Assembly (NCBI RefSeq): GCF_000511175.1
Contig: NZ_KI866530.1
Location: 671,056-735,055, forward strand
Length of the DNA: 64,000 nt
From: Sediminibacterium salmoneum NBRC 103935
GTDB taxonomy: Bacteria > Bacteroidota > Bacteroidia > Chitinophagales > Chitinophagaceae
Direction: 5' to 3'
Shown here: one piece after another, positions 1 through 64,000 of the stretch
Numbering within the stretch: position 1 is the first letter of the stretch
How the letters are laid out: the number at the start of each line of letters is the position of its first letter
Program-made: the position numbers and the translations under genes
Notes under the pieces: generated by a model
Databases searched by the model: none
The model's input: only the letters and a program-made list of their open reading frames with translations
What the model was told of the DNA's origin: nothing

Positions 1-49
1 TATATAGACGACAACAAACGTAACGACCGGCGTTATATCCATTCAATAT

Positions 50-2467
50 TTATTTGGCGTTCTTTACGTATTTCTCCAACCATTGGAATTGTTCCCAAAG
101 GGTATGTAATACATTCTCTTTTCCTCTGTACCCATGTGCTTCATAAGGCAGGTATACAAATCTTACTGTTCCTCCGTTGCCTTTGATGGCCGCAAATAAT
201 CTTTCGCTATTGATTGGATAAGTTCCGGTATTATCGTCTGCTTCTCCGTGGATCAATAGAATAGGGGTTTTAATTTTATCTGCATAGCTAAACGGACTCA
301 TCTGGTAATAGAGATCTGGGGCCTGCCAGTAAGTTCTGTCTTCATTTTGAAAGCCAAAAGGCGTAAGCGTTCTGTTGTAAGCTCCGCTTCTGGCAATGCC
401 TGCTTTAAACCAATTGGTATGTGCCAGTAAATTGGCAGTCATAAATGCTCCGTAACTATGTCCGCCAACTGCTACTCTGTTTTTATCGGCAACGCCCATG
501 CCAGATAAATGTTCAATGGCAGCAGCTGCATTTAATTTAAGCTGTTCAATAAAATTATCATTGGGTTTTTTGTCTGTGCCTGAAGCCACAATCGGCATTT
601 CTGCATTGTCAAGAACTGCATAACCCTGTGTAACATAGTAAATAGGAGAGCCCCAGCTTAAAGTAGTGAAACGGTCTTTGCTGCCTCTGATCTGAGCTGC
701 ATCGGCTGCGGAATTGAACTCTCTTGGATAGGCCCATATAATCAGGGGTAATGGCCCTTTGCTCTTATCATAACCACTGGGTAAATACAAATCTCCGGTT
801 AAATCTACGCCATCCGCGCGCTTGTATTTAATTTTTTCTTTTGTTACCGTTTCCAGTGCGGGATAAGGGTTTGTAAAAGTAGTGATAGCCCGGTCGGCCA
901 TTTTTAGCTTCAGGTTCTTAATATAATAATTGGGAACCTGCTTTTGTGATTCTTTTCTGGTTAGTAATACCAGATTATTGGCATCCAGTACTTCTGAGAC
1001 TTGTTCAAATTCACCTTCATTGCATCTCCAGATAATTTCATTTTGCTTAGTGGTTAAATCGAATTTAGCAAGGAATGGGAGGTCTCCCTTTGGGGATGAG
1101 CCAGTAGTATTGTTCAGTAATAGTTTGGTTCCGTTATCAACTGTAACAATTACGTTTCTTCCAAAATTGTTTTTTGCTGTTACGGGTGATCCGGGGTTGC
1201 CGTATGCATCTGTTTGGTTTCTTTCGTATAATAATTCAAGGCTTTCTTTCTTTGAATTGTATAAGCTAACTCTCCCAAGTTGCTTGCTTCTTGAAATTTC
1301 ATTCACCAGCGCAATATTTTCGTTGCCCCAGGTTGTTCCTGCATAACGAAGTTTTGTTTTAAACAAAGTTCTGGGTGAACTGTTAAAAGGAGCGCTTAAT
1401 GCCAATACCGCATCTCTGAATTCTACCTGTTTTTTAATCAATCCGCTATCCAATGGTTCTGCCCATGTAATGGTAGCTGCTTCATCATCTCTCCAGTCAA
1501 ATGCTCTGGGAACATTCTGGGTATTGTCGTAACCGGAAGGAGTACCTTCTGTTGAAGGTAATTCTACCAGTAGTTTAATGGTATTGCCGGCAAGGTCTGT
1601 AATTATCATTTTAGAGGGGAAACCATTGGCAGTTACCAGATAAGAGAAGGGTTGCTGTAACTGCTTCTGCAGCATGTATTTTTTATCAGGAGATAAACTG
1701 AAGCTGCTGAGGATGCATGGTTTGCCGGAAAGCGTTTCTACTCCATTTTTATTGATGACCAATTGGGATGTAGCATAAAACTGAAAAAGCTGTTCATCAT
1801 ATGGACTTTTAATTAAATCCTGATAAGTAGGGCTGGGGGCCGCTTTGCCAAGGTTCTGCTGGATGGTTGGTCCTTTAGGAGTTATTGGCTTTTTAGGTGC
1901 AGCTGATGCAATGGATACGGTTGACTTGTATACGATGGTATTATCGTCTACCCAGGTGTAGGCATTTCCCAATACCGAATTCAAAGGACGCTTGTTTATT
2001 TTGGTTGCCTTTTTGGTTGCTATATCAATCACATATAAATCAACCTGAGTGCCAGATGTATTTGTAAATGCAATTTTATTTTCTGAAGGGCTCCAGCTTA
2101 CTGATCCGGCAAGCAAATTGGCAGGTATTCCGGTAATTGAATAAGTCTTGTTTTCTTTCAGTTGTTTCAATTGAAAATTGTTGATGAAATTCTGCCTGCT
2201 GGGAGAAAAATTATTGGGGTTTAGTCTTAAGCCGGCAACCCTGATTTCAGGTTGTCCCAGTTCTTCCACCGTTGGGTAAGAGTTTCTGCCAGACAAAAGC
2301 ATCCAGGTAGCAGATCCGTCAATACTTACTGCCGGAGTGGGGGCTGCCAGCAATAAATCTGCAATCACTTTAGGGGGAGCCTGATAGCTAACAGCATCCT
2401 GTGCTTTCAGAAACAGGCTGGATCCTGATAGCGTAAGGGCCAGAAGAATGATTTTTTTCATTTTCAT
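50..2467 (-). CDS. Secreted S9 family serine peptidase (glutamyl endopeptidase-like)
   Basis: An 805-residue protein with an N-terminal signal peptide (hydrophobic stretch ending near residue 22 at KAQ), a long beta-propeller-like middle, and a C-terminal alpha/beta-hydrolase domain of the prolyl oligopeptidase family. The nucleophile motif GGHSYGAFM lies near residue 670, followed by an Asp in GEADDNTG and a His in YEAHGYRG, which gives the Ser-Asp-His order of the S9 family. The RSGAYNRTLTPFGFQ stretch after the nucleophile resembles the glutamyl endopeptidase (S9D) branch. It probably degrades peptides in the periplasm or outside the cell. It is transcribed divergently from the his operon, and a second start codon lies two codons downstream. 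Substrate preference is inference from family resemblance. Confidence 0.9.
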   Translation of the reverse strand: MKMKKIILLALTLSGSSLFLKAQDAVSYQAPPKVIADLLLAAPTPAVSIDGSATWMLLSGRNSYPTVEELGQPEIRVAGLRLNPNNFSPSRQNFINNFQLKQLKENKTYSITGIPANLLAGSVSWSPSENKIAFTNTSGTQVDLYVIDIATKKATKINKRPLNSVLGNAYTWVDDNTIVYKSTVSIASAAPKKPITPKGPTIQQNLGKAAPSPTYQDLIKSPYDEQLFQFYATSQLVINKNGVETLSGKPCILSSFSLSPDKKYMLQKQLQQPFSYLVTANGFPSKMIITDLAGNTIKLLVELPSTEGTPSGYDNTQNVPRAFDWRDDEAATITWAEPLDSGLIKKQVEFRDAVLALSAPFNSSPRTLFKTKLRYAGTTWGNENIALVNEISRSKQLGRVSLYNSKKESLELLYERNQTDAYGNPGSPVTAKNNFGRNVIVTVDNGTKLLLNNTTGSSPKGDLPFLAKFDLTTKQNEIIWRCNEGEFEQVSEVLDANNLVLLTRKESQKQVPNYYIKNLKLKMADRAITTFTNPYPALETVTKEKIKYKRADGVDLTGDLYLPSGYDKSKGPLPLIIWAYPREFNSAADAAQIRGSKDRFTTLSWGSPIYYVTQGYAVLDNAEMPIVASGTDKKPNDNFIEQLKLNAAAAIEHLSGMGVADKNRVAVGGHSYGAFMTANLLAHTNWFKAGIARSGAYNRTLTPFGFQNEDRTYWQAPDLYYQMSPFSYADKIKTPILLIHGEADDNTGTYPINSERLFAAIKGNGGTVRFVYLPYEAHGYRGKENVLHTLWEQFQWLEKYVKNAK

Positions 2468-2558
2468 ATGATGATAAAATTTATAAGGGAATCAATTCCC
2501 CAAATTAACAATTAATCTCCGTGCTACCCGATCAATCCCCCTGCTTTTAAAATATTTT

Positions 2559-2588
2559 TTGTCTTTCCGAATCTCCCCTGTAGTTTTG
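2559..2588 (+). promoter_or_regulatory. his operon promoter (Bacteroidota type)
   Basis: TTG at 2559-2561 and TAGTTTTG at 2581-2588 match the Bacteroidota -33/-7 consensus TTG and TAnnTTTG, with a 19-base spacer. The -7 element ends only seven bases before the start codon of the his leader peptide at 2596. The transcript is therefore expected to begin within a few bases of that ATG. Confidence 0.75.
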
Positions 2589-2595
2589 CAACGAA

Positions 2596-2646
2596 ATGAA
2601 ACAAAATTTACATCTACACCACCATCATATGCAACCCAAAGGGTAG
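2596..2646 (+). CDS. hisL: his operon leader peptide
   Basis: This is a 16-codon open frame reading MKQNLHLHHHHMQPKG followed by TAG. Five of its codons are histidine, in the pattern H-L-H-H-H-H (2611-2628). It lies just downstream of a good promoter and just upstream of an intrinsic terminator and hisG, the classical layout of a ribosome-mediated attenuator that senses charged tRNA-His. There is no Shine-Dalgarno motif and almost no room for a 5' untranslated region. The stop codon lies inside the sequence GGTAGGC (2642-2648), which can pair with the upstream arm of the terminator. The peptide itself is expected to have no function beyond being translated. Confidence 0.88.
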   Translation: MKQNLHLHHHHMQPKG

Positions 2647-2688
2647 GCATCGGTGTATTGTATCATGATATTGAACACGGAGCTTACC
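2642..2688 (+). promoter_or_regulatory. his antiterminator stem
   Basis: GGTAGGC (2642-2648) pairs with GCTTACC (2682-2688) through seven base pairs including one G-U. The helix can be extended inward by TC/GA (2650-2651 with 2680-2681) and GTGT/ACAC (2653-2656 with 2675-2678), with a bulged A and one G-G mismatch. GCTTACC is also the 5' arm of the terminator, so the two structures are mutually exclusive. A ribosome stalled on the His codons leaves 2642 onward free, whereas one at the stop codon covers it. Pairing was read by eye and not computed. Confidence 0.7.
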
Positions 2689-2705
2689 AAATGGTAGGCT
2701 TTTTT
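2681..2705 (+). terminator. his attenuator terminator
   Basis: The stem AGCTTACC (2681-2688) pairs with GGTAGGCT (2693-2700) across an AAAT loop, with one G-U pair, and is followed at once by a T run (2701-2705). It sits between the his leader peptide and hisG and would stop transcription when the antiterminator does not form. Confidence 0.85.
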
Positions 2706-2733
2706 GTTTTATTAATTGAATAAAAAATTGAAT

Positions 2734-3609
2734 ATGGAAGCGAACAATGAATGTAACAAGTTGAGATTGGCAATTCAGAAGAGTGGTCGTTTGCACGATG
2801 ATTCTATGAAACTTTTAAAAGAATGTGGAATTGATATTAGTAATGGTGTAAATAAGCTGAAAGCTGAAGCAACCAATTTCCCCATTGAAGTGTTCTTTCT
2901 TAGAGACGATGATATTCCCCAATATGTGGAAGATGGGGTTGCAGACATTGGATTCGTGGGTGAGAATGTCATTTTTGAAAAAAACAAACAAGTAACCATA
3001 CCTGAAAAACTGGGATTTGGTAAGTGCAGATTGAGTATTGCAATCCCCAAAGGGAAGGACTACCCTTCGTCACAATACCTGCAAGGCAAAAAAATTGCTA
3101 CCAGCTATCCTGTGATTGTAAACAACTATTTACAGCGTCAGGGTGTTACAGCAGAGATACATGAAATTAGTGGAAGTGTAGAGATTGCACCCGGAATTGG
3201 TTTGGCAGACGCTATCTGTGATTTAGTCAGCAGCGGATCTACGCTTTTCATGAATGGACTAAAGGAAGTGGAAGTAATTTTTGAATCACAGGCTGTTTTG
3301 ATTAAACAGGCAGCATTGAATCCCACACAGGTTCAGCTGCTGGAGCGTTTAATATTCCGGATTCAGTCTGTTAAAAAAGCAAAAAACAATAAGTATATTT
3401 TATTGAATGCGCCGAATGAAAAGCTGAATGATATCATTTCACTGTTACCTGGCATGAAAAGCCCTACGGTCTTGCCACTGGCAACCGAAGGATGGAGCAG
3501 CGTGCACAGTGTGTTAAACGAGAATGATTTTTGGAATATAATTGAACAATTGAAAGAGGCAGGTGCAGAAGGAATACTGGTTGTACCAATTGAAAAAATG
3601 ATAATGTAA
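2734..3609 (+). CDS. hisG: ATP phosphoribosyltransferase, long form
   Basis: First enzyme of histidine synthesis; it joins ATP and PRPP. The protein is 291 residues from the ATG at 2734, which follows the attenuator T run. An upstream TTG at 2716 in the same frame is less likely to be the start. The catalytic domain begins LRLAIQKSGRLHDDSM, and the PRPP-binding segment DLVSSGSTLFMNGL lies near residue 165-180. The length and the C-terminal segment from about residue 210, ending in GAEGILVVPIEKM, fit the long HisG form with an ACT-like regulatory domain, which is normally feedback-inhibited by histidine. It is the first gene of the his operon, with hisD starting one base after its stop. Confidence 0.97.
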   Translation: MEANNECNKLRLAIQKSGRLHDDSMKLLKECGIDISNGVNKLKAEATNFPIEVFFLRDDDIPQYVEDGVADIGFVGENVIFEKNKQVTIPEKLGFGKCRLSIAIPKGKDYPSSQYLQGKKIATSYPVIVNNYLQRQGVTAEIHEISGSVEIAPGIGLADAICDLVSSGSTLFMNGLKEVEVIFESQAVLIKQAALNPTQVQLLERLIFRIQSVKKAKNNKYILLNAPNEKLNDIISLLPGMKSPTVLPLATEGWSSVHSVLNENDFWNIIEQLKEAGAEGILVVPIEKMIM

Positions 3610-3610
3610 A

Positions 3611-4885
3611 ATGAAAACAATTGCTTTTCCTCTAAAGTCTGCGTGGGAATCTATCATTGCCAGACCTGTGGCAGATAGTAGTACTTTAATGGCCAGGGTT
3701 AAAACTGTGCTGGAAGAGGTTCAACAGCAGGGAGATGCTGCTGTTCAAAAATACACTCAGCTTTTTGATGGGGTTGTATTACCTGAATTCATCGTTACCG
3801 AGGAAGAAATTCAGGAAGCTGTTGCTCTGTTGGATGATGACTTAAAGAAAGCCATAGAAACAGCGGCAGCCAATATTCGTGCTTTTCATGCAAATCAGTT
3901 AATGGCAGATCCGGTTATTGAAACCATGCCCGGAATTCAATGCTGGAGAAAATCGGTTGGGATTGAAAAAGTGGGTTTATATATTCCCGGTGGTTCTGCC
4001 CCTTTGTTTTCAACTATTTTAATGCTTGGCATTCCTGCTTCAATCGCAGGGTGTAAAGAAGTAATTCTTTGTTCACCACCAGATAAATCTGGTAAGCTGC
4101 ATCCGGCTATTTTATTTGCGGCTCAATTAGTGGGTATCCGGAAAATCTTTAAGATTGGGGGAGTCCAGGCAATCGGGGCTATGGCATATGGAACAGAATC
4201 CGTTCCTGCTGTGTACAAAATTTTTGGCCCGGGCAATCAATATGTAACGGCAGCCAAACAACTGGTTCAGATGGATGGATTGGCCATTGATATGCCTGCC
4301 GGCCCTAGTGAAGTTTGTGTGCTGGCTGACGATACAGCCGTACCGGCTTTTGTAGCTGCTGATTTGTTAAGTCAGGCGGAACATGGACCCGATAGTCAGG
4401 TTATACTGGTAAGCACTTCTGCTGCAATTATTGATCAGGTAAATGCAGAACTGGAAAAACAACTGTCAGCATTACCCCGAAAAGATATTGCTGCTATAGC
4501 GCTTTCCAATAGTCGTGCTGTAATAATGAATACCATAGAAGAGGCCATTGAGTTGGTAAATGCCTATGCAGCAGAACATTTGATTATTGCCAGCAATAAC
4601 GCGGAATCCTTAGCAGAAAAAATTGTGAATGCAGGATCTGTATTCATTGGCCATTATTCACCAGAATCCGTTGGCGATTACGCAAGCGGCACCAATCATA
4701 CTTTGCCTACCAATGCCTATGCAAGAATGTACAGTGGTGTTAGCGTAGATAGTTTCGTAAAGAAAATAACTTTTCAAAAACTAACCAGAGAAGGTTTGTC
4801 CTCCATTGCCGGCACCGTAGAAATAATGGCTGAAGCAGAAGGATTAACCGCTCATGCAAGAGCAGTAAGTATCAGAACAAAATAA
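3611..4885 (+). CDS. hisD: Histidinol dehydrogenase
   Basis: Catalyses the last two oxidations, histidinol to histidine, using NAD and zinc. At 424 residues it matches the usual family length. Visible family segments are YIPGGSAPLFSTILM, FGPGNQYVTAAKQLV, DMPAGPSEVCVLAD and SQAEHGPDSQVILV. AAEHLII carries the catalytic Glu-His pair, and NHTLPTNAYARMYSGVSVDSF lies near the C-terminus. The gene starts one base after the hisG stop and ends seven bases before hisC, so translation is probably coupled within the operon. Confidence 0.97.
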   Translation: MKTIAFPLKSAWESIIARPVADSSTLMARVKTVLEEVQQQGDAAVQKYTQLFDGVVLPEFIVTEEEIQEAVALLDDDLKKAIETAAANIRAFHANQLMADPVIETMPGIQCWRKSVGIEKVGLYIPGGSAPLFSTILMLGIPASIAGCKEVILCSPPDKSGKLHPAILFAAQLVGIRKIFKIGGVQAIGAMAYGTESVPAVYKIFGPGNQYVTAAKQLVQMDGLAIDMPAGPSEVCVLADDTAVPAFVAADLLSQAEHGPDSQVILVSTSAAIIDQVNAELEKQLSALPRKDIAAIALSNSRAVIMNTIEEAIELVNAYAAEHLIIASNNAESLAEKIVNAGSVFIGHYSPESVGDYASGTNHTLPTNAYARMYSGVSVDSFVKKITFQKLTREGLSSIAGTVEIMAEAEGLTAHARAVSIRTK

Positions 4886-4892
4886 ATAAAGC

Positions 4893-5951
4893 ATGTTTAA
4901 TATAAATACACTTGTAAGAGAAAATATAGCCCGATTAACACCTTATTCTTCTGCAAGAGACGAGTTTAGTGGAGAAGCTAAAGTGTTTTTGGATGCCAAT
5001 GAAAATAGTCTGGGTTCTCCATTAAAAAAATGGTACAACCGATACCCGGACCCACATCAGAAATCTATTAAAGAAAAGCTTTCACAGGTGAAAGGGATAG
5101 ATGCCGGGCATATATTCCTTGGGAATGGCAGCGATGAATGTATTGATTTGTTATACCGTTGTTTTTGTAATCCGGGTAAAGACAATATTATTATATGTCC
5201 ACCAACCTATGGCATGTATGAAGTGAGTGCAAATATCAATGATGTTGCAGTGAAAAAAGTTTCTCTGTTGCCCAATTTTCAATTGGATTTATCAGGTATA
5301 GAAGATGCCATTGATGAAAATACGAAATTAATCTGGGTATGTTCTCCCAACAATCCAACAGGCAATTCGCTCAAAAGATTAGACATAGAAACCCTGTTGA
5401 ACAATTTTAAAGGATTGGTGATTGTGGATGAAGCCTATATTAATTTTTCCAAGCAAAAATCATTTGTTCAGGAATTAACAGAATATCCCAACCTGGTTGT
5501 ATTGCAAACTTTAAGTAAGGCATGGGGTTTGGCAGGATTAAGGCTGGGGATGGCTTTTGCCTCTACCGCTATTATCGAAATCCTGAACAGAGTTAAACCT
5601 CCATATAATATTAATCAGGCCACACAGGAGCTGGTGCTTAGCGCGCTGGAAGAAGTAGGTCAGGTGAATGATATGATTCGTTTGCTGGTTGATATGCGGG
5701 AGGCATTGGCTGAAGTTTTTGCTTCTATGCCAACCGTTGAAACGGTCTATCCTTCTGATGCCAATTTTATTTTGGTGAAAATAAAAGAGGCCAGGGCTGT
5801 GTATGAATTTTTATTAACAAAAGGAATTGTATTGAGGGATAGAAGTAATGTGCAGCTTTGTAACGACTGCCTGCGAATTACCGTAGGCTCAGAACAGGAC
5901 AATACTTTACTGGTTGATGCCATGCAGGACTGGTATCAATTGAATGCTTAA
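4893..5951 (+). CDS. hisC: Histidinol-phosphate aminotransferase
   Basis: A PLP enzyme that converts imidazole acetol phosphate and glutamate to histidinol phosphate. It has 352 residues of the class I/II aminotransferase fold. The substrate segment LDANENSLGSP is at the start, CSPNNPTGN and VDEAYINF are in the middle, and the PLP lysine is in LQTLSKAWGLAGLRLG near residue 210. It follows hisD by seven bases. Next comes a 26-base gap and then two exported redox genes rather than hisB, which breaks the usual his order. Confidence 0.96.
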   Translation: MFNINTLVRENIARLTPYSSARDEFSGEAKVFLDANENSLGSPLKKWYNRYPDPHQKSIKEKLSQVKGIDAGHIFLGNGSDECIDLLYRCFCNPGKDNIIICPPTYGMYEVSANINDVAVKKVSLLPNFQLDLSGIEDAIDENTKLIWVCSPNNPTGNSLKRLDIETLLNNFKGLVIVDEAYINFSKQKSFVQELTEYPNLVVLQTLSKAWGLAGLRLGMAFASTAIIEILNRVKPPYNINQATQELVLSALEEVGQVNDMIRLLVDMREALAEVFASMPTVETVYPSDANFILVKIKEARAVYEFLLTKGIVLRDRSNVQLCNDCLRITVGSEQDNTLLVDAMQDWYQLNA

Positions 5952-5977
5952 TTTCACTCCTTAATTAATAGTATACT

Positions 5978-7222
5978 ATGAAAAAATATCTATTGGGAGT
6001 TCTTGGCTTTTTGCCTTTATTATCTGTTAGTGCACAAAAGCAGCCTGAAGTGCCTATTAAACTTCCAGCTGGTTTTTCCAGTCAGATTGTAGCCAGTAAT
6101 TTCGGAAGGGTAAGACATATTGCCGTAAATACCAATGGTGATTTGTACATGAAACTCGATCGCCTGGTAAACGGAAAAGGAATTTATCGTCTCAGAGATA
6201 AAAACAAAGATGGTATTATGGAAGATACCCTTGCCTTTGGTAATTACACGGGAACGGGCATCGGTATTTATAAAGGTTATTTATACGCAACATCAGATGA
6301 AACCGTATATCGCTATCAGCTAGACACCAATCAGGATATCGTGAATCCGGATAAGCCTGAAATAGTAGTGGAAGGTTTGTTAAATCTACGTCAGCATGCA
6401 TCCAAGTCTATCACTTTCGACAAAGCAGGAAATATATATGTTAATATCGGAGCCCCTTCCAATGTTTGTCAGGAAAAAGACCGTCAGAAAGGATCTCCCG
6501 GAATGACGCCTTGTCCCATTCTTGAAACGGCTGGAGGTATCTGGCAGTTCAGTACTGCCAAACTTAATCAGAAATTAGCCGATGGAGTTCGGTATGCTAC
6601 CGGTATGCGGAATGCATTGGGTATTGACTGGAATCATGAAGTGGATGATTTATATGCAACCATTCACGGAAGGGATATGTTGTTTCAGTATTTCCCTGAA
6701 ATGTACGATCAGAAAAAAGGAGCGGAGCTTCCTTCTGAAACCTTTTACCGGGTTAAAAAAGGAGATGATTGCGGCTGGCCTTTTGTTTACTGGGATCATT
6801 TCCAGAATAAGAAAATCTTGAGCCCCGAATATGGTGGCGATGGCAAAAAAGAGGGTGCACCCAATGCTATAAGCCCATTGGTAGGATTTCCGGGGCATAT
6901 GGCACCCAATGCATTGTTGATGTACAATGGCAATCAGTTTCCGGCAAAATACAAACACGGGGCTTTTATTGCCTTTCACGGCAGCTGGAACAGAACTCCG
7001 GAGCCACAGGAAGGATTTTATGTAGTATTTGTGCCCATGAAAAATGGAATGCCAACGGGCAACTGGGAAGTTTTTGCCGATGGTTTCTCTGGCATGAGTC
7101 CGGTTACTAATTTGTCTGCAGCCAAGCATCGCCCAACGGGGTTGGCAATGGGACCCGATGGTGCAATCTATGTATCGGATGATAAAGTCGGTTATGTCTG
7201 GAAAATTTCTTACAAACCATAA
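5978..7222 (+). CDS. Exported PQQ-dependent sugar/sorbosone dehydrogenase-like protein
   Basis: A 414-residue protein with a signal peptide (LLGVLGFLPLLSVSAQ) and a beta-propeller of the soluble glucose/sorbosone dehydrogenase family. Family-like segments include GFSSQIVASNFGRVRHIAV near the start, YATGMRNALGIDWNHEVDDL, GDDCGWPFVYWD, and FIAFHGSWNRTPEPQEGF and GPDGAIYVSDD near the end. Such proteins oxidise aldoses or aldehydes in the periplasm using PQQ and pass electrons to a cytochrome. The adjacent cytochrome c gene five bases downstream supports that reading. The substrate is unknown. Its place between hisC and hisB, on the same strand with short gaps, is unusual because it has no known role in histidine synthesis. 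Confidence 0.88.
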   Translation: MKKYLLGVLGFLPLLSVSAQKQPEVPIKLPAGFSSQIVASNFGRVRHIAVNTNGDLYMKLDRLVNGKGIYRLRDKNKDGIMEDTLAFGNYTGTGIGIYKGYLYATSDETVYRYQLDTNQDIVNPDKPEIVVEGLLNLRQHASKSITFDKAGNIYVNIGAPSNVCQEKDRQKGSPGMTPCPILETAGGIWQFSTAKLNQKLADGVRYATGMRNALGIDWNHEVDDLYATIHGRDMLFQYFPEMYDQKKGAELPSETFYRVKKGDDCGWPFVYWDHFQNKKILSPEYGGDGKKEGAPNAISPLVGFPGHMAPNALLMYNGNQFPAKYKHGAFIAFHGSWNRTPEPQEGFYVVFVPMKNGMPTGNWEVFADGFSGMSPVTNLSAAKHRPTGLAMGPDGAIYVSDDKVGYVWKISYKP

Positions 7223-7227
7223 GTACT

Positions 7228-7683
7228 ATGATGAAACTGATTCTTGTATTATTTTGCTCGATTGCGGCTGATTTTTCAGGCTCTGCACAGACCAAGCCAT
7301 CAGGTAAGCAGTTTAAAGCAAGCACTTCTTCGGCTAAGCAAGGCTTGAGTATATTGCAGATGAGCAATGGCAAAAAAGTATATGATTTATACTGCCAGGC
7401 TTGTCATCAGGCAGATGGCAATGGGGTACCCAGATTGAATCCGCCTTTGACCGGAACGGTATATGTTAACGGAAGCAAAACAAGACTAATTGATATTGTG
7501 CTGAATGGACTTTCTGATCCCATTGAAATAAATGGGGAAGAATACAACAACCCTATGGCAGCCCATGATTTTTTAACCGATCAGCAAATTGCTGATGTGT
7601 TAACGTATGTGCGAAACAGTTTTGGAAATAAATCAGGACCCATTACTGAGCAAGAAGTGAAAAAGCAAAGAGCAAAAAAATAA
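7228..7683 (+). CDS. Exported c-type cytochrome
   Basis: A 151-residue protein with a signal peptide (ending near SGSAQ) and one c-type heme site, CQACH, near residue 55, in the context YDLYCQACHQADGNG. A likely axial methionine lies in NPMAAHDFLTDQQIADVLTYVRNSF, the typical C-terminal helix of class I cytochromes c. It probably takes electrons from the preceding PQQ-type dehydrogenase, because the genes are five bases apart. Its stop codon is one base before the hisB start, so it is locked into the his transcript. Confidence 0.9.
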   Translation: MMKLILVLFCSIAADFSGSAQTKPSGKQFKASTSSAKQGLSILQMSNGKKVYDLYCQACHQADGNGVPRLNPPLTGTVYVNGSKTRLIDIVLNGLSDPIEINGEEYNNPMAAHDFLTDQQIADVLTYVRNSFGNKSGPITEQEVKKQRAKK

Positions 7684-7684
7684 T

Positions 7685-8815
7685 ATGAAAAGGATTTTAT
7701 TTATTGACAGGGATGGAGTGGTTTTGCAGGAGCCTCCTGTTGATTTTCAAATTGATGATATTTATAAAACCAGTTTTGTAAAGGGAGCTTTAACGCAGTT
7801 GTCACGGATTGCTGCTGAATTTGATTTTTATAAAGTGATGGTGACCAATCAGGATGGATTGGGAACCGATTCTTATCCCGAGTCTCAGTTTTATCCTTAC
7901 CACGATCTGATGATCAGAACCCTGGACTCTGTTGGGTTTGTATTTGACGAAATGATTGTAGATAAAACATTCGCCTCTGACAATCAGCCCACCCGTAAAC
8001 CTGGTACTGCTTTGCTCAACCACTTAATAAATAATCCTGCTTATGATCTGGCAAATTCCTTTGTAATAGGTGATCGGTGGAGTGATATTCAGCTGGCAAT
8101 GAATCTGGGAACAAAAGCCATTTATTTAAAATCTGGGTTACATGAATTAAGCGTTGAACAGGAAGAATTATTTAAAGAAGTTATTGTACTGGAGACTGAT
8201 TCCTGGGAAGCGATTTATCAGTTTTTAAAAACCGGGCTCAGACAAGTGCATCATGAAAGAAATACCAATGAAACCCAGATATCTATTGATTTGAATATGG
8301 ATGGAACCGGAAGGGCGAATATTCATACAGGGCTTGGGTTTTTTGATCATATGCTTGATCAGATTGCCAGACATGGTAAGATTGATCTGGCCATTGAAGC
8401 AAAAGGAGACTTACATATTGATGAACACCATACAATTGAAGATACGGGCATTGCCCTGGGGGAAGCTTTTGCAAAAGCACTTTCCGATAAGCGAGGCATG
8501 GAACGATATGGATTTGCCTTGCCAATGGACGAGGCGGATGCGAAAGTGCTGATTGATTTCGGTGGTAGAAACTGGCTGGTTTGGAATGCAGAGTTTAAAA
8601 GAGAAAAAATTGGGGAAATGCCTACAGAAATGTTTTTTCATTTCTTCAAAAGCTTTAGTGATGGTGCCAGGTGTAATTTGAATATTGAATGCAGGGGTGA
8701 TAATGAGCACCATAAAATAGAAGCTATTTTCAAGGCATTTGCCAAAGCTGTGCGTATGGCCGTGAAAAGAGACCCATTAAGTAATCATTTGCCTTCTACC
8801 AAAGGGGTGTTATAA
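7685..8815 (+). CDS. hisB: Bifunctional histidinol-phosphatase / imidazoleglycerol-phosphate dehydratase
   Basis: A 376-residue fusion of the enterobacterial type. The N-terminal HAD phosphatase (about 1-170) starts FIDRDGVVLQEPP with the Asp-x-Asp nucleophile motif and has RKPGTALL and FVIGDRWSDIQLA. The C-terminal dehydratase (about 185-376) has GLGFFDHMLDQIARHG, the metal-binding DEHHTIEDTGIALGEAF and a second metal site in GDNEHHKIEAIFKAF. It catalyses two non-consecutive steps of histidine synthesis. It starts one base after the cytochrome gene and is followed by a new promoter and the trp attenuator. Confidence 0.97.
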   Translation: MKRILFIDRDGVVLQEPPVDFQIDDIYKTSFVKGALTQLSRIAAEFDFYKVMVTNQDGLGTDSYPESQFYPYHDLMIRTLDSVGFVFDEMIVDKTFASDNQPTRKPGTALLNHLINNPAYDLANSFVIGDRWSDIQLAMNLGTKAIYLKSGLHELSVEQEELFKEVIVLETDSWEAIYQFLKTGLRQVHHERNTNETQISIDLNMDGTGRANIHTGLGFFDHMLDQIARHGKIDLAIEAKGDLHIDEHHTIEDTGIALGEAFAKALSDKRGMERYGFALPMDEADAKVLIDFGGRNWLVWNAEFKREKIGEMPTEMFFHFFKSFSDGARCNLNIECRGDNEHHKIEAIFKAFAKAVRMAVKRDPLSNHLPSTKGVL

Positions 8816-8822
8816 TTATTTT

Positions 8823-8852
8823 TTGTGTTTTCCTTCTTAAGTCTCATATTTG
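8823..8852 (+). promoter_or_regulatory. trp operon promoter inside the his operon
   Basis: TTG at 8823-8825, a 19-base spacer and CATATTTG at 8845-8852 match the TTG / TAnnTTTG consensus with one mismatch in the -7 element. The spacing is identical to that of the his promoter. The element ends four bases before the trp leader ATG, so transcription from it would begin essentially at the start codon. Confidence 0.6.
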
Positions 8853-8856
8853 TGTT

Positions 8857-8913
8857 ATGATTTTAGTAAACAAGCATTGGTGGTGGCATACTGACTCTGA
8901 TCGGGGAATGTAG
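8857..8913 (+). CDS. trpL: trp operon leader peptide
   Basis: An 18-codon open frame, MILVNKHWWWHTDSDRGM then TAG, with three consecutive Trp codons at 8878-8886. Tryptophan is rare, so a WWW run directly upstream of a terminator and trpE is strong evidence for a ribosome-mediated trp attenuator. There is no Shine-Dalgarno motif, and the start codon is within about five bases of the predicted -7 element. The Arg-Gly codons 16-17 (CGGGGA, 8902-8907) double as the antiterminator partner. Confidence 0.9.
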   Translation: MILVNKHWWWHTDSDRGM

Positions 8914-8951
8914 TGCTATAGCCAGTACTGAACAATATTGTAAGAGCCCCG
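8902..8951 (+). promoter_or_regulatory. trp antiterminator pairing
   Basis: CGGGG at 8902-8906, inside the leader peptide, pairs with CCCCG at 8947-8951 in the 5' arm of the terminator. The enclosed bases contain a small hairpin, AGTGCT (8912-8917) with AGTACT (8924-8929), and a palindrome ACAATATTGT (8932-8941) that would bring the arms together. A ribosome stalled at the WWW codons leaves 8902 free, and one at the stop codon covers it. Pairing was judged by eye and the helix is short. Confidence 0.6.
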
Positions 8952-8972
8952 GATGTATTTCTGGGGCTTTTT
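8945..8972 (+). terminator. trp attenuator terminator
   Basis: AGCCCCGGA (8945-8953) pairs with TCTGGGGCT (8960-8968) across a six-base loop, with one G-U pair, followed by a T run at 8969-8972. It lies between the trp leader peptide and trpE, about 20 bases before the trpE start. Confidence 0.88.
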
Positions 8973-8989
8973 ATTTTAAGTTATATCAA

Positions 8990-10402
8990 ATGAGTAAGAT
9001 ACAATTGAGTACTACCGGTAAGAAGATGTTGGGAGATATTTACACTCCGGTAGGAATTTATTTAAGACTAAGGGATCGTTTCAGAGATACTATTTTACTG
9101 GAAAGTACCGATCACCATGCGCATGACAATAGTTATTCCTTTATTTGTATTAATGCCATTGGGGGAATAGAAATTAAATCCAAGGATAATATTGAATACA
9201 AACTACCTGGTTCTGATCCGGTAAAAGCTGTTCTGGATCAATCAAAGAATGTGGCAAGCCATCTCTGGGACTATATGGGATCATTTCAGGTATCAGTTCC
9301 TGAAGATGCTGCATATTCATTTGCACAGGGATTATTTGGTTATAACTGTTTTGATGCAATTGATTTTTATGAACCTTCCATTGCCTCAAAAACAGAAACG
9401 CCGTTGATACCCTTGGTGCGTTACAGGCTTTATCAGTATATAATTGCATTTAATCACTTTAAAGACGAGTTGATTATTTGTGAAAATAGAATTCCCGGAA
9501 TCAAGGGAGACCTGCAAATGGTAGAATCGCTGATCCGAATAAAAGATGTGCCAGTATATCCTTTTGCAGTTGCCGGTGAGCAAGCGTCGAATCTTTCAGA
9601 TGAAGCCTATATTTCACTGGTTAAAAAGGGTATTGAGCATTGCATGCGGGGAGACGTTTTTCAGGTTGTATTGAGCAGGCAGTTTAGTCAGGCATTTACC
9701 GGTGATGAATTTAATGTTTACAGAACACTAAGAAGTATTAATCCTTCCCCTTATTTATTCTTTTTTGATTACGGAGATTATAAAATAATGGGTTCCTCTC
9801 CAGAGGCGCAACTGGTAATTAAAAATGGCAAAGCAATTGTTCATCCGATTGCGGGAACATTTAAACGAACAGGGGATGACGCAACCGATCAGCAGGCTGC
9901 GACTGCTTTACTGGCAGATCAGAAGGAAAATGCAGAACATGTGATGCTGGTTGATCTTGCCCGAAACGATTTAAGCCGGGTATGCGAAGACGTTAAAGTT
10001 GCACAGTACCGTCAGGTTCATTATTACAGTCATGTGATTCATTTGGTAAGCGAAGTAGAGGGAAGCATTAAAGGCAAGCAGAACCCATTTGAAATATTTG
10101 CAGCAAGTTTTCCTGCCGGTACATTAAGCGGAGCCCCCAAAATAAAAGCAATAAACATTATTAAAGAACTTGAGCCAACTGAACGAAGTTTTTATGGAGG
10201 CGCTATTGGTTTCGTTGGGTTTGATGGCAGTTTTAATCATGCCATTATGATCAGAACCTTTCTAAGTAAAAACAATCAACTCATTAGTCAGGCAGGAGCG
10301 GGTGTAGTGGCTGCCAGTGTTCCGGAAAGTGAATTACAGGAAGTAAACAATAAGTTAAATGCATTGCACCAGGCAGTTGCTCTTGCATCATCCGTTATTT
10401 AA
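8990..10402 (+). CDS. trpE: Anthranilate synthase component I
   Basis: Converts chorismate to anthranilate with ammonia supplied by TrpG. It is a 470-residue protein of the chorismate-binding family with LVDLARNDLSRV, SFPAGTLSGAPKIKAI and SFYGGAIGFVGF in the C-terminal half. The LLES motif at residues 36-39 is the tryptophan feedback site known from enterobacterial TrpE, so allosteric inhibition by Trp is probably kept. It is the first structural gene after the trp attenuator, and trpG follows by eight bases. Confidence 0.96.
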   Translation: MSKIQLSTTGKKMLGDIYTPVGIYLRLRDRFRDTILLESTDHHAHDNSYSFICINAIGGIEIKSKDNIEYKLPGSDPVKAVLDQSKNVASHLWDYMGSFQVSVPEDAAYSFAQGLFGYNCFDAIDFYEPSIASKTETPLIPLVRYRLYQYIIAFNHFKDELIICENRIPGIKGDLQMVESLIRIKDVPVYPFAVAGEQASNLSDEAYISLVKKGIEHCMRGDVFQVVLSRQFSQAFTGDEFNVYRTLRSINPSPYLFFFDYGDYKIMGSSPEAQLVIKNGKAIVHPIAGTFKRTGDDATDQQAATALLADQKENAEHVMLVDLARNDLSRVCEDVKVAQYRQVHYYSHVIHLVSEVEGSIKGKQNPFEIFAASFPAGTLSGAPKIKAINIIKELEPTERSFYGGAIGFVGFDGSFNHAIMIRTFLSKNNQLISQAGAGVVAASVPESELQEVNNKLNALHQAVALASSVI

Positions 10403-10410
10403 TTGATACT

Positions 10411-10992
10411 ATGAAAATTCTTGTTTTTGATAATTATGACTCATTCACCTACAATCTGGTGCATCTGATTGCTAAGATTACGGGTGATTATCCTGACGTA
10501 TGCAGAAATGATCAGATTGAACTGGAAAAAGTAAATGATTATGATAAAATTGTTTTGTCTCCCGGCCCGGGTATTCCAGCCGAAGCTGGTTTATTGAAGC
10601 CCCTGATTCAAGAATACGCTTCCAGTAAATGTATATTAGGTGTCTGTCTGGGACATCAGGCCATTGGAGAAGTTTTTGGAGCAACCTTAATTAATCTTCC
10701 CAAGGTATATCATGGAATTGCTACGCCGGTATTTCCTCTGCGGTTATCTAATGGAGAATACTCTCCCGTTTACAAAGGACTGGGCGATACGGTTGAAGTA
10801 GGCCGCTATCATAGCTGGGCCGTTTCCGCAGATCGGTTACCGGCAGAACTTATTGTTACTGCAAAAGATGAAAATGGGTTGATCATGGGACTCATGCACA
10901 GTCAGTTTGATATTGAGGGAGTTCAGTTTCACCCGGAAAGCATTCTAACCCCACAGGGAGAAACTATTATGAAAAACTGGTTAAACAAGTAA
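10411..10992 (+). CDS. trpG: Anthranilate synthase glutamine amidotransferase component
   Basis: Class I glutamine amidotransferase of 193 residues that feeds ammonia to TrpE. The oxyanion segment SPGPGIPAEAG, the catalytic Cys79 in GVCLGHQAIGEVFG and the His-Glu pair in VQFHPESILTPQG are all present. Its place between trpE and trpD points to TrpG; whether it also serves PabB cannot be told from sequence. It ends one base before trpD. Confidence 0.96.
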   Translation: MKILVFDNYDSFTYNLVHLIAKITGDYPDVCRNDQIELEKVNDYDKIVLSPGPGIPAEAGLLKPLIQEYASSKCILGVCLGHQAIGEVFGATLINLPKVYHGIATPVFPLRLSNGEYSPVYKGLGDTVEVGRYHSWAVSADRLPAELIVTAKDENGLIMGLMHSQFDIEGVQFHPESILTPQGETIMKNWLNK

Positions 10993-10993
10993 G

Positions 10994-11986
10994 ATGAAAA
11001 AAATATTACAATACCTTTTTGAGTATAAATCGTTGAGCAGAGAGAAGGCTTTTGATGTATTGGTTAATATGGCAAACGGTCAATACAACGATTCGGAAAT
11101 TACCGCTTTTATAACCGTTTATTTAATGCGAAGCATTACTATAGACGAGTTAAGTGGCTTCAGAGATGCATTGTTACATTTATGTGTTAAGACCGATCTG
11201 GGTACAAACGATTTGGTTGACATTGTTGGTACGGGAGGAGATGGAAAAAACTCTTTCAATATTTCAACTCTTGCTTGTTTTGTTGTTGCAGGTGCCGGAC
11301 AAAAAGTGGCTAAGCATGGGAATTATGGAGCTTCTACTATTAGTGGAGCATCTAACGTGATGGAGGCTTTGGGATACCGCTTTAAGCAAACTGCCGATTT
11401 ATTGAAAAGAGAGATTGATGAAGCTGGAATTTGTTTTATGCACGCTCCACTTTTTCATCCTGCCTTAAAAGCAGTTGGCCCAATTCGAAAAAAGCTTGGG
11501 GTCAGAACTTTTTTCAATATGCTGGGCCCCATGGTAAATCCAGCCAATCCGGATTATCAGCTGGTAGGGGTGTACAATCTGGAAATGGCCCGCATCTACA
11601 ACTATTTACTGCAGCCAACAGGCAAGTCTTTTACTATTATCCATAGCCTGGATGGTTATGATGAAATATCCTTAACCAGCGATACTAAAGTTATTACCAA
11701 ACAAGGAGAAGCGGTGTATTCTCCTATTGACCTGGGTAAAAAAATTGTACTTCCCGAAGCTATTTACGGGGGAAATACGGTTGAAGAATCGGCTGCCATT
11801 TTCCTGCGTGTTTTAAAAGGTGAAGGAAGCTGGTCTCAGAATGCTGTGGTGTTGGCCAATGCAGCCATGGCATTGAACAGCACAGGTAAGTTCGCCAATT
11901 ATGATGCTGCGTATCAGGCAGCTGTTTATAGTCTGGAATCAGGAGCAGCTTATAAAAGTTTTACTAACCTGATTCAAATGCAATAG
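10994..11986 (+). CDS. trpD: Anthranilate phosphoribosyltransferase
   Basis: Transfers phosphoribose from PRPP to anthranilate. It has 330 residues, a normal length. The PRPP-binding glycine-rich segment is GTGGDGKNSFNIST near residue 78-91, followed by KHGNYGASTISGASNVMEALG and RTFFNMLGPMVNP. It is not fused to TrpG, unlike the enterobacterial enzyme. It starts one base after trpG and ends 16 bases before trpC. Confidence 0.97.
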   Translation: MKKILQYLFEYKSLSREKAFDVLVNMANGQYNDSEITAFITVYLMRSITIDELSGFRDALLHLCVKTDLGTNDLVDIVGTGGDGKNSFNISTLACFVVAGAGQKVAKHGNYGASTISGASNVMEALGYRFKQTADLLKREIDEAGICFMHAPLFHPALKAVGPIRKKLGVRTFFNMLGPMVNPANPDYQLVGVYNLEMARIYNYLLQPTGKSFTIIHSLDGYDEISLTSDTKVITKQGEAVYSPIDLGKKIVLPEAIYGGNTVEESAAIFLRVLKGEGSWSQNAVVLANAAMALNSTGKFANYDAAYQAAVYSLESGAAYKSFTNLIQMQ

Positions 11987-12002
11987 TCAAATACATTTAT
12001 TT

Positions 12003-12800
12003 ATGACCATTCTTGATACAATTGTTGAACAAAAAATTCGTGAAGTTGCACAGAGAAAGGCAGAGTCCCCAATTAGTATATTGGAGCAGTCTGTTTATTT
12101 TTCCAGACCGTGTATTTCGCTCAGGGACACTTTACAGGATAATAATAAAACGGGCATAATAGCTGAATATAAAAGAAAGTCGCCCAGCAAGGGAATCATC
12201 AATGGAATTTCCACTGTAGCAGAAGTAACGAATGCCTATGCTGAATATGGGGCAGCTGCTGTTTCTGTTTTAACAGATGAAACATTTTTTGGAGGACATC
12301 TGAACGATCTGGCAAATGCGGTGCAATTGCCTATTCCTGTTTTGCGAAAGGATTTTATGGTAGATGAGTATCAGTTATATGAAGCAAAAGCCCATGGCGC
12401 ATCTGTTATCCTGTTAATAGCAGCCTGCTTAAGCCCCAAAGATATTCAGCGTATGGCCAGGTTGGCACATCAGTTAGGATTGGAAGTCTTGCTAGAAATA
12501 CATGGAGAGGATGAATTAGGTCATATATGTCCGGAAGTTGATTTTGTAGGCGTTAATAACAGAAACTTGAAAAGTTTTGAAGTTAGTCTGGAACATTCCC
12601 TTGGGTTGATTAACAAGATTCCAAAGGAAATGCCTGCTATTGCTGAAAGTGGTATAGATCATCCGGATACAATTGTAACTTTACAGAGTGCCGGGTTTTC
12701 CGGATTTTTAATAGGGGAACGTTTCATGCGTGAAACCAATCCCGGAATTGCTTTTGCCAATTTTGTTATAACCTTAAAAGAAAAACAAAATGCGGGCTAA
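12003..12800 (+). CDS. trpC: Indole-3-glycerol phosphate synthase
   Basis: A 265-residue TIM-barrel enzyme that closes the indole ring. Characteristic segments are GIIAEYKRKSPSKG near residue 49, VLTDETFFGGHLNDL, PVLRKDFMVDEYQ, FVGVNNRNLKSFEV and AESGIDHPDTI. It is a stand-alone TrpC, not fused to TrpF. Its 3' end overlaps the trpF start by 11 bases, which suggests coupled translation. Confidence 0.97.
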   Translation: MTILDTIVEQKIREVAQRKAESPISILEQSVYFSRPCISLRDTLQDNNKTGIIAEYKRKSPSKGIINGISTVAEVTNAYAEYGAAAVSVLTDETFFGGHLNDLANAVQLPIPVLRKDFMVDEYQLYEAKAHGASVILLIAACLSPKDIQRMARLAHQLGLEVLLEIHGEDELGHICPEVDFVGVNNRNLKSFEVSLEHSLGLINKIPKEMPAIAESGIDHPDTIVTLQSAGFSGFLIGERFMRETNPGIAFANFVITLKEKQNAG

Positions 12801-13431
12801 AGTCTGTGGATTGAACAGTATTCAGCAAATGATGCAACTGGATGAAATGGGCGTAGAATTCGCCGGATTCATTTTTTATTCCAAATCGCCCAGGTATGTT
12901 TTAAAAACCTGTTCCAGATTGGATTTAAAAAAGGCAAAAGGCACAACTATCAATAAAGTAGGGGTATTTGTTAATGAAGAACCAGAGCAATTATTAACGC
13001 TGGTTGATGAATGCGGTTTGTATCTGGCACAGTTACATGGTGATGAAACTCCCAGATATTGCGAAAAAATTGCTGACTACATTTCTGTTATTAAAGCATT
13101 CAGACTCAGAGATGATGATGATGTTTTATGGAAAATCAAGGATTACCAGGATATAGTAGATATGTTTTTATTTGATACTGCGGGTGCAGAATATGGTGGA
13201 ACAGGTAAAAGGTTCAACTGGGATATTTTATTTTCTCTGAATATAAATAAACCCTTCTTTTTAAGCGGGGGTATTGGGCCTGAAGATATACAGGCATTAC
13301 AATCATTTAAATTGGATCCTGTTGCGAAAGACCTGTTTGCCATTGACGTGAATAGTAAATTTGAAATTAGTCCGGGAATAAAAAATATGGAACTGGTAAA
13401 ACCATTTATAAAGCAATTGAAACAATTATGA
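12790..13431 (+). CDS. trpF: Phosphoribosylanthranilate isomerase
   Basis: A 213-residue TIM barrel that performs the Amadori rearrangement before TrpC. It starts RAKVCGLNSIQQM with the catalytic cysteine of the KxCG motif, then EFAGFIFYSKSPRYV, VGVFVNEEPEQL, LAQLHGDETPRYC, FDTAGAEYGGTGKRFNW and PFFLSGGIGPEDI. It overlaps trpC by 11 bases and the next gene by 4 bases (ATGA). Confidence 0.95.
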   Translation: MRAKVCGLNSIQQMMQLDEMGVEFAGFIFYSKSPRYVLKTCSRLDLKKAKGTTINKVGVFVNEEPEQLLTLVDECGLYLAQLHGDETPRYCEKIADYISVIKAFRLRDDDDVLWKIKDYQDIVDMFLFDTAGAEYGGTGKRFNWDILFSLNINKPFFLSGGIGPEDIQALQSFKLDPVAKDLFAIDVNSKFEISPGIKNMELVKPFIKQLKQL

Positions 13432-13940
13432 GAAAAGGGATTCTGATAGGTTTTCTGGGGCTTTTTTTGTACGGTAATCTTTCTGCACAGCAATTAAGTA
13501 ATATATTAATTAATGTGAGTGGAAAGGCTCAATACAAAGTTAGCTCAGGTAATACCCTAATATACCTGGATGATCAGGGTAAGATTCTTTCTGTTGAAAC
13601 AGATGCTTCAGGAGAAGTGTTGTACAATAAGAATTTTCAGCCGCAACAAGCAGGAAGTCTTGGTATTCAGTTTAATTATGAAGGTTGGTTAAGTCAAATA
13701 GGAAACTTGTTTATTCAGTATGATCATACAGGACGAATAGATAAAATCGGCGATCTGGTATTCAGGTATAATTATCAAAATATAATATCATCTGTGGGTA
13801 ATATTTCCATTTTGTATAATGCCAATAGAACCATTGACCAGATTGGGGTGTATAAGATATATTATAATTATAGCGGTAAAATATCCAGAATTGACCCCAG
13901 TAAAGGTCTAATTGCTTTACAATTAAATTTTTCAAAATGA
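13428..13940 (+). CDS. Exported protein with five 16-residue beta repeats, embedded in the trp operon
   Basis: A 170-residue protein that I do not recognise. It has a signal peptide (residues 1-20, ending NLSAQ), then a region rich in Tyr, Asn and Ile. Residues 78-157 divide into five consecutive 16-residue units: LGIQFNYEGWLSQIGN, LFIQYDHTGRIDKIGD, LVFRYNYQNIISSVGN, ISILYNANRTIDQIGV and YKIYYNYSGKISRIDP. These alternate aromatic beta strands with turns and loosely recall YD-type or solenoid beta repeats. The start overlaps the trpF stop (ATGA, 13428-13431) and the stop overlaps the trpB start (ATGA, 13937-13940). It is therefore translated within the trp operon although it should be exported. 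Function is unknown, and a role in tryptophan synthesis would be surprising. Confidence 0.82.
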   Translation: MRKGILIGFLGLFLYGNLSAQQLSNILINVSGKAQYKVSSGNTLIYLDDQGKILSVETDASGEVLYNKNFQPQQAGSLGIQFNYEGWLSQIGNLFIQYDHTGRIDKIGDLVFRYNYQNIISSVGNISILYNANRTIDQIGVYKIYYNYSGKISRIDPSKGLIALQLNFSK

Positions 13941-15142
13941 GTAGTGTGAGGAACGATTATCAGTCGCCCGATTTGCAGGGATATTACGGAGAGTTTGGTG
14001 GGGCATATATTCCGGAAATGTTGCAGCGAAATGTGATGGAACTCAGGGAGAAGTACCTGCAGATTATGCAGGAACCCGATTTCCAGGCGGAGTTTGCTCA
14101 TCTGCTAAAGGATTATGTGGGCAGGCCAACCCCTTTATTTAAAGCAGAAAGACTGAGTGAACAATACCAGACTCAGATATACTTAAAACGAGAAGATCTT
14201 TGTCATACCGGAGCACATAAAATCAATAATACCATTGGTCAGATCTTGCTGGCAATACGTTTAGGTAAAACCAGAATTATTGCGGAGACGGGTGCCGGTC
14301 AGCATGGAGTGGCTACAGCAACGGTTTGCGCTTTAAAAGGTCTTGAGTGTATTGTTTATATGGGAGAAAAAGACATTGAACGTCAGGCACCCAATGTAGC
14401 AAGAATGAAAATGCTGGGAGCTAAAGTGGTTCCGGCCACCAGCGGCAGTAAAACCCTTAAAGACGCTACCAATGAAGCAATCAGAGATTGGATTAATCAT
14501 CCTGAGAATACCCATTATATTATAGGAAGTGTAGTAGGGCCACATCCTTATCCTGATATGGTAGCCCGTTTTCAAAGTGTAATCAGTAAAGAAATGAGAG
14601 CACAATTATTAGAGCAAACCGGAACAGATTTACCAACTCATGTGATTGCCTGTGTAGGAGGAGGTAGTAATGCTGCAGGGGCTTTTTATCATTTTCTAAA
14701 TGAGCCTTCGGTAATACTGGTTGCAGTGGAAGCTGCTGGAAAAGGCGTTTCTAGTGGTATGAGTGCTGCTACCACACAGTTGGGTTCTGTAGGAATTTTA
14801 CATGGAAGTAAAAGTCTGCTGATGCAAACTGAAGATGGTCAGGTAGTTGAGCCGCATAGTATTTCAGCAGGTTTGGATTATCCTGGAATCGGGCCTATGC
14901 ATGCACATTTATTCCAATCCGGCAGAGGTGTATTCCTGAGTGCAACGGATGAAGAAGCGCTGGATGCAGCATTTCATGTAAGTAAAACAGAAGGAATTAT
15001 ACCGGCATTGGAAACATCCCATGCATTTTCAGTACTGGGACAACTGAATTTGAAGCCCTCCGATCGTGTAGTAATTTGTTTAAGTGGAAGAGGGGATAAG
15101 GATCTGGCGACCTATATGAATAGCGGAAAAATGAAATTATAA
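13937..15142 (+). CDS. trpB: Tryptophan synthase beta chain
   Basis: PLP-dependent beta-replacement of serine with indole. It has 401 residues of the TrpB1 type, beginning GYYGEFGGAYIPEML. The PLP lysine is in HTGAHKINNTIGQ, the channel segment in AETGAGQHGVATATVCAL, the phosphate loop in CVGGGSNAAGAF, and CLSGRGDKDL lies at the end. The start codon overlaps the preceding exported-protein gene by four bases, and trpA follows by nine bases. Confidence 0.97.
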   Translation: MSSVRNDYQSPDLQGYYGEFGGAYIPEMLQRNVMELREKYLQIMQEPDFQAEFAHLLKDYVGRPTPLFKAERLSEQYQTQIYLKREDLCHTGAHKINNTIGQILLAIRLGKTRIIAETGAGQHGVATATVCALKGLECIVYMGEKDIERQAPNVARMKMLGAKVVPATSGSKTLKDATNEAIRDWINHPENTHYIIGSVVGPHPYPDMVARFQSVISKEMRAQLLEQTGTDLPTHVIACVGGGSNAAGAFYHFLNEPSVILVAVEAAGKGVSSGMSAATTQLGSVGILHGSKSLLMQTEDGQVVEPHSISAGLDYPGIGPMHAHLFQSGRGVFLSATDEEALDAAFHVSKTEGIIPALETSHAFSVLGQLNLKPSDRVVICLSGRGDKDLATYMNSGKMKL

Positions 15143-15151
15143 AATTGGATA

Positions 15152-15937
15152 ATGAGCAGACTAGTAAATATATTTCAAAAGAAAAATCAACCTGTGCTGA
15201 ATGTTTATTTTACTGCAGGGTATCCCTCTCTGGATAGTACATTGCCTGTAATGGAAGCGCTGGCTAAAAATGGGGTAGAGATTATAGAGTTGGGCATGCC
15301 CTACAGTGATCCCCTGGCGGATGGCCCCACCATACAGGAAAGCAGCACGAAAGCCATTGCCAATGGTATGACTATAGCAACTCTATTTAGTCAAATTCGT
15401 CATTGCAGAGAAAATTCGTATTTACAACATACCGGAATTGTTTTAATGGGATATATGAATCCGATTCTTCAGTATGGTTTTGAAAGGTTTTGTGCGGAAG
15501 CGGCCGAGGCAGGTGTAGACGGCCTCATTTTGCCTGATTTGCCTGCATTTGAATTTGAAAATGCTTACGGAGCAATCATTAAAAAGTACGGATTGGATTT
15601 TATTTTCCTGGTAACACCTGAAACAACAGAAGAAAGAGTTAGAGAACTGGATAATTTAAGTTCGGGATTTTTGTATGCAGTAAGTGCTTCCGCAACCACA
15701 GGAGGGAATACGGATTTTGAAAAAGTGAATGCATATCTAAAAAAACTGGCGGCGTATCAATTAAAGAATCCTGTGATGGTGGGCTTTGGAATTAAAGACC
15801 AGCAAAGTGTTGAAGCGGTAACACAATATACGCAAGGAGCAATCATAGGTTCTGCGTATATTAAAGTATTGAGCACAGCTACTGATATTGAGTCAGCAAC
15901 CCGCCAGTTTATAGGACAGATCAGACCTAAATTGTAA
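15152..15937 (+). CDS. trpA: Tryptophan synthase alpha chain
   Basis: A 261-residue TIM barrel that cleaves indole-3-glycerol phosphate to indole. The catalytic Glu and Asp lie in EIIELGMPYSDPLADGPTIQ, then VLMGYMNPILQYG, DGLILPDLPAFEF and FLYAVSASATTGG are visible. It is the last trp gene. The hisH start codon (GTG) lies three bases after its stop, so there is no room for a separate promoter before hisH. Confidence 0.97.
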   Translation: MSRLVNIFQKKNQPVLNVYFTAGYPSLDSTLPVMEALAKNGVEIIELGMPYSDPLADGPTIQESSTKAIANGMTIATLFSQIRHCRENSYLQHTGIVLMGYMNPILQYGFERFCAEAAEAGVDGLILPDLPAFEFENAYGAIIKKYGLDFIFLVTPETTEERVRELDNLSSGFLYAVSASATTGGNTDFEKVNAYLKKLAAYQLKNPVMVGFGIKDQQSVEAVTQYTQGAIIGSAYIKVLSTATDIESATRQFIGQIRPKL

Positions 15938-15940
15938 AAT

Positions 15941-16531
15941 GTGAAAACAGTAATTATAAAATACAATGCCGGAAATATTCAATCAGTGCTTTATGCGCTC
16001 GAAAGGATTGGGCATACCGCAGATGTTACAGATGACCACGAACAGATAAGACAGGCCGACAAAGTTATTTTTCCCGGTGTAGGTGAAGCAAGTACAGCCA
16101 TGAATTACCTGAAGAGCAGAAAGCTGGATCAAATAATAGTTGATTTAAAACAACCTGTTCTTGGTATCTGTTTGGGCATGCAACTGATGTGTAAATACAG
16201 TGAAGAAAACAACACAGATTGCCTGGGCATATTTGATGAAAAAGTAAGCAGATTTTCCCCGGTTAACGGGGTCAATAAGATTCCTCAGATTGGCTGGAAT
16301 ACAATTGAACATTTAAAGAGCCCATTATTCAATGGCATTAAAGAATCATCCTACTGCTATTATGTTCATAGCTTTTATGCTTCGTTAGGAGAGCATACAA
16401 TCGCAACCACCCATTACGGAATCGGCTATAGTGCTGCATTGCATCGGAATAATTTTTACGGGGTACAGTTTCACCCTGAGAAAAGTGCAGAAACCGGAGA
16501 GCAGATTTTAAAAAATTTTATTGCTTTATAA
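15941..16531 (+). CDS. hisH: Imidazole glycerol phosphate synthase glutaminase subunit
   Basis: Class I amidotransferase of 196 residues that supplies ammonia to HisF. It starts with GTG at 15941; the nearby ATG at 15939 is out of frame and closes at once. The nucleophile is in GICLGMQLM near residue 80, and the His-Glu pair in YGVQFHPEKSAETGEQILKNF. It begins three bases after trpA, so hisHAFIE is an extension of the trp transcript, and hisA starts one base after its stop. Confidence 0.95.
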   Translation: MKTVIIKYNAGNIQSVLYALERIGHTADVTDDHEQIRQADKVIFPGVGEASTAMNYLKSRKLDQIIVDLKQPVLGICLGMQLMCKYSEENNTDCLGIFDEKVSRFSPVNGVNKIPQIGWNTIEHLKSPLFNGIKESSYCYYVHSFYASLGEHTIATTHYGIGYSAALHRNNFYGVQFHPEKSAETGEQILKNFIAL

Positions 16532-16532
16532 T

Positions 16533-17240
16533 ATGGAAATCATACCCGCTATTGATATTATTGATGGAAAATGTGTCAGGCTAACCGAAGGTGATTATGC
16601 GCAAAAAACCATTTACAATGCCAACCCGCTGGAAGTGGCCCAATCTTTTGCTGATGCTGGAATTAAAAGATTGCATCTGGTAGACCTGGATGGTGCCAAA
16701 GCTGGAAAAGTTACCAATTGGAAAGTATTGGAAACCATTGCATCCAATACCTCTTTAATTATTGATTTTGGCGGAGGGATTAAAACGGAAGCCGATCTGA
16801 AACTGGTATACGAATCCGGGGCCAGTCTGGCTACTATCGGTAGTCTGGCAGTGAAAGACCCTGATTTATTCGAATCCTGGATTCAGCAATATGGGGCGGA
16901 TAAATTTTTATTGGGTGCTGATGTAAAGGGAGAGTTTATTGCTATCGGAGGCTGGCTACAGGTATCCGATCAAACAATTATCCAATTTATTGAGAAGTAT
17001 ATCCGGAAAGGAATTACTCAGTTGTTTTGTACCGATATTAGTAAGGATGGTAGACTGGAGGGGCCCTCTCTTGAATTGTATCAACAGATTACTCAAGCAT
17101 TTCCCGATTTACATTTTATTGCCAGCGGAGGGGTAAGCTCAATGGAAGATATACATGCATTAAGAGAAATTGGCTGTAAAGGAGTTATTGTAGGGAAAGC
17201 CATTTATGAAGGAAGAATAAAAATAGAAGAATTGTGTTAA
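16533..17240 (+). CDS. hisA: ProFAR isomerase
   Basis: A 235-residue (beta-alpha)8 barrel of the HisA/HisF family from the ATG at 16533. An upstream in-frame TTG at 16521 would overlap hisH and is less likely. The general acid and base are expected in [15 protein letters not shown] near residue 8 and in [11 protein letters not shown] near residue 130. [10 protein letters not shown] and [11 protein letters not shown] are the two phosphate loops. A dedicated trpF exists upstream, so a dual-function PriA role is not needed. It overlaps hisF by seven bases. Confidence 0.95.
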
Positions 17241-17992
17241 CAAAACGAATAATACCCTGTCTGGATATCAAAGACGGCAGAACAGTTAAAGGTGTGAATT
17301 TTGAGCAGATTCGTGATGCAGGTGATCCGGTTGAACTAGCATCCATCTATGCAAAAGAAGGAGCTGATGAACTCGTTTTTCTTGATATTACTGCAACGAA
17401 TGAGAAAAGAAAAACATTGAGTGAGCTCGTAAACAAAATTGCGCATCAGATTAATATTCCTTTCACTGTTGGAGGGGGAATTAATTCTGTGGAAGATGTA
17501 CAGGTCTTATTGAAGAATGGAGCCGATAAAATATCAGTAAATACGGCTGCATTTAAAAAACCTGATTTAATTAATGAACTTGCCCTTGAATTTGGCAGTC
17601 AGTGTGTAGTATTGGCCATTGATACTAAACAGGAAGCCGACGGTAAATGGTATGTGTACCTGAACGGGGGTAAGGTAAAAACAGATACATTGTGTTTTGA
17701 TTGGGCCAGGGAAGCAGTTGATAGGGGGGTAGGAGAAATATTACTGACTTCCATGAACAATGATGGCACTAAAAAAGGATTTGCGTTGGATATTACTAAA
17801 CAATTAGCCGGTTCTTTACCTGTACCCATTATTGCATCCGGGGGTGCCGGCAGTAAGGAAGATTTTGCTGATGTATTTCAGCAGGCCCAGGCAGATGCAG
17901 CGCTGGCAGCAAGTATTTTCCATTTTAAAGAAATCGCTATACCTGAATTGAAAAAATATTTGTCTGAACAGCAGATTCCTGTTCGTTTATAA
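17234..17992 (+). CDS. hisF: Imidazole glycerol phosphate synthase cyclase subunit
   Basis: A 252-residue barrel that, with HisH, makes imidazole glycerol phosphate and AICAR. The start is GTG at 17234 inside the end of hisA, reading [20 protein letters not shown] with the family Asp at residue 11. [31 protein letters not shown] and [12 protein letters not shown] are typical. hisIE follows by ten bases. Confidence 0.96.
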
Positions 17993-18002
17993 ACAACCGA
18001 TT

Positions 18003-18599
18003 ATGAAAATTGATTTTGAAAAATACACGGACGGGCTGGTGCCAGCCGTTGTTCAGGATTACATGACGCATAAAGTATTAATGTTGGGCTTTATGAATGC
18101 TGAAGCAGTTGATAAAACAATGGAGTTGCAAAAAGTGACTTTTTTCAGCAGGTCAAAACAACGTCTCTGGACAAAGGGAGAAGAGAGCGGTCATTTTCTT
18201 CATTTGAAATCCATAGCAGTGGATTGCGACAATGACAGCCTTTTAATACAGGCAAATCCTGAAGGCCCAACCTGTCATACAGGAGCAGATACCTGCTGGA
18301 ATGAAAAAAATCATGCGGATCATTTTTTAACCTATCTGGAACAAATTATTGAACTCAGAAAGAATGGGAACCCGGATGAATCCTATGTAGCCAAAATGTT
18401 TGCCAAAGGAATCAATAAAATTGCCCAGAAAGTAGGGGAGGAGGCAGTTGAAATGGTGATTGAGGCAAAAGATGATAATGCTGATTTATTTTTGAATGAG
18501 TCTGCAGACTTACTGTTTCATTATTTGCTTTTGCTTAACGCTAAAGGGCATAACTTAGCAGAAGTCTTACAAATTCTACAATCAAGGCACGCTAAATAA
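18003..18599 (+). CDS. hisIE: Phosphoribosyl-AMP cyclohydrolase / phosphoribosyl-ATP pyrophosphatase fusion
   Basis: A 198-residue bifunctional enzyme for the second and third steps of histidine synthesis. The cyclohydrolase half (about 1-105) has VLMLGFMNAEAVDKT, TFFSRSKQRLWTKGEESGHFL, the metal-binding DCDNDSLL and CHTGADTCW. The pyrophosphatase half (about 115-198) has ESYVAKMFAKGINKIAQKVGEEAVE and ADLLFHYLLLL. It completes the his pathway in this window. A thioredoxin-fold gene begins three bases after its stop. Confidence 0.97.
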   Translation: MKIDFEKYTDGLVPAVVQDYMTHKVLMLGFMNAEAVDKTMELQKVTFFSRSKQRLWTKGEESGHFLHLKSIAVDCDNDSLLIQANPEGPTCHTGADTCWNEKNHADHFLTYLEQIIELRKNGNPDESYVAKMFAKGINKIAQKVGEEAVEMVIEAKDDNADLFLNESADLLFHYLLLLNAKGHNLAEVLQILQSRHAK

Positions 18600-18602
18600 A
18601 CT

Positions 18603-19681
18603 ATGAAAACGATTCTGACTTCTTTATTTCTCCTGACTGGTCTTTCAGTTTTTGCTCAACCCAAATTTCAGATCAATGGAAATATTGCCAATGCCAAACC
18701 CAATATGCTTGTTTTTTAATGAATGGCAATGACGGTAAAACCATTGCTACCGATACGGTAAGAAATGGCAAATTCATCCTTAAAGGGACAATTACAGAGC
18801 CGGATATTTTTCAGTTGGGTTTTGTAGGATATAAGGAAGCATTGGATATTTTTCTGGACAATGATGAAGTGAATATTAATGCCGATTTCAATCAATTTTC
18901 TGCAGCCACAATAACTGGTTCACCTGTTGAATCGGATTACCAGCAATTCAAATCTACTTTTAACCCAATTAGAGACCGGTTGAATTATCTGGTACAGCAA
19001 ATCAATCCTGAAAAAAACAGATTAAAAAGAGATTCTCTTATTCAGCTATATGAAGAATCTAAGGGAAAAGTATTGCAGGAAGCTACCCTTTTTGCAAAAG
19101 AAAAATCCGGTTCTCCTGTTAGTTCTTTTGTGTTGTTTGCCATTAGTCCTTTATTAAATGGTAACGAAGACCTTGAGCAACGTTATGCTGCATTAAGCCC
19201 CTCGGCTAAAAAAGGAACTTTTGCCAAAATGATTGAGCAAACGATTGCAGAAGCGAATGTAAATAAAATAGGCACTGTTGCTCTGGAGTTCAGTCAGAAA
19301 GATACACTGGGGAAAATGGTCTCTTTAAAATCCTTCAGAGGCAAATATGTGCTGATAGATTTCTGGGCCAGCTGGTGTGGACCCTGCCGTGCAGAGAACC
19401 CCAATTTAGTGGCTGCATTTAAACAGTATTCCAACAAGAATTTTACTGTACTAGGTGTTTCGCTGGACGACAATAAAGCCAGCTGGATGAATGCGATACG
19501 AAAAGATAAACTAACCTGGACGCAACTAAGCGATTTACAAAGCTGGAATAATCAGGTGGCTCAGTTGTATAAAATCAGAAGTATACCTGCCAATTATTTG
19601 CTGGACCCCAACGGTAAAATCATTGCCAGGGATTTAAGGGGAGAAGAATTGCAGGTTAAGCTGAAAGAATTGCTCAAATAA
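18603..19681 (+). pseudogene. Exported thioredoxin-like protein (TlpA/ResA type, DUF4369-like N-terminus), frameshifted
   Basis: The first frame opens at 18603 with a signal peptide (MKTILTSLFLLTGLSVFAQ) and stops at TAA 18717 after 38 codons. The rest of the protein continues in the -1 frame from about 18714 to 19681. The break is at a T6 run (18712-18717); one extra T would join the parts as NMLVF-LMNGNDGK. The downstream part has a DUF4369-like domain followed by a thioredoxin domain with WASWCGPCRAENP, so it would reduce or oxidise disulfides in the periplasm. It starts three bases after hisIE. The break may be a real mutation, a base missing from the assembly, or slippage on the T run. 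Confidence 0.8.
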
Positions 19682-19732
19682 CCAGTCGTCCCAGAAAATG
19701 CAATGGGTTTTCAGGATTAGTTATATTGCCAA

Positions 19733-22188
19733 ATGTTATTAAGGATTTCCCTGATGTTTTGTATATGCTGGCAATTTTCCCTTGCCAGTATAGCCCAGGT
19801 TAATGCAGTGAAATCCGGTTCTGCACATCTCGGTATTATTGCCGGAACCATTATGGACTCTGCACGGGGAGAGGGTGTTCCATTTGCTAATTTGTCTTTA
19901 GTAAGTATGTCGGAAAAAGCAGAACGGTTTCAGGGTGTTTCTGATAAAAATGGAAATTTTGAATTCAATCATCTGCCACTGGGCTATTATTCATTAAGGA
20001 TAAATGCCCTCGGTTTTTCGCCAGCTCAGTTAGACAGTATCTATCTTAGGGCAGAGCGCTTCGATTTTAATTTAGGAGATATTAAGTTAAAATATCCCGG
20101 ACAGTCTACATTAACCGAAGTGGTTGTTTACGCAGAAAAGCCTTTATTTGAGAATAAGGATGATAAATTAACTTATAATATTGGAGAGAGTGCATTGAGC
20201 AATGGAGCCAGTACTGCTGAACTGCTCAAGAATATTCCATTGGTCAATAACGATCCCAACGGAAGGATACTCCTGAAAGGAAAAGAGCCCAGAATTTTAA
20301 TTGACGATAAGCCTACTGAGTTAAATGCACAGCAATTACAGGATTTATTGGAGAGCCTGCCAGGAGGAACCATAGAAAAAATAGAAATCATGACCAATCC
20401 GCCACCACAATATGCTTCAGAAGCAGGTGGGGTGATTAATATTGTTACCAAAAAAGGTAAGATAGGCTGGTTAGGTAGAATAAGTGTAAGCGCCGGAACC
20501 CGGGGGGAGGGTAATTTCTCCGGGAATATCAGTTACCGGAATAAGAAATTTACCTATAACCAAACTATTGGGCTGGGAGCCAGTAAACTTATTGGGAGCG
20601 GTTATACTCACCGCACCAATTTATATGCAGACTCAACCAATCAATTCAATAGTTCCAATCAGTATACCAATCAGAATTTACGACCCAATATCAGAACGCA
20701 ATTAGATTGGGAATGGTCAAAGCAATTTCAAATGGGATTGGTGTATCAGGGTAATATGAACTATTTCGACAACCGGAGCACCAACCAGTTTGTTAATATC
20801 AATCGATTTAATGAGACTTACAAAATCAGTAATCGGGAAAATAGCAGTATTGGAAATGGATATACACATGGATTGCAATTGTCTGCTGTAGTTAAGGGGA
20901 AGAAAAATGCAGCAGAACAATTAAGAGTATTTCTTTCTGCCAATACCAGTAAAAACGATAATGACAGAGATTTTTTTCAGCAGTTTCTGGCTACCGGTAT
21001 GGTGCCTACCGGCATTGATTCTACGCAATCTCAGTTCTTTAATAATATAAACAGTAATTGGTCTGGCAGACTGGAATATACAAAGCCACTAAAACAAAAG
21101 GGCAGTAACATTATGGGGGGGTAAATTATAGTGCTTCTCAATTTCATAATACTTTAAATACCAACTTTCTCAGAAAGTCTGATGGTGTAATGATCAAGAA
21201 TGATTTACTCAGCAATGATTTTTTCTTTTATCAGGAAATTGCCAGTTTTAGATCAGGCATCAGCTGGCTATTTAGTAAAGAGGTTAGACTAACTACAGGC
21301 GCACAGGCAGAGTACACTTCCATGTCTTTTGAATTTGTAAAAGGGAATGTAGCCAATGTTGAAAACAGTTACTGGAATATATTGCCTTATGCCACACTTC
21401 GAAAAGATTTCAACAAGCAATTCAATACAGCATTGGTATACAGGGCAACAATCAGAAGACCTGGAATTGGTGAATTAAATCCCAATATAGATTATGCTGA
21501 TCCTTACAACCTGCGTTACGGAAATCCGGGTTTATTGCCTACTTTGTCGCATAATTTTGACTGGAATCTGAATTATTCCAAAGGGAAATATTATATAAAT
21601 ACTTCGTTAGGATTTAATAAAGTTTCACAGGTTTTCAATACTATCAGAAGTTTGGCAGAGGAGGGCAAAACCAATATTACCTGGTTAAATATTGCTGACC
21701 GGAACGAATACGAAGCAAGTGTATTCGGAGGGTACACATTTACCAGGCAATTCAGAATGAATGGCAGTATTGGGTATACCTATAATGTTTATGGGGAGCG
21801 TGAGAAAAAATTGTACCTATACAGAAACGGAGGTTCTTTATATACCAATATTAATTACACGTATTCACCCAGCAGCGTATGGACTTTTGAAGGTACAGCC
21901 CGATTTAACCGTTATGCCAATCCTCAGGGAATAAGCAGATCGAATATCAACACCAATTTCGGGGTACAACACAAAATGCTTGACAGAAGATTGATTATTT
22001 CCTTCAATGCCATTGATCCGTTTACGCCACAATCCATTCGTTCCTATACATCCGGACACAGGTTTGAAATGGAAAACTTCAGTGCTACCCGTAGTAGAAA
22101 CTACCGGATATCAATAAGCTTCCAGTTAAATAGAATGGTACAGAAAACGCCTGCTGTTGCTAAAAAATCAACAGGGGCTAAAATATAA
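19733..22188 (+). pseudogene. Outer-membrane beta-barrel protein with carboxypeptidase-regulatory-like N-terminus, frameshifted at a poly-G tract
   Basis: The first part (19733-21124, 463 codons) has a signal peptide, a carboxypeptidase-D regulatory-like domain (GIIAGTIMDSARGEGVPFANLSL) and a plug-like segment (ELLKNIPLVNNDPNGRILLKG). The second part (about 21122-22188) continues the beta-barrel in another frame and ends with a strand rich in aromatic residues. The frames meet at a G7 run (21115-21121). Eight Gs would restore MGGVNYSASQFHNTLN and one continuous protein of about 818 residues. It resembles the intact protein at 28036-30711. Its role is unknown, possibly transport or surface structure. 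It follows the redoxin gene by 51 bases and may be the end of the superoperon. Confidence 0.82.
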
Positions 22189-22212
22189 AAGCGTGTATTA
22201 CCTAGCCGCGTA

Positions 22213-22724
22213 TTATACTGTTTTTTAATTCTGGAAGCGAGCCAACTTTCCTGAACGGGTATAATCCACTCTTTCATCCAGCTTCCTTTGGTGGCAACCG
22301 TATTATTAAAATAGGGGGTGTCTAATTGAATAAATTGATTCTCCAAAGCGTAATTAAATTGTGCCAGTGGCAACAATTCAACCTTGTCCTTAATGTAAAA
22401 TGCCAGATTCTGCCTGTTGAATAAATCTACTTTGCAAAGCTGTTCAATTTTTTTAATCACGTGTACAGAACTATCTGTACTGCATCCGCCAACTGTGGTT
22501 GCGGATTCATCCGCCATTAAAACAATAAACTGTCCATAAAATAAATTGGCAAATCCTTTAACAGGGGCACCATGACTTTTCCAGCTGCCTATAAAATCCT
22601 GTAAAATTTGATCTATTTCAAAGGCTTCACTGATGGAAAACAACCGGTTACTCTGGTAAATCCATACTTTAGACTGATCACTGAAATCTGCCGGACAATT
22701 GTTCTTATACGCTTGAATATCCAT
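22213..22724 (-). CDS. Conserved Bacteroidota protein of unknown function (often labelled ABC transporter ATPase)
   Basis: The protein begins MDIQAYKNNCPADFSDQSKV with VWIYQSNRLFS, GGCSTDSSVHVIKKIEQ, LLPLAQFNYAL and PVQESWLASRIKK. This matches a small Bacteroidota family of about 160 residues, often mis-named as an ABC transporter ATPase although no Walker motif is visible. The literal reading frame continues to 22101 and would overlap the convergent outer-membrane gene by 88 bases with an unlikely tail. One extra A in the A6 run (plus-strand T6, 22221-22226) gives a stop at 22213-22215, a protein of about 170 residues and no overlap. I report that end as the more likely one. Confidence 0.7.
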
Positions 22725-22740
22725 GCTGCAAAGTTACAAT

Positions 22741-23520
22741 TTATGCCATGCTTTCGGCAATCATTTCTGCAATATCCAGAACTGCTACTTCATTTTCCTT
22801 CTCCCTGTTTTTTACACCATCCATCATCATTGTGTTACAGAATGGACAGGCAGCTGCAATGAATGTTGCCCCCGTTTCCAGCGCTTCGTCGGCCCTTTCA
22901 ATATTGATTCTCTTATTGCCTGGCTCATCTTCTTTAAACATTTGCGCTCCACCGGCACCACAGCAAAGTCCTTTTGTTCGGCATCTTTTCATTTCTATCA
23001 ACTCTGCATCCAGTGCTTCCAATACTTTTCTGGGAGCTTCGTAAATATTATTGGCCCTTCCTAAATAGCAGCTGTCATGGAAAGAAATCTTTTTCCCTTT
23101 AAAGCTGCCGCCCTCTTTCAATATTATTTTACCCTGATCAATCAGTTCCTGTAAAAGGGTAGTATGATGTATTACTTCGTAGTTTCCACCCAGTTCAGGG
23201 TATTCATTTTTTAGTGTGTTAAAGCAGTGTGGGCAAGTGGTTACAATTTTCTTGATATTGTATCCATTCAAAATCTGAATATTCTGATAGGCCATCATCT
23301 GGAATAAAAACTCATTTCCCGCTCTTCTGGCGGGGTCGCCGGTACAGGCTTCTTCTTTGCCCAATATGGCAAATTTTATTCCCACTTTATCTAGTATGGT
23401 AGCAAAAGCTTTGGTTATTTTTTGTGCCCGCTGATCAAAGCTTCCTGCACAACCTACCCAAAATAAGATTTCAGGGGTTTCGCCATTCGCCATCATTTCT
23501 GCCATTGTATTGATCTTCAT
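22741..23520 (-). CDS. Cysteine-rich (Fe-S) oxidoreductase subunit, HdrB/GlpC-like
   Basis: A 259-residue protein with two CCG-type cysteine-rich domains. Conserved cysteines lie in WVGCAGSFDQR, EEACTGDPARR, VTTCPHCFNTLKNEY, FHDSCYLGRAN and LCCGAGGAQMF, plus AACPFCNTMM near the end. Such domains bind an unusual Fe-S cluster in heterodisulfide reductase subunit B and in glycolate and lactate oxidase subunits. It lies 28 bases downstream of the membrane 4Fe-4S protein on the same strand, so the two probably form one electron-transfer complex at the inner membrane. The electron donor and acceptor are not known. Confidence 0.88.
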   Translation of the reverse strand: MKINTMAEMMANGETPEILFWVGCAGSFDQRAQKITKAFATILDKVGIKFAILGKEEACTGDPARRAGNEFLFQMMAYQNIQILNGYNIKKIVTTCPHCFNTLKNEYPELGGNYEVIHHTTLLQELIDQGKIILKEGGSFKGKKISFHDSCYLGRANNIYEAPRKVLEALDAELIEMKRCRTKGLCCGAGGAQMFKEDEPGNKRINIERADEALETGATFIAAACPFCNTMMMDGVKNREKENEVAVLDIAEMIAESMA

Positions 23521-23548
23521 ATAATCAGTTTAATTTGTTAGCGTTTAA

Positions 23549-24865
23549 TTAGGATGCCATTTCATTTGCCCATTTGTCACGATCATCAGGGGAGAATTTC
23601 CATGGTGCAAAGTTGTTTTCAATATTGCTGAATGTGCCATTCCATTCCTGTGGGGCATTGCTTTCCTCCATAATTAATGATCTTCTTAATTCAACTATAA
23701 TGTCGAGTGGAGAAATACTAACCGGACAGGCTTCCACACATGCATTACAAGTAGTGCATGCTCTAAGTTCTTCCACTGATATATAATCGTGTAACAATGA
23801 TTTACTATCGGGAATAAAAGATTTGTTACTATTTATATTTTTGCCCACATCTTCCAGTCTGTCGCGGGTGGCCATCATGATTTTTCTGGGGCTTAATAAT
23901 TTACCCGTCTGGTTTGCCGGACACTCCGAAGTACATCTTCCGCATTCAGTACAACTGTAAGCATCCAAAAGATTTTTCCAGCTTAAATCAAAAACATCTT
24001 TTGCCCCAAAGCTGGCAGGTGGTGCAGCATTAGCAGGCGCCAGTTCGGGTTGCATGGCATACAAAACTTCATTTTGCACTTCTGGCATATTTTTCATTTT
24101 GCCAGGTGCTTGCAAGTTGGCATAATAAGCATTGGGAAAAGCCAGTGCAATATGTAAGTGCTTGGAATACGGTAGGTAATTCAGGAAGGCAAAAATGCCT
24201 GCAATATGGATCCACCATGCTATGCGCTCAATAGCAACCAATGTGCCGTCTGACATGTTTTCAAAAAGAGGTATTAATTGTGCAGAAAGAAAAAAACTAC
24301 CGGTAGGCTCGTAATGTGCAACGCCTCTGTCTTGTAAAATCTGATCAGTTGCATTCATGGTTAAAAACAAACTCATTAATACAATCTCTGTAATCAGAAT
24401 CAGGTTGGCATCTGTTTTTGGCCATCCGTTTAAATCCTTACTGATAAATCGTTTTAGCTTAAGCCAGTTTCTTCTGGCAAGAAAAATAATACAAACCACA
24501 ATAACGCTTGCCGCCAACCACTCAAAAGTATTGATGAGCCAGCCGTAGAACTCGCCCAGATAAGGAAGAAAAAGTCTGTGGGTACCTAAAATACCATCCA
24601 GTACAATTTCCAGCACTTCCATATTAATGATGATAAAACCGGCATAAATAATGAAGTGCATGATGGCAACCGGTACATTATGAAACATTTTCTTCTGACC
24701 CAGTGCCAGTAATATTACATTGTTCCAGCGCTGACCCGGGTTGTCCGATAAATCCTGTGGCTTGCCCAGGAAAATATTTCTTCTGATTTCGGCCACTTTT
24801 TTTGAAAACCAGTAAATGGCGCCTGCGGCCATGATGCAAAACAAAACTTGTTGTACGTACTGCAT
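23549..24865 (-). CDS. Membrane-bound 4Fe-4S ferredoxin-type oxidoreductase
   Basis: A 438-residue protein with several N-terminal membrane segments (roughly residues 5-25, 65-90, 110-135, 155-175, 215-235), then a soluble dicluster domain. The cluster motifs are CTECGRCTSECP near residue 300 and CTTCNACVEACP near residue 375. The architecture resembles a fusion of a NarI/HdrE-like membrane anchor with an HdrC-like ferredoxin. Together with the following cysteine-rich protein it should pass electrons between the quinone pool and an unknown partner. It is transcribed divergently from the phosphoribosyltransferase gene. Confidence 0.88.
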   Translation of the reverse strand: MQYVQQVLFCIMAAGAIYWFSKKVAEIRRNIFLGKPQDLSDNPGQRWNNVILLALGQKKMFHNVPVAIMHFIIYAGFIIINMEVLEIVLDGILGTHRLFLPYLGEFYGWLINTFEWLAASVIVVCIIFLARRNWLKLKRFISKDLNGWPKTDANLILITEIVLMSLFLTMNATDQILQDRGVAHYEPTGSFFLSAQLIPLFENMSDGTLVAIERIAWWIHIAGIFAFLNYLPYSKHLHIALAFPNAYYANLQAPGKMKNMPEVQNEVLYAMQPELAPANAAPPASFGAKDVFDLSWKNLLDAYSCTECGRCTSECPANQTGKLLSPRKIMMATRDRLEDVGKNINSNKSFIPDSKSLLHDYISVEELRACTTCNACVEACPVSISPLDIIVELRRSLIMEESNAPQEWNGTFSNIENNFAPWKFSPDDRDKWANEMAS

Positions 24866-24939
24866 AAAGAAAGTTATACGCTAAGATAATACAATTGGAG
24901 AATGCATTATTGTTGTTATTTTGAGGTATAATTTATACT

Positions 24940-25440
24940 ATGTCTCAAAGAAAATACGTTTTAACAGCAGCAGCAGCTCAGCAGAAATTAAAAAGAATGA
25001 GTCTGGAAATTGCGGAGAGCCTGAGTGGGCAAACAGGGGAGCTATATTTAATGGGCGTTCAGCAGAGTGGGATGATTATTGCGGAAGAAATGGCCAGGTT
25101 ATTGGGCATATTGCTTAACAAACCAATCAAAACGATTGCTGTACAGTTGAACAAGCAAAAACCTGCCGACGTGGTTTTGAGTGAGAAACTCGAACTGAAT
25201 GGTGCCAATATTGTATTGATAGACGATGTAACCAATAGTGGTAAAACCCTGCTGTATGCATTGAAACCATTATTGGATGCATATCCGCAAAGTATTCAGA
25301 CCCTGGTATTGGTGGAACGCATGCACAAGCAATTTCCGGTAAAACCAGATTTTGTGGGATTATCTATTGCTACCACACAGGAGGAACATATTCAGGTTGA
25401 AACAGAGGGTGGTAAAATTCTGGGAGCCTATGTTTTGTAA
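24940..25440 (+). CDS. PyrR-like phosphoribosyltransferase
   Basis: A 166-residue type I phosphoribosyltransferase. The PRPP-binding motif IVLIDDVTNSGKTLLYAL lies near residue 88-105, and the substrate-side segment LYLMGVQQSGMIIAEEMA near residue 35. The closest well-known relative is PyrR (uracil phosphoribosyltransferase and pyrimidine regulator). No PyrR-binding leader or pyr operon lies next to it, so the regulatory role is not supported here. A 48-base gap separates it from the phosphohexomutase gene on the same strand. Confidence 0.82.
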   Translation: MSQRKYVLTAAAAQQKLKRMSLEIAESLSGQTGELYLMGVQQSGMIIAEEMARLLGILLNKPIKTIAVQLNKQKPADVVLSEKLELNGANIVLIDDVTNSGKTLLYALKPLLDAYPQSIQTLVLVERMHKQFPVKPDFVGLSIATTQEEHIQVETEGGKILGAYVL

Positions 25441-25488
25441 AAAGAAATGATAGTATCTTAATATTTAAAATTTAAATCAACATTCAAT

Positions 25489-27216
25489 ATGGACGCAGCA
25501 ATACAAGCCAACGTAAATGCCTGGTTAAACGGAAACTATGATCAGGAAACCAAAAATCAAATTCTTGCTTTACAAGCCGGCAATCCGGATGAACTGGCAG
25601 ATGCATTTTACCGGAATCTTGAATTTGGAACAGGTGGCTTAAGGGGGTTAATGGGTGTTGGTACCAATCGGGTTAATAAATATACCATTGGAATGGCTAC
25701 TCAGGGTTTTTCTAATTATTTAAAGAAGACATATCCTGATTCCACAATTCAATTAGCTATTGCACATGACAGTAGAAATAACAGCCGTTTTTTAGCAGAA
25801 ACTACAGCCAATGTATTTGCAGCTAATGGTATTAAAGTTTACTTATTTGAGGCTTTAAGACCAACTCCGGAACTAAGTTTTGCCATCCGCAAATTGGGGT
25901 GTCAGGCAGGGGTTGTTTGTACGGCCTCTCATAATCCCAAAGAATACAACGGTTATAAAGCTTACTGGAACGATGGAGGTCAGCTGGTGCCACCTCATGA
26001 TAAAAATGTAATCACGGAAGTGGAATCCATTAAAAGTGTGGATGAAGTTAAATGGAGTGGGGGCGAAGCCAATATTACCATTATTGGGGCAGATATGGAT
26101 GCGCAGTATATAGATATGGTAAAGGGGTTAAGTGTTTATCCTGATGTAGTGGCTGCCCAGAAAGATTTAAAAATTGTATATACACCAATACATGGTACAG
26201 GGATTACATTGGTGCCCAAAGTTTTGAAGGCTTTTGGTTTTGAAAATGTACATGTAGTAGAAGAGCAATCAACTCCTGATGGCAATTTCCCTACTGTAAA
26301 ATATCCTAATCCGGAAGAAAGCGAAACCATGAGCATTGGTCTGGCTAAGGCTCGCGAACTGAATGCGGACATTCTTCTGGGAACAGATCCGGATGCTGAT
26401 CGGGTGGGCATTGGTGTTAAGAATCATAAGGGTGAATGGGTATTGATGAATGGTAATCAGACAGCGGTACTGGCATTTGCTTACATGATGGAAGCCCGAA
26501 AAGCAAAAGGCATTGCACAACCCAATGATATGGTTATTTCAACCATTGTTACTACTGAAATGATCAATGAAGTTGCAAAGCAAAATAAGGTTGCCTGCTA
26601 TAATGTTTTAACGGGCTTTAAATGGATTGCAGAAAAAATTAAAGAGTTGGAGGGTAAAGAAAATTATGTAATAGGAGGCGAGGAAAGTTTTGGCTTAATG
26701 ATCGGAGATCAGATCAGAGATAAGGATGCAGTTAGTGCGGTGGCATTGATGTGTGAAATGGCTGCTTACGAAAAGAACAAAGGCAGATCCTTATTCGACA
26801 AAATGATTGACTTGTACATTCAATATGGTTTCTATTATGAGAACCTGATTAGTATTACCAAGAAAGGCATGAACGGTCAGAAAGAGATTGCGGACATGAT
26901 GGAGGGATATCGTTCCAATCCTCCTTCCGCTATTAATGGTTCTACGGTAACTACTTTATTGGATTATCAATTACAGGTAGGAAAAAATTTGCAAACCGGC
27001 GAATCCTGGACTATTCAGCTTCCGAAAAGTAATGTACTTCAGTTTATAACAGCTGACGGCAGTAAAATTTCGGCCAGACCTTCTGGTACTGAACCGAAAA
27101 TAAAGTTTTACTTCAGCGTGAATACCCAATTGGCGAGCCGTGACGAGTTTGATGCAAAACAAAAAGAGCTGGAAAATAGAATTGATGGAATCATCCTTAG
27201 TATGAACCTAAAATAG
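25489..27216 (+). CDS. Phosphohexomutase (phosphoglucomutase/phosphomannomutase)
   Basis: A 575-residue alpha-D-phosphohexomutase that interconverts hexose 1- and 6-phosphates. The phosphoserine loop is VCTASHNPKEYNGYKAYW near residue 145, the metal loop is GTDPDADRVGIG near residue 300, the sugar loop is GGEESFGLM near residue 400, and the phosphate-binding loop is SARPSGTEPKIKFYF near residue 530. Length and motif spacing match the PgcA/PGM2-like group rather than GlmM, which is represented by another gene at 42984. The pcm gene follows 17 bases after the stop. Confidence 0.95.
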   Translation: MDAAIQANVNAWLNGNYDQETKNQILALQAGNPDELADAFYRNLEFGTGGLRGLMGVGTNRVNKYTIGMATQGFSNYLKKTYPDSTIQLAIAHDSRNNSRFLAETTANVFAANGIKVYLFEALRPTPELSFAIRKLGCQAGVVCTASHNPKEYNGYKAYWNDGGQLVPPHDKNVITEVESIKSVDEVKWSGGEANITIIGADMDAQYIDMVKGLSVYPDVVAAQKDLKIVYTPIHGTGITLVPKVLKAFGFENVHVVEEQSTPDGNFPTVKYPNPEESETMSIGLAKARELNADILLGTDPDADRVGIGVKNHKGEWVLMNGNQTAVLAFAYMMEARKAKGIAQPNDMVISTIVTTEMINEVAKQNKVACYNVLTGFKWIAEKIKELEGKENYVIGGEESFGLMIGDQIRDKDAVSAVALMCEMAAYEKNKGRSLFDKMIDLYIQYGFYYENLISITKKGMNGQKEIADMMEGYRSNPPSAINGSTVTTLLDYQLQVGKNLQTGESWTIQLPKSNVLQFITADGSKISARPSGTEPKIKFYFSVNTQLASRDEFDAKQKELENRIDGIILSMNLK

Positions 27217-27233
27217 TATGGTATATTCGCAGC

Positions 27234-27908
27234 ATGCAAAAGGACAGAGATTATTCGGATACATATCATCATAAGGGGATGCGCAAGAAGTTAATTGATA
27301 CTTTGCGCGAGAAAGGTATTACAGATGAAGCCGTTTTGGAGGCAATGAATAAGATTCCCAGACATTTCTTTCTGGAATCTGTATTCGACAAAATAGCTTA
27401 CGAAAATCGCGCATTCCCTATTTCTGCAGATCAAACCATATCTCACCCCTATACAGTAGCTTATCAGACACAGTTACTGCAAATAAAAAAAGGGGATAAA
27501 GTGCTGGAAATCGGAACTGGAAGCATTTACCAAACTACGATTTTAGCAGAGTTGGGGCCTCAGTGGGTATATACCATTGAAAGGCAGAAGAAATTATTTG
27601 ATGAACAAAAAGAATACTACCATTTCAAAAAAAATTATCCCAATATTAAATTCTTTTTTGGAGATGGATTCAAGGGGTTACCTACTTACGCTCCATTTGA
27701 TAAAATCCTGATTACAGCAGCAGCGCCCTTTGTGCCGCCTTTGCTGGTTGAACAATTGAAGCCAGGCGGAATGATGGTAATTCCGGTAAATGAAGGAGAG
27801 GCGCAAAGAATGATGCGGATTACCAAACTATCGGATGGAACTTTACAAGAGGAATTATTTGATGAATTTTCCTTTGTTCCCATGTTAGAGGGGAAGTCGG
27901 CTAATTAA
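27234..27908 (+). CDS. pcm: Protein-L-isoaspartate O-methyltransferase
   Basis: Repairs isoaspartyl residues in damaged proteins using SAM. The protein has 224 residues, with family segments MNKIPRHFF, AFPISADQTISHPYTVAYQTQLL, VLEIGTGSIYQTTILAEL, VYTIERQKKLF and ILITAAAPFVPPLL. The SAM loop reads GTGSIYQ where the family usually has GTGSGYQ, a Gly-to-Ile change in the glycine-rich loop. A promoter-like TATATTCG ends ten bases before the ATG, so it may be transcribed independently of the phosphohexomutase. Confidence 0.93.
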   Translation: MQKDRDYSDTYHHKGMRKKLIDTLREKGITDEAVLEAMNKIPRHFFLESVFDKIAYENRAFPISADQTISHPYTVAYQTQLLQIKKGDKVLEIGTGSIYQTTILAELGPQWVYTIERQKKLFDEQKEYYHFKKNYPNIKFFFGDGFKGLPTYAPFDKILITAAAPFVPPLLVEQLKPGGMMVIPVNEGEAQRMMRITKLSDGTLQEELFDEFSFVPMLEGKSAN

Positions 27909-27981
27909 ATTCTGCATTTGCTGCTTTGGGTAGCTTTTCCACCTGTTAAAAGATTGTATAAGCTTATTGTCATAAAAAGCT

Positions 27982-28010
27982 AAGGCCCTGGTTTCTACCA
28001 GGGCCTTATA
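27982..28010. terminator. Bidirectional terminator between pcm and an outer-membrane protein gene
   Basis: AAGGCCCTGG (27982-27991) and CCAGGGCCTT (27998-28007) form a perfect 10-bp stem with a TTTCTA loop. It lies in the 127-base gap between convergent genes, with A/T-rich flanks on both sides. Confidence 0.8.
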
Positions 28011-28035
28011 TCTTAAACTAAAACTAAAACTAAAT

Positions 28036-30711
28036 TTATTGCTGCATCATATCCATGCCACCACTCTGGTCTGCCTTGGTATTTTTGCGTTTGAATAAGC
28101 TTGCATCAAACTTTCCGAAACGGTAGCTGAAATTCAGGCGTAAAACCTGAGGGTCTCTTCTGCGTTGGTTGGTTTGGTTAAAGAATGAACTTTCAGAGTA
28201 ACTCTGGAACAACTGTGTTCTGAAGATATCGTTCATACTTAGTGTCAGGTTACCAGATCTTCCATTTTTCCAGGTAAATTCCTTTCTGATTGCTAAATCT
28301 ACTCCATAACGAGGCAGGTTGTATCCCTGAGCTCCCGATTGAGGACCACCACCAAACATCATACCACCGCCGCCGCCGCCACGGCCACCACCACCGCCGC
28401 CTTGTGGCAATACGGTTCTTGCCTGATAGTCTCCACTCAACTGGATTGAAAACCCTTTACCTAATTTAAAGGTATTGTTCATTTTGGTAAACCAACTCCA
28501 TTGTTCCTGAACAAGATTGGGTTGTCCGGGAACTGTTGCATTCAATCTTGAATTGAAAATATTCAGGTTAATAGTCATTTCCCACCAGCTGTTTACCGCT
28601 GTTTTGTTGGTTAGTTCCAGACCAAATGATCTGGCACTGTTTGCATTGATAAAGGTGCTGAAGAAAGCACTGTCACCCGGGATTAAAGCATTTGCATCTC
28701 TGTAAACATAACGGGTAATCAAATCAGTAGAATGCTTGAAGAAAACTGTTGCCAAAAAGTTAGACCCTTTTTTATAAGCATTGTTCCAGCTCATTTCGAA
28801 TGAATTGGTAAATTCAGGTTTTAGACCTGCATTTCCCATATTGATATTCTGAGGATCAGAATAATCAGGGAAAGGCATTAACTGGAAGAAATTAGGTCTG
28901 TTCACTCTTCTGGAGTAGTTAATCTGAAAGTCCTGTTTTTCATCAATTTTATAAGTGATGAATGCACTAGGGAATAAACTCAATGGAAACTTAACCGAGA
29001 AAGTGGCAGAATCTGCACCTTTGGAATTCAATAGTGTTCCAGTATAGTTAGAGCTCTCTGCTCTTAAACCCAGCTGATAACTCCATTTGTTAACCTTAAA
29101 GCTATAAGTACTGTACGCAGCATAAACTGCATCTGTATATTTATATCGGCTACTAATTAAAGGTACAAGTTCATATTGTCCAGAAAGCTGATTGAATCGG
29201 AATTGATCCAGCTTATTATTGAAGTCCCTGATAGCAACACGTCCGCCAGCTTCAAATTTGCTGTCATCTGAAAGAGGGTTTTCGTAATCTATCTGGAATG
29301 TATGGTTGGTTGTACCTCCGGAACCAATACCACGTTGCAACAATGGATTTCCCTTTTGTGTGCCATTCAGGTTATAAGTGTAGTTGCCAATATTAGACAG
29401 GTTGTCGTTGGTACTTTTATTATAGTTATAATCAGAGGAGATATTGTGTCCGTTCTTTGCAAAATTGTGCTTGTAACTAATTTGAGTTCCCAGGTTTCTG
29501 AAATTACTGGTTGACTGTGTTCCAATGTTTGAATAGGAAGTAGGTATATTCTTTATGGTAGAGTCTACTCTCTGTGTCTGATCATTATCAAACTGACCTC
29601 TGTTGAAATTGGCAGTTACAGAAATGGTATTTCTATTATCAACAAAATAATCAAGTCCGCCTCTGAAGAATGCGAAATAACCTTTGTTGGTTGCATCCTG
29701 CATATTGTAAATGCTGCTTGGGGTAGCTAACAGATTGTTCCTTTCGGTAATACCTTCTGAAATAGATTTACGCTGATTGTAAACACCACTTCCGGTAAAG
29801 TTTAATTTATTCTGACGAATATTAATATCTCCACCGCCATTAATCATGCCACGTGAGTCAACACCAGCTCTGATACCACCATTGTAACCCACTTTCTTAT
29901 TTTTCTTAAGAACGATATTTAATATACCTGCGTTACCACCGGAAGCATCAAACTTGGCGGATGGGTTGGTGATTAATTCAACTCTTTCAATAATATCTGA
30001 AGGAATCTGATCCAGTGTAATAGTAGTAGGTCTTCCATCAATAAATAGCGTTGGGGAAGCATTTCTTAATGTTACGTTTCCGTCAATATCAACATTTAAT
30101 GCAGGGATATTACGCATTAATTCGGTTGCAGTTTGACCTGACCCCATCAGGTTCTTGTCTACATTAAAGATTTTACGGTCTATTCCCAGTTCAAACTGAG
30201 GTTTGGTAGATGCAGTTACTGTTACATTGCCCAGATTGGTAGCATCTTCTTCCATTTTAATATTGCCCAGGTCTTTATCGGCCATGCCCAGCATTTGCTG
30301 CATATTTCCACCTGAAGCACCACCTGCTGGCATTTTGATGCCGAAGGAAATGGTCTGGTCGATTGTTTTGTAAGCTAAAGCAGTAGCATTCAATTTGAAA
30401 TTGCCAAAAAGAGGAAGGTTTTCAAAGCTAAAGTCACCATTGGCTTTTGTGATAACGGTACCTAAAATGGCTTCTTTCATTTTTTTAGTAACCGTATCAA
30501 ATTTATTACCTCTCAGCTGAACGGTAACGCCTTCAATTCCCTTGTTGGTTTTACTATCAACCATTTTACCATAGAAATGTCCAATATTCATGTTCTGGCT
30601 GGCGCCTGCACCGGCACGGCCACCCATCATTGGGGGCATTTGTGCCTTGGCATGACCCATGATCATCCCGGCTAAAAGAAAAATTCCTAAAAATTTACGC
30701 ATATTCATCAT
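28036..30711 (-). CDS. Outer-membrane beta-barrel family protein (TonB-receptor-like)
   Basis: An 891-residue protein from the first ATG at 30711; the frame is open up to a TTG at 30726. It has a signal peptide ending at GHAKAQ, a carboxypeptidase-regulatory-like domain (HFYGKMVDSKTNKGIEGVTVQLRG), a plug-like domain (TATELMRNIPALNVDIDGNVTLRN) and a long C-terminal beta-barrel. A poly-glycine insertion (about 28360-28405, near residue 770-785) reads mostly Gly with one Arg and two Met and is probably a surface loop. It resembles the frameshifted protein at 19733-22188. There is no SusD-like partner, so a glycan uptake role is not supported. A CAACTTTG element (minus strand, 30724-30731) may be the -7 box. 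Confidence 0.9.
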   Translation of the reverse strand: MMNMRKFLGIFLLAGMIMGHAKAQMPPMMGGRAGAGASQNMNIGHFYGKMVDSKTNKGIEGVTVQLRGNKFDTVTKKMKEAILGTVITKANGDFSFENLPLFGNFKLNATALAYKTIDQTISFGIKMPAGGASGGNMQQMLGMADKDLGNIKMEEDATNLGNVTVTASTKPQFELGIDRKIFNVDKNLMGSGQTATELMRNIPALNVDIDGNVTLRNASPTLFIDGRPTTITLDQIPSDIIERVELITNPSAKFDASGGNAGILNIVLKKNKKVGYNGGIRAGVDSRGMINGGGDINIRQNKLNFTGSGVYNQRKSISEGITERNNLLATPSSIYNMQDATNKGYFAFFRGGLDYFVDNRNTISVTANFNRGQFDNDQTQRVDSTIKNIPTSYSNIGTQSTSNFRNLGTQISYKHNFAKNGHNISSDYNYNKSTNDNLSNIGNYTYNLNGTQKGNPLLQRGIGSGGTTNHTFQIDYENPLSDDSKFEAGGRVAIRDFNNKLDQFRFNQLSGQYELVPLISSRYKYTDAVYAAYSTYSFKVNKWSYQLGLRAESSNYTGTLLNSKGADSATFSVKFPLSLFPSAFITYKIDEKQDFQINYSRRVNRPNFFQLMPFPDYSDPQNINMGNAGLKPEFTNSFEMSWNNAYKKGSNFLATVFFKHSTDLITRYVYRDANALIPGDSAFFSTFINANSARSFGLELTNKTAVNSWWEMTINLNIFNSRLNATVPGQPNLVQEQWSWFTKMNNTFKLGKGFSIQLSGDYQARTVLPQGGGGGGRGGGGGGMMFGGGPQSGAQGYNLPRYGVDLAIRKEFTWKNGRSGNLTLSMNDIFRTQLFQSYSESSFFNQTNQRRRDPQVLRLNFSYRFGKFDASLFKRKNTKADQSGGMDMMQQ

Positions 30712-30840
30712 TGTTATTAATTGCAAAGTTGGTTTACACTCATTGGGATTGATTCTCCCATTTTATGAGCGGTAATATGACAAGCCTGAGTGGATAAAGT
30801 TTAACAAAATCGGCGAATAGGTCTTTTAATCCGTCGGTGA

Positions 30841-31440
30841 CTAAGCAATCATGGTTAAAAGCACCTGAATGATACCAATAATAAATCCTAAAACCCCGCC
30901 TAAAATTTCAATAAATCGGAATTCCTTAGACATGATATCGTTTAAAATCTGTTCTAATTTGTCTGAAGAGAATCCCTTTACTTTTTCAATTACAATTTTT
31001 TCCAGATCTAACTGAGATTGCAGCTGATTCATGTACGATTTCATTAATCCGGGAAATAGTTCCTGTAATTCTGCCATAAAAACGGTTTTCATCTGCGCAA
31101 TGGTCTGATCTCCGATGAACATGCTGATGATTGGCATATGGTCTGCCAGTTTTACCCGTAGAAAATGGTCTATATGGGCGTCAATCTGGGGGATCAGGGC
31201 CTCCATATTCTTAGGATTGGTTATTTTTTGTTCTATATCCTGAAAGGAGAGCAATTCGGCGCTTACCAACTTGCCCAGTTTTTCTGCAAACTGTGCCTGT
31301 CTTTTTGGGAAAATACCGATGAAAGTAATGCCAAGTATTTTTACCGGATCTTTCGGGTGAAAAAGCATTTTAATGGCAACCCAATTGGTAAACCAGCCAA
31401 TAAAGGCTGAGATAAAGGGTATCAGGTAAATAAGATTCAT
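30841..31440 (-). CDS. DUF445 family membrane protein
   Basis: A 199-residue protein with a membrane segment at each end (LIYLIPFISAFIGWFTNWVAIKMLF and ILGGVLGFIIGIIQVLLTM) and a mostly helical middle. The N-terminal GWFTNWVAIKMLFHP and PKRQAQFAEKLGKLV are typical of the DUF445 (YheB-like) family. The function of the family is not established; a structural role at the membrane is only a guess. It lies downstream of tRNA-His on the same strand, separated by a strong hairpin. Confidence 0.85.
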   Translation of the reverse strand: MNLIYLIPFISAFIGWFTNWVAIKMLFHPKDPVKILGITFIGIFPKRQAQFAEKLGKLVSAELLSFQDIEQKITNPKNMEALIPQIDAHIDHFLRVKLADHMPIISMFIGDQTIAQMKTVFMAELQELFPGLMKSYMNQLQSQLDLEKIVIEKVKGFSSDKLEQILNDIMSKEFRFIEILGGVLGFIIGIIQVLLTMIA

Positions 31441-31452
31441 GCTATAAAATTT

Positions 31453-31487
31453 AAAAACCTATAAAACATACGCTTTATAGGTTTTAA
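31453..31487. terminator. Hairpin terminator between tRNA-His and the DUF445 gene
   Basis: AAAACCTATAAA (31454-31465) and TTTATAGGTTTT (31474-31485) are perfect inverted repeats with an eight-base loop. On the minus strand the 3' arm runs into a T-rich stretch, so it should end the tRNA-His transcript. Confidence 0.75.
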
Positions 31488-31490
31488 GTG

Positions 31491-31564
31491 GGAGAGCGAG
31501 GGGTCTCGAACCCCCGGCCTTCAGTGCCACAAACTGACGCTCTAACCAACTGAGCTACGCCCTC
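31491..31564 (-). tRNA. tRNA-His (anticodon GTG)
   Basis: A full cloverleaf can be drawn. The acceptor stem is GAGGGCG with CGCTCTC, the D arm has AGCTCAGTTGGTTAGAGC, the anticodon stem TCAGT/ACTGA holds loop TTGTGGC with anticodon GTG, and the T arm is GGGGG-TTCGAGA-CCCCT. A G lies just before position 1 (31565) and C is at position 73, the G-1:C73 pair that identifies tRNA-His. The 3' CCA is not fully encoded. This is the tRNA whose charging the his leader peptide would sense. Confidence 0.95.
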
Positions 31565-31681
31565 CGTTTTTGTGGAGGGCAAAAGTAGGAAATATTTTTT
31601 AAAAAAACTTCATCCAAACCTTTGTTAATTGAAAATGTAGTTGCAATTAGCATCTTATTTTGGGTTATTTTTGGAAAGACC

Positions 31682-33850
31682 ATGCAAAAATTCAAGCAAT
31701 TTATGAAGAGTAGAAAAGGGTTAGTGTTAACGGCTCTGGTATTATTTGGCTCACTTTTTATTGCCTTTCGCAGCATTAACGGAGCAGATTCCAATGAAAA
31801 AATAGCACAGCAACAAAGATTATTGAACACAGTAGGAATGTTGCTGGAACAACAGCATTACAGTCCTAAAAAAATCAATGATGAATTTTCAAAAAAAGTC
31901 TTCAAAGGATATCTGGATCAGCTGGATGGAGACAAGAGTATTTTTACTGCACAGGATGTAAATGTACTCAGGAAAATGGAAACAACTATTGACGATGAAA
32001 TTCATGGAGCATCCATGCAGTTTCAGCCGGCAGTTAGTAGCATCTATACAAAACGTGTTGAAGAAACCGTAAGCTTTTATAAAGAGATTTTATCTAAGCC
32101 CTTTAATTTTTCTGTTAACGAGTCGGTTCAGCTTGATGGTGAAAAACTAAATTATGCTCAAACAGATGAGGATCGTAAGGATCGCTGGAGAAAAAAATTG
32201 AAATATTATACACTTGAACGATTTGTTGACTTACAGGAAGAAAGAGAAAAGAACAAAGGGAAAGACAGTTTTCGGGTGTTACCCGATGATAGCCTGGAAT
32301 TGAATGCAAGGAACAGTGTGCTGAAAATGATGGACCGAACTTTCAATCGAATTAAAACTACATTCACAGATGAACAACGGTTCAATTCCTTTATAAATGT
32401 TATTACCAATCTCATGGATCCTCATACGGATTATTATCCTCCACTTGAGAAAAGAGCTTTTGACGAGCGAATGAGTAATCAGTTTTATGGTATTGGTGCT
32501 CAATTACAACAGGATGACAATGGAATTAAAATAGCCAGTATAGTAACAGGAGGACCCGCATGGAAGTCAGGAGCCATTGTTGCAGGTGATATTATTATTA
32601 AAGTGGCACAGGGGGCCAATGAACCTGTTGATGTAAGTGGTTATGGTACGGAAGATGCTGTTAAATTAATCAGAGGAGACAAGGGTACTGAAGTACGTAT
32701 CACTTTTAAAAAGCAGGATGGTACTACCAGAACGGTATCGTTAATCAGAGAAAAAATTGAGCAGGACGAAGGATTGGCCCGTAGTGCAATAGTTATGCAG
32801 GGCAATGATAAAATTGGTTATATCGCATTGCCAGATTTCTATGCCAATTTTGAAGATAAGAACGGATTCAAGTGTTCTGAAGATGTAGCGGAAGAAGTAA
32901 AAAAGCTAAAAGCTGAAAATGTCAAAGGCATTGTAATTGATCTTAGAAATAATGGTGGCGGCTCTTTGCTTGAAGTAGTTAAAATGGTTGGCTTATTTAT
33001 TCCTTCCGGACCCGTTGTTCAGGTAAAGGAAAGAGACGGCAGGGTAGATCAGCAAACCTGGAGAGACAATGATGAGTCCGTATTATATAACGGACCATTG
33101 GCTGTAATGGTGAATGAGTTAAGTGCATCTGCCAGTGAAATATTTGCTGCTGCCATTCAGGATTATAAAAGAGGTATTGTAATTGGCAGTAGCTCTACTT
33201 ATGGAAAGGGAACGGTTCAAAGACCTATACCGTTTGGCAGACCCATTGATTTTTATAGCAGCAGAACAGAATTCGGAGCAGTAAGTCTGACATTCCAGAA
33301 ATTTTACAGGGTTAACGGAGGAAGTACTCAATTAAAAGGGGTGGTGCCGGATATTATTATGCCTGATACGTATGAGTATCTTAAAATAAGAGAAAAGGAC
33401 AATCCCAACTCTTTACCTTGGGATGCTATACCTCAAACCAATTATCAATTATGGAAAGGGGGAGCTGGTGGCCAGCTCGATCAGATTATTAAAAATGAGC
33501 AGGACAGAATTGTTTCCGATCCCAATCTTAAATTGTTACAGGATAATTTAAAATGGTTAAGTGCCAACAATGACAATCCAATTAATCTGCAAATTGATCA
33601 ATTCAAACAAATGCAGAAACAAATTACCAATACGGTAAACCAGAACAATACATTGCTTAAGCTGAAGTCAGAATTAAATGTTCAGGCGATGGAAGCAGAC
33701 AAAGACAAGTTTTACAATAATCCAGATAAAAACAAGGGAATCCGTTACCAGGAATGGTTGAAATTATTAAAGCAGGATTTACACATTGATGCAGGGGTGA
33801 AAGTAATACAGCAATTGGCTGAAACCCATGCAGCAACGGCAAAAAATTGA
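31682..33850 (+). CDS. Carboxy-terminal processing protease (S41 family)
   Basis: A 722-residue protein from the ATG at 31682; an in-frame TTG at 31622 is upstream but less likely. An N-terminal membrane or signal segment (LVLTALVLFGSLFIAF) is followed by a helical region and a PDZ domain (YGIGAQLQQDDNGIKIASIVTGGPAWKSG near residue 265). The S41 catalytic domain has GYIALPDFY, VIDLRNNGGGSLLE, the nucleophile in NELSASASEIFAAAIQDY and the lysine in STYGKGTVQ. It resembles Prc/tail-specific protease, which trims periplasmic proteins at their C-termini. It stands alone, next to the UpxY-type gene. Confidence 0.93.
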   Translation: MQKFKQFMKSRKGLVLTALVLFGSLFIAFRSINGADSNEKIAQQQRLLNTVGMLLEQQHYSPKKINDEFSKKVFKGYLDQLDGDKSIFTAQDVNVLRKMETTIDDEIHGASMQFQPAVSSIYTKRVEETVSFYKEILSKPFNFSVNESVQLDGEKLNYAQTDEDRKDRWRKKLKYYTLERFVDLQEEREKNKGKDSFRVLPDDSLELNARNSVLKMMDRTFNRIKTTFTDEQRFNSFINVITNLMDPHTDYYPPLEKRAFDERMSNQFYGIGAQLQQDDNGIKIASIVTGGPAWKSGAIVAGDIIIKVAQGANEPVDVSGYGTEDAVKLIRGDKGTEVRITFKKQDGTTRTVSLIREKIEQDEGLARSAIVMQGNDKIGYIALPDFYANFEDKNGFKCSEDVAEEVKKLKAENVKGIVIDLRNNGGGSLLEVVKMVGLFIPSGPVVQVKERDGRVDQQTWRDNDESVLYNGPLAVMVNELSASASEIFAAAIQDYKRGIVIGSSSTYGKGTVQRPIPFGRPIDFYSSRTEFGAVSLTFQKFYRVNGGSTQLKGVVPDIIMPDTYEYLKIREKDNPNSLPWDAIPQTNYQLWKGGAGGQLDQIIKNEQDRIVSDPNLKLLQDNLKWLSANNDNPINLQIDQFKQMQKQITNTVNQNNTLLKLKSELNVQAMEADKDKFYNNPDKNKGIRYQEWLKLLKQDLHIDAGVKVIQQLAETHAATAKN

Positions 33851-33883
33851 TTAGCTTAACAGGTAGTACGATTCAGAGAGAAA

Positions 33884-34393
33884 ATGGAAAATAAACTAAC
33901 AAAAAAGTGGTACGCCATTTATACCAAGCCAAGGTGGGAAAAGAAAATAGATTCTGTTTTAATCAGAAAGGGAATTGAAAGCTGGTGTCCGTTGCAGAAA
34001 GTGGAAAGGCAATGGTCGGATAGAAAGAAAATAATAGAGGAGCCTCTATTTAAATCTTATGTTTTTGTTAGAATTGATGATACAGAACGCTCTAAAGTGC
34101 TAATGACCGATGGGGCTTTGAATTTTGTTTATTATCTGGGTAAGCCGGCAGTTATTAAAGATGAGGAAGTAGAAAATATTAAACTATACCTGGCAGAAAA
34201 AGATGCTAAGATTACCATTATATCCGACGAAGGTTTCTCTAGTGGTGACCTGGTAAAAGTAAATTACGGCGTATTCATGGATCAGGAAGGAACCGTAGTC
34301 AGAGGTGGCAGGAAAAAAGTCTATGTTCAATTGCAAGGTCTGGGACAGGTAATGATTGTAGAATTTCCCGCAACTTTTCTTACAGTAAAATAA
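33884..34393 (+). CDS. UpxY/NusG-family transcription antiterminator (orphan)
   Basis: A 169-residue NusG-like protein. The N-terminal NGN domain starts KKWYAIYTKPRWEKKID with CPLQKVERQWSDRKKIIEEPLFKSYVFVRID. A C-terminal KOW-like segment reads GDLVKVNYGVFMDQEGTVV. In Bacteroides such proteins (UpxY) lie at the head of capsule loci and allow RNA polymerase to read through their long leaders. Here no polysaccharide locus follows, since the next gene is convergent, so any target would lie elsewhere. It is distinct from housekeeping NusG by its sequence and by the lack of ribosomal protein neighbours. Confidence 0.88.
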   Translation: MENKLTKKWYAIYTKPRWEKKIDSVLIRKGIESWCPLQKVERQWSDRKKIIEEPLFKSYVFVRIDDTERSKVLMTDGALNFVYYLGKPAVIKDEEVENIKLYLAEKDAKITIISDEGFSSGDLVKVNYGVFMDQEGTVVRGGRKKVYVQLQGLGQVMIVEFPATFLTVK

Positions 34394-34401
34394 AGGCAAC
34401 C

Positions 34402-35679
34402 CTATAAATTCCAGTCTACAATCTGATTGGCCCATTCTGCTCTATAGGGAGTGCTTACTCTGATATAATTGTCAGTATACCCCTCCATCATTCCTTCTTT
34501 GTTATAAGCCTCAAATAAAACAGGTCTTTTAGTACCACCATGTTGCTGAGTAAAATACTGCAGTTTCATGTACGACAAATTCCGAAGTGTTTTATTTCTT
34601 TCATTCCTTACAGATACAGGCACAACGGGCTTAATTTCCAGGGCTTTGGTATTGTCTCTTTCTGAATAGGTAAATACATGCAGATATGAGACGTCCAGTG
34701 AATGGATAAAGTCAAAGGTTTCTTTAAAATCTTCATCCGTTTCTCCCGGAAAACCAACAATTACATCCACTCCAATGGCTGCATGTGGCATCAATTGTTT
34801 TATTAGCGCTACTTTTTCTGCGTATAATGACCGTTTGTATCTTCTTCTCATTAAACCCAGTATTCTGTCTGATCCGCTTTGAAGTGGAATATGAAAATGA
34901 GGCATGAACTGGTCGCTTTTTGCAACCCATTCAATCAGCTCATTGGTGATTAGATTCGGTTCAATGGAAGATATTCTGAAGCGTTCTATTCCTTTTACTT
35001 CGTCCAATGCTTTTACCAGGTCGGTAAAACTTTCCTGATGTATTTTGTCTCCGTCTGGTCCTTTTCCAAAGTCGCCCAGATTAACACCGGTAAGAACAAT
35101 TTCCTTTACGCCATCAGCAGATAAACGCTCTGCATTTTTAATAACATTGGCAATACTATCACTTCTGCTCTTACCCCTGGCCATAGGAATGGTGCAAAAG
35201 GAACAGTTGTAATCGCAACCATCCTGCACTTTTAAAAAGGTACGGGTACGGTCATTTTGTGAAAAGGAAGCATTGAAGCCGCTTACTTCACTAATATCAC
35301 AACTGCAAATTTTGGCAGGGTCATTGGTTTTAGTCAGATTTCCAATATGTTCTGCTATATTGAATTTTTCAGCTGCTCCCAATACCAGATCTACTCCCGG
35401 GATGCTGGCAATTTCCTTGGGTTTTAACTGAGCATAGCATCCAGTAATAATTACAAAACTCTCCGGTGCCTTGCGCTGGATTCTTCTAACAATCTGGCGA
35501 CATTCCTTATCGGCATTATCAGTAACAGAACAGGTATTAATTACATATACATCTGCTACCTCTTCAAAGTCCTTCTTTTCAAATCCTTCCTTCTCCATTA
35601 ACCGACTTAGGGTGGAGGTTTCTGAAAAATTAAGCTTACAGCCCAGGGTGTGAAATGCTACTGTTTGTTTTTGATTCAT
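34402..35679 (-). CDS. mtaB: tRNA t6A37 methylthiotransferase
   Basis: A 425-residue radical-SAM methylthiotransferase that converts t6A37 to ms2t6A37 in tRNA. The N-terminal UPF0004 domain begins TVAFHTLGCKLNFSET, with further cysteines in INTCSVT and ITGCYAQ for the second Fe-S cluster. The radical-SAM cluster motif is CDYNCSFCTIPMARG near residue 152, and a TRAM-like domain is at the C-terminus. Those features and the NFSE segment point to MtaB rather than MiaB or RimO. It is convergent with the UpxY-type gene, eight bases apart. Confidence 0.93.
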   Translation of the reverse strand: MNQKQTVAFHTLGCKLNFSETSTLSRLMEKEGFEKKDFEEVADVYVINTCSVTDNADKECRQIVRRIQRKAPESFVIITGCYAQLKPKEIASIPGVDLVLGAAEKFNIAEHIGNLTKTNDPAKICSCDISEVSGFNASFSQNDRTRTFLKVQDGCDYNCSFCTIPMARGKSRSDSIANVIKNAERLSADGVKEIVLTGVNLGDFGKGPDGDKIHQESFTDLVKALDEVKGIERFRISSIEPNLITNELIEWVAKSDQFMPHFHIPLQSGSDRILGLMRRRYKRSLYAEKVALIKQLMPHAAIGVDVIVGFPGETDEDFKETFDFIHSLDVSYLHVFTYSERDNTKALEIKPVVPVSVRNERNKTLRNLSYMKLQYFTQQHGGTKRPVLFEAYNKEGMMEGYTDNYIRVSTPYRAEWANQIVDWNL

Positions 35680-35830
35680 GCCGGCGCAAAGTTAAGACAG
35701 GCTTTTGAAATTACCGCTTTACAATTCAAAGGCAGCAAGCGCCATTCAAATTCATAGGATTACAGGTGTAAAAACTTTCTTAAAATGGCCGAATCCCCTC
35801 AATGTATTTCAATTTTCACCTATAATAAGT

Positions 35831-35838
35831 TATGTTTG
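35831..35838 (+). promoter_or_regulatory. Promoter -7 element for the DUF2723 gene
   Basis: TATGTTTG matches TAnnTTTG exactly and ends 25 bases before the ATG at 35864. The upstream -33 region has only a weak T-rich match. Confidence 0.5.
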
Positions 35839-35863
35839 CCAGTCTTTAAAAACCAAAACAAAT

Positions 35864-38800
35864 ATGCAGTTTAACAAGATTAATAACATTATTGGCTGGG
35901 TGGTTTTTGCTATTGCCAGCATGGTTTATACACTTACTGCGGAAGCGGGCGGTAGCTTATGGGATTGTGGTGAGTTTGTGAGCAGCTGTTTTAAACTTCA
36001 GATACCCCATCCTCCGGGTGCCCCATTATTTGTTATTCTGGGTAGAATTTTCATTATTCTTTTTGGAGATGATCCAATGAGTGCAGCCAAGGCAGTGAAT
36101 ATGATGAGTGCAATGGCTAGTGCATTTACCATTCTTTTTCTTTTCTGGACCATTACTCATTTTGCCCGCAGAATCATAGGGGTAAAAACTTCAGATACCA
36201 TTAGCAGTTATCAAATCTGGAGCATTATGGGGGCCGGTGTTGTGGGTGCTTTGGCCTATACTTTCAGTGATTCATTCTGGTACAGTGCTGTTGAAGGTGA
36301 AGTGTATGCACTTTCTTCTTTCTTTACAGCTATTGTATTCTGGGCCATTTTAAAATGGGAGAATCATGCAGATGAGCCGGGTGCAGACCGCTGGATTGTA
36401 TTTATTTTCTTTATGATGGGATTGTCTATTGGCGTTCACTTATTGAACCTCTTAACCATTCCCGCAATTGTTATGGTTTATTATTTCAAGAAGCGTGAAA
36501 GTTTCAATTATTCCCTGATCCGTTCCTGGTTTATTAAATTGGTTATCATCGGAGGGGTATTGGCATTCTTCGGAGCATTGGTTAGTGCCGCATCAGAAGC
36601 CACTGATAATGTGGGTATGGATGGTACCGTTGCCGGACTAATGATTTTAGCCACGCTTCTTGGTGTAGGATTCCTGTACCTGATTGAAAAATGGAAGCCT
36701 GAGCAAAAAGCTTATTTCGGTGGCGTTTATATATTCTTTGTAATTGGCTGTATTATTACCGGAGTTGTTCAGGTGGGTGTTATTCAATATTCCATTAAAC
36801 TGGCAGGATCTTTTGATCGCTGGATGGTGAATGGAGCTGGAATGCCTTTCTTTACCGGATTTACTTTGTTCTTTGTTATAGTTGCTGCCCTTTTATGGCA
36901 GGGATTAAGGGTTGCTGCAAAAAGAGCATGGCCTTATTTAACACTGGCTATCTGGTGTATTAGTTTCATGTTTATTGGTTACAGTACTTACTTAACCACC
37001 ATGATTCGCAGTAGTGCCAATCCTTCGGTTGACATGTATAATGTAGACAATCCAATGAGTTTGGTGGGTTACCTGGGAAGGGAACAGTATGGTGATTTTC
37101 CATTATTATATGGTCAGAAGTTTACCGCTCAACCGGTAGACTTGAGAAATACGGGCATGCGTTATCAGAAAGCCCGTGATAAGTATATTGAAGTAGGTCA
37201 GGATAAGAAATATGTTTACAATGCAGAAGATAAAATGGTATTCCCCAGGGTTTGGGATGCCAGTGATGATCAGTATCATGCCTATTATTATTCTGCTTTT
37301 TTAAATATTCCCAAGCTTAAAGATGGCACTTATGAAAGAGCACCCAATCAGGTAGACAACGTGAAGTTTTTTGTTGGCTATCAGGTATACTGGATGTATT
37401 TCCGTTATTTCATGTGGAATTTTTCTGGTAAGCAAAATGATATTCAGGGCGTTTATACCGGAAACGTTAGAGATGGCAACTGGATTACCGGCATCCCATT
37501 GGTTGATAATTTAATTTATGGAGATCAGTCACAGTTACCTGACTCTCTTAAGAATAATAAGGCCAATAACAAACTATTTGCATTGCCTTTTATTTTGGGT
37601 ATCCTGGGCTTTGTTTATCATAGAAAGAAAAGAGGAGACGATGCGTTCTCCAATTTGTTAATGTTTTTCTTCACTGGTTTTGCTATTGTGTTGTATCTGA
37701 ATCAGGCGGGTAATCAGCCACGTGAACGTGACTATGCTTATGTGGGAAGCTTCTATGCTTTTGCCGTTTGGATTGGATTAGGGGTAATGGCGGTTGCTTC
37801 CTATATGGAAAAGAAATTAAAGCCCGCAATGGCGGCCAGTCTGGCAACCCTTATTTGTCTCCTGGCTGTTCCGGCTTTGATGGCACAGCAGGAGTGGGAT
37901 GACCACGACAGAAGCAAAAAAGTGTTGGCCAGAGATCTGGCAAAAGATTATCTGGAAAGTTGCGCTCCCAATGCAATCCTGTTCACTTTTGGAGACAATG
38001 ATACCTATCCATTATGGTATGCGCAGGAAGTGGAAGGAATACGTCCTGATATTCGCGTAATCAACTACAGTTTACTGGGTATTGACTGGTATATTAATCA
38101 GCTTCGCTATAAAGTAAACCAGAGTGATCCCATAGATGTAATCTGGTCTGCTGAACAAATTGAAGGCGGTAAAAGAGATTATGCTTTATACAGACCCAAG
38201 CCCAATATTCCGGAAGACCGTTATTATGATTTATATGATTTAATGAAAAATTATGTAGGTAGTGACGACCCGGTGAATATGGAAGACAGAGGAAATGGGG
38301 AAGCTTTGAGTACTTTCCCGGTTCGTAAATTCTCTGTTCCTGTGAACGCTGCTGATGTGGTGGCTAACAAAACAGTAAATGCAAACGACAGCGTAGTTGC
38401 TGAACTAAGATTTGAATTGCCAAAAGGTTCTATGATGAAGAACGATATGGCCGTTTTAAATATCATAGCAGCCAATAAATGGAAACGTCCAATATACTTT
38501 ACCAATCCACAGGTGGATCTTGGCTTTGATGAGTTCCTGAGAAGAGATGGATTAAGCCATCGTCTGGTTCCGGTTCAGGGTTCTAAAGTAAATACAGACT
38601 GGATGATGTCGAAAGCAATGAATGTATTTGTTGCAGGAAATGCCAATGTAAAAGGGGTTTACTTTGATGAAGAAAACAGAAGACACTTAAATAGCATCCG
38701 CACTGCCTATACAGAATTGGCTATTGACCTTGCTTCAAAAGGAAGAAAAGAAGACGCCAGAAAAGCTTTACAGAAAGTGGATCAGTTGATGGACGAAGAA

Positions 38801-39106
38801 AACTTCCCTTACGGAATGGTTAGCAGAGGTAATATGCACAACAGAAACTCATTAATGTTCCTGGAAGCCTGCTATATGGCAGAAGACAAGGCGTTGATTG
38901 AGAAGGTTTCCAAATCTGTTGGGAAGGATTTGCAACAGCAGATTAAGTACTACAATTCATTAACCGGCAGAAAAGCGGAAATGATGGAAGATGAAAAACG
39001 CATGGCAGAAGGGTATATGGAAGGAATGGAAAGAATGAAGTCCGTCTATAATCCGGCCATTCAGATTCCGGGTAAATTGATGGCCCCAAGAGATACCAGT
39101 AAATAA
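35864..39106 (+). CDS. DUF2723 multi-pass membrane protein
   Basis: A 1080-residue protein from the ATG at 35864. The frame is open from 35705, but the promoter-like element at 35831 argues against an earlier start. The N-terminal half carries about a dozen membrane segments and the family signature GGSLWDCGEFVSSCFKLQ-IPHPPGAPLF. The second half is soluble, with TFGDNDTYPLWYAQEVEGI and RPIYFTNPQVDLG. DUF2723 proteins are widespread in Bacteroidota and have been linked to glycosyl-transfer folds, with the Asp-Cys-Gly-Glu segment at the probable active site. The specific substrate is not known. A strong terminator follows, so it is probably monocistronic. Confidence 0.9.
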   Translation: MQFNKINNIIGWVVFAIASMVYTLTAEAGGSLWDCGEFVSSCFKLQIPHPPGAPLFVILGRIFIILFGDDPMSAAKAVNMMSAMASAFTILFLFWTITHFARRIIGVKTSDTISSYQIWSIMGAGVVGALAYTFSDSFWYSAVEGEVYALSSFFTAIVFWAILKWENHADEPGADRWIVFIFFMMGLSIGVHLLNLLTIPAIVMVYYFKKRESFNYSLIRSWFIKLVIIGGVLAFFGALVSAASEATDNVGMDGTVAGLMILATLLGVGFLYLIEKWKPEQKAYFGGVYIFFVIGCIITGVVQVGVIQYSIKLAGSFDRWMVNGAGMPFFTGFTLFFVIVAALLWQGLRVAAKRAWPYLTLAIWCISFMFIGYSTYLTTMIRSSANPSVDMYNVDNPMSLVGYLGREQYGDFPLLYGQKFTAQPVDLRNTGMRYQKARDKYIEVGQDKKYVYNAEDKMVFPRVWDASDDQYHAYYYSAFLNIPKLKDGTYERAPNQVDNVKFFVGYQVYWMYFRYFMWNFSGKQNDIQGVYTGNVRDGNWITGIPLVDNLIYGDQSQLPDSLKNNKANNKLFALPFILGILGFVYHRKKRGDDAFSNLLMFFFTGFAIVLYLNQAGNQPRERDYAYVGSFYAFAVWIGLGVMAVASYMEKKLKPAMAASLATLICLLAVPALMAQQEWDDHDRSKKVLARDLAKDYLESCAPNAILFTFGDNDTYPLWYAQEVEGIRPDIRVINYSLLGIDWYINQLRYKVNQSDPIDVIWSAEQIEGGKRDYALYRPKPNIPEDRYYDLYDLMKNYVGSDDPVNMEDRGNGEALSTFPVRKFSVPVNAADVVANKTVNANDSVVAELRFELPKGSMMKNDMAVLNIIAANKWKRPIYFTNPQVDLGFDEFLRRDGLSHRLVPVQGSKVNTDWMMSKAMNVFVAGNANVKGVYFDEENRRHLNSIRTAYTELAIDLASKGRKEDARKALQKVDQLMDEENFPYGMVSRGNMHNRNSLMFLEACYMAEDKALIEKVSKSVGKDLQQQIKYYNSLTGRKAEMMEDEKRMAEGYMEGMERMKSVYNPAIQIPGKLMAPRDTSK

Positions 39107-39122
39107 ATTCAGATACCATATA

Positions 39123-39151
39123 ACGTCCCGAAATTTCGGGACGTTTTTTTA
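39123..39151 (+). terminator. Intrinsic terminator after the DUF2723 gene
   Basis: CGTCCCG (39124-39130) and CGGGACG (39137-39143) form a 7-bp stem that can be extended through the AAATTT centre, followed by a run of T. The whole 39123-39144 segment is palindromic. Confidence 0.88.
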
Positions 39152-39202
39152 TTCTGATGTAAATGCTTGAACTTAACAGGCTGAAAACTGTTAATTGAAT
39201 TT

Positions 39203-40300
39203 ATGATTGGGTACCAGTTTTTTTCCTATAATCCTTCACAGAACGAACAGTCCAAATTCGATCAGCTGTTGCATATCTTTTCCCAACTGTTGGTTTATAC
39301 CAATGGAAGTGCAGAAGAATCCCTGAGCTGGATGAATGAACTCGACAAACAATACCATTTTACCGATGATGAATATGGGATGGGTGATTTCATTGAAGAT
39401 TTAAAAAAGAATGGGTACCTGAAAGAGAACGAAGCCGATGGCAGTTTTCAGATAACCGCCAAGTCCGAACAAACCATTCGCAAGAAAAGCCTGGAAGAAA
39501 TTTTCGGAAAATTAAAGAAGGCAGACAAAGGGAATCACTCCACATTCAAGACGGGGCAGGGAGACGAAGCCAGTGCCGATACCCGCCCTTTTCAGTTTGG
39601 TGACATGCTGGAACAGATTGATTTTACGGAAAGCATCAGAAACGCACAAATTAACAGGGGGGTAGAATCCTTTTCCATGCAGGAAGACGATTTACAAATT
39701 CGGGAATCTGATTTCAAAACACAGACTTCCACTGTGCTGATGATTGATATATCCCATTCCATGATTTTATATGGGGAAGACAGAATTACACCAGCTAAGA
39801 AAGTTGCCATGGCGCTTTGTGAGCTGATTACTACCCGCTATCCCAAAGACACTATTGATATTGTTGTTTTCGGGAATGATGCCTGGAGTATTGAAATTAA
39901 AGACCTGCCTTACTTAACAGTAGGGCCTTATCATACCAATACGGTTGCAGGCCTGGAACTGGCGATGGATTTATTGAGAAGAAGAAAGAATCCTAATAAG
40001 CAGATTTTTATGATTACAGATGGTAAACCAACCTGTCTGAAAATAGGAAATCAATATTACAAAAACAGCTTTGGGCTGGACAGAAAAGTAGTGAACCGAT
40101 GCATTAATCTGGCAGCACAATGTAAGAAGCTCAAGATTCCGATTACTACTTTTATGATAGCATCAGACCCTTATCTGCAGCAGTTTGTAGAAGAATTTAC
40201 AGAAATGAATAATGGTAAAGCCTATTTTGCTTCATTGGATAAACTGGGTTCATTTATATTCAAGGATTTTGAAAGTGGCAAAAGAAAAAATGTATTCTAA
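39203..40300 (+). CDS. VWA domain protein paired with an AAA ATPase
   Basis: A 365-residue cytoplasmic protein with no signal peptide. An N-terminal helical region of about 170 residues is followed by a von Willebrand A domain. The MIDAS metal site is VLMIDISHSMILYG near residue 178 (Asp-x-Ser-x-Ser pattern), with a threonine in PYHTNTVAGLELAM and MITDGKPT as the later metal-binding segment. The gene ends directly at the start of a MoxR/magnesium-chelatase-like ATPase gene. Such pairs act as metal-insertion or protein-remodelling machines, but the client of this one is unknown. Confidence 0.85.
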   Translation: MIGYQFFSYNPSQNEQSKFDQLLHIFSQLLVYTNGSAEESLSWMNELDKQYHFTDDEYGMGDFIEDLKKNGYLKENEADGSFQITAKSEQTIRKKSLEEIFGKLKKADKGNHSTFKTGQGDEASADTRPFQFGDMLEQIDFTESIRNAQINRGVESFSMQEDDLQIRESDFKTQTSTVLMIDISHSMILYGEDRITPAKKVAMALCELITTRYPKDTIDIVVFGNDAWSIEIKDLPYLTVGPYHTNTVAGLELAMDLLRRRKNPNKQIFMITDGKPTCLKIGNQYYKNSFGLDRKVVNRCINLAAQCKKLKIPITTFMIASDPYLQQFVEEFTEMNNGKAYFASLDKLGSFIFKDFESGKRKNVF

Positions 40301-41848
40301 ATGAAAAAGAACAAAGTAGTAAAGTATACTGATATTTTTACACTGGGGCAATTAAAAGCAAGTGGTTACCAGTCCAAATCGGTGAAGCAGGAAATCAGAG
40401 ATAACCTGATTCAGCAAATTCGTGAGAAGGCAAATCCTTTTGAAGGTATAATAGGTTACGAAGACACGGTAATACCAGATACAGAAAGAGCCATACTAAG
40501 TCAGCATAATATCTTGTTTCTGGGGTTAAGAGGTCAGGCGAAAACCAGAATGGCCCGTCAGATGACTTCTTTGCTGGATGAATTTATTCCAGTGATTGCC
40601 GGTTCTGAAATTAATGACGATCCCTTGCAGCCCATGAGCAGGTATGCCCTGGACATCATTGCCGAGCGCGGAGATGAAACACCTATTGAATGGATACACC
40701 GCAGCAAACGTTATGGAGAAAAACTGGCCACGCCGGATGTGAGTGTGGCAGATTTAATCGGCGATATTGATCCCATTAAAGCAGCCAATTTAAAATTGAG
40801 TTTTTCCGATGAGAAAGTAATCCATTACGGCATTATACCCAGAAGTAACAGAGGGATTTTCGTCATCAATGAATTGCCCGATTTACAGGCCCGTATTCAG
40901 GTTGCATTATTTAATATTTTACAGGAGGGTGATATTCAGATACGTGGTTTCAAATTGAGAATGCCACTGGATATTGTTTTTATATTCACCGCCAATCCGG
41001 AAGATTATACGAATAGAGGAAGTATTGTTACGCCATTAAAAGACAGGATTGAAAGTCAGATTCTTACCCATTATCCCAAACAAATTGAAGATTCGCTGGC
41101 GATTACAGAACAGGAAGCCAATATACTTCCAGTACAGAAAGACAAAATTGCCATTAGTGATTTAGTAAAAAGAATTATTGAGCAGGTAGCATTTGAAGCC
41201 CGATCCAATGAATACGTAGACAGAAAGAGCGGGGTAAGCGCAAGGCTTACTATTGCAGCGTATGAAAATGCCGTAAGTGCAGCGGAAAGAAGGTTATTAA
41301 TAAATCAGGAAGAGAAAACACAGATTTGGATCAGTGACCTGGTTGGAATTATTCCTGCAATCACCGGAAAAATTGAACTGGTATATGAAGGAGAGCAGGA
41401 GGGGCCTTATCAGGTAGCGGTTAACCTGATTGAAAAATCGATGCGCCATTTGTTTGTTCAGTATTTTCCCAATCCCGAAACCAGCAAAAAAAGAAAGCCA
41501 TCCGGCAAAAAGTCTGTAGAAGAAGCACCGGTTCCTGATAATCCTTATAAGGCCATTACCCGATGGTTTAACAATGGAAACCACCTGGAACTATTAAACG
41601 ACCTGAACGATCAGCAAAAGATCGAAACCCTTTATCAGGTGGAAGGATTATATGCACTGGTGAAAAAGCATTATCCATTAGCCAATATGCAGGAAAATGC
41701 CCTACTCATGGAATTTATATTGCATGGCCTGGCCGCTTACTCTCTGATCAGCAAAAAATCAATTGATGGCAAAATCAGCTTCAACGATTTAATGGGTAGT
41801 ATGATGAATTTTGGTCAGCTTGAATCCGAAGAGGAAGATGATTTTTAA
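40301..41848 (+). CDS. MoxR/magnesium-chelatase-like AAA ATPase
   Basis: A 515-residue AAA+ protein. The nucleotide loop is NILFLGLRGQAKTRMARQM near residue 75-95, a slightly degenerate Walker A. The Walker B-like segment is RGIFVINELPDLQARIQVALFNILQEGDIQIRG written in pieces across residues 185-215, and FTANPEDYTNRGSIVTPLKDRI is the sensor region. These resemble BchI/ChlI-type subunits. It starts immediately after the VWA gene stop, and its last four bases overlap the convergent cysteine desulfurase gene. The pair probably forms a chelatase-like or chaperone complex of unknown target. Confidence 0.85.
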   Translation: MKKNKVVKYTDIFTLGQLKASGYQSKSVKQEIRDNLIQQIREKANPFEGIIGYEDTVIPDTERAILSQHNILFLGLRGQAKTRMARQMTSLLDEFIPVIAGSEINDDPLQPMSRYALDIIAERGDETPIEWIHRSKRYGEKLATPDVSVADLIGDIDPIKAANLKLSFSDEKVIHYGIIPRSNRGIFVINELPDLQARIQVALFNILQEGDIQIRGFKLRMPLDIVFIFTANPEDYTNRGSIVTPLKDRIESQILTHYPKQIEDSLAITEQEANILPVQKDKIAISDLVKRIIEQVAFEARSNEYVDRKSGVSARLTIAAYENAVSAAERRLLINQEEKTQIWISDLVGIIPAITGKIELVYEGEQEGPYQVAVNLIEKSMRHLFVQYFPNPETSKKRKPSGKKSVEEAPVPDNPYKAITRWFNNGNHLELLNDLNDQQKIETLYQVEGLYALVKKHYPLANMQENALLMEFILHGLAAYSLISKKSIDGKISFNDLMGSMMNFGQLESEEEDDF

Positions 41849-42972
41849 ATCAGTTCCTTTAGTTTGGCAATGACCTGATCAATTTCAGCCCTGGTATTGT
41901 GTTTGCTAAAACTGAAACGAACAGTTACCTGATTCGGATTGTTGTTAATGGCCCTTATTACATGTGAACCCTGATCAGCACCGCTGGTACAGGCGCTTCC
42001 TCCGCTGGCACAGATATTATTGATGTCCAGATTAAACAGAATCATTTCGCTTTTTTCTGTTTTAGGGAAACTAACACTCAATACTGCATACAGGGATTTT
42101 CCGGTTGGGTCACCGTTAAATGATACACCGGCAATCTGCTTTTGCAGTTGCTCCATCATGTATATTTTTAAGCCGGTAATATACTGACTATCGTTTTCAT
42201 AATGTGTAGTAGCCAGTTCCAGGGCTTTGGCAAATCCAATAATACCATATAGGTTTTCTGTGCCGGCTCTCATATTTCTTTCCTGGCTGCCCCCGTGAAC
42301 AAAGGGTTTAATCTTTACATTTTCATTAATGTATAACATTCCAACACCCTTTGGGCCATGAAATTTATGACCAGCACCTGTAATGAAATGAACGGGGGTA
42401 TTTCTTAAATCAAATGGAAAGTGACCCACTGTTTGTACTGTGTCGCTGTGGAAGATAGCCTGGTATTTTTTGCAAAGATTGCCAACTGCATGCAGGTCAA
42501 TCATATTGCCAATTTCATTGTTGGCGTGCATTAGTGTTACCAAACATTTTTCTTCGCTTTCTGCCAGCAGTTTTTCCAGATCTTCCAGGTCTACATGTCC
42601 GTTCGGTAGCAATTTTACATAGCTTAAAGCCGCTTCACCATTGTGATATAAGTATTCAACCGTATGGGTAGTGGCATGGTGTTCAATTTGGGAACTGATG
42701 ATATGCTTACAACCTAAGTCTCTAACGGAAGCGGTGATGGCTGTATTGCTGCTTTCGGTACCGCCACTCGTAAAAAAGATTTCAGCAGGATGTGCATTTA
42801 AAATTTTTGCAACGGATTTTCTGGCATTCTCAATGGCCATTCTGGACTCTCTTCCATAAGAGTAAATGGAAGAAGGATTACCAAAATACTTTGTAAGGTA
42901 GGGCATCATGGCCTCTAAAACTTCGGGATCCAAAGCGGTGGTGGCTGCATTGTCCAGATAAATTCTTTCCAT
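41845..42972 (-). CDS. Cysteine desulfurase (NifS/IscS family)
   Basis: A 375-residue PLP enzyme that takes sulfur from cysteine for Fe-S cluster or tRNA thiolation. It begins RIYLDNAATTALDPEVLEAM. The PLP lysine is in FITGAGHKFHGPKGVG near residue 200, and the sulfur-carrying cysteine is in ASGGSACTSGADQGSHV near residue 325. The active-site loop length resembles the IscS/NifS group. No IscU or Suf genes are adjacent. It lies 11 bases downstream of the phosphohexomutase-type gene on the same strand. Confidence 0.93.
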   Translation of the reverse strand: MERIYLDNAATTALDPEVLEAMMPYLTKYFGNPSSIYSYGRESRMAIENARKSVAKILNAHPAEIFFTSGGTESSNTAITASVRDLGCKHIISSQIEHHATTHTVEYLYHNGEAALSYVKLLPNGHVDLEDLEKLLAESEEKCLVTLMHANNEIGNMIDLHAVGNLCKKYQAIFHSDTVQTVGHFPFDLRNTPVHFITGAGHKFHGPKGVGMLYINENVKIKPFVHGGSQERNMRAGTENLYGIIGFAKALELATTHYENDSQYITGLKIYMMEQLQKQIAGVSFNGDPTGKSLYAVLSVSFPKTEKSEMILFNLDINNICASGGSACTSGADQGSHVIRAINNNPNQVTVRFSFSKHNTRAEIDQVIAKLKELI

Positions 42973-42983
42973 TGTTTTTGTTT

Positions 42984-44372
42984 TTATTTTCCTGCTGCTT
43001 CTTTAATGTCTTTCATCAATTGTTTGGCAATATTATTGGCAACGGTTTCACTGTTACTTTCCGCATAAATACGAATAATTGGTTCGGTATTACTGCTTCT
43101 TAAATGTACCCAATCATTGTCAAATTCAATTTTGAGTCCATCTTCCTCATTAATTGGATGTTTGCTGTACTTCTCTTTAATTGTATGAAAAATGGAACTT
43201 AAATCAACGCCGGCAGTCAGTTCAATTTTATTTTTACTCATAAAATAGTCCGGATAGCTATTTCTTAACTGCTTAACTGTTTTTTTCTCTAAAGCCAGAT
43301 GCGTCAGAAACAGGGCTATTCCAATTAAAGCATCTCTTCCGTAATGCAAATCAGGAACAATAATCCCTCCGTTTCCTTCCCCGCCAATAACCGCATTTAC
43401 CGCTTTCATTTTGGTAACAACATTTACTTCGCCTACTGCACTTGCGGTATATTCTCCACCATGTTTGATGGTAATATCTTTCAGTGCGCGTGTGCTGCTC
43501 ATATTGCTTACTGTATTGCCTTTTCTGTGCTTTAAAATATAATCTGCAACAGCTACCAGTGTGTATTCTTCCCCAAACAAACTGCCGTCTTCGCAAACAA
43601 AACAAAGCCTGTCCACATCCGGATCCACAGCAATCCCCAACGATGCTTTTTGTTTGGTTACTTCGTTGCAAAGATCTCTCAGGTGTTCGGGAAGTGGTTC
43701 AGGGTTATGCGCAAACTGCCCGTTAACTTCTGCATTCAGAACCGTGTATTTCTTTACGCCCAGTGCATCCAGTAATGCCGGAACAGCTATTGCACCAGAA
43801 CTGTTGATGGCATCAATTACAATGGAGAAATTGGCTGCTGCAATGGCATCCTTGTTAACCAGTGGGTAGTTAACACAAGCGTCAATATGTTGCTGAAGTA
43901 AATCTGTTCCAGGAGTTATGGTGCCCAATTCATCTACTTTAGCGTAGCTGAATGCTTCATTTTGTGCAATTTCCAGCAATTGTTTCCCTTCTGCTCCACT
44001 AATAAATTCGCCATGCTCATTTAATAATTTTAAGGCATTCCATTCTTTGGGATTGTGACTGGCCGTTAATATAATCCCTCCAACTGCTTTTTCCATCACT
44101 ACTGCCATTTCTACGGTTGGCGTGGTACTTAAACCAAGATCAACCACTTCAAACCCTAATGCTATCAGTGTATTGGAAACAAGTCCCTGTACCATTGAAC
44201 CACTGATTCTGCCATCCCTGCCAATGACTATTTTTTTATTCCCGGGATTTGCATTTTTTAACATAGTGCCATAGGCAGATGTAAATTTTACAATATCCAG
44301 CGGGCTAAGGGTATCGCCCGGTTTACCCCCAATTGTTCCTCTGATGCCCGAAATGCTCTTTATTAATGCCAT
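42984..44372 (-). CDS. glmM: Phosphoglucosamine mutase-like phosphohexomutase
   Basis: A 462-residue enzyme from the ATG at 44372, reading MALIKSISGIRGTIGG; the frame is open 12 codons further but that start is unlikely. The phosphoserine loop is LTASHNPKEWNALK near residue 100, the metal loop VDPDVDRLCFV, the sugar loop GGEGNGGIIV and the phosphate loop RSSNTEPIIRIYAES. The short length and the GEGNGG loop fit the GlmM/ManB group that makes glucosamine 1-phosphate for cell-wall precursors. The exact substrate is not certain. Confidence 0.85.
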   Translation of the reverse strand: MALIKSISGIRGTIGGKPGDTLSPLDIVKFTSAYGTMLKNANPGNKKIVIGRDGRISGSMVQGLVSNTLIALGFEVVDLGLSTTPTVEMAVVMEKAVGGIILTASHNPKEWNALKLLNEHGEFISGAEGKQLLEIAQNEAFSYAKVDELGTITPGTDLLQQHIDACVNYPLVNKDAIAAANFSIVIDAINSSGAIAVPALLDALGVKKYTVLNAEVNGQFAHNPEPLPEHLRDLCNEVTKQKASLGIAVDPDVDRLCFVCEDGSLFGEEYTLVAVADYILKHRKGNTVSNMSSTRALKDITIKHGGEYTASAVGEVNVVTKMKAVNAVIGGEGNGGIIVPDLHYGRDALIGIALFLTHLALEKKTVKQLRNSYPDYFMSKNKIELTAGVDLSSIFHTIKEKYSKHPINEEDGLKIEFDNDWVHLRSSNTEPIIRIYAESNSETVANNIAKQLMKDIKEAAGK

Positions 44373-44431
44373 AATGTATCTCTTAAAACGGCCGCGAATA
44401 TAATTCAAATTTTTTGTATGGCTTGGTACAC

Positions 44432-44439
44432 TAACTTTG
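44432..44439 (+). promoter_or_regulatory. Promoter -7 element for the methyltransferase gene
   Basis: TAACTTTG matches TAnnTTTG and ends 16 bases before the ATG at 44456. A TTG (44414-44416) lies 15 bases upstream, a shorter spacer than usual. Confidence 0.45.
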
Positions 44440-44455
44440 CCGTTTAAACATCAAT

Positions 44456-45202
44456 ATGGCAGACAAAGCATGGTTTAAAGATTGGTTCAATTCGCCATAC
44501 TATCATTTATTATATCAGCACAGAGATGAGGCAGAGGCAGAACAGTTTATCAGAACTTTAATCGCCTATTTAAACCCGTCTGTGGGTTCGAGGGTACTTG
44601 ATATTGCCTGTGGAAAAGGAAGACATAGTATGGTGCTGGCCAATCTTGGTTTTGATGTAACTGGCATAGATCTTTCAGAAGCTTCTATAGAAGAGGCCAA
44701 AGCATCAGAATCTGAACAACTTCATTTTTATCAGCATGATATGCGGAAATTATTTCGCATTAACTACTTTGATTTTGCTTTTAATTTTTTTACCAGTTTT
44801 GGATATTTTAAGACCAGGAGGGAGCACGACAATGCCATACGTATGATGGCAGATAGCGTAAAAGTGAAAGGGAAACTGGTGATTGATTATATGAATGTTC
44901 ACTACGTTGAACAACAATTGGTGCCCAGTTCACAGGTTGAAGTAAACGATGTGAAATTTCATATAACCAAATGGCAAACAGAAACCCATTTTCTAAAGCA
45001 GATTCAGATAACAGATAAGGATCATTTACAGCCCATGCATCTTTATACTGAAAAAGTAGCCAAATTTACTTTAGGTGATTTTACAGAAATGCTGAGCTAT
45101 CATCATATGCAGGTTACCGAAGTTTTCGGAGACTACCAGTTGGGAAATTATGATGTAAAGCATTCTCCCAGAATGGTGATGGTTGCCCAGAAATTAAAAT
45201 AA
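44456..45202 (+). CDS. Class I SAM-dependent methyltransferase
   Basis: A 248-residue methyltransferase with the SAM-binding loop VLDIACGKGRHSMVLANLG near residue 45 and the acidic end of strand 2 in VTGIDLSEASIEEA. DFAFNFFTSFGYF occupies the motif IV region. The substrate cannot be inferred. It stands alone between divergent and convergent neighbours, ending four bases before the tryptophan dioxygenase gene. Confidence 0.85.
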   Translation: MADKAWFKDWFNSPYYHLLYQHRDEAEAEQFIRTLIAYLNPSVGSRVLDIACGKGRHSMVLANLGFDVTGIDLSEASIEEAKASESEQLHFYQHDMRKLFRINYFDFAFNFFTSFGYFKTRREHDNAIRMMADSVKVKGKLVIDYMNVHYVEQQLVPSSQVEVNDVKFHITKWQTETHFLKQIQITDKDHLQPMHLYTEKVAKFTLGDFTEMLSYHHMQVTEVFGDYQLGNYDVKHSPRMVMVAQKLK

Positions 45203-45206
45203 GTAA

Positions 45207-46283
45207 CTAGAGATTGAATCCCAGGTAACGAATCAGGCCTTCCGGTAGCTTCGGAAGTTTTCTTCTTTCAATCAAATAAGTAGATAAGCCAGATAAGTCT
45301 CTGTAAACGTAGTGCTTATTCAAAGCTCCCTCTAGGTAACCGGCTCCGGATGTGTTTCCTGTTCCAACCCGCATGCCAATCATTCTTCTTACCATGATTA
45401 AGTGTTTGTGTCTCCAGTTGCTCATCAGGTGATCAATTTCAATCAGCGAATCCAGTATCTGATAAGATGTCTGAAATACAGGGAAGTCTCTGTAGAGCAT
45501 GATAAATAGGGCAGAACGCATGGCTGCAGCACTGAAACTGGTACTGAGCATTTCTTTCTGTTCATTGCTTAAATCAGAAGGATACAATTGAAAGAATATA
45601 GCGTCAAAATCAACCGATTTGTTTTTCTCTCTTTCAGAAAGGCCATTTACATAAATGTCGCGGTATTCTTTCCAGAATGGATGATTTCCGGGAAGACTTT
45701 CACTCGTCTGTTCCCAGTAAGTAGGGTTAAAGAAAGGCATCCTTTCCAGCCAGTCATTTACCAGTTGGAGTAGATTTTTATTTTCTTCGGTTTGATTGAT
45801 GTCCTGAAAATCCTTTTGGGTGAATCCCCCTTCATTGGTTCTTTTATAATAATCCTTCTGATGTCTTTTTTCCAGCACCAATCCCAGTCTGGCTTCAATT
45901 AAACGGAACTGTTTGCTCTGAAAACCGGAGGATGGAGTGAGTAAATTTCTGAATGCAAGAAAATCCATTGGGGTCATGGTATCCAGAATACTTACCTGCT
46001 GATTTAATAATTCAAGGATTTTGATGATTCGCTTGAACCTATGTCTGACAAGGTTTAAATCTTCTGAATTGTCATTGATTTTTTCTTTTTTAAATACGTC
46101 CATGCAATAGTCCATCTCAAAAAGGATCTGCTTGAACCATAGTTCATATGCCTGATGAATAATGATGAACAACATTTCATCATGCGCAGGTTCATTACCA
46201 GCTTCAAAACTTACCGGATACTGACTTTCAATAATTTTATCAAGCTGCAGATAGCTGCCGTAATACATGGGTTCTTTTTCCAT
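45207..46283 (-). CDS. kynA: Tryptophan 2,3-dioxygenase
   Basis: Heme enzyme that opens the indole ring of tryptophan, the first step of the kynurenine pathway. It has 358 residues from the ATG at 46283; the frame opens at a TTG two codons earlier. Family segments are DEMLFIIIHQAYELWFKQILFEMD near residue 35-58 (written here in full only as a landmark), MTPMDFLAFRNLL, SGFQSKQFRLIEARLG and, near the C-terminus, MVGTGNTSGAGYLE-like RVGTGNTSGAGYLEGAL. It has its own promoter. The kynureninase gene 2 kb away is broken. Confidence 0.93.
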   Translation of the reverse strand: MEKEPMYYGSYLQLDKIIESQYPVSFEAGNEPAHDEMLFIIIHQAYELWFKQILFEMDYCMDVFKKEKINDNSEDLNLVRHRFKRIIKILELLNQQVSILDTMTPMDFLAFRNLLTPSSGFQSKQFRLIEARLGLVLEKRHQKDYYKRTNEGGFTQKDFQDINQTEENKNLLQLVNDWLERMPFFNPTYWEQTSESLPGNHPFWKEYRDIYVNGLSEREKNKSVDFDAIFFQLYPSDLSNEQKEMLSTSFSAAAMRSALFIMLYRDFPVFQTSYQILDSLIEIDHLMSNWRHKHLIMVRRMIGMRVGTGNTSGAGYLEGALNKHYVYRDLSGLSTYLIERRKLPKLPEGLIRYLGFNL

Positions 46284-46300
46284 TTTCAATCGTTAGGATT

Positions 46301-46328
46301 CAAATATAGCTTCATTCAACCAATTCAA
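46301..46328 (-). promoter_or_regulatory. Promoter of tryptophan 2,3-dioxygenase
   Basis: On the minus strand TATATTTG (46301-46308) matches TAnnTTTG exactly and TTG (46326-46328) lies 17 bases upstream. It ends 17 bases before the ATG at 46283. Confidence 0.6.
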
Positions 46329-46350
46329 AAAGAACCATTAATTTCGTTGT

Positions 46351-47211
46351 ATGACTATCTCATCCCTCATACAGCATATTCAGGAAAAACAATCTTATCT
46401 CTGTGTAGGATTGGATACAGATTTACAAAAAATCCCGGCTCATTTAAAAGACCAACCCGATGCAATGCTTAAGTTTAATAAAGCCATCATTGATGCAACT
46501 TTAGCGCATTGTGTGAGTTATAAAATCAATACTGCTTTCTATGAAGCAATGGGATTGAAAGGATGGGAGATTATGCAGGAAACCCTGGCTTATATACCCA
46601 AGTCTCATTTTACTATTGCAGATGCAAAGCGTGGGGATATTGGAAATACGTCTACGCAATATGCCAGGGCTTTTTTTGAAGCAATGGATTTTGATGCCAT
46701 AACGGTTGCACCATATATGGGTGAAGATAGTATTCGTCCTTTTTTGGAATACGAAAACAAAGTAACGATTGTATTGGGCCTGACTTCCAATGCAGGAAGC
46801 AACGATTTTCAACAATTGATTCTGGAGGAATATGATGAATCCCTAACAATGGTACCCCATATTACGCAGGGGGCAGTAAGCAAAAGATTATATGAGCATG
46901 TTATTGGACGTGTTGCAAGCTGGGGATCTCCGGAAAACTTAATGTTCGTTGTGGGTGCCACACAGGCTACTGAATTTGAAAATATACGGGATATCATACC
47001 TGAACATTTTCTGTTGGTTCCGGGAGTAGGTGCACAGGGAGGAAGCCTGGAAGCAGTTAGTAAATTCGGATTAAATAAAGACGCAGGATTGCTGGTAAAC
47101 GCCAGCAGGGCTATCATTTATGCATCAGAAGGAGAAGACTTTGCCAATAAAGCCAGTTCTGTTGCTAAAGCATACCAGGAGGAAATGGCTGTTTATCTGG
47201 GCAACTGTTAA
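46351..47211 (+). CDS. pyrF: Orotidine 5'-phosphate decarboxylase (type 2)
   Basis: Last step of UMP synthesis. The protein has 286 residues, longer than the enterobacterial enzyme and typical of the type 2 group. LCVGLDTDLQKIPAHL is near the start, the catalytic Lys-Asp array is in TIADAKRGDIGNTSTQYA near residue 85-100, and PGVGAQGGSLEAV is the phosphate loop. It is divergent from the tryptophan dioxygenase gene and convergent with the SGNH hydrolase gene, four bases apart. Confidence 0.95.
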   Translation: MTISSLIQHIQEKQSYLCVGLDTDLQKIPAHLKDQPDAMLKFNKAIIDATLAHCVSYKINTAFYEAMGLKGWEIMQETLAYIPKSHFTIADAKRGDIGNTSTQYARAFFEAMDFDAITVAPYMGEDSIRPFLEYENKVTIVLGLTSNAGSNDFQQLILEEYDESLTMVPHITQGAVSKRLYEHVIGRVASWGSPENLMFVVGATQATEFENIRDIIPEHFLLVPGVGAQGGSLEAVSKFGLNKDAGLLVNASRAIIYASEGEDFANKASSVAKAYQEEMAVYLGNC

Positions 47212-47215
47212 AATT

Positions 47216-47824
47216 TTACTTCAACGCCTGTTGTATGGATTCAGACAGTTTTTTTGCCCAGATCATATGTGTTTCAAAAGAGAAATGAAGACCATCTGAA
47301 GCAATAGCCTGCAGGTTTGATGAAAAAGCCCTCGTTTCTGTTGTGATTTCAATGAATGGCGTCTGAAATTGTTTAGCGGTTTGTTTACAAACCATATTGA
47401 ATGCGTCAATTTCTCTGGCAATTTGTTCCTTGTTTTTATCAGCCGCCAAAGGCGTACATCCCCAGTCAGGGATAGATAGAATAAATACGCGTTCATTTTT
47501 ACCCGCAGCAAAATGAATGGCTTTTTTTACCAGGAATTCAAAATCATTCAAAAAATTATCCAGGGAAAGATTTCTGTATTGATTATTAACTCCTATCAGA
47601 AGAGTAACAAAATCGTAATGTTGATTTAAGTGCGTATGAAGTAAATGTTCCGCCAGTTCGGTACTTGTCCATCCGGTTTTGGCTACCATTTCCGGGGCAT
47701 GCATGGCTATTTTTTCCTGTCTCAACAATTGGGTTGTTATGTAAGGAAAGGACTGATAAATGGGTACAGATTCTCCTATTGTATAAGAATCCCCCAGTGC
47801 CAGATAGCTATGTATATGCTGCAT
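47216..47824 (-). CDS. SGNH/GDSL hydrolase
   Basis: A 202-residue esterase-like protein without a clear signal peptide. The nucleophile is in YLALGDSYTIGE at residue 12 or so, the oxyanion asparagine in LLIGVNNQYRN, and the Asp-His pair in SDGLHFSFETH near the C-terminus. The start codon shares one base with the kynureninase stop (TAATG), so the two were probably one transcript. The substrate is unknown. Confidence 0.88.
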   Translation of the reverse strand: MQHIHSYLALGDSYTIGESVPIYQSFPYITTQLLRQEKIAMHAPEMVAKTGWTSTELAEHLLHTHLNQHYDFVTLLIGVNNQYRNLSLDNFLNDFEFLVKKAIHFAAGKNERVFILSIPDWGCTPLAADKNKEQIAREIDAFNMVCKQTAKQFQTPFIEITTETRAFSSNLQAIASDGLHFSFETHMIWAKKLSESIQQALK

Positions 47825-49088
47825 TAAAAGTTGTTTTTTAATATTTCATAAAAACGAAACACATCCGTAAATCCGCAGTAAAGAGGAGCAGGGGCAACCC
47901 TGATTACACCTGGTTCCCGATAATCTACAATGATGCCGCTTTCAATCATTTTGCTATGAATTTCCTTTCCTCTTTCCTTAAAGTAAAGGGATAATTGTGC
48001 CCCTCGTTGTGCAGGGTCGGCCGGGGTGATGATTTCAAAATTAATATTGGTTAGTTGCTGCAACAGATAAGCTAAATAATTAGTCAATACAATACTTTTC
48101 TCCCTTAATGCATGTATACCAGCTTTGTCTATCAATTCCAGGGAAGCTTTCAGGGCTGTCATATTGAATACCTGTGCAGTGCTGATATTCCATCCACTTG
48201 CGTCTTTTTTGGAATGAATCCTTTTCCTATTTAAAGTCGGGTTGACTCCTCATTGCCCCACCATCCGGCTAATCGATTCATGGATGGGTTATCAAGATGA
48301 GATTCATGAATAAAATATCCGCCGGTTGCACCGGGACCTGCATTCAGGTATTTGTAACTACACCAGGCGGCAAAATCAACGTTCCAGTCATGAAGTGCCA
48401 GTGGAATATTACCTGTAACATGAGCAAGATCAAAGCCTGCAATAGCACCTGCTTCATGTGTTGCTTTTGTAATAGATGCTAAATCAAAAAACTGACCTGT
48501 ATAATAATTGATGCCCCCAAACAAAACCATAGCCAGCTCATCCCCGGTGGCCTTAATGGTCTCGGTAATTTGCTGAGTGGTCAGGGTTTTTGCTCCATCT
48601 TTAGGGTGAATTTCAACAATGACTTCATCCGGATTCAAACCAAAATGACGAACCAGGGTTTCAACTGCATATTGATCAGAAGGAAATGCCCCTGCTTCCA
48701 TAATGATTTTGAAACGCTTGGCTGTAGGCTTGTAAAAACTAAGCATTAATAAGTGAAGATTCACTGTAAGGCCATTCATGGCACTTACTTCTTTTTCTTT
48801 TGCTCCTACCAGTCTGGACAAAGCAGGTTTTAAATACTCCTGATAATAGAGCCATGGATTGGTGCCATTAAAATAACCGCCGACTGCCATTTCTTTCCAG
48901 GTTGTCAATTCTGTTTCAAATGCATTTGCAACATTTTTGGGTTGCAGGCCCAGTGAATTTCCGCAAAAATAAATAACGTCTTTACCCTGGTGTTGAGGAA
49001 AATGAAACTCTTTTCGGAATGGATTCAGTGGATCTTTAAGATCCATTTCGGTAGCATAAGCATTTGTTGCCTGAAAGGGATGGTGCAT
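47824..49088 (-). pseudogene. kynU: Kynureninase, disrupted by a nonsense codon and a frameshift
   Basis: The N-terminal 285 codons (48231-49088) hold IYFCGNSLGLQPKNV, DLAHVTGNIPLALHDW and the PLP lysine in WCSYKYLNAGPGATGG, then end NEESTRL at TAA 48231-48233. Downstream, the same frame reads GKGFIPKK, so the stop interrupts homologous sequence. About 20 bases further a T6 run on the plus strand (48205-48210) lacks one base, and the rest of the protein (DASGWNISTAQVFNMTALKAS to 47824) lies in another frame. An intact kynureninase would be about 420 residues. Two separate lesions argue that the gene is really inactive, though an assembly error for the second cannot be ruled out. Confidence 0.85.
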
Positions 49089-49195
49089 TGTCCTTTTTTA
49101 CCGCAAAGTAAAGCTATCCGCCGATTATTTGATAAATGGTTTATTATTAATCGGGTAAAGAGTTAATTTGGGTACCCAAAACCAATTATACGAAT

Positions 49196-51694
49196 ATGAG
49201 ACTATTTCAATTCTTAGTGGTATTGCTTATTAGCAGTAATCTATTGGCACAACAAACGCCAGTAACCAAGGCCAATTATGAATTGGCTGCCAGGTTTTCC
49301 CCCAACAAAGTTCAGAAAATGGTATTTAGCCTGAATGTAGACCCGCATTGGCTTAAGAAATCGGATCGTTTCTGGTATATGTATGAAACCAGTGAAGGAA
49401 AGAAATGGTATATTGTTGATGCAGCGAAGAGCGAGAAAAAATTATTGTTCGACAATGCAGTAATGGCTGCTAAGCTTACCCGCATTACAGATGATCCAAT
49501 GGATGCACAGCATCTTAACATTGATAGCATGAAGTTTATCCGTGATGAAAACTGGATCAGCTTTGAAGTAAAGACTACAAAAGATGTAGTTAAAAAAGAT
49601 ACAGCTGCTAAAAAAGGAACTCCTCCGGTAATGGAGAAAAAAGTTTTCTATTTTGAATACAATATCAACAGCGGCGAACTGGTACAAATTACCGATCCGG
49701 TAAAAACCAAACGCAAACCCATGTGGGCAAGTATAGCTCCTGACAGTACCATTGTTATTTTCGGACGCAATAATAATTTGTGGTCAATGGACTGGGCCAG
49801 TTATAAAAAAGCCCTGGTGAACGACAAGGATTCTACCATTGTAGAAACACAGCTTACCAAAGATGGGGTTGAAAATTTTGGCTATCATAACAATGGTAAC
49901 GGCGAAACCAATGTAGAAAAGGAGAAGAATAAAGGTATCAGAAGACCTGCTTTCATTTTATGGTCACCCGACTCAAAATATTTTGTAGTTAACATAACCG
50001 ATAACCGACGTGTTAAGGATTTATGGGTTATCAACAGTATTGCTGATCCAAGACCCACATTGGAAACCTATAAATACTGGATGCCAGGAGAGAAAGAGTC
50101 TCCTGTTGAATACATGCGTTTATTTGAAGTGGCAACCAGGTCAATGAAGGAAATCAATACAGGCATGTACAAAGATCAAACGGTAAATGCCTGGAGTTCA
50201 CCTGCCAAAGTCAGTAGCAGAGATGATGAAGGAAGACCCAATACCTGGTTGGGAACTGCTGATAAGTTTTATTTCAGCAGAACCAGCCGTGACCTTAAGA
50301 AAATTGATATTGGTGTGGTAGATGTAAAATCAGCAACTGCTAAAACCCTGATTCAGGAACAAATGAACACTTATGTTGAAATCAGAAGAATAGGATTGGT
50401 AAACGAAGGAAAGGAATTGATTCAATGGAGTGAAGACGACGGATGGGGACATTTTTATTTATATGATGAAAATGGCAAACTGAAGAATCAAATTACATCC
50501 GGCCCATGGCATGCAGAAGACATTTTGGCCATTGATGAAAAAGCACGCGTGTTGTATTTTTCTGCAAACGGAAAAGAAGCGGGTGAAAATCCGTATTACC
50601 TGCATGCATATCGTGTAAACTTTGATGGTACCGGACTTAAACTATTAAATCCCGGTGACTTTGACCACAATGCTTCTATGGACGACAACAAGCGTTACCT
50701 GGTGAATAATTTCTCCAGAGTAAATACAATACCAAAATCGGTTTTATTGGCTGCCGACGGCAGAAAGATTATGGATTTGGAAACTGCAGACCTGAGCAAC
50801 CTGTTTGCAGCAGGATATAAGTTCCCTGAAATTTTCAAGGCCAAGGCCGACGATGGAATTACCGATTTGTACGGAGTAATGTACAAGCCTTTTGATTTTG
50901 ACAGTACAAAGAAATATCCAATTGTAGAATATGTGTATCCGGGTCCACAGACTGAAGCGGTGAATACCAGCTTTAGCAGGGGCTTCGACAGAACCGATCG
51001 TCTGGCTCAGATTGGAGTGGTTGTAATCACTTTAGGAAACAGAGGCGGACATCCGAGCAGAAGCAAGTGGTATCACAATTATGGCTATGGCAACCTGAGA
51101 GATTATGGTTTGGCAGACAAAAAGGCGGTTGCTGAACAACTGGCTGACAGACATAAATTCCTCGACATCAATCGTGTGGGTATTCATGGTCACTCAGGTG
51201 GAGGTTTCATGAGTACTGCAGCCATCCTTGTATATCCTGACTTCTTTAAAGTGGCAGTTTCTTCTGCAGGTAATCACGATAATGCCATTTACAACAGATG
51301 GTGGAGTGAGAAGCACCACGGTGTTAAAGAAATCATTAGCGAAAAAGGGGATACCACTTTCCAATATAATATCGATAAAAATCCTGAGCTGGCTAAAAAC
51401 CTGAAAGGAAAATTGATGTTATTCCATGGTGAAATTGATAACAATGTACATCCTGCAAATACCATGAGAGTTGCCAACGCTTTAATTAAAGCCAACAAGC
51501 GTTTCGATATGAAACTATTGCCAACTCAAAGACATGGTTTTGGGGATATGACTGAATATTTCTTCTGGGGTATGAGCGACTATTTTGCCAAGTACCTGAT
51601 TGGAGATCATACAGAGCGTCCGGTTGATCTGGAAGAAATGAACCGCGATATACCACAGAACAATAAAGCTGGCGGTAGCGGAAGAAGACAATAA
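49196..51694 (+). CDS. Secreted S9 family peptidase (dipeptidyl peptidase IV-like)
   Basis: An 832-residue protein with a signal peptide (FLVVLLISSNLLAQ), a beta-propeller-like region with SPDSKYFVV and WSEDDGWGHFYLYD, and a C-terminal catalytic domain. The nucleophile is in GIHGHSGGGFMSTAAIL near residue 665, the Asp in GEIDNNVHP and the His in TQRHGFGDM. The N-terminal part resembles the DPP IV group, so it probably removes dipeptides from periplasmic or external peptides. It is monocistronic, followed by a strong terminator. Confidence 0.9.
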   Translation: MRLFQFLVVLLISSNLLAQQTPVTKANYELAARFSPNKVQKMVFSLNVDPHWLKKSDRFWYMYETSEGKKWYIVDAAKSEKKLLFDNAVMAAKLTRITDDPMDAQHLNIDSMKFIRDENWISFEVKTTKDVVKKDTAAKKGTPPVMEKKVFYFEYNINSGELVQITDPVKTKRKPMWASIAPDSTIVIFGRNNNLWSMDWASYKKALVNDKDSTIVETQLTKDGVENFGYHNNGNGETNVEKEKNKGIRRPAFILWSPDSKYFVVNITDNRRVKDLWVINSIADPRPTLETYKYWMPGEKESPVEYMRLFEVATRSMKEINTGMYKDQTVNAWSSPAKVSSRDDEGRPNTWLGTADKFYFSRTSRDLKKIDIGVVDVKSATAKTLIQEQMNTYVEIRRIGLVNEGKELIQWSEDDGWGHFYLYDENGKLKNQITSGPWHAEDILAIDEKARVLYFSANGKEAGENPYYLHAYRVNFDGTGLKLLNPGDFDHNASMDDNKRYLVNNFSRVNTIPKSVLLAADGRKIMDLETADLSNLFAAGYKFPEIFKAKADDGITDLYGVMYKPFDFDSTKKYPIVEYVYPGPQTEAVNTSFSRGFDRTDRLAQIGVVVITLGNRGGHPSRSKWYHNYGYGNLRDYGLADKKAVAEQLADRHKFLDINRVGIHGHSGGGFMSTAAILVYPDFFKVAVSSAGNHDNAIYNRWWSEKHHGVKEIISEKGDTTFQYNIDKNPELAKNLKGKLMLFHGEIDNNVHPANTMRVANALIKANKRFDMKLLPTQRHGFGDMTEYFFWGMSDYFAKYLIGDHTERPVDLEEMNRDIPQNNKAGGSGRRQ

Positions 51695-51710
51695 TTTCGC
51701 ACACTGTATA

Positions 51711-51745
51711 AAAAAATCCCCGATTGAATTCAGTCGGGGATTTTT
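51711..51745 (+). terminator. Intrinsic terminator after the S9 peptidase
   Basis: AAAAATCCCCGA (51711-51722) and TCGGGGATTTTT (51733-51744) form a 12-bp stem with a ten-base loop, and the 3' arm is itself T-rich. Confidence 0.88.
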
Positions 51746-51813
51746 TGTTGATGGCATTCAGATACCCGTATCCTAACCCTTATTCAAAACTTTTTTAGGC
51801 AGGCAATTAGTAG

Positions 51814-51821
51814 TATTTTTG
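51814..51821 (+). promoter_or_regulatory. Promoter -7 element for the glutaryl-CoA dehydrogenase gene
   Basis: TATTTTTG matches TAnnTTTG and ends 29 bases before the ATG at 51851. The -33 region is T-rich without a clear TTG. Confidence 0.45.
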
Positions 51822-51850
51822 TATCATTAATTCAGATTTAAACTTCAACC

Positions 51851-53035
51851 ATGGCTGCCAGAACAGATTTATTTCAATCCCCTGATTATTACCAGTTAGA
51901 TGAATTGTTAAGTGAAGAACACAAGCTAATCAGAGATACGGTAAGAGCATATGTAAAAAAAGACATTTCTCCTATTATTGAAGATTATGCGCAGCGTGCT
52001 GAATTCCCTGAGCAAATAGTAGCTCAGTTGGGGGAATTGGGTTGTTTTGGGCCTACTGTTCCCACTCAATATGGTGGTGGTGGGTTGGATTATATCAGTT
52101 ATGGACTGATGATGCAGGAATTGGAAAGAGGAGACAGTGGAGTTAGAAGTACGGCATCGGTTCAGGGTAGTTTGGTAATGTATCCAATTTATGCATATGG
52201 AAGTGAAGCACAGCGAAACAAGTACTTGCCTAAACTGGCATCCGGAGAATGGTTGGGTTGTTTTGGTTTAACAGAGCCCGATCACGGAAGTAATCCTGCA
52301 GGCATGACTACCAATATTAAAGATGCAGGTGATCATGTAATTCTGAACGGAGCTAAAATGTGGATCAGCAATGCTCCATATGCAGCGGTTGCGGTGGTTT
52401 GGGCCAGAAATGAGCAAAATGAAATTCAGGGTGTTATTGTAGAAAGAGGGATGGAAGGGTTTTCAACCCCTACCACACATGGTAAATGGAGTTTAAGAGC
52501 AAGTGCAACCGGTGAACTGGTATTTGACAATGTGAAAGTTCCCAAAGAAAATATTTTACCCAATGTAAAAGGACTAAAGGGCCCCTTGGGTTGTTTAACC
52601 AAAGCCCGGTATGGTATTGCCTGGGGAGCGTTGGGAGCTGCAATGGATTGTTATGATACTGCATTGCGTTATAGCATGGAGCGTCAGCAGTTTGACAGAC
52701 CCATTGGTGGATTCCAGTTACAGCAAAAGAAACTTGCTGAAATGATTACAGAAATCACCAAGGCGCAATTACTAGTTTGGAGACTGGGTGTTTTAATGAA
52801 CGAGGGTAAAGCAACGCCTCAGCAGGTTAGTATGGCAAAAAGAAACAGTTGTGAAATTGCTACTAATATTGCCAGAGATGCACGTCAGATGTTGGGAGGA
52901 ATGGGTATTACCGGTGAATACAGCATTATGCGACATATGATGAACCTGGAAAGTGTTATTACTTATGAAGGTACCCATGATATCCACTTGCTGATAACAG
53001 GTATGGATGTTACCGGATACAATGCCTTTAAATAA
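51851..53035 (+). CDS. gcdH: Glutaryl-CoA dehydrogenase
   Basis: FAD acyl-CoA dehydrogenase of 394 residues that oxidatively decarboxylates glutaryl-CoA to crotonyl-CoA, a late step of lysine and tryptophan breakdown. FGLTEPDHGSNPAGM near residue 138, RYGIAWGALGAAMDCYDTA near 255, and the catalytic glutamate in VITYEGTHDIHLLI near 372 match this branch more closely than other acyl-CoA dehydrogenases. SVQGSLVMYPI is the region holding the substrate-binding arginine. Its stop overlaps the shikimate kinase start by one base. Confidence 0.88.
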   Translation: MAARTDLFQSPDYYQLDELLSEEHKLIRDTVRAYVKKDISPIIEDYAQRAEFPEQIVAQLGELGCFGPTVPTQYGGGGLDYISYGLMMQELERGDSGVRSTASVQGSLVMYPIYAYGSEAQRNKYLPKLASGEWLGCFGLTEPDHGSNPAGMTTNIKDAGDHVILNGAKMWISNAPYAAVAVVWARNEQNEIQGVIVERGMEGFSTPTTHGKWSLRASATGELVFDNVKVPKENILPNVKGLKGPLGCLTKARYGIAWGALGAAMDCYDTALRYSMERQQFDRPIGGFQLQQKKLAEMITEITKAQLLVWRLGVLMNEGKATPQQVSMAKRNSCEIATNIARDARQMLGGMGITGEYSIMRHMMNLESVITYEGTHDIHLLITGMDVTGYNAFK

Positions 53036-53541
53036 TGAAAATATTTTTACTTGGGTTGATGGGCAGTGGTAAATCGTTCTGGAAAAAAGAACTGGCTGCC
53101 AAACTTAAGTTGCCTGCCTACGACCTGGATCAATTGATAGAGGCAGTGGAAGAGACAAGCATTCCGGAAATTTTTGAAGCTTCCGGAGAAACTTATTTCA
53201 GAAAAACAGAAGCCAAAGTGCTGCGATGGTTTGGGGAGAAAAAGTCATTTGTTTTGGCTACCGGAGGAGGGGCTCCCTGTTTTCATGATAATATGAAGTG
53301 GATGAATCAGCAAGGGATTACGGTCTGGCTGGATGAACCGGTCTCTGTATTGGCTGAAAGGTTAAAAAATGAAACTGCCAACCGTCCCTTACTGAAGCAT
53401 CTCAATAAAAACGGGCTGCAAGAATATTTAGAAAAACAATTAGGGGAAAGAACATCTTTTTATAGTCAGGCAAAAATCAGGTTGAAAGGAAATGAAATAA
53501 ATCTGAAAACCCTGGTATTAAAAATTAAAGAATATGCATAA
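53035..53541 (+). CDS. aroK: Shikimate kinase
   Basis: A 168-residue kinase that phosphorylates shikimate on the way to chorismate, the precursor of tryptophan made elsewhere in this window. The Walker A loop is LLGLMGSGKSFWKKEL at residue 5-20, the shikimate-binding Asp is in YDLDQLIE, the Arg in ETYFRKTEAKVL, the glycine loop in LATGGGAPC and the lid arginine in ANRPLL. Its start overlaps the gcdH stop (TAATG) and its end overlaps the DUF423 gene by eight bases. Confidence 0.93.
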   Translation: MKIFLLGLMGSGKSFWKKELAAKLKLPAYDLDQLIEAVEETSIPEIFEASGETYFRKTEAKVLRWFGEKKSFVLATGGGAPCFHDNMKWMNQQGITVWLDEPVSVLAERLKNETANRPLLKHLNKNGLQEYLEKQLGERTSFYSQAKIRLKGNEINLKTLVLKIKEYA

Positions 53542-53926
53542 GGGTTTTATTATCACTGCAGCTATCCTCGGCGCATTGGCTGTAGGTCTGGGGGCTTTTG
53601 GGGCTCATGGGTTAAAAAGTCTGGCTACACCCGCTCAGCTTACTACTTATGAAACCGCTGTTAAATATCAGTTCTATCATGTTTTTGCACTACTAATGAC
53701 TTCCTTATTGTATGCTTATTTTCCGGTAAGCGGGGTAATTTTAAGTGGCAAAATGTTTATTGCAGGAATGGCCATTTTTTCAGGATCTCTTTACCTGCTT
53801 ACTTTTCTACAGATTGCAGGGTATACCCAATTCAATTGGCTGGGTGCCATTACCCCTATCGGGGGATTATTACTGGTTTTTGCCTGGATCTGGCTGGCTG
53901 TTTCGGTCTATCGTTTCAACGGATAG
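53534..53926 (+). CDS. DUF423 family small membrane protein
   Basis: A 130-residue protein with four predicted membrane segments. It begins GFIITAAILGALAVGLGAFGAHGLK, a stretch typical of the DUF423 (YgdD-like) family. QLTTYETAVKYQFYHVFALLM follows and a GAITPIGG turn precedes the last helix. The function is unknown. It overlaps the shikimate kinase gene by eight bases. Confidence 0.88.
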   Translation: MHKGFIITAAILGALAVGLGAFGAHGLKSLATPAQLTTYETAVKYQFYHVFALLMTSLLYAYFPVSGVILSGKMFIAGMAIFSGSLYLLTFLQIAGYTQFNWLGAITPIGGLLLVFAWIWLAVSVYRFNG

Positions 53927-53998
53927 TGGAAAACTGCAAAAGCTTCAGGCTTTTTTGCACATTGTACTTCAACTAACAAGAAAAGGGTAGGCAAACAG

Positions 53999-54006
53999 TA
54001 TATTTG
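53999..54006 (+). promoter_or_regulatory. Promoter -7 element for ftsK
   Basis: TATATTTG matches TAnnTTTG exactly and ends four bases before the ftsK ATG at 54011, suggesting a leaderless or nearly leaderless mRNA. No TTG is seen at the expected -33 distance. Confidence 0.5.
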
Positions 54007-54010
54007 ATAC

Positions 54011-56638
54011 ATGGCAAATACCCTAAGAAAAAAGACGCCACCGCCACCAGACCCGGAAGAATTAAACCCGGATAAAGATGCCACAGTATCTGTTGCAGAA
54101 GTGGTAAAAGACGAAAGAACCGAAAAAATAATCGGATCTGCCTGTTTATTGTTGGCTGGATTTTTATTTATTGCTTTCACATCTTATTTGTTTACCTGGC
54201 AGGAAGACCAGGATAAAGTACAGCAATTCGGGGTTCAGATATTCTCAACGGATGACGTGAGAGTTAATAATTTACTGGGTGTATTGGGAGCATATATTTC
54301 TCACTCATTATGGTACAATGGATTTGGGTTAGCCTCATATTTATTTTGTACCATATTTTTTGTGATTGGGGTTAATTTGCTTTTTGGGAAAAAAGTTTTC
54401 AGGCTTTTGAGAAATGGAAAATATGTATTGGTAGGACTTGTTGTATTCAGTATGGCCAGTGCATTTATAACAAAAGGAGCTGAATTTTCCTGGGGGGGTG
54501 CAGTTGGTGAGTACCTGAATGAGTGGATGGAGAAATGGATTGGCAGAATGGGAACCGGAGCCCTTTTACTGCTTACAGTATTCAGTTATTTTATCTGGAG
54601 ATTTAATCCGGTATTTTCATTGCCGGAATGGAAATGGAATAGCAGTGCTGCTCCTGATGATACCCTAGTTAGAAATTTAGCGGCAGATGATGAATTGCCT
54701 GAATCTGCTTTAGATCATTTTGAAGAAAATAACCCGGAGAAAGAAGAAGATCTGGAAAAAGAAGATCCGTTAATCAGCAGGAATAAACTGAAAAATGAAA
54801 CCAGTGCTATTTCTGTAATTATGCCTGCTTCCGAACAACCAGGCAATCCAATGCACCATTTTGATGTGGTTGAAAAAGAATCCGGTTCAGAAGAAGATTC
54901 AATGAATCTGAGCCTTGAGTCAAATAATTTGGATGAAGCAGAAAGCACAACTAATACAAATGATGAACTGGAAGAGGAAGAGGAACAGGAAGAATGGCTA
55001 GAGGAAGAGGAAGAAGAGGAGGAAGAAGATTTGGAACCGTCTGAGGAGCTGGAACTGGAAATAAAGGATCAACCGGAACTTGTAACAGAAGCGGAAGCAG
55101 AAAGTATAGCAGCCACAGTGGGAAGTCTGGCTACCAAATACGATGTAACCCTCGATTTAAAAAATTATAAATATCCGGGACTCGATTTACTGGAAACACA
55201 TGGCAGTGAAAAAATTGTACACGATCCTGCCGAGTTGGAAACGAATAAAAATCAAATCATAGCCACCCTTAAAAACTATGATATTGCCATACAACGAATT
55301 GCTGCAACCGTAGGGCCAACTGTAACATTATATGAAATTGTTCCTGCTCCCGGAGTGCGTATTAGCCGGATTAAAAATCTGGAAGATGATATTGCCCTGA
55401 GTCTGGCAGCATTGGGTATTCGTATTATTGCTCCCATACCAGGTAAGGGCACGATTGGTATTGAAGTTCCTAATGTAAGAAAGACAGTGGTGAGTATGAA
55501 AACCTTACTTGCCAGTGAGAAATTCCAGAATAGCAATTTCTCTTTGCCCATCGCGATTGGCAAAAAAATTGACAATGATAATTTCATTGTTGATCTGGCG
55601 ACCATGCCTCACTTATTAATGGCGGGTGCCACAGGTCAGGGTAAGTCAGTAGGGTTAAATGCCATTTTGGTTTCACTACTTTACAAGAAGCATCCGTCAC
55701 AACTAAAGTTTGTGTTGGTGGATCCCAAGAAAGTGGAATTGAGTCTGTATCGTGTAATTGAAAAACATTTTCTGGCCAAATTGCCAGGAGAAGAAGAGTC
55801 TATTATAACCGATACCAAAAAAGTGGTTTACACCTTAAATGCGCTTTGTATTGAAATGGACAACCGCTACGACTTATTGAAGGAAGCAGGTTGTAGAAAT
55901 ATCAAGGAATACAATGAAAAATTCACTGCCAGAAAGCTGAACCCCGAAAAAGGTCATCAGTATCTGCCTTTTATTGTATTGGTGGTTGATGAGTTTGCAG
56001 ATTTAATTATGACTGCAGGCAAGGAAGTTGAAATGCCCATTGCCCGACTGGCACAGTTGGCCAGGGCAATCGGAATACATTTAATTATTGCCACACAGCG
56101 TCCTTCTGTAAATATCATAACAGGTACAATTAAAGCCAATTTCCCGGCAAGAATTGCATTCAAGGTTTCCAGTAAAATTGATAGCCGCACCATTCTGGAC
56201 GCAGGTGGGGCAGAACAATTAATAGGAAAGGGAGATATGCTTGTAAGCTATAATGGGGAAATTACCCGTTTACAGTGCGCATTTGTAGATACCCCTGAAG
56301 TAGATGCGGTCTGTGATTTTATTGGCAACCAAAAGGGATATCCCCAGGCTTTTTTATTGCCGGAATATACAGATGAGAAAGATATGGAAGGCAGGGACTT
56401 TGATGCAAATGACCGGGATCCGCTCTTCGAAGATGCAGCCAGGCTGATTGTGAGCAGTCAGATGGGGTCTACTTCACTTATACAAAGAAGAATGAAACTT
56501 GGGTATAATCGTGCAGGCAGATTAATGGATCAGCTGGAAGCTGCTGGTATTGTTGGACCCAATCAAGGCAGTAAGGCAAGGGAAGTGTTGTTTAAAACAG
56601 ATTCGGAATTACAGTCTTTTCTTGATACAATGATCTAG
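54011..56638 (+). CDS. ftsK: DNA translocase FtsK
   Basis: An 875-residue membrane-anchored ATPase that pumps DNA during chromosome segregation and cell division. The N-terminal part has about four membrane segments up to residue 200. A linker follows that becomes extremely Glu-rich at about residues 315-355. The motor domain has Walker A in LLMAGATGQGKSVGLNAI near residue 535 and Walker B in FIVLVVDEFADLIM near 655, then HLIIATQRPSVNIITG. The C-terminal gamma domain ends SLIQRRMKLGYNRAGRLMDQ and recognises orientation sequences. The gene contains a G7 run (54492-54498) that is in frame. Confidence 0.96.
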   Translation: MANTLRKKTPPPPDPEELNPDKDATVSVAEVVKDERTEKIIGSACLLLAGFLFIAFTSYLFTWQEDQDKVQQFGVQIFSTDDVRVNNLLGVLGAYISHSLWYNGFGLASYLFCTIFFVIGVNLLFGKKVFRLLRNGKYVLVGLVVFSMASAFITKGAEFSWGGAVGEYLNEWMEKWIGRMGTGALLLLTVFSYFIWRFNPVFSLPEWKWNSSAAPDDTLVRNLAADDELPESALDHFEENNPEKEEDLEKEDPLISRNKLKNETSAISVIMPASEQPGNPMHHFDVVEKESGSEEDSMNLSLESNNLDEAESTTNTNDELEEEEEQEEWLEEEEEEEEEDLEPSEELELEIKDQPELVTEAEAESIAATVGSLATKYDVTLDLKNYKYPGLDLLETHGSEKIVHDPAELETNKNQIIATLKNYDIAIQRIAATVGPTVTLYEIVPAPGVRISRIKNLEDDIALSLAALGIRIIAPIPGKGTIGIEVPNVRKTVVSMKTLLASEKFQNSNFSLPIAIGKKIDNDNFIVDLATMPHLLMAGATGQGKSVGLNAILVSLLYKKHPSQLKFVLVDPKKVELSLYRVIEKHFLAKLPGEEESIITDTKKVVYTLNALCIEMDNRYDLLKEAGCRNIKEYNEKFTARKLNPEKGHQYLPFIVLVVDEFADLIMTAGKEVEMPIARLAQLARAIGIHLIIATQRPSVNIITGTIKANFPARIAFKVSSKIDSRTILDAGGAEQLIGKGDMLVSYNGEITRLQCAFVDTPEVDAVCDFIGNQKGYPQAFLLPEYTDEKDMEGRDFDANDRDPLFEDAARLIVSSQMGSTSLIQRRMKLGYNRAGRLMDQLEAAGIVGPNQGSKAREVLFKTDSELQSFLDTMI

Positions 56639-56709
56639 GTTTTGTCTAAAATTGAAGCCATTTTACCGAAACTTTAATACCTCAGGTCAAGCTAAATCGG
56701 TCGAAACTG

Positions 56710-56717
56710 TATATTTG
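56710..56717 (+). promoter_or_regulatory. Promoter -7 element for the LolA-like gene
   Basis: TATATTTG matches TAnnTTTG exactly and ends 17 bases before the ATG at 56735. No clear TTG lies at the -33 position. Confidence 0.45.
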
Positions 56718-56734
56718 CAGCCTAATTGATTTAC

Positions 56735-57364
56735 ATGCACAAATTATACATAGCTAGTTTACTTAGTTTCTGTACATTTTTTTTTACTCAGGCGCAAAAT
56801 GATCCCAATGCCAAGAAAGTCATTGATGCTTTTGGATCTAAAGTAAAAGCCTCCAAAGGTATTACGGCTTCTTTTTCTCTGAAATCTTTCACCAGTAAGG
56901 GTAAAGCCAATGGGAATAAAGCCCTTTCCCTTTCTATGCGTGGTGAAAAATATGTATTGAAGCAAGGTAAAACCGAAATCATCTGTGATGGCAAGAATGT
57001 ATACAATTTCGATGGTGCCAAAACCATAACCAAATCTGCAGTAGAAGAGAGTAGCCAGACCCTGAGCCCTCAAAAGTTATTGGCTGGTTCCTACGACAAG
57101 GATTTTTCTTATAAACTGGTAAACAGCAATGGCAACTTTAATGAAATTGAAATGGTACCATTGGATAAACGAAAGAATTTCCAGAAAGTCACTTTGTTTT
57201 TCAATAAGAAAACCAGTTTATTGTCTAAAGCAAGTATCGTAGATAAAAGTAATAATATTACAGAACTAGGTGTAAACAATATTAACCTGAATGCAAAGCT
57301 GGCCGATGCTATTTTTGTATTTACCCGTTCCAATTATCCTAAAGACGCTGAAATTCTTGATTAG
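56735..57364 (+). CDS. LolA-like outer-membrane lipoprotein carrier
   Basis: A 209-residue exported protein from the ATG at 56735; the frame extends three codons upstream to a TTG. The signal peptide ends FFTQAQ. The body, with ITASFSLKSFTSKG, KQGKTEIICDGKNVYNFD, LSPQKLLAGSYDKDF and KVTLFFNKKTSLLSKA, resembles the LolA family of periplasmic carriers that deliver lipoproteins from the inner to the outer membrane. It lies directly downstream of ftsK, an order common in Bacteroidota, but has its own promoter and terminator. Confidence 0.87.
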   Translation: MHKLYIASLLSFCTFFFTQAQNDPNAKKVIDAFGSKVKASKGITASFSLKSFTSKGKANGNKALSLSMRGEKYVLKQGKTEIICDGKNVYNFDGAKTITKSAVEESSQTLSPQKLLAGSYDKDFSYKLVNSNGNFNEIEMVPLDKRKNFQKVTLFFNKKTSLLSKASIVDKSNNITELGVNNINLNAKLADAIFVFTRSNYPKDAEILD

Positions 57365-57422
57365 GAATTACGATTGACTTTCCCTTTAATTGGGTAAGTC
57401 TCAATTAATATACATTCTATTT

Positions 57423-57458
57423 TTAAAGCCCCTTGTTTATCATGGGGCTTTAATTTTT
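57423..57458 (+). terminator. Intrinsic terminator after the LolA-like gene
   Basis: TTAAAGCCCC (57423-57432) and GGGGCTTTAA (57444-57453) form a perfect 10-bp stem with an 11-base loop, followed by TTTTT. Confidence 0.87.
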
Positions 57459-57472
57459 CTTAATTTTAATAC

Positions 57473-58609
57473 ATGAGAAAGATTTTATTGTTTCTGATGA
57501 TTGCATACAGTTCTGCACTTATGGCACAATATAGTGCAAGATTTGTAGTGACCAGTGTGGCTACCCGCAGTAATGAAGATATTTATCTCTCCGGTACTTT
57601 TAATAACTGGAATCCACAGGACCCTCAGTATAAACTAAAGCCTTTTAGCGGGGGGAGAAAAAGCATTGTATTGATTAATATGGCTCCGGGCACATATGCA
57701 TTCAAATTCTCCAGAGGCCAGAATAAACAAGAGTCAACTGCCGATGGCAGGGATATAGCTGAGCGAATAATAGAAATAAGCGGTGATGTTTCCAACGAAT
57801 TCGTTATTGAGGGATGGAAGGATGATTATCCGGAAAAACCAAAAGCATTTACTGCCAGTCCTCAGGTTAAACTAATGGATACGGCTTTTGCCATGCCACA
57901 GCTGAATGCTAAAAGAAGAATCTGGATTTATCTGCCCAAATCCTATTCGGGCAGCGATAAAAAATATCCGGTATTGTATATGCAGGACGGGCAGAATCTG
58001 TTTAATGAAAAAACTGCTTTTGCTGAAGAGTGGGGAGTAGATGAATGTCTGGATAGTTTACAGGGCAAAGGATTTAAAGAATGTATTGTAGTAGGAATTG
58101 ATCACGGTGGTACCAAAAGAATCAATGAATACAATCCTTATGATCATTTTCAATATGGAAAGGGAATGGGGAATGAATATCTCCAGTTTATTGCAGAAAC
58201 ACTTAAACCATTTATAGACAGTAAATACAGAACACTGAAAGGGCGTGATTACACATATCTCGCTGGAAGCAGCATGGGTGGATTAATCAGTTGGTATGGC
58301 CAGCTGAAGTACGCTTCTGTTTTCGGTGGTGGGGCAATTTTCTCACCCTCATTCTGGATTTCTCCTCAGATTGCTGTTGATGCCCAGCAATGGGATGGAA
58401 TGGATATGCTAAGAATGTATTTTTATACTGGCGGAAAGGAAGAGGCCAATGCGGTTAACGATTTAAACAAGATTGCAGGTATTATGCAAAAAAAGAAAAA
58501 TGCTCAAATCAGAACGGTTGTTAATCCACTGGCACAGCACAGTGAAAAATATTGGCGACAGGAGTTTGCATCTTTCTATATTTGGATGAGTAATAACTGG
58601 AAAGAATGA
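57473..58609 (+). CDS. Exported esterase with N-terminal glycan-binding-like domain
   Basis: A 378-residue protein with a signal peptide (ending ALMAQ). An N-terminal E-set/CBM48-like domain (YLSGTFNNWNPQDPQYKLKPF near residue 40, written as a landmark) is followed by an esterase-D type alpha/beta hydrolase. VLYMQDGQNLFNEKTAF, the nucleophile in YLAGSSMGGLISWYG near residue 265 and the His in PLAQHSEKYWRQEF are visible. Relatives include feruloyl esterases and enterochelin esterases, so the substrate is uncertain. Its stop overlaps the fucosidase start (ATGA), which suggests a small glycan-degrading operon. Confidence 0.88.
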   Translation: MRKILLFLMIAYSSALMAQYSARFVVTSVATRSNEDIYLSGTFNNWNPQDPQYKLKPFSGGRKSIVLINMAPGTYAFKFSRGQNKQESTADGRDIAERIIEISGDVSNEFVIEGWKDDYPEKPKAFTASPQVKLMDTAFAMPQLNAKRRIWIYLPKSYSGSDKKYPVLYMQDGQNLFNEKTAFAEEWGVDECLDSLQGKGFKECIVVGIDHGGTKRINEYNPYDHFQYGKGMGNEYLQFIAETLKPFIDSKYRTLKGRDYTYLAGSSMGGLISWYGQLKYASVFGGGAIFSPSFWISPQIAVDAQQWDGMDMLRMYFYTGGKEEANAVNDLNKIAGIMQKKKNAQIRTVVNPLAQHSEKYWRQEFASFYIWMSNNWKE

Positions 58610-59939
58610 AGTCAATAGCAGGTATTTTAATATGCATATTTTTTTGTCAGGGTGCCATTAGTGCGCAAAGCAGAAACCCGCTGCCCAGCAGCGCCCAGTT
58701 AAAATGGCATGAGAATAACTTTTATTTCTTCATGCATTTTGGCCCCAATACATTTACTGGAAAAGAATGGGGGGACGGGAAGGAAAAAACCTCCATTTTT
58801 AATCCATCCCAACTGGATACAGATCAGTGGTGTAAAATTGCCAAAGAGTCCGGTGCAAAAGGTATAATTATTACGGCGAAGCACCATGATGGATTTTGTT
58901 TGTGGCCCAGTAATTATTCTAAACATACGGTGCGCGAAAGTGCTTATAAAAAGGATATCCTGGCTATGCTTTCAGCATCCTGTAAAAAAGCGGGTCTTCT
59001 TTTTGGTGTTTATCTTTCTCCATGGGACAGAAACCATCCTGACTATGGTACTGAAAAATACAATGATGTATTTGTAAATATGCTCCAAGAAATTTTTCAA
59101 AATTACGGGCCCATCTGGGAGCTTTGGTGGGATGGTGCCAATGGGGAGGGACCAAATGGTAAAGTACAGCAATACGACTGGAAACGATACGAAAACTTCG
59201 TTAGAAAAATTTCACCCAAAACAGTCATATTCAGTGATATTGGACCAGATATAAGATGGGTTGGAAATGAAAGTGGATATGCAGGAGTTACCAATTGGAA
59301 TTTACTGGATACGGCCGGATTTAAAAGAGGACTTGGAGCCCCCGGTCAGGATACATTGGAAACGGGTAATTACAAAGGGGCTAACTATATTCCAGCTGAA
59401 GTGGACGTAAGTATCAGGCCAGGCTGGTTTTACAGGGGTACCGAAAATGATAAAGTAAAATCAGCGGATCAGTTGTTTGGAATTTATTTGAAATCTGTAG
59501 GGAGAGGTGCTAATCTTTTATTGAATGTTCCTCCTGATACAAGAGGACTAATTGATGAAAATGATCAGAAAGCATTGTCTGGAATGAAACAGAAAATAGA
59601 TGCATTGTATCAGACCGATTTATTGAAAACTGCTATTGTAAATGAAGCTGGCCCGGATAAAAATAATATTCAAAAAAATATACCTGGTTTTATTTGTTGA
59701 AATCTCCTGTTCCCTTTAATGGAGTCATATTAAGTGAACAGCTTAAATACGGACAGAAAATTGCATCGGCAACTATCAGCTTTTCTTTACATGGAGAACT
59801 GGTACATCAGGAAACCATTACAACAGTGGGTAGTCAGCGGATTCTTACATTGCCCAAACCCATGCAGGTATCGGAAGTAACAATTGTAGTGAATGAATCC
59901 AAGGGGATGCCACTGCTAAAAAGAGCAAAGGCTTTTTAA
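58606..59939 (+). pseudogene. Alpha-L-fucosidase (GH29), frameshifted near the C-terminus
   Basis: The main frame (58606-59700, 364 codons) has a signal peptide ending AISAQ and the GH29 catalytic domain: FYFFMHFGPNTFTGKEWG, GIIITAKHHDGFCLWPS and the nucleophile Asp in IWELWWDGANGEG. It then ends prematurely at IPGFIC. The remaining C-terminal domain (to 59939, VPFNGVILSEQLKYGQKIA and later) is in the -1 frame. An A7 run (59672-59678) is the likely site, since one more A joins NIQKKYTWFYLLKSPVPF into a protein of about 444 residues. The catalytic domain is intact, so the short form may still act. It would release fucose from glycans in the periplasm. Confidence 0.83.
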
Positions 59940-60571
59940 GAAGAGATCAGTTTATGCTCATAAGCCCATTTTACAAGGGATAGAATATTATTGGTCCCGG
60001 TTTTGCGGAATATGTTTTTCCGGTGAGTCTCAACCGTTCTAACTGCAATATTTAGTTTGTCTGCAATTTGTTTGTTAGATAAATCTTTTTCCATTAAGCA
60101 AATAACTTCAATTTCGCGTTGCGTTAAGTGTGCGGCTTCTACCTCATTTTTGGTTTGTGCAACGGAATCCAGGGCATCCAGGATTTCTTCCGGAAAGTAT
60201 TGTCCTCCGCTTGAAATTTTCTGAATGGCAAATACCAGTTCTCTGGCATTGGTTTGTTTTAAAAGATAACCACTGATAGAGGCTTTTTGAACCAGTTGGT
60301 CAATTACAGTTCCTTCACCATTCATACTTAATGCCAGAATTTTAATGCCCGGATAAAGTATGCTAACCATCTCTGCTAATTCCAGCCCGTTCATTTCCGG
60401 CATCATCACATCCGTTAATAATACATCTACCTTTTGGGTAGACAACAAATCCAGCATTTCTTTTCCTGTATTGGCAGTAAGTGAAATTTCAATACTATCT
60501 TCATTTTTCAACAATGCTATCAGCCCGTCAATTACAATCTGGTGGTCGTCTACAATTCCAATCTTAATCAT
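59936..60571 (-). CDS. NarL/FixJ-type response regulator
   Basis: A 211-residue response regulator. The receiver domain begins KIGIVDDHQIVIDGLIALL, with the phospho-acceptor Asp in VDVLLTDVMMPEMNG near residue 55. The LuxR-type helix-turn-helix is LTQREIEVICLMEKDLSNKQIADKLNI from about residue 148, with VRTVETHRKNIFRKTG as the recognition region. Its start overlaps the histidine kinase gene by eight bases, so the two are an obvious pair. The target genes are unknown. Confidence 0.93.
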   Translation of the reverse strand: MIKIGIVDDHQIVIDGLIALLKNEDSIEISLTANTGKEMLDLLSTQKVDVLLTDVMMPEMNGLELAEMVSILYPGIKILALSMNGEGTVIDQLVQKASISGYLLKQTNARELVFAIQKISSGGQYFPEEILDALDSVAQTKNEVEAAHLTQREIEVICLMEKDLSNKQIADKLNIAVRTVETHRKNIFRKTGTNNILSLVKWAYEHKLISS

Positions 60572-62876
60572 TGCTATTATTCACTTTTTGCGTTAATGGT
60601 ATATAAATGGCTACCAGTGTGCCATTTCCCGGACTGGTATTCCATTCAACGGTACCTCCAAGATAATGAATCCTAGATTTAATATTGGATAGACCTATTC
60701 CCTCTGTATTGGTTTTCCCGATATCAAAACCTTTACCGTTGTCTTCAATCATAACATCAATACCATCTTCAGACTGATTGATGGAAATATCCAAAAGGGT
60801 AGCTCCGGCATGCTTGATTACATTGTTGACGCTTTCCTGAATCACCCTGTAAAGAACACCTTCCACATGTGAGGGAAGGGATTGAAAAATACCATCGGTT
60901 GATAAATTGATTTTTAAGTTCCGCTGATTAATCTGACCAATGAATTCCTGTACAGCTTTTGCCAGGCCTTTCACCAGTAATGCATTCGGCATCATAATAT
61001 GACTTACCTGTCTCACCTCATCGCAGCTTTCTTTAACCAGGCTTAACGATTTGCTGAACAGGTCTGCGTCATCGGGAGATATGTTTTTTATTTGATCTTT
61101 AATAGCCTGTAAATTCATGTATGCGGCCGACATCATCTGACCAACTCCGTCATGTAAATCACTTGCAATTCTTTTCCTTTCTTTTTCTTCAGCATTGATT
61201 ATTTCTATTGTGGCGTTTCTTTGTTGTTTCAGCAGTTCTCTCTGGTGGATGCTTTTCTGTATATTCTGTTTTCTTTTATGCAGGTAATAAATAAAGAGCG
61301 AGATAAGTCCCATGCTGGTAATAGCAATGATAATCTGATTGTTTTTTCTGTTTACTTCCAGTGCCTTTATTTTATTTTGCTCACTAAGCCGATTTATTTT
61401 ATCTACATTAATACTCGAATCAAGCTGAGCCTGTAATATTTTTTTATTTTGTTCGCTTAGTAAGAAGCTATCTGAAATGAGTTGGAGATTTGCATTAGAA
61501 AGTTTTAGTTTTTGTTCTGCAATTTTTAAAAGATTCCGGTTAATGGCCAATTGCTGATTGGCGATTGTTAAAGACTTAATGGAGTCCGATTTGTTGAGCA
61601 ATGAAATCGTGTATTCTTTTTTCTGTGTTTCATATCTGGTTTGCAATTCATTTACCTCTTTAATGACTTTGTTTCCCATGAATTTTTCATTGATCTCAAC
61701 AAATTTGGTGCGATAATCAAGAGCGGACTTATAATTACCCATTGCGGAATCAAGACTGGCACGGTGATTATAGATTTCACCAAAAGTGTATTCGTCGGTT
61801 TTGGTTTCTATAGCTGTTTTTTCAGCTTTAATAAACCATTCCAGTGCCTTATTGTACTGACCTGATAATGAAAGTGCATAACCAATATTTTGCTCAATCA
61901 AAGCCACTCCGGCTGTGGACTGATTCATTCTTGCCAGTTCCAATCCTTTTTGTAAAAGCGGTATGGCTGCATCATAGTTTTTTTGCCGGATATTCATTGC
62001 CCCCAGATTATTATAAACAACCTGCAGCCCTCGTTTAAAATCTACCTTTGTAAAATGGTCAATGCTCTTATTTAATTCTTCCATTGCACTGGGGTAATTA
62101 TTCATGTCTACATAAACGTTTGCCAGGTTTACATGAGCAATGCCTAAGTTCCTCCAGTCTTTAGATTGGGTATTAGACAGGATGGCTTTCCTGAAATATT
62201 CTATGGCTTTGGGGAAGTTTTTAGTTTGATAAAAGAGTCTTCCAATATTGTTCTGTGTTAATCCAATTGTTTTAGTGTCATTCAACTGTTCCTGAATTTC
62301 AAGTGATTTAATCAGGTATAGCAAAGCCAGTTTTGGTTCTGTTTTTTCCGTTAGCATTGATCCTGCATTATGATACAAGGCACTCAGGGATTTTTGATCA
62401 TTCAATTGTTTATAAAGCAGTTCCGCTTTATTTAAATGTTCTGTTGCCAATGAATAGTCGGCAGACAATGTGTAGGCCTGACCCAACATGGCATGATTGG
62501 CCGCAATTTCGGTGGGTCGTTTTATCTGTTGCCATATCTGGAATTCCTGCAATAAGTAAGGCAAGGCTTTCTGAGGAACGCGTTTAACAATATAATAATT
62601 GGCATTGGCTCTTAATGCTGCTGCAATACCAGGCTTATAGTTCCATTTAGCTGATAGTTGCTGTAATTGCTGTGTGTTTTTAAATGTACTGCCAGAATCT
62701 GTAAAGGATTGGTAAAATGCCAGTTGTGCAAGCTTTTTAAGATGTCCCGTGTCTTTTAGTACAGAGGGGATATTTATTTTTAAACTGTCAATTTCTTTTT
62801 GGTACTGGGCTTCAGAAAAAAATGGAAATATTACACAGATAATAAAAAAACAAACAAAAGGCAGTTGCTTTTTCAT
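60564..62876 (-). CDS. TPR-containing sensor histidine kinase (HisKA_3 type)
   Basis: A 770-residue protein. A signal or membrane segment (FVCFFIICVIFPFFSEAQ) is followed by several TPR repeats between about residues 110 and 400, such as YHNAGSMLTEKTEPKLALLYLIKSLEI taken in part. A coiled coil and one membrane segment (IIIAITSMGLISLFIYYLH near residue 535) follow. The HisKA_3 phospho-acceptor His is in RKRIASDLHDGVGQMMSA near residue 575. The ATPase has VIQESVNNVIKHA, IEDNGKGFD and GIGLSNIKSRI. The TPR part probably lies in the periplasm. It overlaps the response regulator gene by eight bases and RNase Z by four. Confidence 0.93.
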   Translation of the reverse strand: MKKQLPFVCFFIICVIFPFFSEAQYQKEIDSLKINIPSVLKDTGHLKKLAQLAFYQSFTDSGSTFKNTQQLQQLSAKWNYKPGIAAALRANANYYIVKRVPQKALPYLLQEFQIWQQIKRPTEIAANHAMLGQAYTLSADYSLATEHLNKAELLYKQLNDQKSLSALYHNAGSMLTEKTEPKLALLYLIKSLEIQEQLNDTKTIGLTQNNIGRLFYQTKNFPKAIEYFRKAILSNTQSKDWRNLGIAHVNLANVYVDMNNYPSAMEELNKSIDHFTKVDFKRGLQVVYNNLGAMNIRQKNYDAAIPLLQKGLELARMNQSTAGVALIEQNIGYALSLSGQYNKALEWFIKAEKTAIETKTDEYTFGEIYNHRASLDSAMGNYKSALDYRTKFVEINEKFMGNKVIKEVNELQTRYETQKKEYTISLLNKSDSIKSLTIANQQLAINRNLLKIAEQKLKLSNANLQLISDSFLLSEQNKKILQAQLDSSINVDKINRLSEQNKIKALEVNRKNNQIIIAITSMGLISLFIYYLHKRKQNIQKSIHQRELLKQQRNATIEIINAEEKERKRIASDLHDGVGQMMSAAYMNLQAIKDQIKNISPDDADLFSKSLSLVKESCDEVRQVSHIMMPNALLVKGLAKAVQEFIGQINQRNLKINLSTDGIFQSLPSHVEGVLYRVIQESVNNVIKHAGATLLDISINQSEDGIDVMIEDNGKGFDIGKTNTEGIGLSNIKSRIHYLGGTVEWNTSPGNGTLVAIYIPLTQKVNNSND

Positions 62877-63775
62877 ATTTTAAACGTTACTCCCTCAATT
62901 GCCAGCTGGGTATTCGGAAAAACCTCTAAAGCTTCTTTCAGATAATCGTGTAACTCTTCAAACTTACTACTGAAGTGTCCAAGCAATAATCCTCCTGCAT
63001 TTGCTTTTAAGGCAATGGTGGCAGCCTGAGTTGTGGTACTATGAAATCGGTCTGCTGCTCTTTCTTCCATGCCATTCAGATAAGTGGCTTCATGGTAAAT
63101 CATAGTTACGTCCCTGGCAATGGTTGCCAGTCGCTCATCGTACAAGGTATCTGCACAATAGGCGTAACTTCGGGCAGGACTATTCGGAATGGTAACCTGG
63201 TCATTGTAAATAACCGTGCCGTCTTTTGCTGTATAGTCGTATCCTGCTTTTAGTGATTGATAGTATGCAGAAGGTATATGATTTTGAATTGCTCTTTCCT
63301 TGTCAATTTTTCTGGGGTCTTTTTTCTCCCTAATCAGAAATCCCCAACAAGGTATTCTATGTCGGGTTTGAAAAGTTTCCACCGAAAATTTAGATTCTTC
63401 CAGAATGATTCCCTCGTTTTCAAGTGGATGAAAAATTAAAGGGAAGGGAAGGGTAGTGGAAGCTACTTTTAGCTGAAGCTGAATAATTTCTTCCAATCCG
63501 GCCGGGGCAAATAAATGCAGGGGTTGTTCTCTGTTAAGAAGCGCCATGCTGCTGATTAATCCAATTAATCCGAAATAATGATCCCCGTGTAAATGAGAAA
63601 TAAAAATATGGTTGAGTTTTCCTCTCCTGATTTTATACCGTGACAATTGCATCTGAGTGCCCTCTCCGCAGTCGATTAACAATAATTGATCGTAAATGGT
63701 AACAATTTGCGCACTTGGATGCCTGTCATAGGCGGGCAAGGCCGAATTGTTTCCTAAAATGGTTACTGCGAACAT
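62873..63775 (-). CDS. rnz: Ribonuclease Z
   Basis: A 300-residue short-form RNase Z, a metallo-beta-lactamase-fold endonuclease that trims tRNA 3' ends. The metal motif is IFISHLHGDHYFGLIG near residue 60-72, LLIDCGEGTQMQLSR precedes it, and further ligands are in YCADTLYDERL, IYHEATYLN and RFHSTTTQAA. tRNA genes here may lack encoded CCA, as tRNA-His does, which fits a need for this enzyme. Its stop overlaps the histidine kinase start by four bases. Confidence 0.93.
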   Translation of the reverse strand: MFAVTILGNNSALPAYDRHPSAQIVTIYDQLLLIDCGEGTQMQLSRYKIRRGKLNHIFISHLHGDHYFGLIGLISSMALLNREQPLHLFAPAGLEEIIQLQLKVASTTLPFPLIFHPLENEGIILEESKFSVETFQTRHRIPCWGFLIREKKDPRKIDKERAIQNHIPSAYYQSLKAGYDYTAKDGTVIYNDQVTIPNSPARSYAYCADTLYDERLATIARDVTMIYHEATYLNGMEERAADRFHSTTTQAATIALKANAGGLLLGHFSSKFEELHDYLKEALEVFPNTQLAIEGVTFKI

Positions 63776-63922
63776 AAACGGGTTAGTAGAGGTATTAAAG
63801 TGGGAAGATACACAAATTATTATTTTTTACCCTGCATAACTGCATAAATTTATGAGTGTTTGGGGGTAAAATTCCTGTATCTCTTCCCATCCACCGAAGG
63901 GTTATAAAAAAAATCATATAAT

Positions 63923-63953
63923 TTGTCTTTTTTCAGGAAAAATGGTACTTTTG
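63923..63953 (+). promoter_or_regulatory. Promoter for a gene beyond the window end
   Basis: TTG (63923-63925), a 20-base spacer and TACTTTTG (63946-63953) match the Bacteroidota promoter consensus. The 47 bases that follow contain no start codon leading to a recognisable gene, so the transcript probably encodes a gene starting after 64000. The rest of 63776-64000 shows nothing else. Confidence 0.55.
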
Positions 63954-64000
63954 CACCGAAAAAAAGAAAGAGTCTAATTCCGGAGTCTATTTAAAAATTT

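Follow-up and report, generated by a model that had tools for sequence, protein, structure and literature searches.

The window, by which we mean the whole 64,000-nt stretch analysed here, belongs to a 3.25 Mb genome consisting of one contig and contains a complete trp operon nested within a his operon (hisGDC..B - trpEGDCFBA - hisHAFIE). On the + strand, read 5' to 3', hisG, hisD, hisC, a heme-binding-like gene, a cytochrome-c-like gene and hisB precede a trp leader and trpE, which is followed by trpG, trpD, trpC, trpF, a 170-aa gene, trpB, trpA, hisH, hisA, hisF and hisIE. Among named records, the TrpE encoded here is nearest to those of Sediminibacterium MAGs (77%) and next to those of other Chitinophagaceae. 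No match to TrpR or to TRAP was found in the whole genome (95.88% complete). The genes around the trp leader and the outer his leader are placed as follows.

2558–2588, + strand: his promoter candidate, consisting of TTTG, 19 nt and TAGTTTTG, 7 nt before the his leader ATG (sequence; consensus as given in PMC7366714)
2596–2646, + strand: his leader ORF MKQNLHLHHHHMQPKG, outer attenuator before hisG (sequence, comparison)
2681–2705, + strand: his leader terminator, AGCTTACC / GGTAGGCT and a T run (sequence)
7685–8815, + strand: hisB, directly upstream of the trp leader (NF003937)
8990–10402, + strand: trpE, the first regulated gene (TIGR00564 as best match, below the curated cut-off at 404 of 518 bits)
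10411–15937, + strand: trpG, trpD, trpC, trpF, the 170-aa gene without an NCBIfam match, trpB and trpA
15941–18599, + strand: hisH, hisA, hisF and hisIE, downstream of the trp genes

The 170-aa gene occupies 13428–13940, between trpF and trpB. The region between hisC and hisB (5978–7683) holds the PVC-type heme-binding-like and cytochrome-c-like genes, whose matches lie below the curated cut-offs.

Between hisB and trpE, we resolve the following elements of a putative trp attenuator.

8822–8852, + strand: internal promoter candidate, consisting of TTTG (8822–8825), 19 nt and CATATTTG (8845–8852) (sequence; positional peaks in relatives)
8857–8913, + strand: trp leader ORF MILVNKHWWWHTDSDRGM, with ATG at 8857 and stop codon TAG at 8911–8913
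8878–8886, + strand: three Trp codons of the trp leader (sequence)
8887–8889, + strand: His codon directly 3' of the Trp run (sequence, comparison with relatives)
8878–8924, + strand: helix 1:2, a pause/protector hairpin in which the Trp codons pair with the ORF end and bases after the stop (fold of -16.1 kcal/mol, covariation)
8902–8906, + strand: segment 2, CGGGG, the 5' arm of the antiterminator (fold, comparison)
8942–8978, + strand: intrinsic terminator (helix 3:4) with T-rich tail (stem 8942–8971, conservation, covariation)
8947–8951, + strand: segment 3, CCCCG, common to antiterminator and terminator (fold, covariation)

A preliminary description of this DNA had reported a Trp leader ORF and a terminator inside the his operon. 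Both features are confirmed between hisB and trpE, and the position inside the his operon holds, with hisB ending at 8815; the gene immediately downstream is trpE, not a his gene. Among 1350 ATG-initiated mini-ORFs (up to 40 codons, both strands of the 64-kb window), this leader alone bears WWW. It also has a second His codon just 5' of the Trp run (8875–8877). The terminator stem, given earlier as 9 bp, comprises 12 pairs by our count, with a loop of 6 and a T-rich tail. It is the one terminator-like site in 8000–10000, and because shuffles of these 2 kb give a mean of 1.4 such sites, a single one is no excess and the case for this terminator rests on its conservation. As had been proposed, CGGGG in codons 16–17 of the leader (the Arg-Gly codons) is complementary to CCCCG in the 5' arm of the terminator.

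This conservation can be judged from 278 trpE loci, which we reduced to 240 distinct loci by identity of the first 400 TrpE residues, with the window copy (L083) among them. A leader with WW precedes trpE at 103/111 loci of a first set (window copies and duplicates included). In the distinct set, where the search asks for WW within 500 nt and a leader ending <400 nt before trpE, one is found at 219/240 loci (window included), which supports the earlier proposal of a Trp attenuator with a WWW leader peptide. A terminator follows the leader in 218/219 cases, compared to 10/219 once the same stretches are shuffled (one shuffle; here and for the promoter motif, single-base composition alone is preserved). 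The distance from stop codon to stem has a median of 31 nt and a middle half of 29–34. We refer to loci as linked when his genes are found next to the trp genes and on their strand, and as unlinked when none were found, the calls being made by tblastn with the window proteins at E 1e-10; trpA was not found at 14 of the 63 unlinked loci.

The 21/240 loci without a leader by this rule are excluded from every association count. They comprise three with a leader farther upstream (L060, L186, L198), eight with a single WH, four with WLWQ and six others: L080 has no sequence before trpE, whose match begins at base 2, L124 has only 151 nt, L264 reads NWCC, and L139, L237 and L267 are without a clear leader. 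The WLWQ leaders, in which the Trp codons are split, lie upstream of trpE in distant genomes (L261, L263, L271, L276). Loss of the Trp codons in relatives, which the preliminary description had named as evidence against an attenuator, is absent from the close relatives of the window, while one distant clade of eight is down to one Trp codon. A covariance model of the leader recovers one clear copy in the window genome (72 bits, compared to at most 33.1 elsewhere) and matches in 20/148 genomes across the phylum, mostly weak; it contributes little beyond the trpE-based survey.

In the window, helix 1:2 folds at -16.1 kcal/mol and the full leader, terminator included, at -35.7 kcal/mol. Without the Trp codons, CGGGG pairs with CCCCG (-14.3 kcal/mol), giving the antiterminator, or helix 2:3. 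The three helices were compared in an alignment (A1) of 45 diverse leaders, thinned at 82% similarity from 135 eligible ones and consisting of WWWH leaders only. The fraction of cells paired is 82.2% for 1:2, 76.5% for 2:3 and 97.7% for 3:4, compared to at most 47.8%, 60.0% and 58.6% in the respective slid controls, and slides by 1–3 columns never equal any helix on cells paired or on covariation score. For each helix, the covariation score is reached by 0/500 shuffles, which ignore relatedness. Pairs in which both sides change stand out for 3:4 only (reached by 18/500 shuffles, compared to 64/500 for 1:2 and 296/500 for 2:3), and for 1:2 and 2:3 certain slid structures equal or surpass this count. 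Helices 1:2 and 2:3 were tested as named structures because RNAalifold recovered just the terminator and a small hairpin from the full alignment of diverse leaders.

The antiterminator pairing is moderately specific. In a swap test, an arm with its own partner gives -11.7, compared to -9.8 with those of other genomes and -8.3 with dissimilar partners, and an arm taken from another genome does equally well in 32% of draws (16% if dissimilar). The best antiterminator is weak in several distant genomes (-4 to -7 kcal/mol). We also observe short leaders ending in WWWQS.. or WWQS.. (L033, L039, L047, L055–L057, L059, L060, L211), none known to be his-linked, in which the antiterminator arm in the RG codons is gone; in L033, L055 and L059, the stretch that pairs best is located 3' of the stop codon. 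Codon usage bears on helix 1:2. In the 88 leaders reading WWWHTN(S/L), CAT is used in 82, ACA in 83 and AAC in 87, a conservation beyond the amino acids themselves that indicates constraint on synonymous sites, as 1:2 pairing would need. The comparison supports the full scheme of a 1:2 pause/protector, a 2:3 antiterminator and a 3:4 terminator. Structure prediction and covariation, the check suggested at the outset, thus back the two helices that the preliminary description had recognized, and comparative evidence favours its placement of the antiterminator arm at the end of the leader ORF. What it had missed is the conserved His codon after WWW and helix 1:2, with which the leader would have the full trp/his-type design.

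Ahead of the leader, CATATTTG matches 5 of 6 positions of TAnnTTTG and ends 4 nt before the leader ATG. TTTG / TAnnTTTG is the Bacteroidota housekeeping promoter consensus as given in PMC7366714. TTTG shows sharp positional peaks 7 nt (61 cases) and 35 nt (51 cases) ahead of the leader ATG across 188 non-redundant upstream regions, and the combined motif TTG-N17-22-[TC]AnnTTTG, ending 3–13 nt before the ATG, occurs in 116/188 regions, including 67/102 his-linked ones; 50 shuffles average 0.46 and never exceed 2. Where found, it usually ends 4–10 nt ahead of the start codon of the leader. Linked leaders carry the exact TAnnTTTG box less often (29/118) than unlinked ones (40/71), and the internal promoter may thus be weaker in the former. 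If transcription begins a few bases past TTTG, these RNAs would be leaderless or nearly so. Such a state is rare genome-wide, with 5.5% reported as leaderless in Flavobacterium psychrophilum (PMC9723704) and about 3.7% of 5' UTRs reported as <10 nt in B. thetaiotaomicron (PMC7366714). An E. coli-type promoter match at 8789–8816 was set aside, since shuffles give a mean of 5.5 such matches compared to 4 in the region and, according to PMC7366714, the promoters of Bacteroidota are different.

His is the residue after the Trp run in 166/219 leaders, and its distribution follows the surrounding genes. It stands directly after the run in 114/119 linked leaders versus 23/63 unlinked ones (14/49 under a stricter unlinked rule), with 37/219 leaders of unknown linkage, 29 of them with His, left out. 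At loci fetched after the idea arose, with TrpE sequences not among the earlier ones, the counts are 61/65 linked versus 18/50 unlinked, and for those later loci with TrpE <57% identical, they are 7/7 versus 8/31. A test of dependent evolution on a FastTree TrpE tree (182 rows) yields an LRT of 38.4 for the His codon depending on linkage (2 df, p 4.5e-9), while the full-dependence model yields 41.2 (4 df, p 2.4e-8). The LRTs at other leader features are 13.3 for T, 10.5 for N, 12.0 for S, 7.7 for the RG/GV end, 3.0 for three Trps and 0.5 for N at -2; the neighbours T, N and S likewise associate with linkage, less strongly than H. The comparison gives a well-supported association between the His codon and his linkage, with the codon often lost where trp is unlinked. 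Because 23/63 unlinked leaders have it, the codon is not diagnostic of linkage.

His codons elsewhere near the run follow a similar pattern. Immediately 5' of the run, His occurs in 29/119 linked versus 1/63 unlinked leaders (LRT 14.6), and within positions -6..+2, a range picked after the exceptions were known, any His occurs in 119/119 versus 28/63, which gives His the lowest p among 19 residues. For the part upstream of the run only, the difference is modest (37/119 versus 8/63, p 0.007), and depletion of Thr is stronger. Linked leaders carry one to three His codons near the Trp codons. Those without His at +1 are L062 (WWGH), L210 (WWWQH) and L222, L226 and L231 (HWWWQ), with hisH alone found downstream in the last three.

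Eight sister pairs sit on well-supported branches, of which on average 4 differ in the expected way, 0 in the opposite way and 4 not at all (median p 0.125). In one genus outside Chitinophagaceae (f16/g172), two linked members read WWWH and one unlinked member reads WWWS. In the single-Trp clade (100% support on the TrpE tree), WWWH has shrunk to WH with His kept in 8/8, four of which are known to be his-linked. These leaders (L069, L072, L076, L077, L078, L079, L081, L212) read NNGWH and similar, and the terminator is retained. Linked genomes with distant TrpE also retain His, mostly outside the TNS context.

The codon at this site can change without loss of the helix. Helix 1:2 still forms (-12 to -20 kcal/mol) with CAA, CAG, CTG, AAC, CGT, CTT or TAC replacing the His codon, in leaders with Gln, Leu, Asn, Arg or Tyr at that site and none with known his linkage, and the helix thus does not require His. 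With a Pro codon there (L013), the helix is weaker (-10.2). Folding with these seven other codons led us to reject RNA pairing as a full explanation for the His codon. In 107 linked leaders, the distance from the +1 codon to segment 2 has a median of 13 nt, which is about the reach of a ribosome with the +1 codon in its A site.

Our main reading, to which we assign a probability of roughly 0.7, is that the locus carries a ribosome-mediated two-input (Trp or His) attenuator that heads the trp operon lying within the his operon, with the switch probably answering to shortage of either amino acid. RNA polymerase, starting at the internal promoter or arriving from hisG, would transcribe the leader RNA. 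When Trp and His are plentiful, the ribosome would reach the stop codon and cover segment 2, and helix 3:4 would terminate transcription; in an untranslated leader, helix 1:2 would take segment 2, with termination as the predicted outcome again. When charged tRNA-Trp is low, the ribosome would stall on the Trp codons in segment 1 and leave segment 2 free to pair with segment 3, such that transcription would continue into trpEGDCFBA and on to hisHAFIE. His starvation would likewise free segment 2 by a stall at the His codon after the Trp run, and hisHAFIE would then be reachable when His alone is short. The second control codon, His at +1, indeed sits where such a stall is predicted to free segment 2.

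The gene order suggests what a second input would achieve. Barring a promoter inside the trp block, polymerase from either promoter must pass the attenuator in order to reach hisHAFIE, and a switch for Trp only would therefore shut four his genes when Trp is plentiful and His is short. A His codon placed where a stall leaves segment 2 free would remove this conflict for hisHAFIE. Comparison among genomes supports the leader with its terminator and three helices, the promoter motif and the association between His codon and linkage; from these we infer the stalling, the antitermination, the response to His and the start of transcription. A precedent is E. coli trpL, in which Arg follows the Trp codons and a response to Arg starvation has been reported. 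The response to a single His codon may be shallow, and attenuator sensitivity has been argued to fall with the fraction of regulatory codons (PMC1183508). A broader proposition is that, in Bacteroidota, the trp attenuators of nested operons work as two-input gates, with the His codon gained or kept due to the downstream his genes, and that ribosomes read these leaders from RNAs that are leaderless or nearly so, in a phylum with little Shine-Dalgarno use; taken as a whole, we would put this slightly above even odds.

A Trp-only attenuator, with the His codon kept for RNA reasons (it lies inside helix 1:2) or by common descent, would account for the constrained synonymous sites (CAT, ACA and AAC in 82, 83 and 87 of the 88 WWWHTN(S/L) leaders) and for the lesser association of T, N and S with linkage. 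It is difficult to reconcile, however, with helix 1:2 folding around seven other codons at the His site in leaders without known his linkage, with an LRT at H about three times that of its neighbours, or with the His before the run, which lies upstream of the modelled helix and still separates linked (29/119) from unlinked (1/63) leaders. The 8 single-Trp leaders that keep His, and the linked genomes with distant TrpE that keep it mostly without the TNS context, speak in the same direction, and we consider a Trp-only switch unlikely. The conserved synonymous codons in TN, which point to RNA, weigh against another reading, in which the peptide product works in trans or through nascent-chain arrest, with selection on its residues. 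The conservation of WWWHTNS within the family would agree with such a peptide, and a trans-acting trp leader peptide is known in Sinorhizobium (PMC7298713), but residues outside Trp and His vary widely, and the terminator that attenuation needs is present in 218/219 cases; we judge this reading very improbable. Least credible of all is a hairpin that merely terminates the upstream his genes next to a fortuitous ORF. The location, after hisB and ahead of what is probably a trp unit of its own, is in favour of such a terminator, yet the Trp ORF occurs at 219/240 loci, including genomes where no his gene was found upstream, the stop-to-stem distance has a median of 31 nt and a middle half of 29–34, and the leader has the alternative helices 1:2, 2:3 and 3:4.

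When compared to known systems, the two-input attenuator that we favour is most like the enterobacterial trp attenuator (trpL; RF00513), with which it shares tandem Trp codons, a short leader ORF, helices 1:2, 2:3 and 3:4 and a terminator before trpE. The window leader differs in having a Bacteroidota promoter motif a few bases before the ATG, in being nested in a his operon and in having, next to the Trp codons, His and not the Arg of E. coli trpL. RF00513 Trp_leader is the best-scoring sub-threshold Rfam match (20.7 bits, E 0.039, over the whole model length), below its gathering score of 41 bits; at the gathering threshold, a search of the 64-kb window returns tRNA only. The ilvGMEDA and thr attenuators have one leader with control codons for more than one amino acid, and there the sensed amino acids are made by the regulated pathway or related to it, whereas the second codon of the window leader would serve a different pathway, encoded farther along the operon. 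The logic of hisL-type attenuators, which have runs of His codons, is common to the nested trp leader, and the outer his leader of this operon is of that kind; linked trp leaders, in contrast, have one to three His codons and no run. Attenuation in bacteria has reportedly been surveyed by Lopatovskaya et al. (2010).

The interruption of a his operon by trp genes has been described in two genomes, of Thermoflavifilum and Filimonas (PMC8305728); the section concerned does not discuss regulation of the introgressed trp genes, and the main text contains no instance of 'leader' and one of 'attenuation', on enteric bacteria. In Flavobacterium psychrophilum, which belongs to the same phylum, 'strong clues' of leader-peptide attenuation before amino acid operons have been noted (PMC9723704); the passages concerned name no Trp or His leader, and 'tryptophan' and 'histidine' are absent from the main text. 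Within the open-licence full-text literature, where most subscription papers are not included, our searches found no account of His serving as a control codon in a trp leader, or of a nested his-trp operon with an attenuator. The locus appears to have a classical attenuator in a new context, and the association with his linkage suggests a second input. The usual teaching is that an attenuator senses the product of the genes under its control; here, a trp attenuator seems to have acquired a second amino acid owing to the genes of another pathway behind it. If true, this would be a natural experiment in which operon fusion has rewired a regulator codon by codon in several lineages of a class, and the codon content of a leader peptide would follow operon architecture. 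Bacteroidota have unusual promoters and rarely use Shine-Dalgarno sequences, and the system opens a neglected question to testing, namely whether their transcription-translation coupling is close enough for ribosome-position switches, and for such switches starting from nearly leaderless RNAs.

The outer attenuator before hisG (2558–2705) has a leader containing LHLHHHH and its own terminator, and its promoter candidate is a full TTTG-N19-TAnnTTTG match. In a permissive Rfam search, nothing convincing was found for the his leader, the best-scoring model being Phe_leader (17.6 bits versus 55). A his leader is found in 36/38 hisG upstream regions. None of these 36 has Trp codons within the His run, which would be the reverse form of cross-control, and this fits if the trp genes have their own promoter. 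W occurs in two of the 36, as the last residue of one leader and in a probably over-extended N-terminal start of the other.
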